From NCBI GenBank assembly GCA_009783205.1, contig WRHO01000009.1, positions 1 through 61,946 on the forward strand: 61,946 bases of DNA. Direction: 5' to 3'. Below the pieces are notes generated by a model. That model saw only the letters and a list, made by a program, of their open reading frames with translations. It was not told the origin of the DNA and ran no database searches. The position numbers were made by a program, and so were the translations under genes. Origin of the DNA: Oscillospiraceae bacterium. Its GTDB lineage: Bacteria > Bacillota > Clostridia > Oscillospirales > Ruminococcaceae. Each line of letters begins with the position of its first letter. Positions within the stretch are counted from its first letter, which is position 1. Below are positions 1 through 61,946 of this stretch, piece after piece.

Positions 1-176
1 CTCCAAAAATGGTAATTATTAGGGCAAATTTTTTAGCGTTAATGAAACATTGGCTCATATCGGCAGTCAATTTTGCCCCCTTTTTCTTCGCGTTTTCATT
101 GGAAAAGGAATAACGCTAAACCCGCAAACCCTTGTATTCATCGGGGTTTAGTGGTTTTAGCGTTATTATACCATAA
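1..176. other. Non-coding start of window with repeated 10-mer
   Basis: No convincing gene. The 10-mer TTTAGCGTTA occurs forward at 32-41, reverse-complemented at 111-120 and forward again at 156-165, and GGGCAAA...TTTTGCCC arms lie around 22-78. It directly abuts the truncated recombinase at 177. It could be an end of a mobile element or a recombinase core region. Nothing in the sequence proves this. Confidence 0.25.
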
Positions 177-780
177 GGAGAGATTATTCCGTTGATGTGG
201 TCGGATATGGATTTGGCAAATAGAACGATTACAGTGAATAAATCGGTGGAAATGATACACGGAAAGCCTGTTGTTAAGAATGCAACCAAAACGGTGGCAG
301 GAATGCGGACGGTGCATATCCCTCAATTATTAGCGGATTTCCTCAAAAAAGAAAAAAAGACATCGCTTTTGGTATGTACAAGTGCCAAAAATGAAATGTT
401 CACACATTCTGCTTGGAAATGCTTGTGGGAGAGCTATTTAACAGATTTAAACTTAAAATACGGTGATTTTAGTAACTGTATTGAAACAAGAGGGGAAGCC
501 CCGGCAAAATATGCCCCTCGGAAAGCCCCGTTTGTTATTCCGAAATTTACGGCTCACTGGCTTCGTCATACCTTTATAACACTGATGTACTTTGCAGGGG
601 TTGATATTCTAACCGCGAAAGAACAGGCGGGTCATAAAAGATATAAAAGTAACTATGGAGATTTACACGCATTTAGATAAACAATTCAAGAGGAAATCAA
701 TGAGTAAACTCGATGACTTTTTATGTAGGGATTATTCGGAAATACAGAGCGTAGGGGTGTCAAAAGGGGTGTCAAATTAA
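177..780 (+). pseudogene. Tyrosine recombinase (phage/ICE integrase), truncated and frameshifted
   Basis: C-terminal catalytic half of a tyrosine site-specific recombinase. The frame opens directly after a stop (TAA 174-176) with GEIIPLMWSDMDL, normally internal in integrases, so the N-terminal and core-binding domains are missing. The box II motif HWLRHTF lies at about 557-577. The frame then reaches GHK at the AAAA run 636-639 and shifts. Removing one A restores GHKDIKVTMEIYTHLD, with the nucleophilic Tyr, and the frame continues to the stop at 778-780. Uncorrected, the protein ends at 680 without the catalytic Tyr. Only a non-standard TTG at 192 could start it. Most likely a decayed integrase; one extra A could also be a sequencing error. 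Confidence 0.8.
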
Positions 781-830
781 TTTCTCCGCCTATTGACAAA
801 ACGCCGTTTACATGATATACTCTGCAATGA

Positions 831-903
831 CTGCTCGTAGCGTAATGGATAACGCACCAGACTCCGACTCTGGGGACTGCGAGTTCGACTCTCGCCGAGC
901 AGG
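831..903 (+). tRNA. tRNA-Arg (anticodon CCG)
   Basis: Cloverleaf read by eye. The acceptor CTGCTCG (831-837) pairs with CGAGCAG (896-902). The D arm is GCG...CGC, the anticodon stem CCAGA/TCTGG has loop CTCCGAC giving anticodon CCG, and the T arm GCGAG/CTCGC has loop TTCGACT. The discriminator base is G903 and no CCA is encoded. It decodes CGG. A strong hairpin follows. Confidence 0.93.
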
Positions 904-912
904 TGAACTATT

Positions 913-948
913 AAAAAGCCTTTGTTTACGTGAAAACAAAGGCTTTTT
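913..948. terminator. Bidirectional terminator between tRNA-Arg and purK
   Basis: Perfect 15-bp inverted repeat (913-927 with 934-948), stem AAAAAGCCTTTGTTT with a 6-nt loop. It has an A-run on one side and a T-run on the other, so it can end both the tRNA transcript and the convergent purEK transcript. Confidence 0.88.
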
Positions 949-951
949 ACA

Positions 952-2103
952 TTAAACGCCGACTACCTTAACAAACTTTTTTAACTCATTAGCGCGGATA
1001 ATCGCCACATCGAGGTTGGGGTCGACAACGGTAAAATGCCCCATTTTTCGCCCCGCCTTAGCCTCACTTTTACCGTAAATGTGCAAATGTGCTTTGGGAA
1101 CCAAGTAGGCTTTTTCGAGTCCCTCAACCCTCGCAACACCATCGCTTTCGCTTAAAAGATTTACCATAACCGTAGGTTGAATCAATTTGGTACAGCCGAG
1201 CGGAAGCCCGACAATCGCACGAATATGATTCTCAAATTGGTTGGCGAAACACCCCTCAATAGTATAATGTCCCGAGTTGTGCGGGCGGGGGGCGACCTCG
1301 TTCACACATACCTTTCCGCTTTTTGTCACAAAAAGCTCGACGCAAAATGTCCCTACCCCCGCAAAAACGTCCATAACCTCGAGAGCAATACTTGTTGCTT
1401 TTGTGGTCATCATTAAATCAATTCTCGCGGGTACAATTGTTGTGTCGAGAATACTGTTGCGGTGGATATTCTCGGCGATTGGATAAGCGGTAGCCTTTCC
1501 GTCGATTCCGCGACAGGCTATAACGGATATCTCCATTTCAAAATCGACGTATTTCTCGGCAATAAGCTCCTCCCCGGAGTTGCCGCCCAATCGCTCGAAC
1601 GCGGCTTCAATATCCGCTTCTTCGTTAATAAGCGCGTTCCCCTTTCCGTCATAACCGCCGGTTGCGGACTTAAGCATAATGGGGAAACCGAATTCACCGA
1701 TTAACTCATGTATCTCTTCGGTATTTGTCACCTTCTCAAACCGAGGGACAAGTATACCGTTTTCGCGCAAAATTGTCTTTTGCGCGAATTTATTTTGTAT
1801 CGTTTTAAGACTCGCAACGGACGGGTAAACCGTATGCCCCGTCTGTTCGAGTTCTTCTAATGCGGCGGCATTAATATGCTCAAACTCATAGGTTATAACA
1901 TTGACCTTTTCGGCGAGTTCAAAATAACTTTCGGTTTTATCGAAATCGGCTACTATATGCTCGTCACAGATACTGTGCGCGGGACAGTCGGGGGTGGGGT
2001 CGAGAACGGCTACATAAAAGCCTAATCTTTTTGCCTCGAGAATCATCATTTTCCCGAGCTGTCCCCCCCCTATTATTCCTATTTTTTTATCAATAATGCT
2101 CAT
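952..2103 (-). CDS. purK: N5-carboxyaminoimidazole ribonucleotide synthase
   Basis: ATP-grasp enzyme of de novo purine synthesis. It carboxylates AIR with bicarbonate and ATP to N5-CAIR, the substrate of PurE. At 383 residues it is of normal length. The N-terminus carries the PurK signature [19 protein letters not shown], the middle has the ATP-grasp segment [11 protein letters not shown] and the later [13 protein letters not shown] motif typical of PurK. It is the second gene of purE-purK; the reading frames overlap by 14 bp (2090-2103), implying translational coupling. The stop sits 4 bp from the terminator stem shared with tRNA-Arg. No other pur genes are in the window. Confidence 0.96.
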
Positions 2104-2587
2104 ATCCCGTTTTATCCAATCTTTCTATTTTTTCATTAACCATATTCACGAGATTATTCTTATAATCCCGAAGCCTTGCGCTTATTTTTGAATCGGATAC
2201 CGATAAAATCGACGCCGCTAATATCCCCGCATTTTTTGCGCCGTTAATTGCGACCGTTGCGACGGGTATCCCCGGCGGCATTTGTACAATAGAGTAGAGC
2301 GAATCTACCCCGTTCAACGTCTTGGTTTTAATAGGGACGCCAATCACCGGAAGGGTGGTTATCGAGGCAACCATTCCCGGAAGGTGCGCCGCGCCGCCCG
2401 CCCCCGCTATAATCACCGAGAACCCGCGCTCTGTCGCAGTTTCGGCGTATTCGTAAAGTCTCTTTGGGGTTCGGTGTGCGGAAACGATTGTTATTTCATA
2501 AGAAATGTCCACTTCATCGAGAAACTCCGCCGCCTCTTTCATTACGGGCAAATCGGAATCGCTTCCCATTATAATCGCAACTTTCAT
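2090..2587 (-). CDS. purE: N5-carboxyaminoimidazole ribonucleotide mutase
   Basis: Class I PurE (165 residues) converts N5-CAIR to CAIR in purine synthesis. Visible signatures are the phosphate-binding [10 protein letters not shown] at residues 8-17 and the SAHRTP loop at about 36-41. It is followed by purK with a 14-bp overlap. The transcript probably starts near 2699 from a TTGACT-17-TTTAAT promoter, so its leader would contain the 74-bp palindromic element at 2602-2675. The Shine-Dalgarno is weak (AGTGAG about 5 nt upstream). Confidence 0.96.
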
Positions 2588-2601
2588 ATATGCTCACTTT
2601 T

Positions 2602-2675
2602 AGAAGCTGTATTCACAGACATCACCGCTCATCTTTCGGCGAATTTTAAACGATTCGTCTATGAACACAACTTCT
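2602..2675. repeat. Composite palindromic element, shell A, short form (74 bp)
   Basis: Imperfect terminal inverted repeats: left AGAAGCTGTATTCACAGAC, and the right end reads AGAAGTTGTGTTCATAGAC on the other strand. The middle is CACCGCTCATCTTTCGGCGAATTTT then AAACGATTC. The same shell occurs at 6588-6749, where an extra core of about 88 bp sits between GCGAATTTT and TTTAAACGATTC. This copy lies in the probable 5' leader of purE. Confidence 0.85.
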
Positions 2676-2705
2676 TATCCTTCACTTTTATTAGCCACTA
2701 ATACT

Positions 2706-2762
2706 ATTAAACAACATTTTTAAAAAAAAGTCAATGACAAATAACAAATATTATGATATACT
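2706..2762. promoter_or_regulatory. Divergent promoters purE (minus) and glnN (plus)
   Basis: Plus strand: ATGACA (2734-2739), 17 nt, TATACT (2757-2762), driving the type III glutamine synthetase. Minus strand: TTGACT (2729-2734), 17 nt, TTTAAT (2706-2711), for purE. The two -35 boxes share a base at 2734, so the polymerases would compete. The plus promoter is closer to consensus. Confidence 0.6.
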
Positions 2763-2799
2763 TATAAATGCAATTTTTAATTAATAACGGAGACCAACT

Positions 2800-4914
2800 A
2801 TGAAATTAATTCCCGAATTATTCGGAAGTATGGTGTTTAATGACGCGGTTATGCGCGAAAGACTTCCGACAGATATATACGAAGCGTTAAAAAAGACAAT
2901 GCAGGAGGGGTCACATCTAAAACTCGAGGTGGCTAATCACGTTGCCGCCGCAATGAAGGACTGGGCAACGGAAAAGGGCGCGACGCACTATACCCATTGG
3001 TTTCAACCGATGACGGGTATTACCGCCGAAAAACATAACGGCTTTGTCACACCGGGGGAAGACGGGAAGGCAATTATGGCTTTTTCGGGGAAATCGCTCG
3101 TGCGCGGGGAATCCGACGCGTCGAGCTTTCCGTCGGGGGGACTTCGCGCAACATTTGAAGCGAGGGGGTACACCGTATGGGACACCACCTCCTACGCCTT
3201 TATAAAAGACGGAAGTCTTTGTATTCCCACCGCATTTTGCTCCTATTCGGGTGAGGCTCTCGACAAGAAAACGCCGTTACTGCGCTCAATGGAGGCGTTG
3301 GATAAACAAGCGGTGCGGGTTTTACGGCTTTTCGGCGATACAAAAGTGAAAAAGGTTACGGCACAGGTTGGCGCGGAACAGGAGTATTTTTTAATCGACA
3401 AAGATGTATACCTTAAACGCCCCGATTTGGTTTATACGGGCAGAACGCTTTTTGGCGCGAGTCCGCCAAAGGGACAGGAGTTGGGCGAGCATTATTTCGG
3501 TAGTCTTAAACCGAGGGTCGCCGCCTTCATGAACGAGCTCGACGATGAGCTTTGGCGGTTGGGTGTATTTGCAAAAACAAAGCATAACGAAACCGCCCCC
3601 GCGCAGCATGAGCTGGCTACCGTTTATTCCACCGCAAATATCGCGACAGACCATAATCAGATAACTATGGAGGTGATGCGTATTGTTGCGAATCGACACA
3701 ACTTAGCCTGTCTCCTTCACGAAAAGCCGTTCAAAGGGGTGAGCGGGAGCGGAAAACATAATAACTGGTCATTATCCTCGGACGACGGAACAAATTTGCT
3801 TAACCCGGGGAAAACGCCGGGCGAGAACCCAAAATTTTTGCTTTTCCTCACCGCCGTTATAAAAGCGGTAAGCCAATATCGCGACGTTTTAAGGGCTTCG
3901 GCGGCGAGCGCAGATAACGACCACCGTCTCGGCGCAGATGAAGCTCCGCCGGCAATTATGTCAATCTTTTTGGGAGAAGAGCTGACGGCTATTTTAGACT
4001 CTTTTGAAAAGGGGAAAAATTATCGCGACACAGAGCGCGTATCCATGGAGACGGGGGTAACGGCGTTGCCGCATTTTCTGCGCGATAAGACCGACCGCAA
4101 CCGTACTTCGCCGTTTGCGTTCACGGGCAACAAGTTTGAGTTTCGTATGCTCGGCTCCGCGTCGTCGGTTGCAGAGCCTAATATCGCTTTAAACACGGCG
4201 GTTGCCGAGGTTTTAAGAGAGTTTGCAGATGAGCTTGAGGGTTGTGACGACCTTACGCTCGCACTCGATGAGCTTATCAAAAGGACGTATAAGGAGCATA
4301 AGCGGATTGTTTTTAACGGCGACAATTATTCCGAGGAATGGCTTGTTGAATCCAAACAAAGAGGGCTTTCAAATATTAAATCGACGGTTGACGCATTAGA
4401 GGCGTATGTCGGCAAAAATAGCGTCGCGCTTTTCGCAAAACACGGCGTTTTCACCGAAAATGAACTCAAATCCCGATACGAAATATTGATGGAGAGCTAT
4501 TGCAAAACGGTTCGCGTCGAAGCACTCACCATGCTTGACCTTACTCGCGGCGAGATTATCCCCGCCTGTATCCGTTATCAAAACGAATTGGCGGGGCTTC
4601 TCAAGCAAAAGGGCGAGATAAACAAGCTATACAACATTACTTCCGATTGTGAACTCGAAAAATATTTATTAAAGAGTCTTTCCGACCTTTCCGCAAAGCT
4701 ATTGCAGAGGCTGACCGCTTTAGAGATGAGGGTTAACGAATACGCTTCAAATCTCGGTAACGACGGCGTATGCTTAAAGGCATTGTTTTGTCGCGATAAA
4801 ATATATACGGCAATGTCGGAATTACGCGAGGTTGCCGACGAGATTGAGGCTTTAACCGCAAAAAGCTTTCAATCCCTCCCTTCTTACGGGGAAATGTTGT
4901 TCAGTGTTTGCTGA
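2800..4914 (+). CDS. glnN: Glutamine synthetase type III
   Basis: ATP-dependent glutamate-ammonia ligase of the GSIII family, the large form found in Bacteroidetes, cyanobacteria and many Clostridia; 704 residues fits. GSIII landmarks are the N-terminal LFGSMVFND, the metal/glutamate region [32 protein letters not shown], the ATP-side GSGKHNNWS and [13 protein letters not shown]. It is monocistronic, with GGAG about 9 nt before ATG and its own promoter at 2734-2762. It ends convergently with the Na/Pi gene (14-bp overlap of 3' ends). Likely the main ammonium assimilation enzyme here; no PII or GlnR gene is nearby. Confidence 0.95.
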
Positions 4915-6553
4915 TAGCCTGTTTTATTCGTCGCGCATGAAGCGAGGTAACAATATTTTTTGCGTGGTCGGAGATTCTTTCTAAATCCGAGAGCATATTG
5001 ACGAACAGCATACCCGAGGTCGGCGTACAAACACCTTCGTTAAGGCGGAGAATGTGGTTGTCTGTGAATTGTTCAACCTCTTCGTCAACCTCTTCCTCTT
5101 TTGTATCAATTCTGTCGATTTCTTCTTGATTATACACCTGTTCCGAGAAATATTTGATTGAACTTTCTATGACGTTTTCTACGTCGGTGGTAAGCTTTTT
5201 CAATTCGTCGACCGCATCCTGTGAAAACATTTTCTTTTCTTCAATAAAAGGAATACTAAACTCCATAATGTTTTCGGCGTGGTCGCCGATTCGCTCAATA
5301 TCGTTGACTATATGAAAGAATGAGCCGATTAACTTTCGGTCGTTGCTTTCTAATTCGAGGGTGTTAATTCTTATTAAGTATTTGGTTATTTCGTGGTTTA
5401 AAAAGTTGATTAATTCTTCGTTTTTCTTAATTTTCTCAACATTTTTTGTGTCTCGGTTAAGGAACATATCTACCGAAAGCCTATAATTGTCGAGCGCGAG
5501 CTTTGCCATTCGTTCAACCTCGAGACGGGTTTGTTCGACGGCAATATGCGGCATACTGAATATACGCGAGTCGAGGTGGAGCAGTCGCTTTGTCGACATT
5601 TCGTCTTCCTTAACGGGAATTACAAAATTAGCGATTTTCACAAGTACGTTAGCGAACGGGAAAAGTAAAACAACCATAGCGACCTTAAATATTACCGTCG
5701 CGACCGCTATTTGCCGTCCTATATCGTCCCCGATTAAATTTTTAAGGAAATCAACATAGCCGAGCGGAAGAATCGTTATAACGGCGAATACAACTGTACC
5801 TATAGTATTGAAACAGAAATGCACAACCGATACCCGCTTTGCCGCTCTCGACGCGCCGACGGATGCAATTATTGCCGTGACACAGGTTCCTATGCAGGCA
5901 CCGTATATCATGTATATCCCGCTGTCTAATGTCAGAATCCCGCTATTCCCCAAAACGATTAATATGCCGATTGTTGCCGATGAGCTTTGTATAAGCGCAG
6001 TGAACAAAAGCCCCAAGAATATTCCGAGGAACGGGTTTTGTACCTTTTCAAATAAAGCCAACGCCGATTCATTATCCGCGAGAGGTTTTAATGTGTCGCC
6101 CATCATCGTCATACCGAGGAAGAGTATTCCGAGTCCGCCGATAATGTATCCCGCGTGTTTAAACTTCACCTTTTTTGAGCCGATAATGAGAAGTATTCCC
6201 AATATAACGGCAATCGGCGCGATTTCGGATATTTTCAACGAAACAATAAGCCCCGTGACCGTCGTTCCTATGTTCGCACCCATTATAACGCCTACCGCCT
6301 GTGACAATTGCAGTAGACCCGAGTTTACAAACCCGACGACCATAACGGTGGTAGCCGATGAGCTTTGAATCACCGCCGTTATTAATGTACCCGTTAAAAC
6401 ACCTATAAGTCGATTTTTTGTCACCCATTCGAGTATTTTTTTGAATTTTGAGCCGGCGGCGGCTTCGAGTCCCTCGCCCATTAGCTTCATTCCGTAAAGA
6501 AATAACGCTAATCCGCACCCTACCGTGATGATATCCATTACAACCTTTGGCAT
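4901..6553 (-). CDS. Na+/phosphate symporter with PhoU-like tail
   Basis: NptA/PNaS-family inorganic phosphate:sodium cotransporter (550 residues). The membrane half carries the inverted-repeat signature twice: [17 protein letters not shown] at about residues 59-75 and [17 protein letters not shown] at about 185-200. About eight to nine hydrophobic segments lie within residues 1-315. The remaining 230 residues are soluble and helical with two PhoU-like repeats ([13 protein letters not shown] and [13 protein letters not shown]), which bind metal clusters in PhoU. The transcript probably starts near 6757, so the leader carries the whole 162-bp palindromic element at 6588-6749. Confidence 0.93.
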
Positions 6554-6587
6554 AGCTTTTCTCTCCTTTGAAAATTACCTAAATATT

Positions 6588-6749
6588 AGAAGATGTATTC
6601 ATAGACAGCACCGCTCATCTTTCGGCGAATTTTCCGCCATACTGCGTTAAAAATTTCTTAAATATCCAACGGATATTCGTAAAATTTTTGCCTTGTTTGA
6701 CGAAAAATTCGCTCGAAATTTAAACGATTCGTCTAAGAACACAACTTCT
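6588..6749. repeat. Composite palindromic element, shell A, long form (162 bp)
   Basis: Same outer ends as 2602-2675 (AGAAGATGTATTCATAGAC at the left; matching inverted end at the right) with an inserted core of about 88 bp. The core begins TTTTCCGCCATACTGCGTT, contains the hairpin AATATCC-AAC-GGATATT and ends CCTTGTTTGACGAAAAATTCGC. Its reverse complement is recognisable inside the shell B element at 8582-8742. It lies in the 5' untranslated region of the phosphate symporter. Confidence 0.85.
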
Positions 6750-6762
6750 CAATGACATTATC

Positions 6763-6791
6763 ATTGTATAACAAATATTTTACAAAGTCAA
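6763..6791 (-). promoter_or_regulatory. Promoter of the Na/Pi symporter gene
   Basis: Minus-strand TTGACT (6786-6791), 17 nt, TACAAT (6763-6768). It would start transcription near 6757, just upstream of the palindromic element. Confidence 0.55.
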
Positions 6792-6831
6792 TACATTTGT
6801 AAAAATTGTGTAATGTCTATGTAAATTAAAT

Positions 6832-6861
6832 AAAAACAGCAACCCGAAGGTTGCCGTTTTT
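6832..6861. terminator. Terminator after the dehydrogenase gene
   Basis: Hairpin AAAAACaGCAACC-CGAA-GGTTGCcGTTTTT with one mismatch. Followed on the minus strand by Ts, 16 bp past the stop of the gene at 6877. Confidence 0.8.
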
Positions 6862-6876
6862 ATTTATAGATGTTTC

Positions 6877-8082
6877 CTAATTCACTAAATCGGGATTAAA
6901 GCTTTCAATCCACGGTAAGCCCCATTTGTTCAATTCCCGCATAAACGGGTCGGGGTCAAATTCCTCAATGTTGTAAACGCCCGCTTTGTTCCATTCTCCC
7001 GTCATAACCATCATCGCGCCGAGCATTGCGGGTACGCCCGTCGTGTATGAAACGGCTTGTGACCCGACCTCTTTGTAACATTCTCGGTGGTCACAGATGT
7101 TGTAAACGTAATAATTAACGGGCTTTCCGTCTTTAACCCCTTGTATAATACAACCTATATTCGTTTTACCGATTGTCCGCTCTCCCAACGATGCCGGGTC
7201 GGGCAGAACGGCTTTCAGAAATTGTAGCGGGATTATTTCCCGCCCCTCGTACATTATAGGCTCAATTGAGGTCATTCCGACGTTTTCCAAGCATTTTAAA
7301 TGCGTGAGATAGCTCTGTCCGAAGGTCATAAAAAAGCGTATTCGCTTAATTCCCTTAATATTTTGGGCGAGCGACTCTAACTCTTCATGATAGAGAAGGT
7401 ACATATCCCTTTCCCCTACCCCGTCAAAGCGGTATTCGCGCTTAATCTCCATGGGTGACGTCTCAATCCACTTGCCCGATTCCCAATATCTTCCGTTAGC
7501 CGAAACCTCGCGAATGTTTATTTCCGGGTTAAAATTCGTCGCAAAGGGGTAACCGTGGTCACCCCCGTTACAATCGAGAATGTCGATATACTCTATACTG
7601 TCAAAATAATGTTTCATCGCGTAGGCGCAGAATACGCCGGTAACGCCCGGGTCAAACCCGCTCCCTAAAAGCGCGGTAATTCCCGCATTTTTGAATTTAT
7701 CGCGATATGCCCACTGCCATTTATACTCGAATTTTGCCGTTTCGGGCGGTTCATAATTTGCGGTATCCACATAATGCGTTCGAGTCGCGAGACAGGCGTC
7801 CATAATCGTCAAATCCTGATACGGTAGCGCAAGATTTAATACCACATCGGGGTTAAAGGATTCAATCAGCGCAATCATCTCATCAACATTATCAGCATTT
7901 ACACGGGCGGTATGAATAAGCGTATCCGTAGTTCCCTGTAATTTGCTTTTAAGCGCGTCGCATTTAGATTTTGTCCGAGAGGCAATCATTATTTCTTTAA
8001 AAACGCCGCTATTTTGGCAACATTTGTGAACCGCAACGGACGCAACGCCGCCCGCGCCTATAATCAAACACTTCCCCATCAT
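6877..8082 (-). CDS. Saccharopine dehydrogenase family; carboxynorspermidine dehydrogenase-like
   Basis: NAD(P)-dependent oxidoreductase of the LYS1/saccharopine dehydrogenase family, 401 residues. An N-terminal Rossmann fold carries CLIIGAGGVASVAVHKC. The pattern NLALPYQDLTIMDACL, THYVDTANYEPPE and GSGFDPGVTGVFCAY matches the carboxynorspermidine dehydrogenase branch, which reductively condenses aspartate semialdehyde with diamines in polyamine synthesis. The partner decarboxylase NspC is not in the window, so the exact substrate is inferred. AGGAGG lies about 11 nt before the first ATG. It is the last gene of a minus-strand run after the EF-G-like and membrane-protein genes and is followed by a terminator. 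Confidence 0.82.
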   Translation of the reverse strand: MMGKCLIIGAGGVASVAVHKCCQNSGVFKEIMIASRTKSKCDALKSKLQGTTDTLIHTARVNADNVDEMIALIESFNPDVVLNLALPYQDLTIMDACLATRTHYVDTANYEPPETAKFEYKWQWAYRDKFKNAGITALLGSGFDPGVTGVFCAYAMKHYFDSIEYIDILDCNGGDHGYPFATNFNPEINIREVSANGRYWESGKWIETSPMEIKREYRFDGVGERDMYLLYHEELESLAQNIKGIKRIRFFMTFGQSYLTHLKCLENVGMTSIEPIMYEGREIIPLQFLKAVLPDPASLGERTIGKTNIGCIIQGVKDGKPVNYYVYNICDHRECYKEVGSQAVSYTTGVPAMLGAMMVMTGEWNKAGVYNIEEFDPDPFMRELNKWGLPWIESFNPDLVN

Positions 8083-8100
8083 TAAAAACTAATCCTCCTG

Positions 8101-8147
8101 CACTGTCAACTGTCAATTGTCGTCAATTGTCAACTGTCAACTGTCCG
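8101..8147. repeat. Tandem heptamer repeat (CTGTCAA/TTGTCAA)
   Basis: About six degenerate copies of a 7-bp unit, CTGTCAA or TTGTCAA, fill the gap between two minus-strand genes. The same unit is found at 50315-50385 and 50469-50502. The array starts right after the stop codon at 8148. Confidence 0.88.
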
Positions 8148-8579
8148 TCAGCAGCACGACCCTACGGGAACCTCAGCCGCTCCGTCTGCGGAAAAAGGAA
8201 GAACGCTCGAATGACCGTGACCGTCGTCCCATTCGTCCGGCAAATGCAACAAGCCGTTCACGAGCCTCCCCACGACGCTTTTCCCGTCGACGTTAAAAGC
8301 GATTTTTACCTCGCCGCCATCAAAAGCTCTTGTGTAAGAGCCGCGTTTATTTTTATTGTGCGAAAGATTTGCAACAAATGTGCTGTTTTTCTCATACAGC
8401 TTAACCGTTATACCGCTCGCGGTGTAAACGTCCGCCGCTCCCCGCATAATATTTTGCACAATAAAAAACGCCGATATACCCACCACAGCTAATACACAAG
8501 CAAGAATAACAAGAAATCTGTTGCGTTTTGCTCTTTTTATCGCAAGCTCGCGTCGAGCCCGCTTCTCCGATAAAGACAT
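8148..8579 (-). CDS. Small single-pass membrane protein, unknown
   Basis: Unrecognised, 143 residues from MSLSEKRARR. The first about 20 residues are basic (KRARRELAIKRAKRNR), followed by one membrane span (FLVILACVLAVVGISAFFIV, about 21-40), then about 100 residues outside the membrane with no known motif, ending GSCC. The frame is open further upstream to 8639, but that part lies inside a palindromic repeat. AAGGAG, supplied by the end of that repeat, stands 6 nt before the chosen ATG (8577-8579). It lies between the EF-G-like and dehydrogenase genes, probably in one transcript. Confidence 0.65.
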   Translation of the reverse strand: MSLSEKRARRELAIKRAKRNRFLVILACVLAVVGISAFFIVQNIMRGAADVYTASGITVKLYEKNSTFVANLSHNKNKRGSYTRAFDGGEVKIAFNVDGKSVVGRLVNGLLHLPDEWDDGHGHSSVLPFSADGAAEVPVGSCC

Positions 8580-8581
8580 AT

Positions 8582-8742
8582 TATACTCCTTAACTGCTAA
8601 ATTTTGCGGTGATTTCGCAGAATATTTTTTGTCAGACAAGGCGATTTTTTCGCGAATATACGCTTATATTTAAGAAAAAATCAACGCAGTATGACGGAAA
8701 ATATTCAAAAAACGGTGTAATATTTAGTGGTTAAGGAGTATA
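8582..8742. repeat. Composite palindromic element, shell B, long form (161 bp)
   Basis: Ends are TATACTCCTTAACTGCTAAAT at the left and, inverted, TATACTCCTTAACCACTAAAT at the right. The inside, read on the minus strand, is ATTTTCCGTCATACTGCGTT...TTCTTAAATATAAGCG...GCCTTGTCTGACAAAAAA. That is the same core as in the shell A long form, in the opposite orientation. The shell end supplies AAGGAG for the gene starting at 8579. It fills the gap between the EF-G-like stop and that gene. Confidence 0.85.
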
Positions 8743-8749
8743 TATATAT

Positions 8750-10687
8750 CTAACCCTCAATCTCACTGAATTTAGGTGCTTTGGCTATTACCTCTGCCTC
8801 AAGCATTTGCGGAAGCTCCTGATACCTTGCAAATTCTTGTGTAAAGCTCCCTAAGCCTTTTGTCATCTGTAAAATAACGAGCGCGAAATCGGTTGTCTCG
8901 GATTGTGGCATTTCGGCTTCAATCTCGGTCATTTTACTCCCCACCGGATTTGTTCCGAGTACCGCGCCGCGACGCTTATTGACAATACCCATAACGTCGC
9001 CCGTATTCTCGTTCCCCACTAAGATTTTCATTGAAAGAATCGGCTCGAGAAGACACGGGTTCGCCTGTTTCATGCCGGCTTTAAATGCAATTTTTGCCGC
9101 TTGAATAAACGCAACCTCTTTTGAGTCGACGGCGTGCATCTTTCCGTCAACGAGGGTTGCTTTAAGCCGAACAACGGGATATCCCGCAACCGCGCCGTGA
9201 ACAATACTCTCCTTTAACCCTCTTTCAACGGCGGGGAAGAAATTCTTCGATACGGAGCCGCCGACAATTTTCTCTTCAAAAATTAACTCGTCCTCACCGT
9301 GCGGTTCAAAGTCCATAACGACTTTACCGTATTGACCCGCGCCGCCCGATTGTTTCTTATGTGTTCCCTCGACGCCGGTTACCTTTTTCCTAAGCGTTTC
9401 GCGATATGCGATAATCGGCTGACTCAATTCGACGTCTACCCCGAATTTTGTCTTCATCTTACTTATTGTAACATCAAGGTGTTGGTCGCCCAACCCGCCT
9501 ATAACGCGCTGTCTCGTTTCGGAATTGTTGACATAGCTTAAAACTTTATCTTCTTCCAATATTTTGCGGATTGCCCCGCTTATTTTAGCCTCATCGCCCT
9601 TTCCCTTTGCCGCAACCGCTTGAAAGAAACAGGCGACGGGAAATTCAATTTGAGCAAATTTTTGAAGCTTTCCCGCGGCACACAATGCGTCGCCGGTGGT
9701 TGCGTTAAGCTTTGTGATTGTTACAATGTCACCCGCAAATGCCTCGGACACGTCTTCTTGCTTCTTCCCCTTAACGGCAAGGAGTTTTCCGAAGCGTTCG
9801 GGTTCTCCGTTTTTTGAATTAACCGGTTCGGTTTTTTGATTAAGACTTCCGGTAATAATTTTAATAAACGACATCTTTCCCGCAAACGGGTCGGCAACCG
9901 TCTTAAACACAAATGCCGATAACGGCGCAGATTCGTCATACTTGATTTTGCCGCCGTCCTCCGTCGGCTCGCCGTCAACATCGGCGGGGGACGGAAAGCT
10001 GTCTGTGATTAAATTGAGCAACGCCTCTACGCCGTCGCCGGTGGTCGACGTAACCGATATTACGGGGGATACATCGCCCTTTGCTAACGCAACGGTCAGC
10101 CCTTTTGCAAATTCCTCATCAGAAAGCTCCATCGTTTCGAGATACTTTTCCATTAACGCTTCATCGGTTCCGGCAATCAACTCGGATACGGTGTCGCGGT
10201 CGGACAATTCGCAAATCTCTCCGCCGAATTGTTCCTTTAATCCCGCCAAAGCCTTATTAAAATCGGCGTTTTCTTCATCTCCCTTTGTGACGACAAAAAC
10301 TCGACCCTTCCCCTGTTTCACGGCTTCGTTATACGCTTTAATTGTTCCGACTTGAACGCCGTCCTTAGCGGTGAGCGTTATGATTACCGTTTCTGCTGCG
10401 CGTACCCCCTCGGACATTCCGCCGATAAAATCAAACTGTCCCGGGGTGTCGATAATATTAATTTTATTATCCTTCCACTCTGTAAACCCGAGAGAGGTGT
10501 TCAAAGAGATTTTTCTCTTTATTTCATCGGGGTCGTGGTCAAAAACGGTGTTTCCGTCGCTTATTTTCCCCATTCTGTCACTGCCGCCGCTCTTAAACAA
10601 AAGTGCTTCCGCTAATGTGGTTTTCCCGCTTCCGCCGTGTCCGGCTAACGCGATATTGCGTATGTTTTTACATTTGTAAGATTTCAT
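8750..10687 (-). CDS. Elongation factor G-like translational GTPase
   Basis: EF-G paralogue (645 residues; canonical EF-G is about 690-700). Domain order: GTPase domain 1-260, beta-barrel domain II, then EF-G domains III-V in the C-terminal 250 residues (GAGQYGKV region and RRGAVLGTNP). G1 is GHGGSGKT (residues 16-23) as in the EF-G2 branch, G3 is DTPG (80-83), but the G4 motif normally NKxD reads TKGD (134-137). It may act as a second EF-G in translocation or ribosome rescue; the canonical fusA is not here. GGAGG precedes the ATG, and there is a TTGATT-17-TATAAT promoter upstream. Confidence 0.88.
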   Translation of the reverse strand: MKSYKCKNIRNIALAGHGGSGKTTLAEALLFKSGGSDRMGKISDGNTVFDHDPDEIKRKISLNTSLGFTEWKDNKINIIDTPGQFDFIGGMSEGVRAAETVIITLTAKDGVQVGTIKAYNEAVKQGKGRVFVVTKGDEENADFNKALAGLKEQFGGEICELSDRDTVSELIAGTDEALMEKYLETMELSDEEFAKGLTVALAKGDVSPVISVTSTTGDGVEALLNLITDSFPSPADVDGEPTEDGGKIKYDESAPLSAFVFKTVADPFAGKMSFIKIITGSLNQKTEPVNSKNGEPERFGKLLAVKGKKQEDVSEAFAGDIVTITKLNATTGDALCAAGKLQKFAQIEFPVACFFQAVAAKGKGDEAKISGAIRKILEEDKVLSYVNNSETRQRVIGGLGDQHLDVTISKMKTKFGVDVELSQPIIAYRETLRKKVTGVEGTHKKQSGGAGQYGKVVMDFEPHGEDELIFEEKIVGGSVSKNFFPAVERGLKESIVHGAVAGYPVVRLKATLVDGKMHAVDSKEVAFIQAAKIAFKAGMKQANPCLLEPILSMKILVGNENTGDVMGIVNKRRGAVLGTNPVGSKMTEIEAEMPQSETTDFALVILQMTKGLGSFTQEFARYQELPQMLEAEVIAKAPKFSEIEG

Positions 10688-10763
10688 AAATCCTCCAAGT
10701 CAAATTTAGATGTTCCCTTAGGGTTAAGATATTGATACTCCCCTAAGAGATAAGATAAAAGTA

Positions 10764-10792
10764 ATTATACTATATATTTTGTGAAAAATCAA
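10764..10792 (-). promoter_or_regulatory. Promoter of the EF-G-like gene
   Basis: Minus strand TTGATT (10787-10792), 17 nt, TATAAT (10764-10769). The leader of about 70 nt holds a 7-bp inverted repeat CTTAGGG/CCCTAAG. Confidence 0.65.
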
Positions 10793-10832
10793 CAATTATT
10801 TTTTATTTTTTTGAAATTTTTTGAAAAATAAT

Positions 10833-10854
10833 CCCCCGATTGAAAAATCGGGGG
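10833..10854. terminator. Terminator after SDR gene
   Basis: Perfect 9-bp stem CCCCCGATT/AATCGGGGG with a GAAA loop. T-rich on the minus-strand 3' side, 25 bp past the stop of the SDR gene. Confidence 0.9.
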
Positions 10855-10878
10855 AAACAATAGTTTTTATTGTGGGAA

Positions 10879-11607
10879 TTACTTTTCCGTCTTGCTCAAC
10901 GCCTCTTCTAACGACAAACCCGTGTAATCTTGTGCGTGGAACAATCTTCCGCTCTTTTTGTCATCAACAAATGCCCCGAGTACCATTCCGGGAATAACGC
11001 TTTCGGGCGCGTGAAAGGCATTCGGCCCCCCCAAATCGGTTCTGCACCAGCCCGGGTCAACTAAGCTTATTGTAACATCGGTGCCGTCAACAACCGTCGC
11101 GAGGTCAACCGTGAATTTATCGAGAGCGGCTTTACTCGCCGAGTATCCCGCTTGATGCGGGTCGTCTTTAATCCCGCTTGTGGTATTAATTACCCGCCCG
11201 AAGCCGCGCTCAATCATCTTCGGCATTAAACGATAACATATCATCGCCGGCGTTGTTGTATTAATAATAAAGCTTTTTGTAAAATCATCGGCGGGGGTTG
11301 TAAAAGGCTCGGTACGGTAGGCAATTTGCACAGCCGCGTCGTTGAATAAAATATCAACCGCCGTCCCCTTTTGTTCAATCTCGTTAAGCATTTTCTCAAC
11401 CGCGGCTAAATCGGACAGCTCGGCGGCGATTGAATACGCTTCGACGCCCAACGCCTTAACTTCGTTTAAAACTTTTTCGGTATTTTGAATTGCTCTTGAG
11501 TGAAGTATAAGATTACACCCCCGTTTTGCCATAAATACCGCGATTTGATAACCCAGCCCCCTGCTCGCGCCGGTGATTAACGCCCATTTTCCTCTTACAT
11601 CGGTCAT
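10879..11607 (-). CDS. Short-chain dehydrogenase/reductase
   Basis: Classical SDR (242 residues) using NAD(P)H. Cofactor motif TGASRGLG at residues 13-20, NDAAVQ at about 89-94 (variant of NNAG), catalytic YSASKAALDK (YxxxK) at about 155, and the downstream VDPGWCRTDLGG loop. The substrate cannot be read from sequence. The ATG overlaps the stop of the upstream epimerase by 4 bp, so the two are co-translated and probably act on related substrates. Terminator 25 bp downstream. Confidence 0.9.
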   Translation of the reverse strand: MTDVRGKWALITGASRGLGYQIAVFMAKRGCNLILHSRAIQNTEKVLNEVKALGVEAYSIAAELSDLAAVEKMLNEIEQKGTAVDILFNDAAVQIAYRTEPFTTPADDFTKSFIINTTTPAMICYRLMPKMIERGFGRVINTTSGIKDDPHQAGYSASKAALDKFTVDLATVVDGTDVTISLVDPGWCRTDLGGPNAFHAPESVIPGMVLGAFVDDKKSGRLFHAQDYTGLSLEEALSKTEK

Positions 11608-12632
11608 GATACACCCCCATTAATTCTGTTTATTGCCGAATCCGTTTCGGTTATTACTTTATCGCACCATATATCAAATTCTTTGTCCTCGATTTGTAAC
11701 GCTTTATTTGAAAGTACATTTTCAATCACCTCTCGAACACCCGCGTCAAATCGCTTCGTCGCGGTAAACCCCGGAACGAGTCGCTTAAGCTTTGTGTTGT
11801 CGAAAACGACAGAATTTGCCTTATCTCCTACTAACGAGCCTAAAAAGTCATAATGTGAACATTTTGACAAAAAGTCGCTCGGTACATAGTACGGCTTGTA
11901 CTCGACCCCCAACACCTTCGCAATTGCCGCATAAATTTGATTCCACGTTAATGTCTCGTCTGACGTAATCTGAACCGCCTCGCCCAAAGCGTGAATATTG
12001 CCCATTAAGCCGACAAAGGCTTTTGCAAAATCGGAATTATGCGTCATTGTCCAAAGCGATGTTCCGTCGCCGTGTACAATGACGGGTTTACCGTCGAGCA
12101 TACGCCGCACAACCTGCCACGAGCCTTTATCACCGTGAACGCCGAGAGGAATATACCTTTCGTCATATGTATGCGACGGGCGCACAATCGTTATCGGAAA
12201 ATTATCCTCCCTGTATATTTTTATCAAATATTCCTCACAGGCGATTTTGTTGCGGGAATATTCCCAATAAGGATTGCAAAGCGGGGTAGCTTCGCTTACT
12301 CTATAATCGGACAGCGGTTTTTGATACGCCGACGCAGAGCTTATAAAAATGAACTGTTTTGTTTTATTTTTGAAAAGCCGGTAATCCCTCTCGAGCTGTG
12401 ACGGGACAAAGGCGATAAAATCGGCAACAACATCAAAGTCTAAATCCTTAATCAGCTCCGCCGTATTTGCTTCGTCGTTTATATCGGCTTTTATTTGTTT
12501 TACATTTGGCGGTAATTCATTATTGCGACTCCCCTTGTTTAAAACAAAAAGCTCCCACTCGGGTGACGCCGACAAAAGCCTTGTGATAGCCATGCTTATT
12601 ATTCCCGTGCCGCCTATAAATAATGCTCGCAT
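11604..12632 (-). CDS. NAD-dependent epimerase/dehydratase (extended SDR)
   Basis: Extended SDR (342 residues). The cofactor motif is ALFIGGTGIISMAITRLL at the N-terminus, with an active-site serine region SSASAYQKP and YSRNKIACEEYL holding the YxxxK. Resembles nucleotide-sugar epimerases or NmrA-like reductases; the substrate is unknown. AGGAG lies 7 nt before ATG. Next gene (SDR) overlaps by 4 bp. Upstream on the same strand are a shell B short palindrome and HPr. Confidence 0.85.
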   Translation of the reverse strand: MRALFIGGTGIISMAITRLLSASPEWELFVLNKGSRNNELPPNVKQIKADINDEANTAELIKDLDFDVVADFIAFVPSQLERDYRLFKNKTKQFIFISSASAYQKPLSDYRVSEATPLCNPYWEYSRNKIACEEYLIKIYREDNFPITIVRPSHTYDERYIPLGVHGDKGSWQVVRRMLDGKPVIVHGDGTSLWTMTHNSDFAKAFVGLMGNIHALGEAVQITSDETLTWNQIYAAIAKVLGVEYKPYYVPSDFLSKCSHYDFLGSLVGDKANSVVFDNTKLKRLVPGFTATKRFDAGVREVIENVLSNKALQIEDKEFDIWCDKVITETDSAINRINGGVS

Positions 12633-12670
12633 AATACACTCCTTTTATTATTTACAGAGTAACGTCTAAT

Positions 12671-12694
12671 GGCGCACCGAATTCACGGCACGCC
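12671..12694. repeat. Imperfect 24-bp palindrome
   Basis: GGCGCACC...GGCACGCC around a central GAATTC-like core, directly left of the shell B element. Purpose unknown. Confidence 0.4.
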
Positions 12695-12700
12695 GAAAAG

Positions 12701-12765
12701 ATATACTCCTTAACTGCTAAATTTTGCAGTGATTTTGCAGAATATTTAGTGGTTAAGGAGTATAT
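12701..12765. repeat. Composite palindromic element, shell B, short form (65 bp)
   Basis: ATATACTCCTTAACTGCTAA at the left and GGTTAAGGAGTATAT at the right, enclosing TTTTGCAGTGATTTTGCAGAATATT. Identical in plan to 8582-8742 but with no core. It lies between the HPr and epimerase genes on the minus strand. Confidence 0.88.
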
Positions 12766-12817
12766 TTAAATAGTTAATCGCCGGTGTACCGATTAGCGGC
12801 ACCCCCTATGTTTTCGC

Positions 12818-13084
12818 TCAACCGTCGACAAATCCGCTTTCAACAAGCTTAACCAAATCTGTTACCGCCTGTTCCTCGTCGGAGCCGTCGGCAATAATCC
12901 TAATCGCAGAGCCTTCAACAATTCCGAGCGACAGAATACCTAAAAGACTTTTTGCGTTTACGCGGCGTTCTTCCTTCTCTACCCAAATTGTCGACTTGTA
13001 TTCGTTGGCTTTTTGGATAAAAAATGTCGCGGGTCTTGCGTGTAAACCGACTTGATTCTTAACATCTACCTCTTTCATATACAT
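12818..13084 (-). CDS. ptsH: Phosphocarrier protein HPr
   Basis: 88 residues. It carries phosphate from Enzyme I to PTS sugar permeases. The active-site motif GLHARPA (His16) is intact, as is the regulatory serine region AKSLLGILSLG (Ser47) that HPr kinase modifies in Firmicutes; His16 rules out Crh. GGAGGT is 8 nt before the first of two near ATGs, so MYMKEVDV is taken as the start. No ptsI follows; the gene stands alone behind its own promoter with an 11-bp inverted repeat over the -35. Confidence 0.94.
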   Translation of the reverse strand: MYMKEVDVKNQVGLHARPATFFIQKANEYKSTIWVEKEERRVNAKSLLGILSLGIVEGSAIRIIADGSDEEQAVTDLVKLVESGFVDG

Positions 13085-13151
13085 AACGGGGCACCTCCAT
13101 AATTTTGTTGTAAAGCCTTGTAAAAATATCGCATTTTTTCTGCTAACTATA

Positions 13152-13202
13152 ATTATATATGCTATTTATTGTTTAGTCAATATAGTTATTAACTAAACAA
13201 TA
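13152..13202 (-). promoter_or_regulatory. ptsH promoter with overlapping operator-like inverted repeat
   Basis: Minus strand TTGACT (13175-13180), 17 nt, TATAAT (13152-13157). A perfect 11-bp inverted repeat TATTGTTTAGT/ACTAAACAATA (13167-13177 with 13192-13202) covers the -35 box, as expected for a repressor site. The binding protein is not known. Confidence 0.6.
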
Positions 13203-13270
13203 GCCGATAATTTATAAAATATTTGTGAATTATACACAAAACGACCGTTATTCTTCTGTCTTGTCCTTCT

Positions 13271-13295
13271 CATTTTCCACATTTTCCACATTTTC
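13271..13295. repeat. Tandem 9-bp repeat at the trmD 3' end
   Basis: Nearly three copies of CATTTTCCA, immediately downstream of the trmD stop codon. Confidence 0.7.
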
Positions 13296-13982
13296 CTATC
13301 GAATAAGGTCGGGGCGTTTATTACTTGTTACTTTTGCCGCTTCCGCTTTACGCCACTTTTCGATATTTGCGTGGTGTCCGGACAAAAGCGTTTCCGGAAC
13401 GGCTCTCCCCCGCCAAACCTCCGGCCTTGTATATAAAGGGTGTTCGAGTTCTCCCGCCCAATGACTGTCGTTTATAAATGCAGATGAATCGGGGAGAACC
13501 CCTTCTTGAAGCCGCGTTACAGCATCTGTGAGTATTAAAGCGGGAAGCTCGCCGCCCGTCACAACATAATCTCCAATGCTTATTTCCTCAAAACTAAGCT
13601 CTTCGAGAACGCGGTTGTCGACCCCTTCATAATGCCCGCAGAGTATAACGAGCCACTTTTCTGCGGCGAGTCGTTTCACCGCCTCTTGTGTAAGCGTTTT
13701 CCCCTGCGGCGACATATAAATCAGCCTTGGGGGGTACGGCTCTTTACAATTGTTCACAATATCTTGCACACAGGAATAAATCGGCTCCGCTTGCATAACC
13801 ATGCCCGTTCCCCCGCCATACGGCTTGTCGTCGACGCTTCTGTGCTTATTTCCCGAGAAATCTCGAATATCGCGACAATTAATCTCAATAAAACCCGCCT
13901 TTCTCGCCCGCCCTATTATGCTTGCCGAAAGGTAGTTTTCACACATTTCCGGAAATAATGTTGCTATATCTATCCTAATCAA
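13296..13982 (-). CDS. trmD: tRNA (guanine-N1)-methyltransferase
   Basis: SPOUT-class methyltransferase making m1G37 in tRNAs with G36, which prevents +1 frameshifting. At 228 residues it is near the usual length. It starts MIRIDIATLFPEM and has the trefoil-knot SAM site residues LCGHYEGVDNR and IGDYVVTGGELPAL. Overlaps the end of rimM by 8 bp, the usual rimM-trmD order. The rest of the classical rpsP-rplS cluster is not present. Confidence 0.96.
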   Translation of the reverse strand: MIRIDIATLFPEMCENYLSASIIGRARKAGFIEINCRDIRDFSGNKHRSVDDKPYGGGTGMVMQAEPIYSCVQDIVNNCKEPYPPRLIYMSPQGKTLTQEAVKRLAAEKWLVILCGHYEGVDNRVLEELSFEEISIGDYVVTGGELPALILTDAVTRLQEGVLPDSSAFINDSHWAGELEHPLYTRPEVWRGRAVPETLLSGHHANIEKWRKAEAAKVTSNKRPDLIR

Positions 13983-14478
13983 ATAAACCCTCCAACGGTC
14001 GAATTTTTATTATACGTTCTGTAATATTTATATCAACTAAGACCTCGGGTATAGACGGAAACAACAACTCCCGTCCCTCGGGCGATTTAACAACATATAC
14101 ATCCTTCGGGGCGGATTGAAGTATATCCTTGACCACTCCGTAACGCTCGCCCGTGTCGGCGTTTACGACGTTTAAGCCGAGTAAATCCTTTATGAACCAT
14201 GTGTTTTCGGGGAGCTTATAATCCTCTCGGTCAATGTACAGCGTTTCTCCCGTTAATTTTTCCGCTTTTTCAATATTGTCGACGCCTTGTACGCTCATTA
14301 CAACAAATCCTTTGCGGAGTTCACATACTTTCGCTTTTATGAACGATTTGTTCGCCCCCATATAAAACCCGTCAAAATCAAAAAGAACGTCGGGAGAATC
14401 ACAGAAAAGCTGTGCCCTTAGGTCTCCCTTAAGCCCCTGTGGTTTTGTAAATCGCGCAATTTCTAAAAAAGTTTTCAT
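13975..14478 (-). CDS. rimM: Ribosome maturation factor RimM
   Basis: 16S processing and 30S head assembly factor; RimM N-terminal domain then PRC-barrel, 167 residues from MKTFLEIARF. The start five codons upstream (14493) is rejected because the promoter -10 box covers that region. TTGACA-17-TATAAT places +1 on the A of the ATG at 14478, so the mRNA is predicted to be leaderless, which agrees with the absence of any Shine-Dalgarno. The KPQGLKGDLRAQ motif follows residue 10. Followed by trmD with an 8-bp overlap. Confidence 0.93.
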   Translation of the reverse strand: MKTFLEIARFTKPQGLKGDLRAQLFCDSPDVLFDFDGFYMGANKSFIKAKVCELRKGFVVMSVQGVDNIEKAEKLTGETLYIDREDYKLPENTWFIKDLLGLNVVNADTGERYGVVKDILQSAPKDVYVVKSPEGRELLFPSIPEVLVDINITERIIKIRPLEGLFD

Positions 14479-14484
14479 TCGATA

Positions 14485-14513
14485 ATTATACATAATTTAA
14501 TATTAGTTGTCAA
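14485..14513 (-). promoter_or_regulatory. rimM-trmD promoter (leaderless start)
   Basis: Perfect consensus on the minus strand: TTGACA (14508-14513), 17 nt, TATAAT (14485-14490). The seventh base after the -10 box is the A of the rimM ATG. Confidence 0.8.
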
Positions 14514-14571
14514 TTATATCACGATTTATTTTGTAAAAATATTGATTTTCAAAATAAATCGTGATATAATT
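14512..14571. promoter_or_regulatory. 21-bp inverted repeat with divergent promoter, probable operator
   Basis: Perfect arms at 14512-14532 and 14551-14571 (core TATCACGATTTATTTT and its inverse) separated by 18 bp, between divergently transcribed rimM and the HTH-cupin gene. The right arm contains TATAAT (14565-14570), which with TTGATT (14542-14547) at 17-nt spacing forms the plus promoter. The left arm overlaps the rimM -35 box by 2 bp. Probably a site for the adjacent regulator. Confidence 0.65.
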
Positions 14572-14603
14572 GGGAATATTATGCAGAATGAGAGGAGTAT
14601 GGC

Positions 14604-15164
14604 ATGAGCTATGATATAAAAGATGTTTCCGCGAGACTTCGTATGACGCGGGAATATCTCGACATTACCGCCGAAGAGCTGGCAGAAAAAACGAGAACGA
14701 GTATTGAGGATTATCGCGCACTCGAAACGGGTGAAAAGGACTTTTCTCTGTCGTTTTTACACGATTGTGCGGTTGCTTTGGGCGTCGATATAATTGAGCT
14801 TTTAACGGGAAGACCCCCTACCTTAAAAAAATACTCTCTCACAAAAAACGGAAAAGGTCTGCCTATAAAACGGCGCGAGGAATTTAGTTATCAGCATATT
14901 GCCCACCATTTTAAAGACAAAAAAGCCGAGCCGTTTATGGTGGTCGCTCCGTTTTATGCCGACGCTCAAAATAAACCAATCCCGCTATCGTCACACGACG
15001 GACAGGAGATGGATATTGTCATTTCAGGGCGGCTTAAATTTGCAATAGGCTCGCATATCGAGACCCTTGAAGAAGGGGATTGCATATACTTTGACGCAAA
15101 GAACCCTCACGGTATGATAGCCGTCGACGGACAGGATTGTAAATTTTTAGCGGTGTTGATATAA
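14604..15164 (+). CDS. XRE-family HTH regulator with C-terminal cupin
   Basis: 186 residues. An N-terminal helix-turn-helix (residues 5-60, RMTREYLDITAEELAEKTRTS) of the XRE type is followed by a linker and a cupin domain (about 108-186; DGQEMDIVISGRLKF, LEEGDCIYFDAKNPHGM) that probably senses a small molecule. Such regulators are commonly paired with an acyl-CoA synthetase gene, as here (next gene 62 bp downstream), suggesting it controls that gene and itself through the inverted repeat at 14512-14571. AGAGGAG lies 6 nt before ATG. Confidence 0.9.
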   Translation: MSYDIKDVSARLRMTREYLDITAEELAEKTRTSIEDYRALETGEKDFSLSFLHDCAVALGVDIIELLTGRPPTLKKYSLTKNGKGLPIKRREEFSYQHIAHHFKDKKAEPFMVVAPFYADAQNKPIPLSSHDGQEMDIVISGRLKFAIGSHIETLEEGDCIYFDAKNPHGMIAVDGQDCKFLAVLI

Positions 15165-15166
15165 GC

Positions 15167-15198
15167 AAAACAAGAGCTAAAAAGAGGGAATTTATTTC
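15167..15198. repeat. Dispersed repeat E, copy 1
   Basis: AAAACAAGAGCTAAAAAGAG followed by GGAATTTATTTC. The inverted form occurs at 26335-26373 with a 4-5-bp insertion. It begins with the same AACAAGAGC as repeat D. Confidence 0.7.
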
Positions 15199-15226
15199 CA
15201 AAATGAAAGGTACAGTATAAAATTAA

Positions 15227-16900
15227 ATGATAAATCAAATAAAAGTACAGGATTATTATAAACAATTTGTAAAAGAGGGGTTTGACGCGGACGGCGTTTT
15301 AAATGAGTTCTCGTTGAATTGCCCCGACAGCTTCAATTTTGCGTATGATATAATTGACGCATTTGCCGAGGCGGAACCCGAGAGACCCGCTCTGCAATGG
15401 GTCGATGTTAACGGTAACGACAAAACCTTATCATACGGCGAATTGTCGAGGTTGTCGAATCAAACCGCCAACGCCTTTGTTAAAAGAGGAATCAAAAAAG
15501 GCGACAAGGTGATGCTTGTTCTTAAAAGGAACTATCAATTCTGGTACGCAATTATCGCGCTTCATAAAATCGGCGCGGTTGCGATTCCCGCTACCCACCT
15601 TCTGACAACCAAGGACTACGTATACCGTTTTGAACAGGCGGGGGTCACCGGAATAATAGTTACCGCCCATAACCCCGAAATATCGGAAAGGGTCAACGAA
15701 GCCGATTCACAAACCGGCGAAAAAGTTAAAACAAAGTATATAGTCAATTTAGACGGCGCGGATATTCCCGAAAAATTTTCCGATTTTGATGTCGATATAG
15801 CCGCACAATCGGACAAATTCGAGAGGGTGCCGACAAATTGTCGCGAAATGATGTTGCTTTATTTTACCTCGGGTACTACGGGATACCCTAAGATGGTAAC
15901 GCATAATTATCGGTATGCTTTGGCGCATATATTGACCGCAAAATACTGGCAAAATGTCAACCCCGACGGGAAACACTATACCGTAGCGGATACCGGTTGG
16001 GCAAAATCGGCGTGGGGTTGTTTGTACGGGCAGATGTCTTTGGGTTCGTGCGTCTTTGTGTATGATTTTGACAAGTTCGTACCCGCAGACGTTTTAAAAA
16101 TTCTACAGGATTATAAAGTTACATCTTTTTGCGCGCCGCCCACCATGTACAGATTTTTTATTAAAGAGGGGTTGGAAAATTATAACATTTCGAGCCTTGA
16201 ACATTGTTGTATAGCGGGAGAGGCTCTTAATCCCGAGGTTTTCAATAAATGGAAAGAGTTTACGGGGCTTTTGCTTATGGAGGGGTTCGGGCAAACCGAG
16301 GGAATAGTCATGCTCGCGAATATGGTGGGAATGTCTCCCTGTCCCGGCTCAATGGGAAAGCCGGTTCCTTTTTATAATGTTATTATCGCCGACGATGACG
16401 GAAATCCCGTTGAGGTCGGCGAGGTCGGCGAAATCGTAATACGCTGTGACCGTGGGGCGGACGGAATGTTCGGCGGTTATTTTAACAATGACGAATTAAC
16501 CGACTCATCATGGAGCAACGGGATATATCACACGGGCGACACAGCCTACAACGATGAGGACGGTTATTTTTGGTATGTGGGGCGAAACGACGACCTCATC
16601 AAATCCTCGGGCTACAGAATCGGGCCCTTTGAAATCGAAAGCGTTTTGATAACCCACCCCGCCGTGCTTGAATGTGCCGTTACCGGCGCGCCCGACCCGG
16701 TCAGGGGGCAGGTGGTTAAGGCGACAATTGTTTTGGCAAAAGGATATGAAGGTACGGAGGAGCTCGTTAAAGAGCTTCAGATGTTTGTTAAAAAAAATAC
16801 CGCTCCTTATAAATACCCGCGCATGGTTGAATTTACAAATGAGCTTCCAAAAACAATCAGCGGTAAAATCAAAAGGAACGATATACGAAAAAACTCTTAA
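15227..16900 (+). CDS. Acyl-CoA synthetase (medium-chain/AMP-binding)
   Basis: AMP-forming acyl-CoA ligase (557 residues) of the ANL superfamily. The P-loop YFTSGTTGYPKM lies at about residues 208-219. VADTGWAKSAWG, GFGQTEG and the hinge YHTGDTAYNDEDGYFWYVGRNDDLIKSSGYRIGP-type region follow, and the catalytic lysine sits in KTISGKIKRND near the C-terminus. The DTGWAKSAWG pattern is that of the medium-chain (ACSM-like) group. It forms an acyl-adenylate and then the CoA thioester; the chain length is not decided by sequence. Co-transcribed with the HTH-cupin regulator. Confidence 0.9.
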   Translation: MINQIKVQDYYKQFVKEGFDADGVLNEFSLNCPDSFNFAYDIIDAFAEAEPERPALQWVDVNGNDKTLSYGELSRLSNQTANAFVKRGIKKGDKVMLVLKRNYQFWYAIIALHKIGAVAIPATHLLTTKDYVYRFEQAGVTGIIVTAHNPEISERVNEADSQTGEKVKTKYIVNLDGADIPEKFSDFDVDIAAQSDKFERVPTNCREMMLLYFTSGTTGYPKMVTHNYRYALAHILTAKYWQNVNPDGKHYTVADTGWAKSAWGCLYGQMSLGSCVFVYDFDKFVPADVLKILQDYKVTSFCAPPTMYRFFIKEGLENYNISSLEHCCIAGEALNPEVFNKWKEFTGLLLMEGFGQTEGIVMLANMVGMSPCPGSMGKPVPFYNVIIADDDGNPVEVGEVGEIVIRCDRGADGMFGGYFNNDELTDSSWSNGIYHTGDTAYNDEDGYFWYVGRNDDLIKSSGYRIGPFEIESVLITHPAVLECAVTGAPDPVRGQVVKATIVLAKGYEGTEELVKELQMFVKKNTAPYKYPRMVEFTNELPKTISGKIKRNDIRKNS

Positions 16901-16968
16901 ACAAGATTTAAACAAATTTACGGTAATATTGCACAAAAAAATATTCTATTTTTTGCACAAAATCACGA

Positions 16969-16997
16969 TTGACACTCTCGAATAAATATGTTATACT
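16969..16997 (+). promoter_or_regulatory. Promoter of the VTC-DUF4956-beta-helix operon
   Basis: TTGACA (16969-16974), 17 nt, TATACT (16992-16997). The predicted leader is about 110 nt. An A/T-rich hairpin (GCACAAAAAA...TTTTTTGC, about 16931-16957) lies just upstream and may end the preceding transcript. Confidence 0.7.
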
Positions 16998-17114
16998 TTT
17001 TAAATAATAGGCAAAATCTGCATAGCTTGTGTAAAATATGTGTGATTTTGTAAATTTTCGTTTATATTTTCTTTTGTCTACAATTTCTTTTAAAGTAAGG
17101 AGGTGGTGAATGAT

Positions 17115-17930
17115 ATGGCTATAGAGGTGTTTGCCCGAAAGGAAATGAAGTATATCATGGACGCCGAACGATATAAACACATAACAGAGTTCATGCTCGA
17201 GTACATGAACTATGACGAACACAATCACGGCGGTAAACATTACACGATTGCCAACATTTACTACGACACGGTGAACCATGACATTATCCGCGAGTCGGTC
17301 GCGAAACCGAAGTATAAAGAAAAACTGCGGCTTCGCGCATACGGAGTCCCGGAAATGGACAGTAACGTATACTTAGAAATGAAGAAAAAGTATAAGGGCG
17401 TGGTTTATAAGAGGAGGGTTACTCTTAAGCTCGACGAGGCGTACAAATTTGTCGAGACGAGAGAAATCCCGCCCGAAACCTCAAAAAGACCGCAATATGT
17501 TAAGACACAGGTCATGAAGGAGCTTCAACAAACGCTGTTGTTTTATGAACCGATACCCATGATTTACTTAGCTTACGACAGAATTGCGTTCTTTGGGAAA
17601 GACCCGTCCGAAGGCGGCCCCGGAAGAGATTTGCGAATTTCCTTCGATTTTAACACGCGCACAAGGCGCGAGGACGTGAGGCTCGAAAACGGCGACCACG
17701 GCGAACCGCTTTTAAAAGACGGGTGGTACGTTATGGAGGTCAAGGCGGGAAGCACTTTACCGCGTTGGCTGCTCAATTATTTTGCAGAGCATAATTTAAT
17801 GCGCGGAAGCGTTTCAAAATACGGCTCCGAATATAAACGCTTTTTACGGCGTCAAATCGTTGCCGACGCAAAAGCCACCGGTGCCGCGCTCAACCTTCCG
17901 CCGATTGTCGGCGAATATTTTACTGTATAA
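17115..17930 (+). CDS. VTC-domain protein, polyphosphate polymerase-like
   Basis: 271 residues, one VTC/triphosphate-tunnel domain. The tunnel is lined by basic and acidic residues in the expected places: FARKEMKYIMD at the N-terminus, KEKLRLRAYG, VYLEMKKKYKGVVYKRR, IRISF-like RDLRISFD and YVMEVKAG, then SKYGSEYKRFL. Eukaryotic VTC4 makes polyphosphate from ATP; bacterial relatives sit, as here, with DUF4956 membrane proteins. AAGGAGGTG is 9 nt upstream of the ATG at 17115, so the GTG at 17103 is not used. First gene of a three-gene operon (36 bp to the next). Confidence 0.88.
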   Translation: MAIEVFARKEMKYIMDAERYKHITEFMLEYMNYDEHNHGGKHYTIANIYYDTVNHDIIRESVAKPKYKEKLRLRAYGVPEMDSNVYLEMKKKYKGVVYKRRVTLKLDEAYKFVETREIPPETSKRPQYVKTQVMKELQQTLLFYEPIPMIYLAYDRIAFFGKDPSEGGPGRDLRISFDFNTRTRREDVRLENGDHGEPLLKDGWYVMEVKAGSTLPRWLLNYFAEHNLMRGSVSKYGSEYKRFLRRQIVADAKATGAALNLPPIVGEYFTV

Positions 17931-17966
17931 TTAATTAAATGTAAATAACTAAGGAGAACAATCACC

Positions 17967-19148
17967 ATGATACTCAAGAAAGCACTAACCATTTTTATGA
18001 CCCTCGCCATTATTGCGACAATGGCAACCACCGTAGGCGCAGACCTCGACGATACCGCAATCGGAGATGACATTATCAACGACGGAGATATCGGCGACGA
18101 AACAAATGACATCGGCGACGAAGACGCGGCTTTAAACGAAGAAGAAACACTCCCCGATGAGCCTTCCGACGATGTTGAACCCCCCGTTGAGGATGAACCG
18201 TTTGATGATTATGATATCGGAAGTTACGCGCTTTCCGATGATGATGACGATGATTATGACATCGGCTTGGCTACCTTTGACGAAGCAACCTATTCCGTTG
18301 CAAGAACCTGGATAACCGGTGCCAACGAAAAGGCTGTATGGGTTTGTCGCGATTGTAAAACAAACATGAACGGCGCGGAACCCACAAACTGTCTCGTTTG
18401 CGGAAGTATTCATGTAACAAAATCATTCGGTGCGATTTTACGCGCTTTATTGGGCAATATTCGCGAAGACAGAGACGCCTTCAACGAACCCACAATGGAC
18501 CCCACGCTTGCGTTCTTCTTAATTGCCACCGGCGCAATTATTGTCGGCTTTATACTTAGCTTGCTTTATAAAGCTGTAACAAGAAAGGGTCAACCTTCCT
18601 CGAGAAACTTCGCAATAACCCTTGTTATTCTGCCTATCGTGGTGGCAACGGTTGTGTTCACTATCGGACAAAATGTCGGTGCCGGCTTTGGTGTGGCGGG
18701 TATCTTCTCTATGACCCGTTTCCGTAGCGGTGCAACCAACTCAAAGGATTTGGCGTTTATATTTGTATCGGTAGCAATCGGTATGGCTTGCGGTATGGGC
18801 TTCCTTTTCTACGCCTTCGCAATCGCCTTGGTGCTTTGTGCGGTTCTTCTCATCTTGAACTTTGCGGGCTACGGCGACCTTAAAGCGGAACCTAAGCTCC
18901 TCAGAATTAATGTTCCCGAGAGCATAAGCTACACCGAAGTGTTTGACTCGGTAATGGAAAAATACGCATATTCTTGGGACGTAGCGCGGGTAAAAACAAT
19001 GGACCTCGGCGCGACCTTCGAAATCACATATTCGTTAATGCTTAAAAACGACATTGACGAAAAAGCATTTATTGATGAACTTCGTACACGTAACGGTAAC
19101 TTGAATATTATCCTGAGACTCGATACCAGGAGGGAAGGCGGTATGTAA
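17967..19148 (+). CDS. DUF4956 membrane protein with exported acidic region and zinc ribbon
   Basis: 393 residues. A signal peptide (MILKKALTIFMT...TTVGA, cleavage near 26) leads into an Asp/Glu-rich stretch (30-105, twice ending DDYDIG). A C-x2-C-x11-C-x2-C ribbon (WVCRDCK...CLVCGS) follows, then about four membrane helices holding the DUF4956 signature GIFSMTRFRSGATNSKDLAF, then a cytoplasmic-type domain (LRINVPESISYTEV...). It is the usual partner of VTC proteins and may form the channel or membrane platform for the polymer. The extra ribbon and acidic arm are notable. The stop overlaps the next ATG by one base. Confidence 0.87.
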   Translation: MILKKALTIFMTLAIIATMATTVGADLDDTAIGDDIINDGDIGDETNDIGDEDAALNEEETLPDEPSDDVEPPVEDEPFDDYDIGSYALSDDDDDDYDIGLATFDEATYSVARTWITGANEKAVWVCRDCKTNMNGAEPTNCLVCGSIHVTKSFGAILRALLGNIREDRDAFNEPTMDPTLAFFLIATGAIIVGFILSLLYKAVTRKGQPSSRNFAITLVILPIVVATVVFTIGQNVGAGFGVAGIFSMTRFRSGATNSKDLAFIFVSVAIGMACGMGFLFYAFAIALVLCAVLLILNFAGYGDLKAEPKLLRINVPESISYTEVFDSVMEKYAYSWDVARVKTMDLGATFEITYSLMLKNDIDEKAFIDELRTRNGNLNIILRLDTRREGGM

Positions 19149-20800
19149 TGCGTCAGCTTATAACAAAAATAATGGAACGACTCGAAGACCTTTGTATGGA
19201 ATGTTTTGACGAGCTTAAAGACATTTACGGGAAGGTTGAACCCAAATACCTCAAAGCCGCCGCCGTTGCGGGGGGGAGCGTTGTCGTGTTCGCAATAGGA
19301 ACGATTGTTTATATCGCGTCGGGCGCGGGAAATGTCGAGCCGTATGTCGACGCAATGTATAACGACCCCACAATAAAGGAAACCTTCGCTTCGGAGGATT
19401 TGATTGAGGTACCCGACGGTTGGGTTGACCCTAACGGCGAGTTTATTCCAAAAGAAGAAACGACAGTCGCGGAGGAAGAAGCGGATACAGAGGACGACCG
19501 CGAAACAATCCCTTTGCAAACTGTAGCGCAGGTTGTGGATTCCTCACCGCAAGATGAAAACCCCGCAACCGAGCCGGAAGATGAATCGACACAGCCGCCC
19601 GCGGTAACGACCGAAGCGGCGACCGAGCAACAGCCTACAGAGGATTTTGTGCGAATTACGCTCAATAACACCTCTGCGACGAGTACAAAGTCAACAAAAG
19701 GCGCGGAAGCGTTGATTGAGGAACAACGTGTGACGATTGAACATTCGGGCGACTATTTAATCACCGGAACGCTCGATAACGGGATTATTATTGTCGCCGC
19801 CGTAGGTGATGTAACCCTCACCTTAGAGAATGTATCTATCACGAACAGCATTGGGCCCGCTATACGCACATCGAGGGAAATGGAGCCCTTCACGCTGACA
19901 ATCAAAAGCGTCGGCAATAATACGCTCAAAGACGGTCGTCCCTTCATAGATAACGGTATAGACCCGGAAGAGCTTGAAGATTTTGATGATGAAACGGCAC
20001 TTAACCGTAACGGCGCGATATTCAGCCGTGCATCCAACCTTATCCTTACCGGCGACGGAAGTCTTACGGTATACGGCGGATTAAGACACGCTATCCACTC
20101 GCGTAACACCCTTACGTTAGAGAGCGCGAATGTAACGGCATACTCCCCGGTTCACGGCTTGCGTTCGCGTATATTGACCTATATCAACAACTCGAATGTC
20201 ACCCTTAACACAAAAAGTAAGGGTATACGTGCCGCGGGAAATAACAACGGTAACGTAACCATCAGCAATTCTACAATAACCGTCAACTCTATCCGTGACG
20301 CAATCCACTCCGAGCGCAATACCAACCTCACCAACGTGACGTTTAACGCCGTGATTAACGGCGGCTGGCGAGCGGGAAGACAGGAAGAAACGATGAAGGG
20401 GATTCGTTCGGACGGAAGCTTAAAAATCGAGGGCGGAACATTTAATATCGACAGCGCGGAGGATTGTATGAGTGCCGCGGAGACAACCGAAATAAGCAAC
20501 GCGACAATGAATCTGAGCACGAGCAGACGCGCAATTCGCGGAATGATGGGCGTAACGCTCACAAACGTAAGGTTAAATGTTGAAATATGCAACATCGGCT
20601 TACGCGGTTTAAATGTAAATGTTTATGGAGCCAACCCCGGCAACTTCCATATTCACAGAAGAGATACGTTTATACAAACCGGTATTTCCGGCGACGATTT
20701 GGCGGGAATACAACCGCAAGAAGGGGACACAAATTTTAAACGCGACTATTCAAAGGAAGAGCGCGATTTAATGAACAGTAAATGTGAAGGCTGTCACTGA
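19148..20800 (+). CDS. Cthe_2159-type carbohydrate-binding beta-helix protein
   Basis: 550 residues. A short cytoplasmic segment, one membrane span at about 36-58 (VVVFAIGTIVYIASGAG), a Glu/Thr/Pro-rich linker (80-165), then a parallel beta-helix with repeated ITGTLDNGIIIV, NRNGAIFSRASNLILTG and GIRAAGNNNGNVTISNSTI-like turns. The helix matches the family of Clostridium thermocellum Cthe_2159 (binds cellulose and polygalacturonate). It probably displays the helix on the cell surface. Third gene of the VTC-DUF4956 operon; a terminator follows at 20840. C-terminus ends CEGCH. Confidence 0.85.
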   Translation: MRQLITKIMERLEDLCMECFDELKDIYGKVEPKYLKAAAVAGGSVVVFAIGTIVYIASGAGNVEPYVDAMYNDPTIKETFASEDLIEVPDGWVDPNGEFIPKEETTVAEEEADTEDDRETIPLQTVAQVVDSSPQDENPATEPEDESTQPPAVTTEAATEQQPTEDFVRITLNNTSATSTKSTKGAEALIEEQRVTIEHSGDYLITGTLDNGIIIVAAVGDVTLTLENVSITNSIGPAIRTSREMEPFTLTIKSVGNNTLKDGRPFIDNGIDPEELEDFDDETALNRNGAIFSRASNLILTGDGSLTVYGGLRHAIHSRNTLTLESANVTAYSPVHGLRSRILTYINNSNVTLNTKSKGIRAAGNNNGNVTISNSTITVNSIRDAIHSERNTNLTNVTFNAVINGGWRAGRQEETMKGIRSDGSLKIEGGTFNIDSAEDCMSAAETTEISNATMNLSTSRRAIRGMMGVTLTNVRLNVEICNIGLRGLNVNVYGANPGNFHIHRRDTFIQTGISGDDLAGIQPQEGDTNFKRDYSKEERDLMNSKCEGCH

Positions 20801-20836
20801 TATCAGCAACAGTTCCTTAGATAATCACAAAATACG

Positions 20837-20866
20837 AAAGGGCAGGAATGAACCTGCCCTTTTATC
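20837..20866 (+). terminator. Terminator of the VTC operon
   Basis: Stem GGGCAGG/CCTGCCC (20840-20846 with 20853-20859), loop AATGAA, then TTTTAT. An ATG at 20848 lies in the loop and is therefore not the start of the next gene. Confidence 0.88.
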
Positions 20867-20895
20867 TACAACGGATACGAAAGGATATATACACA

Positions 20896-22758
20896 ATGTT
20901 GGAAAAATTCAAATTTACAAGCGACGCGGCAGATATACTTAACAATTGTAAAAGCGTAACTGTCCCCAAAACGAGGGAGGAGCTTTTTAAGCTTACCTTG
21001 GGTGACGTTGATGAATTTACGGTCGGTTATGAGGTAAACGGAAGGATACGCGACGAGGCGATTGTCACCCGTTGTAAAAACGGTGTTGTCATAAACTATA
21101 CCGACCCGTATATGCGGCGGCGCGACCCCGACTGTCTCATTATCGGGGACGATAAGCCGACGGACAAACCGAGGTTTGCCGAAAAATTCGGAAACGACTT
21201 TAGTGCGCTTCGAGGGGAAACATTCGAATGGCTCAAGAAACAGGATTTGTTGGTGGTGCCGGTAATGGTCGGGGGGGACGAATACGGTTATCCCGCCGCG
21301 TTAATCGCGCCTATGAATGCGGGTTTTTTCGCCTGTGGCTTGAGCGATTTACAGTATTTTACAAATATCACCGAATATGACGGTATATTTGAGCCAAAGG
21401 TAAACATTTATCTCGCGCCGCCCTTCAGACATACACACTTTGACGGTAAACAGATAGTTGTGCATAACCGCCTCGATGAGGTATACGAGCTTTTCCCGTA
21501 CAACCTTTATCCCGGGCCGAGCGCAAAAAAGGGGCTTTACGGTTTTCTACTCGATGTCGGCGAACGCGAAGGGTGGGTCACCGTCCATACATCTGCCGTT
21601 AAAATAGTTACACCGTATGAAAACGAGATAGTTATGATGCACGAGGGGGCGTCGGGCGGCGGAAAAAGCGAAATGAGCGAGCATCTTCACCGCGAAACCG
21701 ATGGAAGGTTACACGTCGGCACAAATATGGTCACAAAAGAGGATTTTTATTTAAGACTTGAAGAACCCTGTGAGTTGCACCCTATTGCGGACGATATGGC
21801 AATGTGTCACTCTAAAATGCAAAATAAGAGCAAAAAGCTCGTTATAAAAGACGTTGAGGCGGGGTGGTTTGTGCGGGTAGACCACATTAAGGAATACGGA
21901 ACGGCACCTTATTTGGAAAAATCTTGTATATCGCCCGATGAGCCGCTTGTGTTTATCAGTATGCAGGCTCAACCTAAATCCACCGTTCTTATTTGGGAAC
22001 ACACAATCGACGAGGACACAAATAAACCTTGTCCGAATCCCCGCGTAATACTTCCCCGAAGAATGATACAAAATATAATCGACGCGCCGGTTGAGGTCGA
22101 TATAAGAAGCTTTGGGGTAAGGGTTCCCCCCTGTACAAAGAAAAACCCTTCCTATGGAATTATGGGGCTTATGCACATTTTACCGCCCGCCCTCGGTTGG
22201 CTTTGGCGATTGGTCGCGCCGCGCGGTCACGCTAATCCGAGCATTGTGGACAGCGGGGGTATGACGAGCGAGGGTATAGGCTCATACGGCCCGTTCCTCA
22301 CCGGCTCATCGGTGAAACAGGCGAACCTTCTTTTACAGCAAATTGTAGACTCACCTAATACCAGATATGTCCTAATCCCAAATCAACATATAGGTTGTTA
22401 CGAGGTCGGCTTTAAACCACAATGGATAGCCCGCGAGTACATTGCGAGAAGAGGGAGCGCGAGATTTCACAGAGACAGCCTTTTTGAAGCGAGATGCCCG
22501 TTGCTCGGGTATGGACTCGAAAAGCTCAAGGTCGACGGACAACTCGTCAGAAAAGCGTTCCTTCAACCCGAGACACAATCAGAAATAGGGTTTGAGGGGT
22601 ATGATAAGGGTGCAAAAATATTGTCCGATTTCTTCAAAACCGAGTTGGCAAAATTTGATACCCCCGAGCTCGACCCCCTTGGCAAAAAAATCATAGACTG
22701 TTGCATGAACGACGGCAATATTAACGACTATATCGAATTGATTCCTATTAAACTTTAA
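20896..22758 (+). CDS. DUF4914 family protein with P-loop (PEP carboxykinase-like)
   Basis: 620 residues from MLEKFKFTSD. Belongs to the DUF4914 family, whose function is not established. A nucleotide-binding loop HEGASGGGKSEM at about residues 257-268 resembles the kinase loop of phosphoenolpyruvate carboxykinases, and VKIVTPYENEIVMM precedes it as in that fold. Other conserved-looking blocks are APPFRHTHFDGKQ and TSEGIGSYGPF. AAAGGA lies 10-12 nt before this ATG; the earlier ATG at 20848 is in a terminator loop. Monocistronic between two terminators. Confidence 0.78.
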   Translation: MLEKFKFTSDAADILNNCKSVTVPKTREELFKLTLGDVDEFTVGYEVNGRIRDEAIVTRCKNGVVINYTDPYMRRRDPDCLIIGDDKPTDKPRFAEKFGNDFSALRGETFEWLKKQDLLVVPVMVGGDEYGYPAALIAPMNAGFFACGLSDLQYFTNITEYDGIFEPKVNIYLAPPFRHTHFDGKQIVVHNRLDEVYELFPYNLYPGPSAKKGLYGFLLDVGEREGWVTVHTSAVKIVTPYENEIVMMHEGASGGGKSEMSEHLHRETDGRLHVGTNMVTKEDFYLRLEEPCELHPIADDMAMCHSKMQNKSKKLVIKDVEAGWFVRVDHIKEYGTAPYLEKSCISPDEPLVFISMQAQPKSTVLIWEHTIDEDTNKPCPNPRVILPRRMIQNIIDAPVEVDIRSFGVRVPPCTKKNPSYGIMGLMHILPPALGWLWRLVAPRGHANPSIVDSGGMTSEGIGSYGPFLTGSSVKQANLLLQQIVDSPNTRYVLIPNQHIGCYEVGFKPQWIAREYIARRGSARFHRDSLFEARCPLLGYGLEKLKVDGQLVRKAFLQPETQSEIGFEGYDKGAKILSDFFKTELAKFDTPELDPLGKKIIDCCMNDGNINDYIELIPIKL

Positions 22759-22778
22759 GGATTATACAAGGAAAATAC

Positions 22779-22816
22779 AAAAAACTGACCGATAGTATAT
22801 AGTCGGTCAGTTTTTT
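22779..22816. terminator. Terminator after DUF4914 gene
   Basis: Perfect 14-bp stem AAAAAACTGACCGA/TCGGTCAGTTTTTT with a 10-nt loop. Confidence 0.92.
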
Positions 22817-22842
22817 ATTTTGCAATTTTTTTCAAAAACTAC

Positions 22843-22886
22843 TTGACATGACGTAGTAGTTATGATATACTGATATTACTACGTCA
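22843..22886 (+). promoter_or_regulatory. padR promoter with 10-bp inverted-repeat operator
   Basis: TTGACA (22843-22848), 17 nt, TATACT (22866-22871). A perfect inverted repeat TGACGTAGTA/TACTACGTCA (22849-22858 with 22877-22886) starts right after the -35 and ends after the -10, a layout typical of PadR self-repression. Confidence 0.8.
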
Positions 22887-22927
22887 GACGTGGTTGTTTT
22901 TCAACAGAATGAGGGGGGGTGTTTTTA

Positions 22928-23272
22928 TTGGAGTATTCGTCAATAAGCAGCGAGGTTATTCGCGGATACATCGACCTAATCATTTTAAGGGTGCTTTACG
23001 ACGGGGATTCATACGGATATGAAATATCGAAAAGCATAACGCGGATTTCCGTCGGCGGTTACATTATGAAGGAAACGACGCTTTACTCTGCGTTTTCCCG
23101 ATTAGGCAAATTAGGTTATTTGCGTTCATACCCCGGAACATACTCGGGCGGGCGAGAGCGAACCTATTACACACTGACCGAGGAGGGGCGCGAGTATTAC
23201 AAACAAAAATGTGACGAATGGGTATTAACAAAGGATTTGATTAATAAATTTATTATAGGAGGACAACTTTAA
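22928..23272 (+). CDS. PadR-family transcriptional regulator
   Basis: 114 residues: winged helix (ISSEVIRGYIDLIILRVLYDGDSYGYEI, KETTLYSAFSRLGKLGYL, wing GGRERTYYTLTEEG). PadR proteins repress small membrane-protein or transporter operons and usually themselves. The TTG at 22928 (giving MEYSSISS) is preferred over GTG 22919, because the GAGGGGGGG Shine-Dalgarno runs into that GTG. The stop codon directly abuts the ATG of the next gene. Confidence 0.9.
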   Translation: MEYSSISSEVIRGYIDLIILRVLYDGDSYGYEISKSITRISVGGYIMKETTLYSAFSRLGKLGYLRSYPGTYSGGRERTYYTLTEEGREYYKQKCDEWVLTKDLINKFIIGGQL

Positions 23273-24334
23273 ATGGAAGCAATTAAAATTTACATTGAAA
23301 ACGTATTCAAGGCGTTTGGTGATAACGAACGCGTTACGGCGTTAAAGCGGGATATGCTCGCGGGTATGGAAGAAAAATATAACGCGCTTAAAGCAGAGGG
23401 AAAAAGCGAAAACGAAGCGGTGGGGAGCGTAATAGCGGATTTTGGGAGCATAGACGAAATTGTTGCCGAATTAGGGACGCCCCCAATAATTTCAGAGCTG
23501 CGCCCCGCAGTAAGCAAAGGCGCATATGAAGAAGATGATGAAGGTATCCCCGTCTCGCGTGAAGACGCGCTCAGGTTAACTGCGGCGTTTAAGAAAGCGA
23601 GCAAATGGCTCGGCATCGGGGTATGGTTAATTCTAACCGGCGTTTCAACAATGATGATGATAGTTAATTCCGGATTTAATACACAAAACATTATCGGCGA
23701 AACCGCAACGCGATTCACAAACACAATAACCAACCCGGGAAGCGCAAGCCTCGCCGAGGCGGTCGCGCTTTTCGCGCTATTCCTTTTTATTATTCCCGCC
23801 GTCATATTGTTCATTATAAACGGTATGTCGCTCAATCGCTATTATGAAAAATACGGGAACAAAGCTTTATTCCTCGACAGCTCTACGCGCACCGAGCTTG
23901 AACAAATGCGGGAACGGTTCATGCCAAAATTCACCGCCGTTATAGCCGCGGGGGTTGCTATTGTATTACTCGCGGTGGGCGGTTTTCTCTTATTTGCGAA
24001 TTTGGGCTTAGAGACGTTTGCCGTTTCCGCGCTTATTTTCACAATCGGGTTTGCGGCATTTTTATTTATTGTGGCGGGTATGGAGTATCACGCTTATGAT
24101 TATGTATTGGGGCGGGGCGATTACGGATATATCACAAAAAAACAATCGCAGGATTCGGAGCGCATTATCGGAACGGTTGCCGCCGTTTTCTGGCCCTTAA
24201 TAACCGCCGTATATCTTCTTTGGAGCTTTGTCGGCGATAGCTGGAGCATAAGCTGGTTAATTTGGCCAATTTCCGGTATTTTATTCGGGGCGTTTGCGGG
24301 CGGAATAAGCGTATGGACAGAAGGGAAAAAGTGA
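23273..24334 (+). CDS. HAAS/DUF1700-type membrane protein
   Basis: 353 residues. The N-terminal about 70 residues (YIENVFKAFGDNERVTALKRDML...SENEAVGSVIADFGSIDEIVAELG) are the HAAS-like domain always found next to PadR regulators. Then come membrane helices at about 113-132, 160-182, 221-242, 247-268 and two near the C-terminus (VAAVFWPLITAVYLLW and WLIWPISGILFGAFAGGI). Function unknown, with a presumed role in PadR-linked envelope or signalling response. AGGAGG 9-10 nt upstream. Convergent with the aminotransferase, 4 bp apart, with no visible terminator between. Confidence 0.85.
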   Translation: MEAIKIYIENVFKAFGDNERVTALKRDMLAGMEEKYNALKAEGKSENEAVGSVIADFGSIDEIVAELGTPPIISELRPAVSKGAYEEDDEGIPVSREDALRLTAAFKKASKWLGIGVWLILTGVSTMMMIVNSGFNTQNIIGETATRFTNTITNPGSASLAEAVALFALFLFIIPAVILFIINGMSLNRYYEKYGNKALFLDSSTRTELEQMRERFMPKFTAVIAAGVAIVLLAVGGFLLFANLGLETFAVSALIFTIGFAAFLFIVAGMEYHAYDYVLGRGDYGYITKKQSQDSERIIGTVAAVFWPLITAVYLLWSFVGDSWSISWLIWPISGILFGAFAGGISVWTEGKK

Positions 24335-24338
24335 TATA

Positions 24339-25577
24339 TTATAAATTAGCTAATTTCACGCCGACGCAAAAAACCTCCATCGCCTGAACAAGTTCATTAA
24401 GCGGGGGAAAAGACGGAGCAATTCTTATATTCTTGTCATCGGGGTCGTTTCCGTAAGGGAAGGTTGCGCCCGCCTCCGTCAAAATAACCCCCGCGTCTCT
24501 GCAAAGCTGTATCGTTTTTTTCGCCGTCCCCGGGTTACCGTCAAATGATACAAAGTATCCCCCGTTTGGTTTGTGCCATTTGCCTAAGCCTAAGGGTGAA
24601 AGCTCGCGTTCGAGGGCTTGTAAAACGACGTCAAACTTAGGCTGAAGAACGCCGCGAATTGCCTTCATATGGGCTTCGAGTCCGTTCCAATCCTTCAAAA
24701 ATTGAACGTGTCTCAATTGATTCAGCTTATCGCTTCCTATAGTTCTTGCCGAAAGCCGCTTTTTTATTAAAGCGGCGTTTCTCTCGCTCGTCGCCATTAT
24801 AGCAACGCCGCCGCCGGGGAATGTTATCTTTGAGGTTGACGCGAACATATAAACCTTATCGGGTCGCCCCGCTTTTTTACATTCGTCTAAAATGTTTAAA
24901 AGCACATCGGGGGTATCGTTCAGGTGATGCACCGCGTAGGCACAATCCCAAAAAATGCGAAAATCCTCCGCCTTTGTTTCTAAACGCGCAAGTCGCCGCA
25001 CCGTATCGTCGGAATAGGTTATCCCCGTTGGGTTAGAGTATATCGGAACGCACCAAATCCCCTTCACCGATTCGTCATTTTTTGCCAATTCTTCAACCGC
25101 GTCCATATCTATACCGTCTTTACTGACGGGGATATTGAGCATTTCGATTCCGAGAGCTTCACAAATTGTAAAATGTCTGTCATAGCCGGGAACGGGACAT
25201 AAAAACTTAATCCTTTCCCCGCCTTTGTTATACTTCGACCACGACTCCGATTTTTCATCGACGCCGTATATCATACAACGAACAATTGTATCGTACATCA
25301 TAGAAAGACTCGAATTATTGCCTAAAATCATCTCTTCGGCACGCACTCCGAGCATTGGCGCGAATAACGCCTTAGCCTCGGGAAGTCCGTCAAGAATTGC
25401 CCCGTTATAATTTCGACAATCTATTCCGTCCGACATATAAGAAGCCCCCGGTAAGCTTAACATATCGCTCGAAAGCGCGATAACGTCCGCACCCGGTTTC
25501 CCCCTCGACATATCTAATTTTAAACCCTTTGACTTAAGCTGTTCGTAGCGCGCTCTTAATTGTGTTGTATCCATCAA
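24339..25577 (-). CDS. PLP-dependent aminotransferase (aspartate aminotransferase Ic group)
   Basis: 412 residues, fold type I. N-terminus LKLDMSRGKPGADVIALSSDML is diagnostic of this subgroup. Substrate and cofactor residues are seen in NNSSLSMMYD, WCVPIYSNPTGITYSDD, DCAYAVHHL and the PLP lysine in FASTSKITFPGGG (about residue 250). Assigned activity is aspartate to oxaloacetate using 2-oxoglutarate; other acidic or aromatic substrates cannot be excluded. The ATG overlaps the stop of the upstream gene by 4 bp. Confidence 0.9.
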   Translation of the reverse strand: MMDTTQLRARYEQLKSKGLKLDMSRGKPGADVIALSSDMLSLPGASYMSDGIDCRNYNGAILDGLPEAKALFAPMLGVRAEEMILGNNSSLSMMYDTIVRCMIYGVDEKSESWSKYNKGGERIKFLCPVPGYDRHFTICEALGIEMLNIPVSKDGIDMDAVEELAKNDESVKGIWCVPIYSNPTGITYSDDTVRRLARLETKAEDFRIFWDCAYAVHHLNDTPDVLLNILDECKKAGRPDKVYMFASTSKITFPGGGVAIMATSERNAALIKKRLSARTIGSDKLNQLRHVQFLKDWNGLEAHMKAIRGVLQPKFDVVLQALERELSPLGLGKWHKPNGGYFVSFDGNPGTAKKTIQLCRDAGVILTEAGATFPYGNDPDDKNIRIAPSFPPLNELVQAMEVFCVGVKLANL

Positions 25578-26308
25578 CCCACACCCAACTCTTCCAAATT
25601 TGAATACGGCTCGGAAATATACTCCGCTTCTAAGTTCATCGCGACGTCCTTTGTGATATTTGTGTGGATTTCGAGATATTGTTCCTCCAACGCGGTTTTT
25701 GACAAAAGCGAGTTAGCCTTAACGCTGTACACAATGCGTAGGGTCACCGCCCCCTCTTCCCCGTCCATGATAATTTTGAAAAGCTTTGCGTTGCTTATAT
25801 CTGCCGCCGCCTGTTGCTCGGAATTTACCTTAACAACCGATTCGTCGCCGTTTTTGTCGAGCTTAACAACCTCAATGTCTCTTATAATCAAATCCCCCTG
25901 TGTGACCACCGCCTCGATGCTCACGTTTTCCATTTCGAACCTTTGCTCGGTTTGCCCCTCGGCTAATTCCACATCAATGAATCCGTCTAACACAATATCG
26001 TTACCGTCGCGATGCAGCCCGAAGTTAAACACGGGGAAAAATTCCGGCTTCCCCGACGCGATTGCCGCGGCAAAAATCTCCTCCTCGGTATATTCGGTTG
26101 TATTCATAATATATTCCAGCTCTTGATTATATGCGTCCATATCGACCGCGGCGGCATATAATCTTTGTACCTTAAAGTAATTGCCCGAAAGGGAATAGGT
26201 GTTATCGGCGACAAAGTTTATTTCCGGGACAAGAAACTCCCTCCAACAAAAAAACGCGACTATTGCGGCTGCAATTACCGCAAGAACAATAAAAACTATT
26301 CTCCTCAT
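25574..26308 (-). CDS. Membrane-anchored exported protein, unknown
   Basis: Unrecognised, 244 residues. N-terminal anchor RRIVFIVLAVIAAAIVAFFCW (2-22), then a secreted-type region without cysteines, rich in Glu/Asp and beta-type alternation (FDVELAEGQTEQRFEMENVSIE-like), similar in style to small surface proteins of unknown role. The 4-bp overlap with the aminotransferase may only reflect packing. A dispersed repeat E copy lies upstream (26335-26373). Confidence 0.7.
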   Translation of the reverse strand: MRRIVFIVLAVIAAAIVAFFCWREFLVPEINFVADNTYSLSGNYFKVQRLYAAAVDMDAYNQELEYIMNTTEYTEEEIFAAAIASGKPEFFPVFNFGLHRDGNDIVLDGFIDVELAEGQTEQRFEMENVSIEAVVTQGDLIIRDIEVVKLDKNGDESVVKVNSEQQAAADISNAKLFKIIMDGEEGAVTLRIVYSVKANSLLSKTALEEQYLEIHTNITKDVAMNLEAEYISEPYSNLEELGVG

Positions 26309-26334
26309 GCTTATGACCCAACCCTTTCCGAGCC

Positions 26335-26373
26335 GAAATAAATTCCCTCTTTTTATTTTAGCTCTTGTTTAAC
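26335..26373. repeat. Dispersed repeat E, copy 2 (inverted)
   Basis: Reads AAACAAGAGCTAAAATAAAA then AGAGGGAATTTATTTC on the minus strand, matching 15167-15198 apart from 4-5 extra bases. Sits between the FkbM gene and the gene ending at 25574. Confidence 0.7.
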
Positions 26374-26374
26374 A

Positions 26375-27481
26375 CTATAATGCTATTAATTGAAATTCCC
26401 AACCGGGTATACAGCGCGTTTTTCGCAGGTACATTTTATAACGCGGATTATATGAATTAATAAGCAGAGGCAATTCAAACATATCCTCTGCGCGGTGGTA
26501 CAGCGAAACGAGCATTTTCGGTCGGCTCTTTGTTATAACCGATTTTGCCCCTATGACGGCCTTTGCTTCGGCACCCTCTACGTCAAATTTGATATAGGTC
26601 GGCTTTTCGACCCCCTCTTTAATACATATTGTGTCGATTTTAACGCCGTCAATCCGCTTAACTCGCGCCCTTATTGCGTCGCTCGAGGACATACCGCTTA
26701 CCGCGCCCGCCCTTCCCGTCTTTTCGGAAAACTCGAGCGGCATATCGTCGCACCAAGCGGCGGCGTTTAACGGAACAAAAATCCCGCTCCCGTAAGCGTA
26801 TAGCCTTCGCCGCATAGCTATATGATTCTTAACGTCGGGTTCAATAGCTATAATTTTACCGAATTTCCCCCCGGTGTGTTTAATAAACTCTTCAACGGTG
26901 TCCCCTTTATACGCGCCCGCGTCCACAAAAAACTCATTGTCGCCCAACTTCAAAAGCGAAAGTATCTCTTCTCGCGATGACGTTATTTCGTCAAGAATGT
27001 CGAGTCGACCGCTTAATCGGTAATTCAACCATTTGTCAAAAACCTCTCTCGATTTGTCGTCACCGAGCATACCGCGAGCCTTGTCAATTTTTTCCGCGTT
27101 GTCGTTTACATACTCGGGGGTGTAAATATCCCCACCGGCAACGGGTACGTCCGGTGCAAACACCTCATACCTTTCGGTTAAAGCGCGAAGCCGCTCCAAG
27201 ACGTCCGGGCGCGCACTTCCGAAGCATATTAACACCACAAAATTCCTGTATCTTTTTTCTACCTCGTCAAAAGACAAAACCTTATAATCTCGAAAGCTCG
27301 ATTTCATGGGGAAATCGCCCGTGGCGGTGAAACACACCGGCTCAAGCTCATATTCCGACATGACCTCGAGAATTTTATCGGCACCGTCTCCCGTTCCGAG
27401 CATAACAATTTGTTTCGAGCTCGATTTCAAATAATCCCACAAAAACGGAACGGCTTCGGCAGAATTGTTGTTATTGTGCAT
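26375..27481 (-). CDS. FkbM-family methyltransferase
   Basis: 368 residues in two parts. Residues 1-130 form a small nucleotide-binding-like domain (IVMLGTGDGADKILEVM). Residues 160-360 are the FkbM methyltransferase fold with SAM motif FVDAGAYKGDTVEEF, IAIEPDVKNH and IKFDVEGAEAKAVIGA. The family usually methylates sugar or small-molecule hydroxyls; the acceptor here is unknown. Its start overlaps the end of the GH113-like gene by 11 bp, so the two are coupled, suggesting glycan-related work. Confidence 0.85.
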   Translation of the reverse strand: MHNNNNSAEAVPFLWDYLKSSSKQIVMLGTGDGADKILEVMSEYELEPVCFTATGDFPMKSSFRDYKVLSFDEVEKRYRNFVVLICFGSARPDVLERLRALTERYEVFAPDVPVAGGDIYTPEYVNDNAEKIDKARGMLGDDKSREVFDKWLNYRLSGRLDILDEITSSREEILSLLKLGDNEFFVDAGAYKGDTVEEFIKHTGGKFGKIIAIEPDVKNHIAMRRRLYAYGSGIFVPLNAAAWCDDMPLEFSEKTGRAGAVSGMSSSDAIRARVKRIDGVKIDTICIKEGVEKPTYIKFDVEGAEAKAVIGAKSVITKSRPKMLVSLYHRAEDMFELPLLINSYNPRYKMYLRKTRCIPGWEFQLIAL

Positions 27482-28433
27482 ACTTCCTCTTTAAAACCTC
27501 TTCGGCTTTTTTCAAATGTATATTAAAGCCAATATCCTTTTTGGCTTCTTCCCTTGTGTCATATATAAAGGTTGACCAATCCCACCAAAAGACCCCCTCA
27601 AAACGCGGCTCTTTCATAAATACGTCGAGACACGATTCATAAAAATCCGCCTGTTCCTCCTCGCTGACGGGAAACTCTCTGTGTGCGAAGTCCCACGGCA
27701 TCCCCGCGCAACCCTTTGCAGAACGACAGCCTATTTCCATGAAGATGTATCTTTTGTTCATTTTATCGGCAATTCCGTTAATGCGGTCACGAACCTTTTC
27801 CCACTCGGCGGTCATAGCCGCTTTTTCGGCGGACTTCTCTCCTACGGGATAATATGCCGACGTCCCGATATAATCGAGCTCGTCAAACCACGGTACAGTG
27901 TCCTCTTTTCCGTGGTTGGTATTGTACACAACCTTTCCGGAAAACACCCTTCGAATTTTTGCAATAAGCTCCCGCCAATAATCCTCTTTATGCTCCGTCG
28001 CCAACATTTCACAGCCTATGCAAAGCATTTCCGCGCCCAACTCCTCCGCAAGCTCGGCATAATGTAACAAAAATGCGGAATAGCTCTTGAACCATTCGCC
28101 CCAGTATACGTCCTTTTCACCCATCGAAAGGTCGGGAAAGCCTATGTGCGCCCTCCACATATGGTCATCAGAGTTAAGCATTGGCTTAAGACATACCTTT
28201 ACGCCCTTTGAATGTGCTTTATCAATAGCGAAGGCTATATCTCGGTCTGTGGGCGTTCTCGAATAATCAAACGGGATTTCTGTTGAATAAAAAGCTTTTT
28301 GATAATTTAAAACGGCGAGACAAACCCAATTGTTACCCAATTGGTACAACAAATCCTGTGACTTTATCGCCTCGGGGCTTCGATAATCCCCCCGCCTCGC
28401 GGCGTATCCGTATGTGAACCCTTTTATTTCCAT
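27471..28433 (-). CDS. Glycoside hydrolase family 113-like protein
   Basis: 320-residue TIM barrel without signal peptide. It resembles GH113 (beta-mannanase). Likely acid/base Glu lies in MLCIGCEMLATE (about residue 140) and the nucleophile Glu in YIFMEIGCRSAKG (about 236). KVCLKPMLNSDD, YNTNHGKED, DELDYIGTSAYYPV and EGVFWWDWST match barrel strands of this family. Cytoplasmic, so it probably acts on imported oligosaccharides. GAGGAG precedes the ATG; a TTGACA-17-TATACT promoter lies upstream; first of two coupled genes. Confidence 0.83.
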   Translation of the reverse strand: MEIKGFTYGYAARRGDYRSPEAIKSQDLLYQLGNNWVCLAVLNYQKAFYSTEIPFDYSRTPTDRDIAFAIDKAHSKGVKVCLKPMLNSDDHMWRAHIGFPDLSMGEKDVYWGEWFKSYSAFLLHYAELAEELGAEMLCIGCEMLATEHKEDYWRELIAKIRRVFSGKVVYNTNHGKEDTVPWFDELDYIGTSAYYPVGEKSAEKAAMTAEWEKVRDRINGIADKMNKRYIFMEIGCRSAKGCAGMPWDFAHREFPVSEEEQADFYESCLDVFMKEPRFEGVFWWDWSTFIYDTREEAKKDIGFNIHLKKAEEVLKRKYAQ

Positions 28434-28480
28434 AACCCCTGCTCCTCTATGATTTGAATATTAAAATATTAACAGAGAAC

Positions 28481-28509
28481 AGTATAGCATAAAAATTTTA
28501 ACTTGTCAA
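28481..28509 (-). promoter_or_regulatory. Promoter of the GH113-FkbM genes
   Basis: Minus strand TTGACA (28504-28509), 17 nt, TATACT (28481-28486). Back to back with the rpsF promoter, only 3 bp between the two -35 boxes. Confidence 0.75.
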
Positions 28510-28512
28510 CGC

Positions 28513-28541
28513 TTGACAAGCCATAATTTTCATGTTATACT
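28513..28541 (+). promoter_or_regulatory. Promoter of rpsF-ssb-rpsR
   Basis: TTGACA (28513-28518), 17 nt, TATACT (28536-28541). Start of transcription near 28548 leaves a leader of about 108 nt. Confidence 0.82.
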
Positions 28542-28566
28542 GTATCGGTTACAGCAAAAGGCTGTT

Positions 28567-28636
28567 AATTGCCGAGAGACGGCGTCGCTCGGTATAATCC
28601 TTGCTCGCGGGTCTTACCCCGCGGGACTAAAGTCTA
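28567..28636 (+). promoter_or_regulatory. Structured leader of rpsF (possible S6:S18 autoregulatory RNA)
   Basis: Two GC-rich hairpins: TGCCGAG...CTCGGTA (28569-28593) and CGCGGG-TCTTAC-CCCGCG (about 28608-28625), in front of the S6 and S18 genes. rpsF leaders that bind the S6:S18 pair are known in many bacteria. Whether this one carries that motif was not tested. Confidence 0.4.
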
Positions 28637-28655
28637 TAAGGAGGAATTTTTTAAA

Positions 28656-29072
28656 ATGGCAAAATTAAGCGAAAAGTATGAGACAATGGTGGTTTACTCG
28701 CTCAAAAACGGCGAGGAACAGGTTGAGGTTCTTAAGCAAAAGTTTACGAGACTTATTGAATCGAGCGCGACGCTTGTCGGGATTAACGAGTGGGGAAAGA
28801 GGCGGTTGGCGTATCCGATTAATTATGAAACGGACGGCTTTTATGTTTTATACAATTTTGATGCCGCTCCCGAGTTCATAAAAGAATTTGAACGCAATTT
28901 GAACATTACGGAAAGCGTAATCCGTTTTCTGACCGTTTTACGTAAAGACGGCGCAACAAAACCCGCCCTCGACGAAAAGCCGCAAAAAGCGGTCGAAGAA
29001 ACAATTAAACCCGAACCGAACGCAATTGAAGCTACCGAAGAAAAAGAAGAAAAAGATGATGAACAGGGGTGA
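28656..29072 (+). CDS. rpsF: 30S ribosomal protein S6
   Basis: 138 residues. The S6 ferredoxin-like fold covers about residues 1-95: YETMVVYSLKNGEEQVEVLKQKF, GKRRLAYPINYETDGFYVLYNFDA. It has an acidic, low-complexity tail (KPEPNAIEATEEKEEKDDEQG). Start is the ATG behind GGAGG at 28656; the frame stays open upstream through the leader RNA but has no start signal. Binds S18 on the 30S platform. First gene of rpsF-ssb-rpsR. Confidence 0.95.
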   Translation: MAKLSEKYETMVVYSLKNGEEQVEVLKQKFTRLIESSATLVGINEWGKRRLAYPINYETDGFYVLYNFDAAPEFIKEFERNLNITESVIRFLTVLRKDGATKPALDEKPQKAVEETIKPEPNAIEATEEKEEKDDEQG

Positions 29073-29079
29073 ATAAAAG

Positions 29080-29598
29080 ATGTTTAATAAGGTAATTTTA
29101 ATGGGGCGAATCTGTCACGATTTGGAATTAAAGACGACGCCTACGGGCGTTTCGGTATTGTCGTTTAGGATAGCGGTTGACAGAAATTACCAGGTCAAGG
29201 GTGAAGAACGAAAAGCCGATTTTTTCAATATAGTTGCGTGGCGTTCGACCGCCGAGTTTATCTCGAAATACTTCGGCAAGGGGCGCATGGTTATGATTGA
29301 CGGCGAATTACAAACGAGACAATATGTTGATAAGAACAATATAACTCAAAATATAGTCGAGGTTGTTGCGGATACGATACATTTTACGGGCGAGAAATCG
29401 TCGCAACAAAATAGCTATAACCCCGGCGGCGGTTATGCTCCCGCCCCCGGCGGCAATTACAACAGCGGGTATCAGAGTCAGGGGCAAAGCCCCCACCCCG
29501 CAGAAACGGCTAATGCTGCCCCCCCCGCAATTGAAAGCGGAGTAAATAACGATTTTGCGGGCGTCACCTCCGGCGGCGACGACGACTATCCGTTCTGA
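29080..29598 (+). CDS. ssb: Single-stranded DNA-binding protein
   Basis: 172 residues. OB-fold in residues 1-105 (MGRICHDLELKTTPTGVSVLSFRIAVDR, ADFFNIVAWRSTAEFISKYFGKG), then a Gly/Pro/Asn-rich linker and the acidic tip DDDYPF, which recruits replication and repair partners. In the conserved place between rpsF and rpsR. Confidence 0.96.
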   Translation: MFNKVILMGRICHDLELKTTPTGVSVLSFRIAVDRNYQVKGEERKADFFNIVAWRSTAEFISKYFGKGRMVMIDGELQTRQYVDKNNITQNIVEVVADTIHFTGEKSSQQNSYNPGGGYAPAPGGNYNSGYQSQGQSPHPAETANAAPPAIESGVNNDFAGVTSGGDDDYPF

Positions 29599-29600
29599 AG

Positions 29601-29665
29601 CAAACAAGAGCGGAGTTTCTCCAAAGGGCGGGCTTTGCCCGACCGCAGAGAAACGCAGCTTGACG
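29601..29665. repeat. Dispersed palindromic repeat D, copy 1
   Basis: CAAACAAGAGCGGAGTTTCT followed by CCAAAGGGCGGGCTTTGCCC and ending GAGAAACGCAGCTTGA. GC-rich central hairpin GGGCGGGCTTTGCCCGACC. The 7-mer GAAGCAA occurs on both flanks (29597-29603 and 29671-29677). Another copy is at 49187-49255. Lies between ssb and rpsR. Confidence 0.75.
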
Positions 29666-29708
29666 ACTATGAAGCAACAGTAAATAAATAATAAGGAGAA
29701 TTTATATA

Positions 29709-29981
29709 ATGGCAGAAAGAAGAGAATACAATAATAACAGAGGGGGCGACGGACGCCCGAACAGACGACCGCGAAAAAAGGTTTGTGCGTTTTGCGCTGA
29801 AAAAGCGGCGTTTATAGATTATAAGGATATAGCGAGATTAAAAAGCGGTAAATGTTTAACCGAACGCTATAAGATTCTTCCGCGAAGAATCACCGGTTGT
29901 TGTGCGTTTCACCAAAGAGAACTCACTACTGCGGTTAAGCGCGCAAGACACTTGGCTTTAATACCATACGCATCGGATTAA
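29709..29981 (+). CDS. rpsR: 30S ribosomal protein S18
   Basis: 90 residues. Basic Arg/Asn/Gly-rich N-terminus, then the S18 fold. Cysteines in VCAFCAEK and GCCAFHQ make a potential zinc site (C+ form). [20 protein letters not shown] is the conserved helix region. Forms the S6:S18 pair on the 30S platform. A 17-bp stem terminator follows. Confidence 0.96.
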
Positions 29982-30001
29982 CAATATACAAACTAAGTCA
30001 T

Positions 30002-30038
30002 AACAATAAGGAATAATGAAACATTATTCCTTATTGTT
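30002..30038. terminator. Terminator after rpsR
   Basis: Perfect 17-bp stem AACAATAAGGAATAATG and its inverse around AAA, followed by TT. The same kind of AATAAGGAATA hairpin occurs at 46003-46043. Confidence 0.9.
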
Positions 30039-30068
30039 TTAGGTGTATGCTTTTAGGTAAATTTTAAA

Positions 30069-32306
30069 ATGAAGAAAAAATCGGAAAAGAAAAATATCCC
30101 CGCCGCTCATATTGAGGGCGCGGGTGAAATAAACGAAAAGAATATTGTCGAAACGCTCGAAGAGAATTATATGCCCTATGCAATGAGCGTAATTGTTTCG
30201 CGCGCGTTGCCCGAAATAGACGGGTTCAAGCCCAGTCACAGAAAGCTTCTCTACACCATGTACAAAATGGGGCTTTTAACGGGTTCGAGAACAAAATCGG
30301 CGAACATTGTCGGACAAACGATGCGCCTAAACCCGCATGGTGACTCGGCTATTTATGAAACAATGGTGAGACTCGCAAGGGGTAACGAATCGCTTTTGCA
30401 CCCGTATGTTGACTCAAAAGGGAATTTCAGTAAGGCATATTCCCGCGATATGGCTTATGCCGCGTCGCGTTATACAGAAGCAAAGCTCGAATCGCTCTGC
30501 GTCGAGATTTTCTCGGAAATTGAGCGCGACACCGTGGATTTTATACCCAACTATGATAATTCAACAACCGAGCCGGTGTTGCTTCCGGCGAAGTTTCCGT
30601 CGGTATTAGTCAACTCTAACATAGGAATAGCCGTTTCTATGGCGTCGAACATCTGTCCCTTTAATTTGGCGGAGGTTTGTAAAACTACCGAGCTTTTAAT
30701 GAAAAACCCCGAACTCGCTATGGATACCGGCGAGATTATAAACACCCTTAAAGCCCCCGATTTCCCGGGCGGCGGAAGCATTATTTATGACGAAGAGGAA
30801 TTAAAGCGAATCTATGAAACCGGGCGCGGCTCTGTTAAAATACGTTCAAAATATAAATACGACAAAACCGAAAACTGTATAGAGGTTATCGAAATCCCCC
30901 CGACAACTACCGTCGAAGCAATTATAGATAAAATCGTCGAACACGTCAAAACGGGCAAAATTAAAGAAATAAACGACACACGCGACGAAACCGATTTATC
31001 GGGATTAAAGCTCACTATTGACCTAAAGCGCGGAACCGACCCCGACGCATTAATGCAAAAGCTTTTTCGCATAACAACGCTTCAGGACACATTTTCTTGT
31101 AATTTTAACCTTCTTATATCGGGGAATCCGAGGGTGTTGGGCGTAGCCGAAATTCTCGGCGAATGGGCAATTTTCCGTACCCAATGTGTTAAGCGAAGGA
31201 TTCGCTTTGAAATGAACAAGAAAAAAGAAAAGCTTCACCTTTTATTGGGGCTTAGTAAAATTCTTCTCGATATAGATAAAGCCGTAAAAATAATACGCGA
31301 AACCGACGAGGAAAACGAGGTTGTGCCGAATTTGATGATTGGCTTCGGAATCGACGAGGTTCAAGCCGATTACGTTGCCGAAATAAAACTTCGCCATATA
31401 AACAGAGAGTACATTGTTAAACGCACGGAGGAGATTGAAGACCTTAAAAAAGCAATTATCGAAGCAGAGGAGATACTCGGCTCCGAAACAAAAATAAAGA
31501 AGCTCATTATAAACGATTTGCGGGAAATTGCCGCAAAATACGGGAAAGAGCGGCGCACAGATATTATTTACACAACCGATGAGGAGTTCGCGAGCATAAC
31601 GGTTGCGGAAGAAACCGCCCCCGAATACCCCGTCAATCTCTTCCTTACCGAAGAGGGATATTTCAAAAAAATCACGCCGCAATCGCTCAGAATGAGTAGC
31701 GAGCATAAGCTCAAGGAGGGTGACAGGATTGTAACGCATATACCGAGCGAAATAGGGAACAATCGCGACGAATTGCTTTTCTTCACCGATAAGGGCGTTG
31801 TGTACAAATCGAGGGCTTCCGAATTTGACGATTTAAAAGCGAGCGTAATGGGCGATTATATCCCGTCAAAGTTAGAATTTGACGACGACGAAAAGCTTCT
31901 CTCTATGGTCGCCACCGCCGACTATTCCGAAACGGTCGTTTCTTTTTTCAAAAACGGAAAATGTGCAAAGGTTCCGTTATCGTCTTTTATCACAAAGACA
32001 AAACGTAAAAAATTAGCCAACTCTCTCAATATTGATTCGCCGTTAATCGCAATGTTTAAAATTACGGGCGACCATGAATTTGTACTAAAGTCTGAAGCGG
32101 GAAAGATAACGATTTTTTCATCTGCGTTAATTTTGCCCAAGTCCACACGCGACACACAAGGGGTACAGGTTATGCGGCTGACCAAAACTACATTGGAGTC
32201 GGCGGTATTGTATGAGGACGGTATAATTCGAGCGGCGGATAAATTCCGCACAAAGACTATTCCCGTAGCCGGCGTTGTAAGCAGTGTGCAGTTGGGCTTA
32301 TCATGA
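30069..32306 (+). CDS. Type IIA DNA topoisomerase A subunit (ParC/GyrA-like)
   Basis: 745 residues. Breakage-reunion domain at 25-480: PYAMSVIVSRALPEIDGFKP, the QTMRLNPHGDSA region (quinolone-pocket site) and catalytic Tyr in AASRYTEAKL (about residue 139). A coiled-coil gate (ADYVAEIKLRHINREYI) and a beta-pinwheel C-terminal domain (530-745) follow. I see no GyrA-box (QRRGGKG), so relaxation or decatenation (topoisomerase IV-like) is more likely than supercoiling. The partner B subunit is not next to it, unlike usual gyrBA or parEC pairs. It overlaps trmFO by 4 bp. Confidence 0.88.
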   Translation: MKKKSEKKNIPAAHIEGAGEINEKNIVETLEENYMPYAMSVIVSRALPEIDGFKPSHRKLLYTMYKMGLLTGSRTKSANIVGQTMRLNPHGDSAIYETMVRLARGNESLLHPYVDSKGNFSKAYSRDMAYAASRYTEAKLESLCVEIFSEIERDTVDFIPNYDNSTTEPVLLPAKFPSVLVNSNIGIAVSMASNICPFNLAEVCKTTELLMKNPELAMDTGEIINTLKAPDFPGGGSIIYDEEELKRIYETGRGSVKIRSKYKYDKTENCIEVIEIPPTTTVEAIIDKIVEHVKTGKIKEINDTRDETDLSGLKLTIDLKRGTDPDALMQKLFRITTLQDTFSCNFNLLISGNPRVLGVAEILGEWAIFRTQCVKRRIRFEMNKKKEKLHLLLGLSKILLDIDKAVKIIRETDEENEVVPNLMIGFGIDEVQADYVAEIKLRHINREYIVKRTEEIEDLKKAIIEAEEILGSETKIKKLIINDLREIAAKYGKERRTDIIYTTDEEFASITVAEETAPEYPVNLFLTEEGYFKKITPQSLRMSSEHKLKEGDRIVTHIPSEIGNNRDELLFFTDKGVVYKSRASEFDDLKASVMGDYIPSKLEFDDDEKLLSMVATADYSETVVSFFKNGKCAKVPLSSFITKTKRKKLANSLNIDSPLIAMFKITGDHEFVLKSEAGKITIFSSALILPKSTRDTQGVQVMRLTKTTLESAVLYEDGIIRAADKFRTKTIPVAGVVSSVQLGLS

Positions 32307-33604
32307 CAGTAACAATAATCGGCGCGGGTCTTGCGGGGGTTGAAGCCGCGAATACATTGTCCCGTAACGGAATAAAAGTCCGTCTGTACGAGATGAAACC
32401 GCAAAAATATTCCCCCGCACATAAGTATCACGGGTTCGCCGAATTAGTCTGCTCTAATTCGCTCAAAGCCGACAGACTCTCTACGGCGGGCGGGTTGCTT
32501 AAAGCGGAAATGCGTCTTCTCGGTTCGCTCACGTTAGAAGCCGCCGCGCTGACAAAAGTTCCCGCCGGCGGCGCGCTTGCGGTTGACCGTGTTGCCTTTT
32601 CCGACGAAATAACGCGGCGAATTAAATCCGACCCGAATATTGAGCTTTTTACCGACGAAGTGGCGGTTTTTCCCGAGAAAAACGCTATTATTGCAACCGG
32701 GCCGCTGACGAGCGACAAATTTGCATACGCAATCAAACAAAGGGTGGGCGATTTTCTCAGCTTTTACGACGCGGCGGCACCGATTTTTACCGCCGAAAGT
32801 ATAGACATGGAAAAAGCATTCATGGCGGCGCGTTACGGAAGGGGAGACGACGATTATATCAATTGTCCTTTTACACAAGACGAATACGATACGTTTTACA
32901 ACGCGCTTATTGCCGCCGAAACCGCACCGTTACACGATATTGACATTGACGCCGTTTTGCATACCCCGAACTATTACGAGGGTTGTATGCCGGTAGAGGT
33001 ATTGGCAAAACGCGGGCGCGACTCGTTACGGTTCGGATGCATGAAGCCGGTAGGACTCGTCGACCCGCGAACGGGTAAACGCCCTTATGCAAATCTACAG
33101 CTACGCAAGGAAAATTCCGAAGGAACTATATATAACATAGTTGGGTTTCAAACCAATCTGAAATTCGGGGAACAAAAACGGGTGTTTTCGTTAATCCCCG
33201 GGTGCGAAGAGGCGGAATTTGTGCGTTACGGGGTAATGCACAGGAATACGTTTTTAAAAAGTCCGCAATTGCTCGATAATAACTTCATGCTGCGCGGCTC
33301 GGACAATATATACTTTGCGGGACAGATTACCGGCGTCGAGGGGTATATGGAAAGCGCGGCGAGCGGGATTATCGCGGCACTTTGTTTATGCGGGAAAATC
33401 CGCAATAAACGACTTTATTTACCTCGGACAAGCATCGTCGGCGCGCTCGCAAATTATATAAGCGACGAATCGGTTGTGAACTATCAACCTATGGGGGCAA
33501 GTATGGGTATTTTGCCGCGACTCGACGAAGTGATAAAAGGGAAAAAGGAGCGGTACGAAAAATTAGCTCAAAGAGCTTTGGAGGATTTGAAAAAGATTTT
33601 ATGA
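32303..33604 (+). CDS. trmFO: Folate/FAD-dependent tRNA m5U54 methyltransferase
   Basis: 433 residues. Transfers the methylene of 5,10-methylene-THF to U54 of tRNA using FADH2. FAD motif TVTIIGAGLAGVEAANTL at the N-terminus, YEMKPQKYSPAH and the diagnostic ELVCSNSLKAD follow. FAGQITGVEGYMESAASG is near the C-terminus, with the catalytic Cys region VGLVDPRTGKRPYA. In a tightly packed run (4-bp overlaps on both sides) with topoisomerase A and plsX. Confidence 0.96.
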   Translation: MTVTIIGAGLAGVEAANTLSRNGIKVRLYEMKPQKYSPAHKYHGFAELVCSNSLKADRLSTAGGLLKAEMRLLGSLTLEAAALTKVPAGGALAVDRVAFSDEITRRIKSDPNIELFTDEVAVFPEKNAIIATGPLTSDKFAYAIKQRVGDFLSFYDAAAPIFTAESIDMEKAFMAARYGRGDDDYINCPFTQDEYDTFYNALIAAETAPLHDIDIDAVLHTPNYYEGCMPVEVLAKRGRDSLRFGCMKPVGLVDPRTGKRPYANLQLRKENSEGTIYNIVGFQTNLKFGEQKRVFSLIPGCEEAEFVRYGVMHRNTFLKSPQLLDNNFMLRGSDNIYFAGQITGVEGYMESAASGIIAALCLCGKIRNKRLYLPRTSIVGALANYISDESVVNYQPMGASMGILPRLDEVIKGKKERYEKLAQRALEDLKKIL

Positions 33605-34707
33605 AAATAGTTATAGACGGTATGGGCGGCGATAACGCGCCCGATGAGGTAATAAAAGGCGCGTTTTTAGCCGCAAAAGAAATAAAAGAACCGGACTTAA
33701 AAATCTTAATCACAATCGACGCGAAACAATTATCGACGACTTTTTCGAGATTGGGTTTACCCGTTCCGTCCGAGGGTGAAACGCTCGATTTAAACGACCT
33801 CGGAATGAAGTTCGTCGGGGGCGAGTCCGACAATTATAATTTTGACGAGGCGACCGCGCAAAGCAATGTACATTTTGTTTATTCCGACGGCGTTATTCGG
33901 GTAGAGGATAACCCTATGGAAATCCGCAAATCAAAAAAAGGCACTTCTATGGGCGTCGCGTTCGATTTGGTTAAACGAGGGAAAGCCGACGCAATTGTCA
34001 GCGCGGGGAGTACCGCCGCTTTAATGGTCGGCGGCTCAATGGTTATAGGGCGTATAAAAGGAATCAAACGCCCCGCGCTCGCACCGATTATGCCGAGTAT
34101 TACGGGCAATTATCTGCTCCTTGACGGCGGCGCGAACTTAGAATGTCGCCCCGAAATGTTGTTACAATTTGCGATTATGGGGAGTATATATATGAATAAG
34201 GTCATGGGGTTCGAATCGCCCCGCGTCGGACTTCTCAATATCGGAACCGAAAAGGAAAAGGGGAGAGAACTCGAGTTAGCGGCGCACGAGCTTTTGATAA
34301 ACGAAAAGACGATTAATTTTATCGGCAATGTCGAAGCGCGCGAGGTTCCCTTAGGAGCCTGTGACGTTATAATCACCGACGGCTACACGGGGAACATTTA
34401 CCTTAAAACCGTCGAGGGTATGGGCGGCTTCATGAAAAGCTCAATGAAGACATTGTTCGGCAAAAACTTTTCAACAAAAATAGGTTATTTATTTGCAAAA
34501 AGCGGCGTAGCCGACTTTTCAAAGAAAACGGATTATCGCGAGGTTGGCGGCTCGCCTTTATTGGGAACCGCAAAACCGGTAATAAAAGCACACGGCTCGA
34601 GTAATTCTAAGGCGTTTAAAAACGCAATCGGACAAGCGGTAAGGTTTGTCAAATCCGAGGCGGTAAACGAAATAGAGAAGCATATATCAAGTGGAAGTTC
34701 TATATGA
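33601..34707 (+). CDS. plsX: Phosphate acyltransferase PlsX
   Basis: 368 residues. Makes acyl-phosphate from acyl-ACP for phospholipid synthesis. Signatures: VIDGMGGDNAPDEV at the N-terminus, SAGSTAALMVGG, LLDGGANLECRP, LLNIGTEKEKG, ITDGYTGNIYLKT. Coupled by 4 bp to trmFO and rnc. The acyl carrier protein gene that often follows plsX is absent here. Confidence 0.95.
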   Translation: MKIVIDGMGGDNAPDEVIKGAFLAAKEIKEPDLKILITIDAKQLSTTFSRLGLPVPSEGETLDLNDLGMKFVGGESDNYNFDEATAQSNVHFVYSDGVIRVEDNPMEIRKSKKGTSMGVAFDLVKRGKADAIVSAGSTAALMVGGSMVIGRIKGIKRPALAPIMPSITGNYLLLDGGANLECRPEMLLQFAIMGSIYMNKVMGFESPRVGLLNIGTEKEKGRELELAAHELLINEKTINFIGNVEAREVPLGACDVIITDGYTGNIYLKTVEGMGGFMKSSMKTLFGKNFSTKIGYLFAKSGVADFSKKTDYREVGGSPLLGTAKPVIKAHGSSNSKAFKNAIGQAVRFVKSEAVNEIEKHISSGSSI

Positions 34708-35387
34708 AAAAATTTGAAGAAATAATCGGATACACTTTTAAAAACAAAAAGCTTTTGGAACAAGCGTTGACGCACTCTTCGTCCGAGACCTCGAACGGGG
34801 GGATATGCAACGAGCGAATGGAGTTCCTCGGAGACAGCGTTTTGTCTGTTGTTGTTTCAAAATATCTGTACGATAACCTTAAAAAGAAGCCGGAGGGCTA
34901 CCTTACAAAGCTTCGCTCCAATTTTGTTTGCGAGGACGCATTGTACAGGTATGCAAAAAGCATAAATTTGGGCGAGCTTTTGATTATGGGAAAAGGGGAG
35001 GAGCGGACGGGCGGACGCGACAGAAAATCAATTCTTTCGGACGCTTTTGAGGCGTTAATTGCGGCGATTTATCTCGATTCCGGGTTAACCGCGTCGACCG
35101 CTTTTATTATACCGTTTTTGCCCGATAAACAAACGCTCAAGTCGTCTAAATTAATTACGGGCGATTATAAAACTATGCTACAAGAAATAGTTCAACAAAA
35201 CCCCGAAAACACAATTAAATACGAGCTTACGGGGGAAGAAGGCTCCGCCCACAATAAACTTTTTTTTGCCGACGTTATTATTAACGGAAGGGTTGTAGGC
35301 TCGGGCAAGGGAAAGAGTAAAAAGGAATCGCAGCAGCGGGCGGCAAAAGCGGCTTTGCTCAAAATGGGTTCAAGCATTGACAATTAG
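34704..35387 (+). CDS. rnc: Ribonuclease III
   Basis: 227 residues. Endonuclease domain 1-150 with the signature ERMEFLGDSVLSVVVS and the second metal-site region SILSDAFEALIAAIYLDSG. The C-terminal double-strand RNA-binding domain (GDYKTMLQEIVQQNP to KAALLKM). Processes 16S/23S precursors. Its 3' end overlaps the radical SAM gene by 11 bp, the common clostridial rnc-radical SAM-smc order. Confidence 0.96.
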   Translation: MKKFEEIIGYTFKNKKLLEQALTHSSSETSNGGICNERMEFLGDSVLSVVVSKYLYDNLKKKPEGYLTKLRSNFVCEDALYRYAKSINLGELLIMGKGEERTGGRDRKSILSDAFEALIAAIYLDSGLTASTAFIIPFLPDKQTLKSSKLITGDYKTMLQEIVQQNPENTIKYELTGEEGSAHNKLFFADVIINGRVVGSGKGKSKKESQQRAAKAALLKMGSSIDN

Positions 35388-36372
35388 AGATAAAAAAGAG
35401 GTAAAAAAGACTAATGCGAGCGTATTTATTCCGCACTTAGGTTGTCCGCATAAATGCTCGTTTTGTAACAAAAACGCTATTACCGAAAAAGAAAAGTCGG
35501 TATCCTCCGCCGATGTACATTCTATTTTGGAAAATCATGCGCGCTCTCTCAAACGAAGGGGTATGACCGCGGAAATTGCTTTTTTCGGGGGAACATTTAC
35601 CGCCCTCAATGAACAATATCGCGGGGAATTATTACAAATAGCAAATGAATATATAAAACGCTCCCCCGATATATTCGTAGGGATAAGGTGTTCGACCCGT
35701 CCCGATTATGTAACCGACGAGATTTTATCAATGCTTGAGGAGTACAATGTGACCGCCGTCGAACTCGGCGCGCAGAGCATGGCGGACGACGTTTTAGCCG
35801 CCAATAATCGCGGACACGCTTCCGACGATGTTCGCAAGGCGGTCGGGCTTATAAAAGCGCGCAGGCACAGGTTTGAATTAGGGCTTCAAATGATGACGGG
35901 GTTGTATAAGGATACAATTGTAAAATCGCTTTACACCGCCGACGAGCTGATTAAGCTCAAGCCCGATACGGTTCGTATATATCCCACCGTCGTTTTTGAA
36001 GGAACCGAGCTTTATAAAATGAAACATACGCCGTTTACACAAGAAGAAACGATTGAGCTTTGCGCGCAAATATACGGGCGTTTTATAAGCAACAATATAA
36101 GAGTTATACGCATAGGCTTGAATTACGGGGGGAACGTAATCGGCGAATTAAGTATAAGCAGATATTATTATAAGAAAATGCTCGATTTTATGGGCGGCGC
36201 GGACTTCGGCAACCCCGACGCGCCGAGAAAATTTAAAATTTTTACCGATAAACGCAATATAAGTAAAATTAACGGACACAAATGTGAGAATAAAATAAAA
36301 CTCGAGAAACTTGGGTTCATATATAAAATAAAAGAGAAACCCGGAGCAGAATTAGAGATTTATGAGGTTTAA
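35377..36372 (+). CDS. Elp3-like radical SAM protein
   Basis: 331 residues. The [4Fe-4S] motif is CPHKCSFC (CxxxCxxC) at about residues 24-31, followed by AFFGGTFTAL. The fold resembles the radical SAM half of Elp3/YhcC proteins, without an acetyltransferase domain. Product unknown; tRNA or protein modification is a guess from the neighbours rnc and smc. The only candidate start I see is TTG 35377, inside the rnc end, with weak ribosome-binding signal. Conserved in this place in Clostridia. Confidence 0.82.
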   Translation: MTIRDKKEVKKTNASVFIPHLGCPHKCSFCNKNAITEKEKSVSSADVHSILENHARSLKRRGMTAEIAFFGGTFTALNEQYRGELLQIANEYIKRSPDIFVGIRCSTRPDYVTDEILSMLEEYNVTAVELGAQSMADDVLAANNRGHASDDVRKAVGLIKARRHRFELGLQMMTGLYKDTIVKSLYTADELIKLKPDTVRIYPTVVFEGTELYKMKHTPFTQEETIELCAQIYGRFISNNIRVIRIGLNYGGNVIGELSISRYYYKKMLDFMGGADFGNPDAPRKFKIFTDKRNISKINGHKCENKIKLEKLGFIYKIKEKPGAELEIYEV

Positions 36373-36423
36373 ACAATAGAAACCTGTATTTAGTAAACCA
36401 TCATTGAAAGGAAGATTAGTTCA

Positions 36424-39400
36424 ATGCGTTTTAAAACATTAGAAATTCAAGGCTTTAAATCGTTTCCGGACAAAACCGTATTGACTTTTGATTCAAAGAC
36501 AACGGCGGTTGTCGGAAGTAACGGCAACGGAAAAAGCAATATAAGCGACGCTCTTCGTTGGGTTATGGGGGAACAGGGGGCGAAGACACTTCGCGGCGAT
36601 AAGATGGAGGACGTTATTTTTTACGGAACACAAACCCGAAAGCCTATGGGGTTCGCAAAGGTAACGCTCACTATTGATAACGCGGACAGACGTCTCCCCT
36701 TAGACAACGATGAGGTAACTATAACGAGAAAGCTTTATCGCACGGGCGACAGCGAGTACATAATCAACGGGGAAAAAAGCCGCCTTAAGGATATAGGTAT
36801 TTTGTTCATGGGAACCGGATTGGGGCGAGACGGCTACTCGATAATAGGACAGGGGCGAATAGAAGAAATTGTCAACTCTAAGGCGGCGGGAAGAAGGGAG
36901 CTTTTTGAAGAAGCGGCGGGGGTGTCGAAATTCCTCCACCAAAAGACACAGGCGGAGCGCGACCTAAAAAATACAGATGAAAACCTTTTGCGTTTATTGG
37001 ATATCGAAAACGAGCTTCAAGCGAGGATACCCGTTTTGAAAAAACAATCCGAAAAGGCAAAAAAAGCCTTCGCTTTACAGGAGGAGGAGCGCGCATTGAG
37101 CGTCGCGGTGAGCGTTCGCGAGTTAGAGCGAATTGACGACGACATAGAAAAAACCGAGAATACAATCTTGCAAAATCAAGGTGAGTGTGAACATTTCGAT
37201 AGAGAGATTACCGAACTCGAAAACGAAGCCGACGGGATTTTTAAAGCAAAACAAAACACAGACGCACAAACCGATAAACTAAGGCGCAGAGGCGATACCG
37301 CTAAAGACGATATAGCCGAAGCGAAACAAGAAATTGCCGTTATGGAGAACAATATTCTTCGTAATAATGCGGCGGCGGATATTCTGCGCTCAAGGGCAGA
37401 GGACAAAAGCCGCGAATTGACGGAGCAGATAAAAGACGCAACCGCTATTATCGCCGAACAAGACGCAAAGAAAAAAGAATTGTTGAACAAAAAAGACGCG
37501 CTTAAAGACGAATTGACCGAGCTTAATTATGAAAAAAGCGAAAATGAAAACAAACAATCGGGGTATTCGCGCTTGTACGAATCAAAGGCGACAAAAAGAG
37601 ACGAGCTTTTTAATTCCCTCGAGGATATCAAAAAAGAACATCATCAAAAGAAAATGCGCTTAGACCTTCTTTCCGATATTGAGCGTTCAATGACGGGATA
37701 TTATTCGAGCGTTAAAGCCGTTATGACCGCGGCAAAGTCCAACCGTTTCGGAAATGCGTCGGTAATAGGGACGGTCGCCGATGTCATTGATGTGGCGGGC
37801 GATTATTCGGCGGCGGTGGAAATTGCGTTAGGCTCCGCGTTACAGGATATTATTGTCGCCAACGAAAGCACAGCCAAACGCTGTATCAACTTTTTGAAGG
37901 AGAATAGGGCGGGGCGGGCGACCTTTTTGCCGCTTACATCAATAAGGGGGAGCGTTTTAAGCGAACAATTCGCAGACGTCAGAAATGAAGACGGGTTTAT
38001 CGGAATAGGACACGAAATAACGCGGTACGACCCAAAATTTGCCGAAATAATAAAATCGCATTTGGGGCGAACGGTATTTGCGGAAGACCTCGACTCGGCT
38101 ACAATTATTGCAAAAAAATACGGCTATAAATTCAAAATCGTTACCCTCGACGGACAGGTGATTAAGGCGGGCGGCTCTTTTACGGGCGGCTCTTTGAAAA
38201 AAGCGGAGGGGATTATAAGCCGAAAACGAGAAATTGAAGAGTTACAGAAAACGGCGGCGGGGTTTGTCGAGAAAATCGAGCCGCTTAAAGCGCGATATGA
38301 CCAATTAGCGGCAGAATGTGCTAAAATGAAGTTGGAGCTCGAGGGGTTCGGCGAAAATTTAACCCGTATATGTAATGAGGAAATACGCATAACGGCGGAA
38401 ATTAACGGCTCGGATAATCTGTTAAAACAATTTGAGGAACAATTGTCGGATTCCGAAACGGCTATGGAGCGATATAAGTCAAAGCTCATTCAAGAACGCG
38501 ACGAGATGTTGAACGAGATAACCGAGCTCGAACAAAAGAGCGCGGAGTTTGAAGCGGACATCACGGAAAAACAAAAATTAATAGAGGAGATTGACTCGCT
38601 CGCCGTCGAAAATAAACAGGAGATTGAAAGGCTTATTCAAATTAATTCCGGTTATGAAAAAAGAAGCGCGGAGATTCACGGTGAAATCCGCGAAAAAGTG
38701 ACCCACAAGGAAGCGTTTTCGACCGCGCTCGCAACAGCCGTCGAACATAAATCGGGGCTTATCACTAAGGGCGAAGAAATAAAAGCGGCTTTGTTTGACG
38801 ATTATAAGCTCACCCCCTCCGAAGCACTTGAGCTTTCGGCGGGATTAAAGGATATTACCGATATAAAAGAAACGCGCGCAAAGCTAAACGAAATAAAGCG
38901 AAGCTTATCCGCGTTGGGCAACGTCAACTATACCTCAATCGAAGAATACACCGAGGTTACCGAGCGATATGATATATTAAGTAAACAGTTGGACGACGTT
39001 CGTAAGTCAAAGGCGGAGATTGAAAAGCTAATCGCCGATTTGACCAACGATATCCGAACAAAATTCTTAGAAAGCTTCAACGATATAAGCGGACATTTCA
39101 GCCGTATTTTCACAGAAATATTTGCCGGCGGCGAGGCGCGACTCGAGCTTACCGATACCGACGACGTTCTTAACTCGGGTATCGAGATTTATGCCGCGCC
39201 TCCCGGAAAGCTCCCTAAAAGCTTAATGCTTTTATCCGGCGGCGAAAAGGCGTTGGTCGCAATAACGCTTTACTTCGCAATTTTAATGCACAGACCGACC
39301 CCGTTTTGTATGTTGGACGAGGTTGACGCGGCGTTGGACGAGGTGAACGTAATAAAATATATCAACTATTTGAGCCGATATTCCGCGGCGACCCAATTGA

Positions 39401-39525
39401 TGATGATTACGCACAGACGCTCTACAATCGAGGGGTGCGACGTTTTATACGGCGTTTTTATGCAGGAAAAGGGCGTTTCGCGATTGTTTAAACACGAGTT
39501 GAACGATATTGATATTAATAAATAA
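36424..39525 (+). CDS. smc: Chromosome segregation protein SMC (short form)
   Basis: 1033 residues, shorter than the usual about 1180. Walker A GSNGNGKSN at 31-39, arm coiled coil to about 440, hinge with FGNASVIGTVADVI...GSALQDIIV to about 580, second arm to about 880, signature LLSGGEKAL at about 936 and Walker B FCMLDEVDAALDE, then ITHRRSTIEGCDVLYGV. All ATPase parts are intact; the loss is in the arms. It compacts and segregates the chromosome with ScpA/ScpB. GAAAGG precedes ATG. A terminator follows at 39539; the usual ftsY does not follow. Confidence 0.95.
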   Translation: MRFKTLEIQGFKSFPDKTVLTFDSKTTAVVGSNGNGKSNISDALRWVMGEQGAKTLRGDKMEDVIFYGTQTRKPMGFAKVTLTIDNADRRLPLDNDEVTITRKLYRTGDSEYIINGEKSRLKDIGILFMGTGLGRDGYSIIGQGRIEEIVNSKAAGRRELFEEAAGVSKFLHQKTQAERDLKNTDENLLRLLDIENELQARIPVLKKQSEKAKKAFALQEEERALSVAVSVRELERIDDDIEKTENTILQNQGECEHFDREITELENEADGIFKAKQNTDAQTDKLRRRGDTAKDDIAEAKQEIAVMENNILRNNAAADILRSRAEDKSRELTEQIKDATAIIAEQDAKKKELLNKKDALKDELTELNYEKSENENKQSGYSRLYESKATKRDELFNSLEDIKKEHHQKKMRLDLLSDIERSMTGYYSSVKAVMTAAKSNRFGNASVIGTVADVIDVAGDYSAAVEIALGSALQDIIVANESTAKRCINFLKENRAGRATFLPLTSIRGSVLSEQFADVRNEDGFIGIGHEITRYDPKFAEIIKSHLGRTVFAEDLDSATIIAKKYGYKFKIVTLDGQVIKAGGSFTGGSLKKAEGIISRKREIEELQKTAAGFVEKIEPLKARYDQLAAECAKMKLELEGFGENLTRICNEEIRITAEINGSDNLLKQFEEQLSDSETAMERYKSKLIQERDEMLNEITELEQKSAEFEADITEKQKLIEEIDSLAVENKQEIERLIQINSGYEKRSAEIHGEIREKVTHKEAFSTALATAVEHKSGLITKGEEIKAALFDDYKLTPSEALELSAGLKDITDIKETRAKLNEIKRSLSALGNVNYTSIEEYTEVTERYDILSKQLDDVRKSKAEIEKLIADLTNDIRTKFLESFNDISGHFSRIFTEIFAGGEARLELTDTDDVLNSGIEIYAAPPGKLPKSLMLLSGGEKALVAITLYFAILMHRPTPFCMLDEVDAALDEVNVIKYINYLSRYSAATQLMMITHRRSTIEGCDVLYGVFMQEKGVSRLFKHELNDIDINK

Positions 39526-39538
39526 AAACATCTAAAAA

Positions 39539-39567
39539 ACTCCCCCCTTTGTAAAAAAGGAGGGAGT
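39539..39567. terminator. Terminator after smc
   Basis: Stem ACTCCCcCCTTT/AAAGGaGGGAGT with a GTAAA loop and one central mismatch. Confidence 0.85.
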
Positions 39568-39594
39568 ATAAGACCGCCGCGACGTGGTATGACA

Positions 39595-39723
39595 TATAAA
39601 ACCCGCACTACGCAGGGTGGGTTAAAATTCACCTGTGGGTTCACGCTCCCTTCGTCCTGTGCGCTTGACACAGGGAGGTCTGCAATCCGCCGACAGAGTA
39701 GAAATCCCAAGTTCAATGTGTTG
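39595..39723 (-). ncRNA. Candidate structured small RNA (6S-like shape, unproven)
   Basis: No ORF. On the minus strand: TATAAT at 39725-39730 (poor -35), then ACTTGGG pairing with CCCACAGGT, TCTG...CAGA, a GC-rich hairpin CCTGTG-TCAAGCG-CACAGG closed further by CTCCC/GGGAG, and a final AACCCAC...GTGCGGGTT hairpin followed by TTAT, which looks like a terminator (39600-39623). A long hairpin with an open central bubble recalls 6S RNA, but the length (about 130 nt) is short and no diagnostic 6S sequence was confirmed. It might instead be a processed 3' region of the DUF1292 transcript. Confidence 0.38.
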
Positions 39724-39763
39724 GATTATATTGAACCATACTTAAACGCACGAAGCAGTTCAT

Positions 39764-40060
39764 TCAATCGCCTTCGTCCTCGAACATTTTTAAAAATTTC
39801 GCCCCGATTTTTTCGTACATATCGTCCTCGTCAACCGTTGCGAGAAAGACCTCGTCCCCCTCTTCCACCTCTTTCAAAATAGTGAACTCCGCCTCTTTTT
39901 CGTCGTCTTCCTCTTCTTCCTCATTATAGGGAATAAGTGCTAAATAAACCACGCCCTCGTGTTCGAGTTCGCCTATTATCTCGTGTTGCGCGCCGTCGAG
40001 GTCAATAACCTCTCGAAAATCGTCATTATCTAAAACTTCGTTTTGTTTTAATTCCGCCAT
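39764..40060 (-). CDS. DUF1292 protein
   Basis: 98 residues from MAELKQNEVL. DUF1292 proteins (YrzB-like) are short acidic Firmicute proteins of unknown role: DDFREVIDLDGAQHEIIGELEHEGVVYLALIPY and FTILKEVEEGDEVFLATVDEDDMYE. Highly acidic, with a run of about 10 Glu/Asp in the middle. A start 5 codons upstream (40075) is possible. Neither Shine-Dalgarno is strong. Confidence 0.85.
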   Translation of the reverse strand: MAELKQNEVLDNDDFREVIDLDGAQHEIIGELEHEGVVYLALIPYNEEEEEDDEKEAEFTILKEVEEGDEVFLATVDEDDMYEKIGAKFLKMFEDEGD

Positions 40061-40228
40061 TATATTAATCCGCAATGAAACTATTGCGCCTTTCCGATTG
40101 ATTATTCTTTTAATATTAGTCTATCACGATTGGTCGTAAAAGTCAATAAGAAATTTCGGGCTTTTTTTCCAATTTTTGTATTTCGGGCAACTTTCGGGCA
40201 ATCTTTAAACAATTTTTTGAAGCTTTAC

Positions 40229-40255
40229 TAAAGTTTCCCTTTTTATTGCCGATAT
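40229..40255 (+). promoter_or_regulatory. Sigma-D (FliA, sigma-28) promoter
   Basis: TAAA (40229-40232), exactly 15 nt, GCCGATAT (40248-40255): a full match to the flagellar sigma factor consensus. No sigma-A pair fits better here. The gene begins 59 bp downstream. Confidence 0.82.
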
Positions 40256-40313
40256 ACATATAATTGGTTTAATCGGCTTAACTAACCAAGAAACAAGAAA
40301 GGCGGTGAGCTTC

Positions 40314-40895
40314 ATGGTAACGGGAACGAACACAAACGCGGTGTATAAACCCGCTTGTGTCAATCCGCACGCGAAAAATCCGCGCTCGACATATGTTAAT
40401 TCGGATATTTCTAAATTTTTAACCCTTCCGGGTGCTTGTCACCGCGCTAAATATGACACCTTTACCCCGCCCGAAGACGAGAACTTACCCGAAATCGTTT
40501 TGGAGAAAAATACGGAGGAAACGGTCGTTGAAGAGGGGGAATCAAAAGAAAGTGAATTGACGCGTCTTTTGAAGGAATCGGAATCGACGGCGAAGGTTGT
40601 GGATACATTAGGAAAAGCGTTAAAAATTATGTCGCGTATAATCGCGGGCGATATTGTACCCGATAAGGACGACAGATTTTTGTTGGAAAACTACCCCGAA
40701 ATGCATCTTAAAGCGTGGCTTTTAAGGCGACAAAGGGAAGAAGAGGATATTAAAAAGTACAAATCGGTGCTTGACGAAAAGGATAATAATATGTACCCCG
40801 TGTTCGCGAACGCCGACGCAATTTCCGCGCCGAGCGGGTTTGAAGCGTCATATGCGGCGGTTAATATGCTCGCCGATTTAGATGTTTGTGTATAA
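40314..40895 (+). CDS. Unknown soluble protein, likely motility regulon
   Basis: Unrecognised, 193 residues from MVTGTNTNAV. N-terminal about 60 residues have a Cys-containing, Pro-rich stretch. An acidic linker (ENLPEIVLEKNTEETVVEEGESKES) follows, then helices (LTRLLKESESTAKVVDTLGKALKIMSRIIAGDIVP) and KAWLLRRQREEEDIKKYKSVLD. No membrane span or signal peptide. Start chosen at 40314 because AAAGGCGGTGA stands in front; GTG at 40305 lies in that signal. The promoter assigns it to the flagellar/chemotaxis regulon. The helical C-terminal half could suit a flagellar chaperone. Own terminator at 40912. Confidence 0.75.
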   Translation: MVTGTNTNAVYKPACVNPHAKNPRSTYVNSDISKFLTLPGACHRAKYDTFTPPEDENLPEIVLEKNTEETVVEEGESKESELTRLLKESESTAKVVDTLGKALKIMSRIIAGDIVPDKDDRFLLENYPEMHLKAWLLRRQREEEDIKKYKSVLDEKDNNMYPVFANADAISAPSGFEASYAAVNMLADLDVCV

Positions 40896-40911
40896 ATATA
40901 ATAACAATAAT

Positions 40912-40945
40912 AAATTGAGCGTTTTTAACATACGCTCAATTTTTT
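40912..40945. terminator. Terminator after the sigma-D gene
   Basis: Stem AAATTGAGCG/CGCTCAATTT with an 11-nt loop, then a T run. Confidence 0.9.
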
Positions 40946-40959
40946 TATTATTATAAGCA

Positions 40960-40988
40960 TTGACAACGAGAAATGTTAGTGATATAAT
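40960..40988 (+). promoter_or_regulatory. pheST promoter
   Basis: TTGACA (40960-40965), 17 nt, TATAAT (40983-40988): perfect consensus. The leader is about 137 nt and holds a GC hairpin (GGGGCGGCTCTGCCGACCC, 41054-41072) resembling the centre of repeat D. Confidence 0.85.
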
Positions 40989-41131
40989 GAAAAATACATT
41001 TAAAATTACAGATAAAACTACAGAAAGTACAAAAGTTTGAATAAAAGTTGCAGGGGCGGCTCTGCCGACCCGAAACTGGATAGGCTTTTATTCGTAGAGG
41101 TTTTATATCTCGTAAAGGAATGGTCATAAAA

Positions 41132-42166
41132 ATGGATATAAATTTAAAGGAACAGCTTGCGGAGCTTGAGCGGCGGGCTTTATCGGCAATAGAAGCCGCC
41201 GATTCTGTGAAAGCGATTGAGGACGCGCGGGTTGCTTTTCTCGGAAAAAAGGGCGAGCTTACCGCCATATTAAAACAAATGGGTAAGCTTTCCGCAGAAG
41301 AACGCCCGATTATAGGACAGGCGGCAAATCAAGTTCGCGAAACATTTGAGGGCGCGTATTCAAAAAAGATTACCGCTTTAAAAAACGCAGATATGCTTTC
41401 GCGGCTAAAAACCGAAGGACTCGATATAACATTGCCGGGGGTGCGGCGAAAAATGGGTTCGCGACACCCTTTACGCATTGTACTCGATGAGGTGAAGGAG
41501 ATTTTCGCCTCAATGGGTTATACTATGGTATACGGGCCGGAGGTTGAGGAAACAAAATATGTCTTCGATATGCTCAACACCTTTGAGGGACACCCCGCCC
41601 GCGATGAACAAGATACTTTTTATATTGACGACAAAACGCTTTTAAGAACACAGACGAGTTCTGTACAAATACGCACAATGTTGAAGAATAAACCGCCCAT
41701 TGCTGTAATAAGCCCGGGCAGAGTTTACCGCTGTGACGAGGTTGACGCAACACACAGCCCTATTTTCCACCAATGTGAGGGGCTTGTCGTTGATAAGGGG
41801 CTGACCTTCGGCGATTTAAAAGGAACGCTCGAGGCTTTTTTTAAACGATTGTACGGAAACGATATAAAGCTGCGTTTTCGCCCGCATCACTTTTCGTATA
41901 CTGAACCGAGCGCGGAGGTTGACCTTTCTTGTTTCAAATGCGGCGGAAAGGGCTGTGGCTTTTGTAAGGGCGAGGGCTGGATAGAAATGCTCGGTTGCGG
42001 AATGGTTCACCCCGCCGTGCTTCGCAATTGTGATATTGACCCCGATGTATTTACGGGGTTTGCGTTCGGAATGGGCATAGAGAGAATCACGCTTATGCGG
42101 TACGAGATAGATGATATGCGATTACTTTATGAAAACGATACGCGCTTTTTAAGACAATTTAATTGA
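41132..42166 (+). CDS. pheS: Phenylalanyl-tRNA synthetase alpha subunit
   Basis: 344 residues. N-terminal coiled-coil arm (1-90) for tRNA, then the class II core: motif 2 PGRVYRCDEVDATHSPIFHQCEGL, FRPHHFSYTEPSAEVD and motif 3 GFAFGMGIERITLMRY. A four-cysteine insert (CFKCGGKGCGFCKG) is common in clostridial PheS. The ATG at 41120 lies on the AAGGA signal, so MDINLKEQL at 41132 is chosen (12 nt spacing). Heterotetramer with PheT, 39 bp downstream. Confidence 0.96.
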   Translation: MDINLKEQLAELERRALSAIEAADSVKAIEDARVAFLGKKGELTAILKQMGKLSAEERPIIGQAANQVRETFEGAYSKKITALKNADMLSRLKTEGLDITLPGVRRKMGSRHPLRIVLDEVKEIFASMGYTMVYGPEVEETKYVFDMLNTFEGHPARDEQDTFYIDDKTLLRTQTSSVQIRTMLKNKPPIAVISPGRVYRCDEVDATHSPIFHQCEGLVVDKGLTFGDLKGTLEAFFKRLYGNDIKLRFRPHHFSYTEPSAEVDLSCFKCGGKGCGFCKGEGWIEMLGCGMVHPAVLRNCDIDPDVFTGFAFGMGIERITLMRYEIDDMRLLYENDTRFLRQFN

Positions 42167-42205
42167 AAAAATCGTCAGAAAATATAAATAAATAAGGAAA
42201 GACAA

Positions 42206-44548
42206 ATGAATTTATCGCTAAACTGGCTTAACGATTATGTAAACACAGAAGACATTGATTTACCGCGACTTGCTTCGGGGTTAACAATGTCGGGTTCAAA
42301 GGTAGAAAAGTACAAAAACCTTTCCGAACCGCTTTCGCGGATTATAACGGGAAAGGTTGTACAGATAAAGAAACACGAAAACTCCGACAAATTATGGATT
42401 TGTACCGTCGATATCGGCAATAGCACCGTACAAATAGTGACGGGGGCGCAAAACGTGACCGAGGGGGCAATTGTTCCCGTCGTGCTTAACGGCGGGGTTG
42501 TTTTAAACAGACAAGACGGAAGCGTAACTAAAATCAAAAAGGGTAAGCTTCGCGGCGAGGTAAGCGAGGGTATGCTGTGCAGTCATGATGAATTAGGGAT
42601 AGACAAAGCGGAATTACCTTATATAAAGGAAGACGGAATCCTTATATTGAGCGACGACCCCGATTCGAGCAATCTGCAAATCGGGGAATCGGTGTTGGAG
42701 TTTTTAGGGCTTGACGACACGGTGATTGAGTTTGAAATAACCAATAATCGCGCAGACTGTCTGTCGGTTACGGGTTTGGCGAGAGAGGTTTCGGCTACCT
42801 TTGATTTGCCCTTAAATATACCCGAACCCGAATTTAACGGGTGCGACGGCGACATTAAAAGCCACATTTCCGTAGAGGTCGATAATACACAATTGTGTTC
42901 GAGATACATGGCGGGGCTTGTAAAAAACGTCAAAATTGAACCGTCTCCGAGGTGGCTTACGTCGCGGCTAAAGGCACAGGGGGTACGCCCAATTAACAAC
43001 ATTGTCGATATTACCAACTATGTTATGCTCGAATACGGATATCCTCTTCACGCTTTTGATAAGCGGTTTATCGAGGGTGGAAAAATAGTTGTCAGAAGCG
43101 CAAAGGAAAACGAAAAAATCACCCTTCTTGACGGGAACACCGTAACGCTTTCCCCCGACGTACTTGTCATTGCGGACGAAAAAAAGCCGGTTGCTGTCGC
43201 GGGAGTAATGGGGGGGGAATTTTCCGGAGTTGTTGACGATACCGATACCGTGGTATTTGAAGCCGCCTGTTTCGACGGTGTGAGCGTTCGGAAAGCCGCA
43301 AAAAAAATAGGGCGGCGAACCGAGTCGTCGTCGCGATTTGAAAAGGGGTTAAACCCCGTCAATGTCAAAACGGCACTTTTCAGAGCTTTACAGCTTGTGG
43401 AAGAATTAGGCTGCGGAGAGGTTTGTAAAAGCTTCATTGACCGGGTACATTTTACGGCGGTCGAGAACAAAGTTGCACACGATTATAACGCAATTAACCG
43501 TTTTTTGGGCGCGAATATCCCTTCGGAAAAACAAATTGAGATTTTTAAGAAATTGGGGTTCGGATATTGTGACGAGAGTAAAGAGGTTGTTGTTCCAAAA
43601 ACGCGTTATGATATTAGCCTTCCGTGTGATTTGGCAGAAGAGGTAGCGCGCATTTACGGCTACAATGCCGTTGAATCGACCCTTCCGCGATTAAACGGCA
43701 ACGGTTCTGTCGCCGCGGCATTATGGGAGCGTAACGTAAACAAGCTCGTGAACGTATTGACGGCACAGGGGTGCCGCGAATGTGTCACATACAGCTTTGT
43801 TTCATCAAAGATGGCGGCGGAAAACGCAATTAAAATCCGCAACCCCTTCGGTGAGGAAACGAGCGTAATGCGTACCTCTATGATTCCGTCCATGTTAAAG
43901 GTAATAAGCAATAATATAAACAACCGCAATGTTGAGGCGCGGCTTTTTGAAATAGGGCGGGTGTATTCGCCGCAAAAAGAAGCCGACGCTTTATGCGTAG
44001 GTTTATACGGAAAAGACGAAAGCTTTTTTGAATTAAAGGGGATTTTTGAAGAAATATCGACCGCGTTTAAAATTGAAGCAAATATTAAACGTATGACCGA
44101 TTCGCCGTTCCACCCCGGTCGCGCCGCAAATTGTAATTACGCTAAATTTGGGGAAATAAGCCCGCTCGTTTTAAGCGAATACGGTATAAACGAAAGGGTG
44201 TACATTGCCGAAATTTATTTGGAAGAATTGTTTGAAAGGTCGGAAAACAAAACGAGCTATAAACCCATTCCGAAATATCCCGCGTCGTCTCGCGATTTAT
44301 CGCTTATTTGCGGTCTCGAAACATCTTGCGGCGAGGTCGCCGATATAATCAACGCCGCCGGCAAAAAACATTTGGAAAGCGTCGAATTTTTTGATGTTTA
44401 TTATAAAGACGATATGAAAAGTCTTTCATATAAATTGACGTTCCGAAAGCCGGACGGAACCCTCACCGACGAAGAGGTTGATTCGGCAATAAAAAATGTT
44501 CTCGGAAAATTAGAAGAAAATAATATTAAATTAAAAGGAATGGTTTAA
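42206..44548 (+). CDS. pheT: Phenylalanyl-tRNA synthetase beta subunit
   Basis: 780 residues, normal length. EMAP-type tRNA-binding domain at about 40-150 (GKVVQIKKHENSDKLWICTVDIG), B3/B4 editing domain (MLEYGYPLHAFDKR, KIGRRTESSSRFEKGL), B5, a catalytic-like core and the ferredoxin-fold anticodon-binding domain at the C-terminus (PIPKYPASSRDLSLIC to the end). AAGGAAAG precedes ATG. Follows pheS; the next gene starts 2 bp after its stop. Confidence 0.96.
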   Translation: MNLSLNWLNDYVNTEDIDLPRLASGLTMSGSKVEKYKNLSEPLSRIITGKVVQIKKHENSDKLWICTVDIGNSTVQIVTGAQNVTEGAIVPVVLNGGVVLNRQDGSVTKIKKGKLRGEVSEGMLCSHDELGIDKAELPYIKEDGILILSDDPDSSNLQIGESVLEFLGLDDTVIEFEITNNRADCLSVTGLAREVSATFDLPLNIPEPEFNGCDGDIKSHISVEVDNTQLCSRYMAGLVKNVKIEPSPRWLTSRLKAQGVRPINNIVDITNYVMLEYGYPLHAFDKRFIEGGKIVVRSAKENEKITLLDGNTVTLSPDVLVIADEKKPVAVAGVMGGEFSGVVDDTDTVVFEAACFDGVSVRKAAKKIGRRTESSSRFEKGLNPVNVKTALFRALQLVEELGCGEVCKSFIDRVHFTAVENKVAHDYNAINRFLGANIPSEKQIEIFKKLGFGYCDESKEVVVPKTRYDISLPCDLAEEVARIYGYNAVESTLPRLNGNGSVAAALWERNVNKLVNVLTAQGCRECVTYSFVSSKMAAENAIKIRNPFGEETSVMRTSMIPSMLKVISNNINNRNVEARLFEIGRVYSPQKEADALCVGLYGKDESFFELKGIFEEISTAFKIEANIKRMTDSPFHPGRAANCNYAKFGEISPLVLSEYGINERVYIAEIYLEELFERSENKTSYKPIPKYPASSRDLSLICGLETSCGEVADIINAAGKKHLESVEFFDVYYKDDMKSLSYKLTFRKPDGTLTDEEVDSAIKNVLGKLEENNIKLKGMV

Positions 44549-44550
44549 AA

Positions 44551-45984
44551 ATGAAAAGAAAACTTACTGCATTAATTCTAAGTATGACGTTGATTCTGTC
44601 GTCAACATTTGCTTTTTCGGGGTGCGGAATGAATACCCGATTCGCCATGAGCATTAACGGGGAAGAGGTTGCCGCGGGCGTTTACATTATCAGCCAATAC
44701 TATGCGACAGCCGAAGCGCGAAGCAAATTCTCCGAGGAATATCCCGACGAGGACACGAGCGTGGACGGTTGGAAGCCGGACGACTATCTGCTCGAGGGTG
44801 TTAAATACACCGAATGGATTGATAACAGAGCCGTCGAAATGGTTGCGCGTTTTTACGCAATCGAGGAAATGTATAAAGAGCGCGACTTGTCGTTCACCCG
44901 CGACGAATTGGCGGAAATAAATTCGACAATTGAACAAAGGTGGAACACCAATAAACAAATGGAAGAGCTGTACGCTATGCTCGGGGAACAGGCTTTACAG
45001 TTTGACGTGGGCGGAGATACATGGGGCGAGTTTTTTGAAAAAGCGGGGGCGAGTAAGGAATCGTACAAATTTATATTGACCAACGACGAAAAAACCGCCG
45101 CCCTTTTTGAGAGCATTTACGGCGCGGAGGGTACCGACCCCGTACCCGAGGAAGAATGGCGTCCGTATTTCATTGAGAATTATACCCGCGTAAGAGTGGT
45201 TCAAATGAGCTTTGTCGACGAAGAAGACGAGCCTTATGAACAAGAAAGAATTGACGATTTAAGAGAATTTGCGTTAAAACAATTTGAAAAGGTCGAGGAC
45301 GGAGGGAATTTTTATGCCGCGAGACAGGCGTATTATGAATATTTATACGGCATAGATAATAGCGACGATAATGTTTACGATTTGGACTTAGATGATATTG
45401 ATTTTGATGATGATTTAGACGACATCAGCGATGATGACAACAATGACGAGAACGCCGACGAAGGCGACGACAATAACGACGACGAAGACGACGACAATGA
45501 CGAGAACGCCGACGAAGACGATGACAACAACGAAGACGATGACGATGACAACGACGAAGGCGACGACAATGACGAAGACGAAGGCGACGACAATGACGAA
45601 GACGAGAACGACGACAATATATTCGAGGATTTGTTTGACGAGGACGAGCTTTCCGATTATATGGACGAGTTAGACTACGGAATCGAAGAATATTTAAAGG
45701 TTACCGATTATCCGGACAATGAGATTATTATTAAGCTTTCGGAAATGGATTTTGATATTCCCGAGTTTTTTGAAGGGGAGAATGCGTTTTATATTCTTTT
45801 GAAGTTAGATGTTACCGAGCGCGAGGACAAGCTTTTAGAATACCGAGACGAGGTAACCGTCGAATTACGGGCGGAGGAGTTCGACGATATGCTTAATCAA
45901 AAAGCCAAGGAATGGATAACCGACGGAACAGTCGTTTTAAATCAAAAAGCATTAAACCGCTATGACGCGAGAAAGTTTTTATAA
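44551..45984 (+). CDS. Lipoprotein with long Asp-rich repeat, SurA/PrsA-like N-terminus
   Basis: 477 residues. Lipoprotein signal: KRKLTALILSMTLILSSTFAFSGC, lipobox FSGC with Cys26. Residues 30-230 are helical and resemble the SurA/PrsA chaperone N-domain (MSINGEEVAAGVYIISQYYA...). About 85 residues (290-370) are nearly pure Asp, Asn, Glu and Gly built from near-repeats of DDNDEDE-type units, inserted where a parvulin domain would be. The end (VTEREDKLLEYRDEVTVELRAEEFDDML) looks like the rest of that fold. It may bind cations such as Ca2+. Co-transcribed with pheT only by position. Antisense frames here are shadows. Confidence 0.72.
   Translation: MKRKLTALILSMTLILSSTFAFSGCGMNTRFAMSINGEEVAAGVYIISQYYATAEARSKFSEEYPDEDTSVDGWKPDDYLLEGVKYTEWIDNRAVEMVARFYAIEEMYKERDLSFTRDELAEINSTIEQRWNTNKQMEELYAMLGEQALQFDVGGDTWGEFFEKAGASKESYKFILTNDEKTAALFESIYGAEGTDPVPEEEWRPYFIENYTRVRVVQMSFVDEEDEPYEQERIDDLREFALKQFEKVEDGGNFYAARQAYYEYLYGIDNSDDNVYDLDLDDIDFDDDLDDISDDDNNDENADEGDDNNDDEDDDNDENADEDDDNNEDDDDDNDEGDDNDEDEGDDNDEDENDDNIFEDLFDEDELSDYMDELDYGIEEYLKVTDYPDNEIIIKLSEMDFDIPEFFEGENAFYILLKLDVTEREDKLLEYRDEVTVELRAEEFDDMLNQKAKEWITDGTVVLNQKALNRYDARKFL
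45429..45617. repeat. Asp/Asn/Glu-coding low-complexity repeat
   Basis: Degenerate tandem of GACGACAATGACGAAGAC-like units within the lipoprotein gene. Confidence 0.8.
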
Positions 45985-46002
45985 GTAACAATTGAAACCG
46001 TT

Positions 46003-46043
46003 AATAAGGGAATAGTGAAGTAAGATTTCACTATTCCCTTATT
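46003..46043. terminator. Terminator after the lipoprotein gene
   Basis: 17-bp stem AATAAGGGAATAGTGAA and its inverse around GTAAGAT, T-rich end; also faces the convergent gene at 46069. Confidence 0.88.
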
Positions 46044-46068
46044 TATTTGTACCGCTTATTATTCATTG

Positions 46069-46929
46069 TCAGAAGTTGTTCATATCCCAATGTTCAAAGG
46101 CGGCGGCTTGAATCGAATCTATTGTCATTTTTTCGCTATTTCGCGATATGGTATAAATCATTGTTTTTATAGGCTCGCTTTCTTGTACAATACCGGCGAC
46201 GCGAAGCGGACTCGGCGCGATATAATCGACAGTTACGGTATATGTTTCGCCTATGTTTTCGACCAAGGTAATAAGCGGAGAGTTTGAAAATAGGGTGGGA
46301 TTAACCGGAACCTCATAGTTGTTATTTTGGTCGGAATATATAAATTGAATCCCGTGTGTCGATACCGTTTGATGCTCGAGAGTACCCGTCCCGAATATTG
46401 AGCGCGCCGCTATTTCGACATCTGCGTAGGGTATGTATATTACCCCCATATCGGTATCATAATTGCTTTTATCGCCGGTAAGTATAATTTTCCAAATCGC
46501 GCTCGTTATTATTGTAACGGGGCGAAGGTTGTCGACCGAATCAAATGCGGGCGGGTCGTTTATTACCACCGGATATATAAAAAGGGCAAATTCGTCTTTT
46601 AAAGCCCGTCTTTCAACTATGTCGGTTACAACCCCTTTTACAAAAAATACCGAAAAAACAACGCCTATAATCGAAAAGAAAATCATAAAGATTGACAGCG
46701 TTACATAGATTTTACGCGGTGCGCGCATTACCGGAAGTTGAACAATTTCGCCCGATTGTATTGTTTCTTCGGAAGCTTGAAGCTCTGTGTTTTCGTCGGA
46801 AGCTTGAAGCTCTATATTGAAAATTTCGGAGATTTCCTCGTCGCCGGTGAGCGCGTCGCCGAGCTTTCCGTGATTTTTAACAATCGCCGTCGACGGGTCT
46901 TTTCCCTGTTTTACTCTTTTATCACCCAT
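46069..46929 (-). CDS. Single-pass membrane protein, unknown
   Basis: Unrecognised, 286 residues. An acidic cytoplasmic N-terminus (1-72) contains a duplicated heptapeptide-like stretch ELQASDENTELQASEE, coded by a repeated GAAGCTTGAAGCTCT (46759-46815). One membrane span follows (KIYVTLSIFMIFFSIIGVVFSVFFV, about 73-97), then about 190 residues outside with a beta-rich pattern. No motif recognised. Follows proA in the minus-strand run, 21 bp apart. Confidence 0.7.
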   Translation of the reverse strand: MGDKRVKQGKDPSTAIVKNHGKLGDALTGDEEISEIFNIELQASDENTELQASEETIQSGEIVQLPVMRAPRKIYVTLSIFMIFFSIIGVVFSVFFVKGVVTDIVERRALKDEFALFIYPVVINDPPAFDSVDNLRPVTIITSAIWKIILTGDKSNYDTDMGVIYIPYADVEIAARSIFGTGTLEHQTVSTHGIQFIYSDQNNNYEVPVNPTLFSNSPLITLVENIGETYTVTVDYIAPSPLRVAGIVQESEPIKTMIYTISRNSEKMTIDSIQAAAFEHWDMNNF

Positions 46930-46950
46930 TATAACCTATTCCTTATTACC

Positions 46951-48174
46951 TTATTCCCTTATTTGCCCGTTGCCGTTTATCAGATATTTATAGGTTGTCA
47001 ATTCCTTTAACCCCATAGGGCCGCGTGCGTGAAGCTTTTGTGTGGTTATACCGATTTCCGCGCCGAGACCGAACACAAAGCCGTCGGTAAATCTTGTTGA
47101 AGCGTTGACATAAACCGCCGCCGCATCAACCTCGTTTTGGAATTTGTTCGCCCGCGCAAAATCGGTTGTTACGATACATTCGCTGTGTCTTGTTCCGAAT
47201 CGGTTAATATGTGTAATCGCGTCGTTAATACTTTTCACCGTTTTCGCGGCAATTGTATAGTCGAGGAACTCTTTTGCGTAATCGTCATCTGTTGCGGTTC
47301 CGTCGGGAATAACAGTTACCTTAGGCTCCTTGTCCTTCCACTTTTTCTCAAGAGCGGGGTAAAATTCATCGGCTATGTTCTTATGCACAATTACCGTTTC
47401 GATTGCGTTACAAACAGACGGACGCTGAGTCTTTGCGTTATCCACAATTTCGACCGCCATATTAATGTCCGCGAAAGCGTCAACATATACGTGACAGTTT
47501 CCCGCGCCGGTTTCTATAACCGGAATTGTTGAGTTATCTACCACCGCATTAATAAGCCCAATCCCGCCTCGCGGAATAAGAACGTCAATATACTCTCGAA
47601 GCGTCATCATTTCGGAAGCGACCTCGCGACTCGTATCTTCTACAAGATTAATTGCGTCTTCGATAATGTCACATTCCGATAAAGCCGAACGCATTATACC
47701 TACGAGACATTTGTTTGAGTTAATCGCGTCGCTCCCCCCGCGAAGGATACAGACGTTTGACGATTTGAGGCAGAGTGCCGCCGCGTCAACCGTTACATTG
47801 GGGCGGGATTCAAAGATAATGCCTATTACTCCGAGCGGAACCCGCTTTTTTACAATAGACAACCCGTTTGAAATATCGCCGCCGCCTAAAACCTCGCCAA
47901 TCGGGTCGGGTAACGCCGTTACCTGTCTAACCCCCTCCGCCATGCCTTCAATGCGGGCGTCGGTGAGCGTTAACCTGTCGATGAACGATTCGGTCATATT
48001 GTTTTCACGGGCATTTTTAATATCCTTAGCGTTTTCGGTTTTAATCAATTCTGCGTTTTCGATGAGCTTTTTTGCAATAAGCTCCAAAGCCGCGTTTTTT
48101 CTCGCCGTTTTGACGGTCAATAGCTGACCTTGCGCGTTTTTCGCGCTTTCGCCGAGTTGTTGAATATATGTCAT
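46951..48174 (-). CDS. proA: Gamma-glutamyl phosphate reductase
   Basis: 407 residues. NADPH-dependent reduction of gamma-glutamyl phosphate, second step of proline synthesis. Signatures: KKRVPLGVIGIIFESRPNVTVDAAALC, VPVIETGAGNCHVYVD, catalytic Cys in TQRPSVCNAIETVIVH, FVFGLGAEIGITTQKLHARGPMGL near the end. Paired with proB upstream, but the 142-bp gap holds a degenerate palindromic element. Confidence 0.96.
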   Translation of the reverse strand: MTYIQQLGESAKNAQGQLLTVKTARKNAALELIAKKLIENAELIKTENAKDIKNARENNMTESFIDRLTLTDARIEGMAEGVRQVTALPDPIGEVLGGGDISNGLSIVKKRVPLGVIGIIFESRPNVTVDAAALCLKSSNVCILRGGSDAINSNKCLVGIMRSALSECDIIEDAINLVEDTSREVASEMMTLREYIDVLIPRGGIGLINAVVDNSTIPVIETGAGNCHVYVDAFADINMAVEIVDNAKTQRPSVCNAIETVIVHKNIADEFYPALEKKWKDKEPKVTVIPDGTATDDDYAKEFLDYTIAAKTVKSINDAITHINRFGTRHSECIVTTDFARANKFQNEVDAAAVYVNASTRFTDGFVFGLGAEIGITTQKLHARGPMGLKELTTYKYLINGNGQIRE

Positions 48175-48210
48175 GTTTATAACCGTTCCTTTCCGAGCTT
48201 TTTAAAAAGC

Positions 48211-48297
48211 TCTATACCGCTTAACTATCAAATTTAACACATAATTGCGGTCTTTTTGCCGCCATACTGCGTTAAAATTTCCTTAAATATAAGCGTA
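48211..48297. repeat. Degenerate composite palindromic element between proB and proA
   Basis: Left part CTATACCGCTTAACTATCAAAT resembles the shell B end, followed at 48260 by GCCGCCATACTGCGTTAAAA and TTCCTTAAATATAAGCG, the shared core. The right half and the closing shell are missing. It was the fifth occurrence found of these modules. Confidence 0.7.
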
Positions 48298-48316
48298 AAC
48301 TTCATTATACTATTAT

Positions 48317-49147
48317 TTATACCTCTGTTGTTCCGTGAGCTTGATTTGTAAACAAGGTACAAACCGCTTTGTTCTCAAATAAATCGTATAATATCTCGGG
48401 ATTCTCGCCGTTTATTATAACCGTATCTATATTGTCCTCTAAGGCGAGGGTTGCGGCTTCTAACTTTGTCAACATTCCTCCTTTTGACATTTCGGAGCCT
48501 TTTTCTCCCGCCGAGGTTATCATTTCATAGGTGATTTTATTTACCAAGGGCAGCAGCTTTGCGTCGGGGTATTTCGTAGGATTCTTATTATAAAGACCGT
48601 CTACGTCCGTAAGAATGACCAGCAAATCCGCGTCGCACAGCTTAGCCGCAATTGCCGAGAGGGTATCGTTTTCGTCAAAATCGAGTTGTTCAATCGAAAC
48701 GCTGTCGTTGGCGTTAATAACGGGCACAACATTCCACGATAAAAGCATTCTGAGCGTGTTTGCAACATTCGCCTTGCGTTCGGCATTAGCGATAACATCG
48801 CGAGTCATAAGTATTTGTCCGATTTTATGGTTGTATTTGGAAAATTCATTCTTGTAGATGTTCATTAACTCGCTTTGTCCGATTGATGCGTATGCTTGTT
48901 TCTCCTCCATTGTAAAGAGCTTCGTCGCATTTTCGTTTGCGTTCGGTGCAAAGGGGATAAACGCACCGCGCCCTACGGCAACCGCGCCGGAGGTTACAAA
49001 AACAATCTCTCTGCCCGAGTTTTTCAAGTCCGAAAGCACGCGAATTAACGCTTCTACCCGCCGCAAATTGAAGCTTCCCGTAGGGTATGCAAGCGTAGAT
49101 GTCCCCACCTTAACGACCACCCGCTTTTTATTTCCTAAACTAATCAT
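48317..49147 (-). CDS. proB: Glutamate 5-kinase (no PUA domain)
   Basis: 276 residues. Amino-acid kinase fold only: VVKVGTSTLAYPTG, VFVTSGAVAVGRG, PVINANDSVS, DADLLVILTDVDGLYNKNP, KGGMLTKLEAA. The C-terminal PUA domain present in the E. coli form (about 367 residues) is absent, as in some Firmicutes. First step of proline synthesis, normally feedback-inhibited by proline. Followed by proA. Confidence 0.95.
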   Translation of the reverse strand: MISLGNKKRVVVKVGTSTLAYPTGSFNLRRVEALIRVLSDLKNSGREIVFVTSGAVAVGRGAFIPFAPNANENATKLFTMEEKQAYASIGQSELMNIYKNEFSKYNHKIGQILMTRDVIANAERKANVANTLRMLLSWNVVPVINANDSVSIEQLDFDENDTLSAIAAKLCDADLLVILTDVDGLYNKNPTKYPDAKLLPLVNKITYEMITSAGEKGSEMSKGGMLTKLEAATLALEDNIDTVIINGENPEILYDLFENKAVCTLFTNQAHGTTEV

Positions 49148-49186
49148 ATCTAAACTATATCATAAAAAACAATAACTGTCAAGGTA

Positions 49187-49255
49187 AACAAGAGCGAAGT
49201 TTTTCAAAAGGGCGGGCTTTGCCTGTCCGATGAAAAACGTAGCTTGCCGAGGCGG
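49187..49255. repeat. Dispersed palindromic repeat D, copy 2
   Basis: TAAACAAGAGCGAAGTTTTT, centre AAAGGGCGGGCTTTGCCTG, end GAAAAACGTAGCTTGCCGAG. Same plan as 29601-29665. GGTAA stands on both flanks. Lies between the flavoprotein and proB genes. Confidence 0.75.
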
Positions 49256-49258
49256 TAA

Positions 49259-50389
49259 TCACAACCCATTATATAGCTTTTGTGCCGTCGCCCATGCCCA
49301 TTCGAGATTATAACCGCCACAATCGCCGTCTACATTGACCGCTTCACCGATAATGTATAAGCCCGGGTGGATTTTTGATGACATATCGTCGTTAAGCTCA
49401 TCTGCGGGAATCCCCCCCGACATAACCTGCGCCTTGCTTTGCTCTGCCGTTCCGGTAACGGGAAAACACCAGTCTTTTATAGTTTCGAGCGGCTTTTTAG
49501 CGAGAACTTCTGCTACCCGTTTGTGGAACAACCCCGATAACGGTATTACGCGCAATTGTTCGAGCGTGTACTCCGGTGCGAGGTCGAGAGAAACGGTGAG
49601 CGCGTTTCCGTAGTCGCGAACGAGCCGCGAAAGATTCATTATACATATGCCCGACAATGCGCCGTCGTTAAATTGAACCTCGCCCTCTTCGCTTTTTATA
49701 ATTTTATTGCCGACTACGGCGTTGCACAACGCGCGAATACGCAAGCCTTTTACCGAGCGCGTCAATGCCTTATCGGTTATAACGGGGCATAATGCGGGGT
49801 GGGGCGGGACTATGGTATGCCCTAATTTCTCGAGGATTGAAAAATTAGGAGATGCTTCGCCCGAAACTCCCGCCGCCGAGCCGCAAGCCCATATTACCCT
49901 TTGGGCATAGATATTTTTGTTTATAATAAACCCGCCTTTTGGTGAAGGGGTTATATCGGAACAAGGTGTATCCGTCAAAAACTCCCCCCGGGTACAGGCG
50001 TTACGAAGCGAGTCCGAAACGGAGTTTGCGGTATTTGAATATGGGTACAACCGCCCTTGCGTATCGGCTCTGCAAACAAGTCCGAATTGTTTAAAAAAGC
50101 TTTCCGCCCCCCGCCAATCGGCGAAAACTCGTTTTGCAAACTCTACGTCTCCGTGATAAGCGGACATATTTAAAGGAACGTGACCGAGGTTACACCGACC
50201 GTTGCCCGTAGAAAGAAGCTTTTTGCCGACACGCGGGTTGCGCTCTAACACAACCGAGCTTACCCCTTTTTTTGACAATAGCGCGCAGACGGCTAACCCC
50301 GCCGCCCCCCCGCCGACAATTGACAATTGACAGTTGACAGTTGACAGTTGACGGGCAGTTGACAGTTGACAGTTATTTTCTTTTTTCAT
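49259..50389 (-). CDS. HI0933/BaiN-family flavoprotein
   Basis: NAD(P)/FAD-dependent oxidoreductase of the HI0933 family, 376 residues from MKKENN. FAD motif IVGGGAAGLAVCALLSKKG begins near residue 22; GKKLLSTGNGRCNLGH and GEAVNVDGDCGGYNLEWAWATA are family hallmarks. Homologues begin directly with the GGGAAG motif; here about 20 residues (NCQLSTARQLSTVNCQLS) coded by a heptamer array precede it, so the true start could also be an in-frame TTG in that array. No clear Shine-Dalgarno precedes the ATG. Substrate unknown; some relatives act in bile-acid or menaquinone-like chemistry. Confidence 0.85.
   Translation of the reverse strand: MKKENNCQLSTARQLSTVNCQLSIVGGGAAGLAVCALLSKKGVSSVVLERNPRVGKKLLSTGNGRCNLGHVPLNMSAYHGDVEFAKRVFADWRGAESFFKQFGLVCRADTQGRLYPYSNTANSVSDSLRNACTRGEFLTDTPCSDITPSPKGGFIINKNIYAQRVIWACGSAAGVSGEASPNFSILEKLGHTIVPPHPALCPVITDKALTRSVKGLRIRALCNAVVGNKIIKSEEGEVQFNDGALSGICIMNLSRLVRDYGNALTVSLDLAPEYTLEQLRVIPLSGLFHKRVAEVLAKKPLETIKDWCFPVTGTAEQSKAQVMSGGIPADELNDDMSSKIHPGLYIIGEAVNVDGDCGGYNLEWAWATAQKLYNGL
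50315..50385. repeat. Heptamer array inside the flavoprotein N-terminus
   Basis: About nine copies of TTGACAG/TTGACAA, partly interrupted, coding CQLSTV-like residues of the minus-strand gene. The inverted array at 50469-50502 faces it, 84 bp away. Confidence 0.88.
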
Positions 50390-50437
50390 GTTGTTATTAT
50401 ATATATAAGAGTAGTATTTGTCAAGTAGAATAAACAA

Positions 50438-50464
50438 GAATCCACCCGCTTACCGGGTGGATTC
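50438..50464. terminator. Terminator of spo0A-like gene
   Basis: Stem GAATCCACCCG/CGGGTGGATTC with a short loop, followed on the minus strand by TTGTTTATTC. Confidence 0.88.
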
Positions 50465-50468
50465 TCAT

Positions 50469-50502
50469 TAACTGTCAACTGTCAACTGTCAACTGTCAAT
50501 TG
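50469..50502. repeat. Heptamer array (inverse orientation) after spo0A-like gene
   Basis: TAACTGTCAACTGTCAACTG then TCAACTGTCAATTGT, about four to five units, just downstream of the spo0A-like stop. Confidence 0.88.
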
Positions 50503-50507
50503 TATCG

Positions 50508-51323
50508 TTATATATTATAAGTCGGGAGATTTAAATTTTTAAACCTCAGCTTCAACTTATCTGCAATAAGCGCGATGAACTCGGAATTTGTGGGTTTTCC
50601 TTTTGCGGTGTGGATTGTATATCCGAAAAAGCTGTTTAAAGTGTCGACGTTCCCCCTGTCCCAAGCAATTTCGATAGCGTGACGAATAGCGCGTTCAACG
50701 CGGGAGGAGGTTGTTACGTACTGTTTAGCCACCGTAGGGTAAAGAAGCTTTGTAACACAGTTTATCATCTCCGAATCCTCAACCGAGAGCAGAATTGCCG
50801 TTCTTAAATAATGATACCCTTTTATATGGGCGGGGATTCCGATTTGATGAATTATATCGGTAACGACATACTCAATATTATCGGGAACCGCTTCATGTAT
50901 ACTGTAGGACACTTTTTTGTCTTCTAATGTCGAGGCGTTGTTGCTCGTTCCTTCAAGAAGCTTTTGTATTTTTAACGCTAATACTCCCACCTCAAAAGGC
51001 TTCACCATGTAATACTCCGCCCCCGCCTCCATTACCTCTTTCTCGGTCTGTGGCGAGTCATAGTTGGCTATTACTATAACCACGGGCATTGTCTCTAATC
51101 GGTCTCTCATGTCGTTAAGTAAAGACACCGCGTCTAATTCCGGCATTTTTGCTTCCATAACAACTACGTCAAATTTGTCGGTTTTTAACGTGTCGAGCAA
51201 AACCCTTCCGTTTTTTTGCCGCGTAATTGCATACATTCCCTTTGAAATTAACGAACGCGCCCAAGCCATTCCGTACTCCGCGCTGTCGTCGCCCACTAAG
51301 ACCCGTATTTGTTTTTTTGTCAT
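50508..51323 (-). CDS. spo0A: Spo0A-type response regulator with altered receiver
   Basis: 271 residues: receiver domain 5-120, Spo0A DNA-binding domain 155-268 ([58 protein letters not shown]). The C-domain is typical Spo0A, master regulator of sporulation, binding TGTCGAA boxes. In the receiver the acidic pair D12-D13 and Lys108 are present, but the phosphorylation site reads MEAKMP: Glu57 replaces the Asp. The usual Thr/Ser is Ala86 (VIVIANYD). It may act without phosphorylation. AGGAGG is 5-6 nt from ATG. Promoter TTGCTT-17-TACTAT; a TTCGACA (0A-box) lies 150 bp upstream. Confidence 0.9.
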
Positions 51324-51355
51324 TTCGACCTCCTGTTTTATTTTTTTCTGTTGCT

Positions 51356-51384
51356 ATAGTACCACATAAAAATTTTTAAAGCAA
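51356..51384 (-). promoter_or_regulatory. spo0A-like gene promoter
   Basis: Minus strand TTGCTT (51379-51384), 17 nt, TACTAT (51356-51361). Leader of about 27 nt with AGGAGG. Confidence 0.55.
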
Positions 51385-51471
51385 GGGTTTTCTTGTAAAA
51401 AATACAACTTATTTTTTACAAATTCTAAAATTCGAAAATATATGACAATAAAGCCATTTGTTTTGACTCTT

Positions 51472-51478
51472 TTCGACA
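51472..51478 (-). promoter_or_regulatory. Possible 0A box upstream of the spo0A-like gene
   Basis: TGTCGAA on the minus strand, an exact match to the Spo0A box core. It lies next to the hairpin at 51478, so it may also be part of that terminator region. One 7-mer can arise by chance. Confidence 0.3.
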
Positions 51479-51519
51479 ATAATACCACATATAGACGAAA
51501 CGCAATATGTGGTATTATT
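51478..51519. terminator. Hairpin after the FlhB-like gene
   Basis: Perfect 15-bp stem AATAATACCACATAT and its inverse with a 12-nt loop. A/T-rich, 25 bp past the FlhB-like stop. Likely a terminator; could also be a regulatory palindrome. Confidence 0.7.
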
Positions 51520-51544
51520 TGTTATTTTTATATTAATATAGCAG

Positions 51545-51874
51545 TCATTCGTCGTCTTTTTCCGCCGGCTTTGTATATTTACCCGCAGTAAATACAACCT
51601 CGGCGTAAATTGCCGCGATAACCGAATACAGCTCCGGCGGAATACGTTCGCCCGAATTGAGCATTACGAGTAAAGCCGCCGCCGAATCATCTCTGTAAAC
51701 CGGAACTCCGTTTTCGTCGGCAATGTTTACTATTTTTTGAGCCAAGTGTCCCAATCCCGCGGCGACAACAACCGGCGCGTAGTTCAAGTCGGGGTTGTAT
51801 TTAAGCGCGACCGCCGCTTTTTGACCGTAATTATTAGCCTTTTGAGCCAATTGTTCTTTTTTTGATTCAGCCAT
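51545..51874 (-). CDS. FlhB C-terminal domain homologue (YlqH/EscU type)
   Basis: 109 residues. Corresponds only to the cytoplasmic C-domain of FlhB/EscU, the export-switch protein of flagellar type III secretion. AVALKYNPDLNYAPVVVAAGLGHLAQKIVNIADENGVPVYRDDSAAALL follows the family, but the autocleavage NPTH motif is not present (NPDLN). Stand-alone YlqH-like proteins occur with FliK-like partners in Firmicutes, as here (15 bp downstream of it). AGGAG precedes ATG. Confidence 0.85.
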   Translation of the reverse strand: MAESKKEQLAQKANNYGQKAAVALKYNPDLNYAPVVVAAGLGHLAQKIVNIADENGVPVYRDDSAAALLVMLNSGERIPPELYSVIAAIYAEVVFTAGKYTKPAEKDDE

Positions 51875-51889
51875 TTATACTCCTATCCC

Positions 51890-54166
51890 TTATATACTTA
51901 TATCTAAACCCTGTCGCTTCTCGACAATACGCGGGAATATCTGGGTTAAATCGTGCGGCTCGCGCAAGACGCCCGTTTGAAACTCTCTTACGGAATAGCT
52001 TGTTGACGCTATAATGCGGTTAATTTTATCTTTTAATGACTTCATTTCGCCGTGAAAGCTTTCGGGGTGAAGAACCGCAAGACTTACCTCGGTATCCGTA
52101 GCGTATAAATCTGTCTCAAACCTTCCGACCGCCTCGATTTCAAAGGTAAGGAAAAGGTGATAATTCTTTTCTCGCCCCTCTGCGCCGCCCGCGCTTCCCC
52201 TCTCCTGATTATCCACCCAAAGCTCGCCGAACGCCTTAGCGTCGCCGATTTGCAAGGGAATAATAAAATGAGAAAGGGGGGTGTAAACCCCGGGCGCGTT
52301 AATCAAGCTTTGGAGCAAATTAGAAGCGTTATAACTGTCTAATGTCTTTAAAGCATTATGGTTTATATTCTTTTCTATAAAAGACGTCAATTCTTCGAGT
52401 GAGGATTTCGGCGGCATTTCCGGCTTATTTTCCTCGAGAGCCTCCGCATTTTGTAGTAGCGGCTGTTGCTCTTGTGACCCTCGCGATTGTGCCTGTTGCG
52501 TTTGTTGAGACTGTTGAGCTTGCTCGGGTTGTTGTGTTTGCTGTGATTGTTGAGTTTGTTGAGCTTGCTCGGGTTGCTGCGTTTGTTGCGTTTGTTGAGT
52601 TTGTTGAGATTGTTCGGGTTGTTGCGCCTGTTGAGTGCCGGACTCGGGCGGAAGCTCCCCTTTTTCAACCATGCCCGAAACCGTTTCGGACAACATTTCA
52701 AACAAAACCTCTCTCTCGGGAACATCGGGTAATTGTTTCAATATATCGTTAAGATAATCAACGAGCATTGTGATACTGTCTATATTTACCAAATCGGCTT
52801 GCAGAGCCATGGCAATATTTACATCAACCGTTCCTTCTATGAGGTTAGCGAGAATTGCTTCGATTGCTTCGATTCCCGTAAAACGCCCTAAAAGGAACCC
52901 GCGAAGCCCGTCCGCCAAACCGTCTCGCGTCATTCCCGGGGGTGGAAACGCCCCCCCTTCTTCAATTGTTTTTCCGTAAAGCTCGGGAAACGTGCCTTTG
53001 TTTAAAATAGGGGCTTGATTTATCTTTGAATCTGTGTTATTATTACCTTGAGGCGATGATTTTTGAACCGTCTGCGAGTTTGAGTTTATTTTCGCGCCTT
53101 TTTCGTTGTCCGTTGTGTTTGCTTGGTCATTTTGAACTAACGCTTGTTCGGCTTGAGCGGGTTTGCGCCCCCCTGTCGATTCACCCGCCTCTTTTCCGGA
53201 CGTTCCGTATAAAACCGCGTCGAGAAATTCTTCAAAGGCGACCATGAACGCTCCCTTTTGCGAATGGGGAACATGGGTCAGCATTTGCGAAAACGCCTCT
53301 TTAAGCATATAATCGTTTGTATTATATCTCGAAAGATTGTGTATAATAAGAGGAATAAGAATTTGTGTTTTTTCGTTGTTCAAAAGGCTGTCCGATACAT
53401 TATAGAGGAGCTTCACCGTTTCGCTTTTTAAAAGTTCAAAGTTTTCCCGCGCTTGAATCCCGCCCCATGCTTCGGCTAACGCACCCAATTTTTCCGAAAG
53501 GAGCGGCGACGGCGAGAAATACGTCGACAAAAAGCGCAGATTAGCGGAAAGCGCGTTGAGAATTTCGTCGCGGTTAAAGGTAAAGTTGACAGCTTTAAGG
53601 AAATTCGCGATTGCCGTCAATTTTTCGTCGTTTACGTTAAGCTGAGGATACTGTGGTGAATATTGTCCCTGCGGCTGTGCTTGAGGTTGAGGCGGATATT
53701 GTCCGTTTGCCTCTCTCCCCCCCGCAAGATTACGCAGTAAATCGAAAAGACGATTCCCCGAAAACATTGTCGTCTGTTCCTCTTGATTGAGCATTTCCTT
53801 AACGAGGTCGTCGACCGCCAAATAAATCGACCGCGAAAGCCCTTCGAGTTCACCGTGAAGCTCGGTGTAGCCGTTCGCTTGTGCGGTGGCTAAAAGCTCC
53901 GAGCTTATAAGCTGTTTCAAAGTCTCGACCGCCATTGTAGGGTCTTTCGGGGTCTTGACCATTAATTGGGGAAGGTCGGTTCTGTTCGGAATTAACTGTT
54001 GTTGTTGTTTCCCCGCCTGTCTTTCGGTGGCATCCGAAACCGCTTGCGGCTTAGTAAGTTGAATTATTTCAAATTGTTCGCCGCCGGGACGGTTTTGATT
54101 GTTACTCAAAGAAGAGTGATAGCCTTTTCCTTGAAAAGGATTGGTAATTTGTGGTATAACAGGCAA
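51890..54166 (-). CDS. FliK/YlqG-like protein with Gln-rich repeat
   Basis: 758 residues, TTG start behind GGGGG. Residues 1-500 are helical without recognised domain. A repeat of QQ/TQQ/PEQAQQ fills about residues 510-560 (52470-52640). The C-terminal about 150 residues (HFIIPLQIGDAKAFGELWV, FLTFEIEAVGRFETDLYATDTEVSLAVL) resemble the hook-length control FliK C-domain. It probably senses or sets length or substrate order in flagellar export with the FlhB-like partner. Divergent from cheA. Confidence 0.75.
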   Translation of the reverse strand: MPVIPQITNPFQGKGYHSSLSNNQNRPGGEQFEIIQLTKPQAVSDATERQAGKQQQQLIPNRTDLPQLMVKTPKDPTMAVETLKQLISSELLATAQANGYTELHGELEGLSRSIYLAVDDLVKEMLNQEEQTTMFSGNRLFDLLRNLAGGREANGQYPPQPQAQPQGQYSPQYPQLNVNDEKLTAIANFLKAVNFTFNRDEILNALSANLRFLSTYFSPSPLLSEKLGALAEAWGGIQARENFELLKSETVKLLYNVSDSLLNNEKTQILIPLIIHNLSRYNTNDYMLKEAFSQMLTHVPHSQKGAFMVAFEEFLDAVLYGTSGKEAGESTGGRKPAQAEQALVQNDQANTTDNEKGAKINSNSQTVQKSSPQGNNNTDSKINQAPILNKGTFPELYGKTIEEGGAFPPPGMTRDGLADGLRGFLLGRFTGIEAIEAILANLIEGTVDVNIAMALQADLVNIDSITMLVDYLNDILKQLPDVPEREVLFEMLSETVSGMVEKGELPPESGTQQAQQPEQSQQTQQTQQTQQPEQAQQTQQSQQTQQPEQAQQSQQTQQAQSRGSQEQQPLLQNAEALEENKPEMPPKSSLEELTSFIEKNINHNALKTLDSYNASNLLQSLINAPGVYTPLSHFIIPLQIGDAKAFGELWVDNQERGSAGGAEGREKNYHLFLTFEIEAVGRFETDLYATDTEVSLAVLHPESFHGEMKSLKDKINRIIASTSYSVREFQTGVLREPHDLTQIFPRIVEKRQGLDISI
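52487..52640. repeat. Gln-coding tandem repeat
   Basis: Runs of TTGTTGTG/TTGTTGAG (minus strand CAACAAAC-type), coding the Gln/Thr/Glu repeats of the FliK-like protein. Antisense frames are shadows. Confidence 0.8.
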
Positions 54167-54253
54167 CGCTTTTTACCCCCGCATACTTAATAATATATAA
54201 TGACATTTTAACACATACCAACACAAATTTCAATAACAAATAATTAATTTATA

Positions 54254-54289
54254 AAAAAATCAAAAAAATATATACTTTTTTGATTTTTT
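54254..54289. other. AT-only inverted repeat upstream of cheA
   Basis: AAAAAATCAAAAAA (54254-54267) with its inverse (54276-54289). A possible terminator or promoter element between divergent genes; no sigma-D match was seen here. Confidence 0.4.
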
Positions 54290-54352
54290 ATGATATACTG
54301 TATTATAGTTATAATATTAAGCCAAATTATCATGAAAGGACGGAATAAGAAA

Positions 54353-56446
54353 ATGTCAAAAATTGAACCCGGAATGGAAGCCATGCTCGATGCGTATTTG
54401 TTTGAAAGCTCGACCTTATTGGAGCAATTGGATGAAATCCTGCTGAGAACGGAACAGGCGGGTACTTTCACGGAGGAAGACATTAACGAAATTTTCCGTA
54501 TAATGCACACCGTTAAAGGCTCGTCGGCAATGATGGGGTTTGAAAGCCTTCAACAGCTTTCACACAAAGGCGAGGATATGTTTTTCCTCATAAGAGAGAA
54601 TAAAATCGAGGATACCGCCTTTGTTTATGACCTCGTTTTCCGTATGTCCGATTTGTTTAAAGCGGAAATCGACTTGATTCAATCGGAAGGAGAATATGAA
54701 CCTACCGATTTTTCCGAAATAATTAAGGAACTCGAACACGGTGCGGATATTCTCTCCGGCAAAGCGACCGGCGATGTTTCATCGGCTAACGCCGCAAACA
54801 CATCTGCCTCACCCGCGGCTTCAAATGCCGCCGAAGAGGTTGCCGCCGGCTGTATCGCCGTAAGGATTTTATTTGAACACGGTATCGAAATGGAAAATCT
54901 CAGAGCGTTTCTTTTACTTAATAAAATCCGCGAAGAGACGGAAGTAATTGACTTTACGCCCGAGGCTATTGAAACCGATTCCACAACCGCAGCTTATATT
55001 GCCGATAACGGGTTTATCGTAACCTTCAGAGCGGAGGACAGGGACGCCGTGCAAAAAACGCTCGAGACCGCGCTTAATGTGGAATCTATTGAGTTTATTG
55101 AAGAGGCTCCGCAAGAAAGCGAAAAGGTTGTTCCGGAGATAGCGAAGCCCGCTTCTCCCGAAATTAAGAGCGTCGACGCGGTTAAGGTAAAGGCTCCCGA
55201 GCCCGTTAAACAGGCGGAGCCGGCAAATCCCGCCGCAGTCCACAACAATGCTTTTGGCGGCGCGGGTGGCGGAAAACAAAGTATAATAAGCGTGAACCTC
55301 GCAAAATTAGACCAGCTTCATGATATAGTCGGCGAAATAATCACGACCGAATCAATGGTTATTTCCAACCCGGAATTAGACGGTCTGCAATTAGAAAGCT
55401 TTCATAAGGCGGCGCGAGAGCTTCGTAAGCTTACCGACGAGCTACAGGATACCGTGATGTCAATACGCATGGTGCCGCTTTCGGGCCCGTTCTCTAAGAT
55501 GAACCGTATTGTACGCGATATGAAAAAAGCGTTGGGTAAAGATGTTGACCTTATTATTGACGGAGAGACCACAGAGGTTGATAAGTCGATTGTGGATAAT
55601 CTCAACGACCCGCTCATGCATCTCGTCCGCAACTGTATGGACCACGGGATAGAAACAAGTGTTGACGAAAGGGTTCAAAACGGAAAACCGGCTAAGGCAT
55701 ATATAAAGCTCGCGGCGGTCAATGCGTCGGGCGAGGTTATTATAACGATAAGCGATGACGGTAAGGGAATTGACCCCGAGAAAATTCTCGATAAAGCGGA
55801 ACGAATGGGCTTATTGTTTAAACCGAGGAGCGATTATTCCGAGAAAGAGGCACAAAGCTTAATTCTTATGCCGGGGTTCTCGACAAATGAAGAGGTTACC
55901 GAGTATTCGGGGCGCGGCGTCGGAATGGACGTTGTTAAACAGAATATCGAGAAATGCGGCGGGACAATAACCGTCGAAAGCAAATTAGGTAAAGGGACTT
56001 CGTTTATTATTAAGATTCCGCTTACCTTAGCTATAATCGAGGGCATGGAAATAGAGGTTGGCGGTACAATATTCACGATTCCTATTTCTATGATAAAACA
56101 GAGCTTTAAGGTCACTAATGACCAGGTTGTTCGCGATACACAGCGCGGGGAAATGATTATGATACGCGGAGCCTGTTACCCGATAATGCGGTTACATGAC
56201 CGGTTTAATATCCCGTCGGAGGTTACCGATTTTGAGGACGGAATACTTTTGTTGGTCGAAACCGAAAACAAAAGCGTTTGTCTGTTCTCCGACAAGCTAA
56301 TCGGCGAGCAACAGGTTGTTGTAAAACCGTTCCCCCCTTATTTCAGCCGTTATAACATAAAAGCGGCGGGGCTTTCGGGGTGTACAATTATGGGCGACGG
56401 AAGTATCGCGCTCATCATAGATGTAGCGAATCTTATAGAAAACTAA
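54353..56446 (+). CDS. cheA: Chemotaxis histidine kinase CheA
   Basis: 697 residues from MSKIEPGMEA. Domains: HPt with phosphorylated His52 in MHTVKGSSAMMGF; P2-like segment about 160-255; dimerisation helices; ATPase with N-box HLVRNCMDHGIE, DDGKGID and GRGVGMDVVKQNI; CheW-like domain at the end. Phosphorylates CheY and CheB in response to receptors. GAAAGG is 12 nt before this ATG; an earlier in-frame ATG (54332) lies on that signal. Head of cheA-cheW-cheR-cheB. Confidence 0.95.
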   Translation: MSKIEPGMEAMLDAYLFESSTLLEQLDEILLRTEQAGTFTEEDINEIFRIMHTVKGSSAMMGFESLQQLSHKGEDMFFLIRENKIEDTAFVYDLVFRMSDLFKAEIDLIQSEGEYEPTDFSEIIKELEHGADILSGKATGDVSSANAANTSASPAASNAAEEVAAGCIAVRILFEHGIEMENLRAFLLLNKIREETEVIDFTPEAIETDSTTAAYIADNGFIVTFRAEDRDAVQKTLETALNVESIEFIEEAPQESEKVVPEIAKPASPEIKSVDAVKVKAPEPVKQAEPANPAAVHNNAFGGAGGGKQSIISVNLAKLDQLHDIVGEIITTESMVISNPELDGLQLESFHKAARELRKLTDELQDTVMSIRMVPLSGPFSKMNRIVRDMKKALGKDVDLIIDGETTEVDKSIVDNLNDPLMHLVRNCMDHGIETSVDERVQNGKPAKAYIKLAAVNASGEVIITISDDGKGIDPEKILDKAERMGLLFKPRSDYSEKEAQSLILMPGFSTNEEVTEYSGRGVGMDVVKQNIEKCGGTITVESKLGKGTSFIIKIPLTLAIIEGMEIEVGGTIFTIPISMIKQSFKVTNDQVVRDTQRGEMIMIRGACYPIMRLHDRFNIPSEVTDFEDGILLLVETENKSVCLFSDKLIGEQQVVVKPFPPYFSRYNIKAAGLSGCTIMGDGSIALIIDVANLIEN

Positions 56447-56509
56447 TTGAACACGGGTTCGCGGCTTTGGCGAGTCCCGACTATACCGTTATAAATGGAG
56501 GAATTAACA

Positions 56510-57037
56510 ATGACTGAAGCAAAATCGGTGGCGTTAGCTAAACACGAAAAGGTTGCTACAAGCGGAAAAAGTGCCGTTCGTACCGAAAAGGAAAACGAGA
56601 TTACTAAGGTTCTTACTTTTCTTATCGGTGACCAAGTATATGGTATTGAAATTCCGTATATAATTGAAATTATCGGCGTTCCGCATATTACCCATGTCCC
56701 CTGTTACGAGATACCGGGGTTCATTAAGGGTATAATAAACGTAAGAAGTAAGGTTGTTCCGGTTGTTAATGTGCGCGCTTGTTTCGGGAAAGAGGAAATC
56801 GAGTATGACGAGCGCACCTGTACCGTTATAGTCGCGCACGAAAATGTTTCTGTGGGGTTGATAGTCGACGAGGTTCTTGATGTCTCGTCGGTTACCGAAA
56901 AACATTTGGCGCGTACCCCCGACTTGAATCAGGTGAACAACAATAAGTTCATCGACTATATTCTCGAAATGAACGACGGTGTTAAGCTTGTTCTCGATGT
57001 GCAAAAGCTTATATTTGACCACGACGTTGCTTTTTGA
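56510..57037 (+). CDS. cheW: Chemotaxis adaptor CheW
   Basis: 175 residues from MTEAKSVALA. Links CheA to receptors. The CheW fold begins at about residue 30 (VLTFLIGDQVYGIEIPYIIEII) with GIINVRSKVVPVVNVRACFG and VGLIVDEVLDV. GGAGG lies 7 nt before this ATG; the ATG at 56495 is part of that signal. 63 bp after cheA, same operon. Confidence 0.94.
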   Translation: MTEAKSVALAKHEKVATSGKSAVRTEKENEITKVLTFLIGDQVYGIEIPYIIEIIGVPHITHVPCYEIPGFIKGIINVRSKVVPVVNVRACFGKEEIEYDERTCTVIVAHENVSVGLIVDEVLDVSSVTEKHLARTPDLNQVNNNKFIDYILEMNDGVKLVLDVQKLIFDHDVAF

Positions 57038-57088
57038 GAAAGTGCTGAATATATATAAGAAAGGGTATGGTCATAAGGAATGGCTTCA

Positions 57089-57901
57089 ATGAAAATTTCG
57101 GACGCGGATTTTAAACGTCTTGTTGAGTTTATGGAAGGCAGATACGGTATCAACCTAAAACAAAAACGGGTGTTGATTGAGGGGCGGCTTTCCAATACCA
57201 TAAATCAACGCGGGTTTAAAGACTTTACATCTTTTATAGATATGATTTTCGCGGACAGAACGGGTACCGAAACGATAAATCTTCTTAATAAATTGACCAC
57301 GAACCATACCTTTTTCATGAGAGAAGCCGAACATTATCAGTATATGAAGGATGTTGTTTTACCTTATTTTGAGAAAGAAAAGAAAGACCGTCGAATATAC
57401 TTATGGAGTGCGGCGAGTTCGAGCGGTGAGGAACCGTATACGAACATTATGCAGCTTTTAGAATATTTTAAGGGCAGAGCTTCGATGTGGAATTTGTCGA
57501 CGCTCGCGACCGATATTTCGCAGAAGGTACTCGATATGGCGAAAACCGCAATTTACTCTGCCGATTCGATGAAAAACCTTCCCGAATCGTGGAAAAAGAC
57601 ATATTTCACGCCGGAAGCGAACAATTGTTTTAAAGTATCGCCCGAGGTTACAAAACGGGTTGAATTTAAAGCCTTTAACCTTATGGACAATATTCCGTAT
57701 AAGATATATCCTTTTGATTTGATTTTCTGCCGAAACGTCATGATTTATTTTGAGCTTGAGGTTAAAATCGCGCTCGTTAATCGTTTATATGATGTTTTAA
57801 GACCGGGCGGTTATCTCTTTATAGGTCATGCGGAGAGTATTCCGCGAGACAGAACTAAATTCGAATATGTTAAACCCGCAATTTATAGGAAACCATTATG
57901 A
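57089..57901 (+). CDS. cheR: Chemotaxis protein methyltransferase CheR
   Basis: 270 residues. N-terminal helices, then the SAM fold: WSAASSSGEEPYT motif, TDISQKVLDMAK, DLIFCRNVMIYFE. It methylates glutamates of chemoreceptors. AAGGA at 57075 favours the second ATG (57089, spacing 9) over 57080. The end overlaps cheB by 4 bp. Confidence 0.94.
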   Translation: MKISDADFKRLVEFMEGRYGINLKQKRVLIEGRLSNTINQRGFKDFTSFIDMIFADRTGTETINLLNKLTTNHTFFMREAEHYQYMKDVVLPYFEKEKKDRRIYLWSAASSSGEEPYTNIMQLLEYFKGRASMWNLSTLATDISQKVLDMAKTAIYSADSMKNLPESWKKTYFTPEANNCFKVSPEVTKRVEFKAFNLMDNIPYKIYPFDLIFCRNVMIYFELEVKIALVNRLYDVLRPGGYLFIGHAESIPRDRTKFEYVKPAIYRKPL

Positions 57902-58929
57902 ATAACAAAAAAATACGCGTTTTAGTGGTAGATGATTCGGCAATGTTCAGGACGGTATTATCCAACGCGCTTACAACGGCACCCGATATTGAGGTTATCG
58001 GAACCGCAGTTGACGCCGCCGACGCAAAGGTTAAAATCCTTAATATGAAGCCGGACGTTATAACGCTCGATGTAGAGATGCCAAAAATGAACGGTATCGA
58101 GTTTTTGAAAAAACTTCTTCCCATTCATAAGGTGGCGGCTATTGTTGTTACCGCCTCTGCCGTAGAAGCGTTTGAGGCTATTTCGGCGGGCGCGGTCGAT
58201 TATATAAAGAAGCCGTCGCGAGACGAAATGTTCACCTTCGGGAGACGGCTGCAAAATTTAGTCAGAACCGCCGCAACCGCTAAGGTAGGACTCGGGAATC
58301 AGCGTGCATCGGAAACAACGGCAAAATCGCTCCGTCATTCAATGCTCAATATATCGCGGAATACAAATAAAATTATCGCGATAGGTGCATCCACCGGCGG
58401 AACGGACGCTATACAGGTGGTGGTGGAAAACCTTCCTAAAACCACGCCGGGTATCGTAATTGTTCAACATATGCCGGCGGGGTTTACGAAGATGTATGCC
58501 GACCGCCTTAATCGCGTTTGTCAAATGGAGGTTAAGGAGGCGGAGGACGGCGATATAATACGACAGGGGCTTATTATTGTCGGCGCGGGTGAGTTTCACT
58601 TAAGAGTCAAGAGAAACGGCGCATTGTACAGCGTCGAAAGCCGTCGCGGTGATAAAGTTTCGGGACACTGTCCGTCGGTTGATGTGATGTTTGAATCAAT
58701 GGCGCAAAACGCAGGGGCTAACGGAATCGGAGTAATACTTACCGGAATGGGCGCGGACGGCGCGAAGGGTCTCCTTCAAATGAAACAAAAGGGCGCGTTC
58801 ACAATCGGACAAGATGAAGCGTCGTGCGTTGTGTACGGTATGCCTATGGTTGCCAACAATATGGGCGCGGTCAGTAAACAGGCTTCTTTGCAGAGCATTG
58901 CGGGAATTTTAATTGAAAAATTACGATAA
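57898..58929 (+). CDS. cheB: Chemotaxis methylesterase CheB
   Basis: 343 residues. Receiver domain (acidic pair D12-D13, phosphoacceptor Asp58 in TLDVEMPKMNG, Lys109) and methylesterase domain with the catalytic Ser in IGASTGGTDAI, a His in GAGEFHLR, and Asp in LTGMGADGAKG. It removes receptor methyl groups and closes the adaptation loop with CheR. Last gene of the operon; terminator at 58946. No CheY in the window. Confidence 0.95.
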   Translation: MNNKKIRVLVVDDSAMFRTVLSNALTTAPDIEVIGTAVDAADAKVKILNMKPDVITLDVEMPKMNGIEFLKKLLPIHKVAAIVVTASAVEAFEAISAGAVDYIKKPSRDEMFTFGRRLQNLVRTAATAKVGLGNQRASETTAKSLRHSMLNISRNTNKIIAIGASTGGTDAIQVVVENLPKTTPGIVIVQHMPAGFTKMYADRLNRVCQMEVKEAEDGDIIRQGLIIVGAGEFHLRVKRNGALYSVESRRGDKVSGHCPSVDVMFESMAQNAGANGIGVILTGMGADGAKGLLQMKQKGAFTIGQDEASCVVYGMPMVANNMGAVSKQASLQSIAGILIEKLR

Positions 58930-58945
58930 TTGATAATTATAATCA

Positions 58946-58972
58946 TACCCCCCTTGATTCAAGGGGGGTATT
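58946..58972. terminator. Terminator of the che operon
   Basis: 13-bp perfect arms ATACCCCCCTTGA and inverse with a one-base centre (effective loop about 5). Confidence 0.9.
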
Positions 58973-58982
58973 ATATTACCTA

Positions 58983-59011
58983 TTGACAGATGTATTTTAT
59001 TGTAGTATAAT
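58983..59011 (+). promoter_or_regulatory. Promoter of the antitoxin gene
   Basis: TTGACA (58983-58988), 17 nt, TATAAT (59006-59011): perfect consensus, followed by GTGAGGTGATTG before the ATG. Confidence 0.82.
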
Positions 59012-59050
59012 TGTTTTAACAATGTTATATGTTTGTGAGGTGATTGTATC

Positions 59051-59305
59051 ATGAAAACTAATGTCGTATCGGTAAGAACCGAGCCGCAACTTAAATCCGA
59101 TGTTGAAAAGTTGTACGGCAGCTTTGGTATTACGGTTAGCGATGCCGTTAATATGTTTTTCCACAAGTCGCTTATGGTAGGCGGACTGCCTTTTGAGTTA
59201 AAACTTGACAACCCCTATATAATAACAAAACAAGATTTAGACAACAGAATCAACAACCTAAAGTCGGGCAAAGGTGAAGTTCATGAAATTGTCGGGATTG
59301 ATTGA
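59051..59305 (+). CDS. RelB/DinJ-type antitoxin
   Basis: 84 residues. Ribbon-helix-helix N-terminus (VVSVRTEPQLKSDVEKLYGSFGITVSDAVNMFFHKSL) that binds its own operator as a dimer. The C-terminal half wraps the toxin: PYIITKQDLDNRINNLKSGKGEVHEI. The partner gene starts 10 bp after its stop but is broken, so this is a lone antitoxin. GTGAGG is the ribosome-binding signal. Confidence 0.88.
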   Translation: MKTNVVSVRTEPQLKSDVEKLYGSFGITVSDAVNMFFHKSLMVGGLPFELKLDNPYIITKQDLDNRINNLKSGKGEVHEIVGID

Positions 59306-59314
59306 GGATAAAGA

Positions 59315-59436
59315 ATGAAACTTATTTGGGACGAGAAAGCGTGGGAAGAATACGAGTATTGGCAGGGACAAGACAAGAAAACCTTGAAAAAAATGCCGTC
59401 AATATCGTTTCTTGCCGTGGGCATTATAAGGATTAG
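59315..59436 (+). pseudogene. Txe/YoeB toxin remnant with internal deletion
   Basis: The frame at 59315 reads MKLIWDEKAWEEYEYWQGQDKKTLKK, the exact N-terminus style of Txe/YoeB mRNA-cutting toxins. The third frame just downstream reads NAVNIVSCRGHYKD and stops at 59434-59436, the family C-terminus. About 45 codons of the middle are missing and the two ends are out of frame at an A run (about 59386-59393). The literal ORF would end at a junk 21-residue tail near 59457. The catalytic middle is lost, so it should be inactive. Confidence 0.85.
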
Positions 59437-59504
59437 CTGTTATAGCAATTCCGCTTAATATTTACACTTTCATCGGGACATTCGTTTATTCTATTTTTAA
59501 GAGT

Positions 59505-60284
59505 TTATTCTATCACTTCTCCTGTAATGCCATTAATATATATAATATCATCATGCCCTTCAAATTGAATTTTATAACAGAAATTTTGACTACTACTTGG
59601 AGCATTATAAATAAGTCCAATACTGCTTTTTAGATTAGCGTTTGTGTTTAAATATGCTCTTGCAATATCTCCCGCTTCCCAAATACTGATAGTTGATTCT
59701 ATTTCAATTTTTGAAAACTCATCAAATTTTATTAAATTATCTTTAATTACGTTTCCTCCTTCATCAATAACCATATAACCTAAAAATATACGGTTTTTGT
59801 TTATTCTAATAAATTGTTCAATATAATAGCAAAAAGTTTCATTATCAATAGTTAATATAGAATCATAAGAAGGGTGAATCCTACCATTGTATTTATTATT
59901 CAGAAAATTATAAGCAAAACTATTATCATTATACTCGGAATTTACTTTTATATAGTTCATTGCTGAATCAATAATGTCTTGAGGTGTAGAATAAAATGCC
60001 GAGATTTTTGCTCCGTTCGGTGTAACTTCGTATTCAGCACTTCCCTCAATATCATCGCCTCCCTCAATATCATCATTTTCCGTAAAGATTTCATTTTCTT
60101 CGGTAATACTAATTATTTTATCATTTTTTTCAGAAGTATCAACTGAAAAACTATTATTACCATTAACCTTTTTCTCCATAGAAGCACCTCCTTTATTTCT
60201 TGTAAATATAAATGCAGTAACACCAATTACAATGATAATTACTATTGCAAAAATCAATATGATTCTTTTACTAAAAATGCTCAT
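59505..60284 (-). CDS. Membrane-anchored PepSY-like protein
   Basis: 259 residues. N-terminal membrane helix (RIILIFAIVIIIVIGVTAFIFT), a Ser/Glu/Asp-rich linker (35-85), then a globular part ending YKIQFEGHDDIIYINGITGEVIE, the usual closing strand of PepSY or peptidase-propeptide domains. Next to an M4 protease, this may act as an inhibitor or chaperone of that enzyme. The codons are AT-rich. It stands 146 bp from the protease. Confidence 0.65.
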   Translation of the reverse strand: MSIFSKRIILIFAIVIIIVIGVTAFIFTRNKGGASMEKKVNGNNSFSVDTSEKNDKIISITEENEIFTENDDIEGGDDIEGSAEYEVTPNGAKISAFYSTPQDIIDSAMNYIKVNSEYNDNSFAYNFLNNKYNGRIHPSYDSILTIDNETFCYYIEQFIRINKNRIFLGYMVIDEGGNVIKDNLIKFDEFSKIEIESTISIWEAGDIARAYLNTNANLKSSIGLIYNAPSSSQNFCYKIQFEGHDDIIYINGITGEVIE

Positions 60285-60430
60285 AATATACCTCCGAGAT
60301 TATATTATTGTATGATATTTATTAATTTTTGTCAATTGCTATCCCTCACAAAATATTTCTTCATTTTGCGAGGGACAACAATGTATGGGAACATGATTAA
60401 GTTTTAGTAAATATAAATATTATTCTATCG

Positions 60431-61946
60431 TCAGAAAATAATATCTGATAAAGTTAAAGATTCCGTTACAACATTCATTCTAATATTAGAGAATGTAAAG
60501 AAAGAAACTTGACTACACGAATGAGAAGTGTGACTTGTAATAGGACCAAAATCATGCAATCCTGTATTGTGAGGTAGTCTATAACTTTCAATTATCATGG
60601 CATCGCCATCCCACAATGTTATTTTTTGACCTATTATTCTAAGCGTAATTTCGTGATTATCAAGAACATTGCCTATATTGTATGTTCCTAATAATTGACC
60701 AAAACTTGAAATATTACCTGCTTTACCATCTCTAAATAAATCAACATCAACACCACTAATATAGTATAGTTTTAATCCTTGTTGGGTTACTAAAATACAA
60801 TACCCTTTAAGTTTGTTATCATCGGTAACAGATGAGTTAAACAAAAAACCTCCGCCTTCCATAGTATGCCAGTTATTGCTTTCATCACGCTTAATATTAA
60901 ACGATAATAGGACTTGCTTGTGTTCTGATATTGATGAAACTTCATCTGAAATCAACACAAAGTCTTTTAAAGCATCCTTTGTATAACCAAGCATCTTTAT
61001 GCTATTCCCATCAAATTCAATATGATTTGATAAAACAGTCCCATATGGTTCTGACCAATTATAATGGTCATATATCGTATAATCATCAAAATTATCAAAA
61101 CTCATTGAGGTAATAAATTTAATCGTCTTAGAAACTGTTTTATCTTTCAAAACGAGTACGTGTGCAAATATAGGAGTCTGACCCGGAATATTAACTTTTA
61201 TAGTATTTGTTCCAATTTCTACATCTGAGATAGTTACAGTACCATTATCTGAAGGACGAATTTTTGCAACTGTTTTTCTACCATAATTGATTAATGTTAT
61301 AGTAGCAGATGAAACACCTACATCACCATCTAAAACTCTTATTGTCACATTTCCTGTTGCTTCTAAAACCTCCACATCGTCAAATGCTTTTTTTATGATT
61401 GAAATTTCGTTATAACTGAAACCATTTTTACGAGCAGATTTAATTACATTTGTCCTGACAGTGTAGAAATCTGAATGTGCATCGTATCCTTCATCATAAG
61501 AAGCATACCATAGCTTACGTAATTTGGTAAAAGAGAGACCATCTTTAGGATTCCCATCAATGTCAACGGGACCCATTAAAAATGCAGCATGAGATATGAC
61601 AGTAGAATTATGATGTCCTGATATTGCAGCACTGTTAAAATTAACACTACTCATACTATCAGGAAGTGCAGTGGGTGTTGAATTGGCAGGGTCGGCTATA
61701 TATCGCGTACCATTTGTGTTATCACGCCAAGAGTTGTCATCAATAAAACTTCCGAAAATATCTGAATATGCTTCATTTATTGAAGGACGTACGAAATTAT
61801 CATCATTATTAAAGAAACTACTATCTACTTTATGATGTGTTACCGAATGCGTAAACTCATGTCCAGCCACAGCAAGAAATGAAGCTTTCGATGGCATAGC
61901 ACCATTGGTAGTGTACCCTATCGTTTCATTATTAGGATTATAAAAG
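60431..61946 (-). CDS. M4 (thermolysin-like) metalloprotease, 5' part outside the window
   Basis: The frame is open to the window edge (FYNPNNETIGYTTNGAMPSKAS before the first ATG), so the signal and propeptide are missing. Zinc site HEFTH (about 61847-61861) and third ligand in NEAYSDIFG; the later His in ISGHHNSTVISHAAF matches the M4 catalytic His. After about residue 170 come two non-catalytic domains: a small beta-sandwich (NVTIRVLDGDVGVSSATITLINYG) and a lectin/LamG-like one (FDNFDDYTIYDHYNW to the C-terminus). Secreted peptidase by family. AT-rich, unlike the rest of the window. Confidence 0.88.
   Translation of the reverse strand, partial: FYNPNNETIGYTTNGAMPSKASFLAVAGHEFTHSVTHHKVDSSFFNNDDNFVRPSINEAYSDIFGSFIDDNSWRDNTNGTRYIADPANSTPTALPDSMSSVNFNSAAISGHHNSTVISHAAFLMGPVDIDGNPKDGLSFTKLRKLWYASYDEGYDAHSDFYTVRTNVIKSARKNGFSYNEISIIKKAFDDVEVLEATGNVTIRVLDGDVGVSSATITLINYGRKTVAKIRPSDNGTVTISDVEIGTNTIKVNIPGQTPIFAHVLVLKDKTVSKTIKFITSMSFDNFDDYTIYDHYNWSEPYGTVLSNHIEFDGNSIKMLGYTKDALKDFVLISDEVSSISEHKQVLLSFNIKRDESNNWHTMEGGGFLFNSSVTDDNKLKGYCILVTQQGLKLYYISGVDVDLFRDGKAGNISSFGQLLGTYNIGNVLDNHEITLRIIGQKITLWDGDAMIIESYRLPHNTGLHDFGPITSHTSHSCSQVSFFTFSNIRMNVVTESLTLSDIIF

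Follow-up and report, generated by a model that had tools for sequence, protein, structure and literature searches.

How do small palindromic repeats with different ends come to carry the same centre? The question is raised by an Oscillospiraceae contig (WRHO01000009.1; the window, i.e. the whole stretch of 61,946 nucleotides analysed here), in which an earlier note described two outer shells, A and B, each present in a short and a long form, with an exchangeable core in the middle of both long forms.

Elements of the window

All four shell A and shell B elements were found, and the same core is indeed central in both long forms, in opposite orientations. The long shell-A MITE (6588..6749, + strand) spans 162 bp, is flanked by the 3-mers TTA and TCA and carries its core in + orientation (6626..6714; 90.3 bits with covariance model R1). 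The long shell-B MITE (8582..8742, - strand) spans 161 bp and has TATA ends, and its core lies on the - strand (8618..8705; 93.9 bits); both elements are among the 41 training rows of R1. The likeness of the two long forms is not due to chance, given these R1 scores, the BLAST matches in the genome (46 with long A and 50 with long B as query, pieces and reverse readings included) and the fact that 0 of 1000 shuffles reached the two-block score of either element, with a matrix trained on rows that include the shell-A element of the window. A fifth member of the core family (48213..48297, + strand) belongs to a third shell, C (TATACCGCTTAAC), and is truncated, consisting of only the left arm and the left half of the core.

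The short shell-A form (2602..2675, + strand), flanked by TTA on both sides, matches long A at 73 of 74 positions once a single 87-bp internal deletion is allowed, by which the core is gone. The short shell-B form (about 12702..12764, - strand), oriented as the long B element, matches it at 61 of 63 positions and lacks 98 bp between AATATTT repeats. Each of the seven short copies examined reads as a long form from which a single internal segment of 85–100 bp has been removed, with several different junctions (60 to 73 matching positions; poorest fit 66/74). The view that the short forms are independent shell-only units was thus not borne out. Short forms exist without a core, and two of the shell-B copies have an identical deletion junction, so that movement may not require the core.

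Presence or absence of the shell-A element at orthologous sites could not be scored exactly. One neighbouring gene was matched in 52 of the 59 further genomes searched within the genus, with no match continuing into the element, and the neighbour on the opposite side was not matched beside it.

One core within many shells

R1 identified about 45 cores in the 1.91 Mb genome, and by eye these lie in at least ten shells (43 rows for the own genome, including five shell-B cores read in reverse). From 210 core matches, 135 were unique with recognisable tips, and the 92 with TA or AG starts were kept; after normalisation these fell into 20 shell clusters. Seventeen of the 20 clusters were usable (length 150–170 bp, register shifts allowed). 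With one representative per cluster, the identity between clusters was 0.85–0.86 in the core and 0.29–0.30 in the outer shell, versus 0.26 for shuffled shells. The 17 representatives have a length of 161.3 bp (SD 2.4) and a left tip-to-core distance of 49.65 bp (SD 1.08). Column information over 24 elements was near zero in most outer shell columns and high in most core columns; these 24 elements and a set of 28 tip strings contain some single shells in shifted register, and an analysis redone with shifts gave the 20 clusters and the same result. The core was also found without shells, in a 106-bp tandem array, so that it does occur apart from any one shell.

With the covariance model, cores were detected in 33 of 60 genomes from the genus and order, a set that includes the own genome, and in 53 of 185 genomes of the class of Nitrosospira. 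Many of the compared sequences derive from MAGs. Further Bacteroidetes and Pseudomonas records were among the matches listed in a pattern scan, which fixes core letters, so that conservation in its rows is partly by selection. Within a single genus, copy number is patchy, from 0 to at least 73. Phage carriage was rejected, as the exact core pattern had 0 occurrences in viral_contigs; the pattern of the Correia element occurred there in 10 stretches. Judged by their sequences, repeats that look very different, in the own genome and in distantly related bacteria, have one part in common.

One ancestral MITE whose shells drifted by point mutation, following diverging transposases and with no exchange, would be another possible source of such repeats. 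Length lies within 157–166 bp in 82 of the 92 elements, the other 10 falling outside, and descent from a single ancestor could account for a length that varies so little; among TA-type shells, B, C, D and I look alike by eye (CTTAAC...ACAC), and shell identity slightly exceeds the shuffled value. Against drift stand the near absence of information in most outer shell columns next to a conserved core, the two transposase families with their differing target duplications, and the two hybrids, in one of which both parents are known and the sequence passes cleanly from the first to the second. We consider drift from a single ancestor unlikely as a general explanation; among TA-type shells it may have operated. 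It looks more like the tips change around a constant core than like a core hopping between fixed shells.

Transposon ends, hybrids and a proposed exchange of shells

The 160-bp palindromes are MITEs. Some shells of the group are very similar to the ends of autonomous transposons, of the IS630 and IS5 families, that occur in congeners. The IS5-family link is formed by one intact IS copy, L281 (848 bp; NF033580, 171 bits, cut-off 110), whose ends AGAACCTGTACCAATA differ from MITE shell L098 by 2 mismatches in 16 and whose flanking 3-mers are unequal (TAA and TTA). For IS630 (NF033545, cut-off 100), the left end of L193 (241 bits) differs from MITE shell L070 at 1 of 27 positions, L195 (191 bits) has ends that resemble shell L143, and IS630 fragments in genome G017 have their first 18 bases, TATAGTCGATTAACTTAA, in common with MITE L087. 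No autonomous IS with the exact tips of window shells A or B was found, these shells fitting by class only. In the own genome, with its 45 cores, IS630 was not detected at E ≤ 1e-6, and neither of the two PF01609 transposases there has matching ends. Apart from L193 and L195, pairs of shell tips 0.6–2.6 kb apart in the loci were mainly pairs of MITEs.

IS630 was present in 4 of 13 core-rich versus 1 of 47 core-poor genomes (Fisher p 0.006); 9 of the 13 core-rich genomes had no IS630 match. The possibility that the core is part of an IS was rejected, as R1 found no core in L281, L193, L195, L201, L202, L206, L208 and L210 (best 13.4 bits, E 0.05); in L193 and L195 only single-arm strings with two mismatches appeared.

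Of 60 AG-start elements, 25 have equal flanking 3-mers, against a mean of 11.1 and a maximum of 22 in 10,000 permutations, and a hand count of the AGAA/AGAG subset gave 22 of 27, of the form TWA. The other 35 AG-start elements are without equal 3-mers, many of them being TA-type tips in another register. One element is a nested insertion with a TAA duplication. At TATA ends a TA duplication is indistinguishable from the tip itself.

Two elements are hybrids. L116 is identical over 49 positions to L086, of TAGACC type, and then over 113 positions to L064, of AGAGCC type. L148 matches L095 at 123 of 124 positions and continues into a different right arm, for which the second parent was not found. 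Both are best explained by a MITE that landed in the arm of another, after which the cores of the two recombined, and they look like shell exchange caught in the act. The earlier note's claim of an exchangeable core in unrelated shells therefore stands, on ten or more shells in the genome, the 20 clusters, the ends of two transposase families and the two hybrids.

We regard it as likely that these repeats are two-module non-autonomous transposons, made of a transposon-end shell and a conserved core, whose shells are exchanged via recombination between cores. Documented in the sequences are the modules, the close match of shells to the ends of two transposase families, the nested insertion flanked by a target duplication, the two hybrids and the deletion derivatives. 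The shell would be the terminal inverted repeat of a DDE transposon, with TA at the tips in IS630-type ends and a 3-bp TWA duplication in IS5-type ends, and the matching transposase would act on the MITE in trans. The core would form the second module, absent from every autonomous IS copy inspected. A core-bearing MITE would insert into the arm of another, the directly repeated cores would recombine to a hybrid, and the new shell could later become symmetrical if one arm of the hairpin is corrected against the other.

The core hairpin and comparable known repeats

The core consists of a single imperfect hairpin that is conserved, CGYCATACTKCGTTR...GCCTYGTCTGACG, and hairpin folds were observed. 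Covariation is evident, with 242 two-sided changes versus 84 in shuffles. Such folding is what would be seen if the core worked as RNA, its transcript hairpin being processed by RNase III or insulating genes as for Correia elements, whose transcripts RNase III cuts according to passages of PMC10969869 and PMC2649163. However, G-T accounts for just 13 of 994 standard core pairs, one invariant T-G pair left out, and there is no strand bias relative to co-directional neighbours (29 sense, 28 antisense). Rfam at gathering score gave only a tRNA in the window and none at the elements, where evalue-mode matches were below gathering. A known RNA family was likewise not recovered from positions 6500–8850, 19 gammaproteobacterial stretches and one ERIC, the only matches above gathering across all these searches being tRNA and an SRP RNA adjoining one element. 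An RNA role therefore seems improbable; the rarity of G-T pairs and the lack of strand bias indicate that the core probably acts at the DNA level. An open reading frame of at least 110 amino acids spans 3 of 110 elements.

Between Clostridia, Proteobacteria and Bacteroidetes, the stems and loops of the core have strongly diverged while the internal-loop letters are kept, in rows partly picked by pattern or model. The inner motif was present in 27 of 29 gammaproteobacterial stretches, all preselected by R1 and so not independent. The mismatches of the core persist although its arms otherwise change in step. The kept internal-loop letters and the persisting mismatches speak against a functionless core, conserved merely through recent horizontal spread and recombination among copies; the patchy copy number within one genus and the recombination seen among copies would suit that explanation, which we hold to be quite unlikely. 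Most likely the core serves as a cis-acting DNA site, as it retains its mismatches and, in most shells, stays equally far from the ends while the shell sequence is free. As a hairpin or cruciform in which the mismatches are obligatory, it would aid transposition or persistence.

Bacterial MITEs are usually named per genome and regarded as decayed copies of one IS each, as passages of PMC10969869 and PMC4853749 put it. Among titles and abstract openings, with subscription journals mostly outside this scope, no description of a core common to different shells was found. Here one core is common to MITEs with ends of at least two transposase families and with hosts in several phyla, and the hybrids suggest how ends get swapped. 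As a computable family, the core would re-sort many anonymous palindromic repeats.

REP/BIME and GTAG- and CGTC-tagged repeats are, like the core, short hairpins of several phyla that in some cases lie inside larger palindromes; in the account of PMC3733652, REP-type repeats are 20–40 bp long with an unpaired 4-nt tag, whereas the core is longer and paired at that place. CGTC-tagged REPs are described there with an unpaired CGTC tag, an 8–9 bp stem starting with complementary A/T, a 4–5 nt loop and a CCA-type tail. On inspection, the core's CGTC is paired and followed by AGAC, and assignment to this family was rejected. REP dimers within long TATAGGA-ended palindromes (reported in PMC3733652) and the shell-less tandem array would fit a model in which a Y1/HUH tyrosine transposase (RAYT) moves the core as a REP-type hairpin and the MITE shells are mere landing places. 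The core, though, has neither the unpaired tag nor the stem and loop sizes of the CGTC family, and Y1_Tnp was found in 1 of 13 core-rich versus 14 of 47 core-poor genomes (p 0.15, not significant), with no sign of a link to core number. Such mobilisation is highly improbable and was rejected.

RUP of Streptococcus pneumoniae is described in PMC2229807 as a MITE with TA targets for which IS630-Spn1 is the proposed mover since the ends match; by that description it would resemble our group. ERIC of Enterobacterales is, like the group, a palindromic MITE with TA ends, and some copies contain GCGTTG/CGCCTT-like strings by eye. Membership of ERIC (127-bp conserved sequence) was nevertheless rejected, the core motif of 8 of 8 copies, two of which are the same locus in two strains, scoring within the shuffled range; one copy had an RF02818 match below gathering. 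The BOX elements of pneumococcus are modular repeats, boxA-boxB-boxC. Their likeness to the group, pointed out in the earlier note, is only an analogy; the modules here are transposon-type ends and a core.

A further comparison is with the Correia element (CREE/NEMIS) of Neisseria, a MITE about 155 bp long that ends in TATA. Its inner motif, TACGGCGTTG...CGCCTTGTC, appears to be that of the group in mirrored register, with the two matrix blocks 17–18 bp from either tip. The two-block score was reached by 4 of 8000 shuffles of 8 near-identical copies (8 of 10 loci; L218 and L221, the latter cut by a contig end, were left out). Compared with the group, its arms fall short by about 29 bp on the way to the core, and its centre is longer. 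The Correia TIR, TATAGTGGATTAAC, differs from the window shells, and a shell in related MAGs, TATAGTCGATTAAC, is similar to it, not identical. The Correia core is oriented (PMC2649163), and an IHF site and promoters are reported in passages of PMC10969869 and PMC2229807. As to an oriented core with CCGGTACGG and TCAGGACAA ends, the two-block matrix points to a common inner motif, yet R1 did not recover the elements at any of the 8 loci. If the core is functional, a common factor would act on these small repeats, possibly including Correia elements. As a tentative and rather doubtful extension, the core may be a hyper-parasitic, pan-bacterial DNA module that rides the ends of several transposase families, its hairpin or cruciform being read at a set distance from the ends by a predicted conserved bacterial factor, with the Correia element as one branch.

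A conserved core within different shells

Four palindromic MITEs lie in the window, two with outer ends termed shell A (a long form at 6588-6749 and a short one at 2602-2675) and two with shell B (long at 8582-8742, short at about 12702-12764). The positions that the earlier note gave for all four were confirmed, and a truncated copy with a third shell lies at 48213-48297. The core, a conserved hairpin, occupies the centre of both long forms in opposite orientations. The host genome measures 1.91 Mb in 49 contigs; in it the long shell-A and shell-B queries gave 46 and 50 BLAST matches respectively, pieces and reverse readings counted. When 38 of 43 BLAST rows from this genome were oriented by the core, at least ten shells were seen by eye around one centre, the remaining five rows being reverse readings. 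A genome search with the core, as the note had proposed, used the covariance model R1 (41 sequences, 88 positions) and located about 45 cores (46 matches, one the reverse reading of another).

The window also holds an acidic repeat (runs of Asp, Glu and Asn codons; 16 overlapping register copies) at 45386-45642 within ORF 44551-45984, and a TGTTGAGTT-like repeat of 9-bp period at 52485-52645 within the minus-strand ORF 51890-54166. CAACTGT / CAATTGT units are dispersed in both orientations at 8092-8145 and 50316-50504, and a similar string flanks element L259. Two copies of a 65-bp palindrome-like repeat (29602-29666 and 49186-49250) are 85% identical.

From 210 core hits, 135 unique elements with recognisable tips were retained, 92 of them with TA- or AG-type tips. 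With register shifts allowed these 92 form 20 shell clusters, reduced from 28 tip strings, and 82 of them measure 157-166 bp. Between clusters, each represented by one element picked within 150-170 bp (17 usable), outer-shell identity was 0.29-0.30, against 0.26 in shuffled sequences, and identity of the two core blocks was 0.85-0.86. Despite the dissimilar shells, the left tip-to-core distance was 49.65 (SD 1.08). An earlier set of 24 elements, some of whose shells stood in two registers, gave the same column-by-column result. This tip-to-core distance is not universal, since it is shorter in Correia elements and in certain gammaproteobacterial copies, L225 and L228 among them.

The core folds as an imperfect hairpin with 83.6% of alignment cells paired, and it shows 242 two-sided changes versus 84 in shuffles and at most 120 when the pairing partners were slid as a control. 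RNA helices tolerate wobble pairs; the core is unlike such a helix because its G-T pairs are scarce (13 of 994, one invariant T-G pair set aside). Some positions keep their mismatch. The letters of the 3x3 internal loop (n = 41: TGC/CTT 20, TTC/CTC 17, TTC/CTT 3, AGC/CTT 1) co-vary, TGC with CTT and TTC with CTC, and form no Watson-Crick pair, a correlation that is descriptive because the 41 rows are related and partly pattern-chosen. Among 110 elements examined, with genes taken as simple ORFs, three are spanned by an ORF of at least 110 aa. In 57 cases the neighbouring ORFs are co-directional, with the core in sense in 29 and in antisense in 28; a further 22 cases are convergent, 12 divergent and 19 unassigned, and this absence of strand preference counts against a cis-acting RNA role of the core.

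Each of seven short copies can be aligned to a long form by assuming a single internal deletion (85-100 bp) which takes out the core and leaves both tips, with 60 to 73 matching positions (poorest fit 66/74). Judged from these alignments, the short forms are deletion derivatives of the long ones. Their junctions are several, some with short direct repeats (AATATTT, CGCTC) and others without. Two B short copies with an identical junction may have spread in that state, or the deletion may have recurred.

Distribution of the core

A core pattern of 24 fixed or two-fold positions with a gap of 28-48 matched at least 110 stretches in named genomes. Among the matches listed, 97 carry Clostridia-type names, mostly Oscillospiraceae, and the remaining 13 comprise 4 Bacteroidetes, 4 Pseudomonas, 3 Nitrosospira, 1 Pseudoduganella and 1 other betaproteobacterium; the exact pattern had no match in viral_contigs. 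Five named genomes searched with R1 gave 25 copies for Nitrosospira Nl5, 5 for Lutispora, 3 for Pseudoduganella and 1 for each of two Pseudomonas. Among 60 genomes from the genus and order, the host's counted, R1 scored 33 as core-positive, and copy number ranged from 0 to at least 73 even within the genus. Of 185 genomes from the Nitrosospira class, Nl5 counted, 53 were positive (E ≤ 1e-4; the E-values are rough). Cores are also repeated in tandem, without shells, in the Ruminococcus MAG SUG119 (L126, 6983-7441), with a period of 106 bp and about 4.3 copies. In several gammaproteobacterial elements (L176, L226, L234, L237, L246) two cores in opposite orientation were seen by eye, parted by a CCCGAAGGG-like small palindrome.

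Mobility, probable exchange of ends, and transposases

The flanking 3-mers, a possible target duplication, are equal in 25 of the 60 elements with an AG start (mean under permutation 11.1) and in 22 of 27 in the AGAA/AGAG subset (hand count); those of the window's long A are TTA / TCA. At L161 one element is nested in the core of another, with a TAA duplication. The hybrid L116 starts with an AGAGCC tip (1-13), then matches a TAGACC-type element at 49/49 positions (14-62; AGAGCC-type 28/49) and an AGAGCC-type element at 113/113 (63-175; TAGACC-type 82/113), and both parent-type elements sit in the same MAG. L148 is laid out likewise, matching L095 of its own MAG at 123/124 before a different right arm; its second parent was not found. 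Insertion of one element at a TA within an arm, followed by recombination between the two cores, probably in that order, would explain both.

Core-bearing relatives hold autonomous elements with ends close to MITE shells. Among IS630-family elements, L193 has one mismatch in 27 to the shell of MITE L070, L195 has ends resembling L143, and fragments in genome G017 share their first 18 bases with MITE L087. The single IS5-family element, L281, has two mismatches in 16 to the shell of MITE L098, and the ends of L201, a DDE_3 element in genome G243, resemble L188, a MITE of that genome. R1 found no core in eight such IS loci. None of the IS found matches the window's A or B tips exactly, and shells A and B are therefore assigned to IS5-type and IS630-type ends, respectively, only at the level of class. 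Of the 60 genomes, 13 have at least ten cores; IS630 was found in 4 of these and in 1 of the other 47 (Fisher p 0.006, kinship ignored), and Y1 transposases in 1 of 13 versus 14 of 47 (p 0.15). A search of the own genome for IS630 found nothing at the applied cut-off, and the ends of its only two PF01609 genes do not fit; thus a resident mobiliser, if any, is absent from the assembly or lost.

From the sequences we propose that the ends of these MITEs would come from whichever IS630 or IS5 transposase is present and would be renewed through hybrids, with arms possibly corrected by template switching. That the core keeps its mismatches and an almost constant spacing, shows no strand bias and contains few wobble pairs suggests that it is a DNA site aiding the element's movement or persistence. 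We consider this overall view likely, with a confidence tempered by the lack of an exact IS partner for the window's shells and by the reduction of the shell count from 28 tip strings to 20 clusters. A larger claim would be possible if a common factor recognising the core were found.

Relation to known elements

MITEs are an already known kind of element, and the core shared across shells would be the new feature here. A literature search, by title and start of abstract and mostly among open-access papers, returned no report of a core common to several MITE shells. Correia elements were not found by R1. With a matrix that scores the two core blocks, and with Correia left out of training, eight Correia copies, which count as one observation because they are nearly identical, scored 19.3-20.5, a level reached by 4 of 8000 shuffles. 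Their two blocks face one another across the palindrome, each 17-18 bp from the tip on its side. Short of proof, Correia elements are probably akin to the core-bearing MITEs; their mobiliser is stated as undetermined in PMC2649163. ERIC was rejected as a member, since all eight copies (two being one locus in two strains) failed the same matrix. An E. coli ERIC copy (L192, 79-198) scored 44.5 bits against Rfam RF02818 (Vibrio AS5 RNA), under the gathering score of 96. The nearest precedent seen for the nested layout is that of REP dimers within longer palindromes, as described in PMC3733652.
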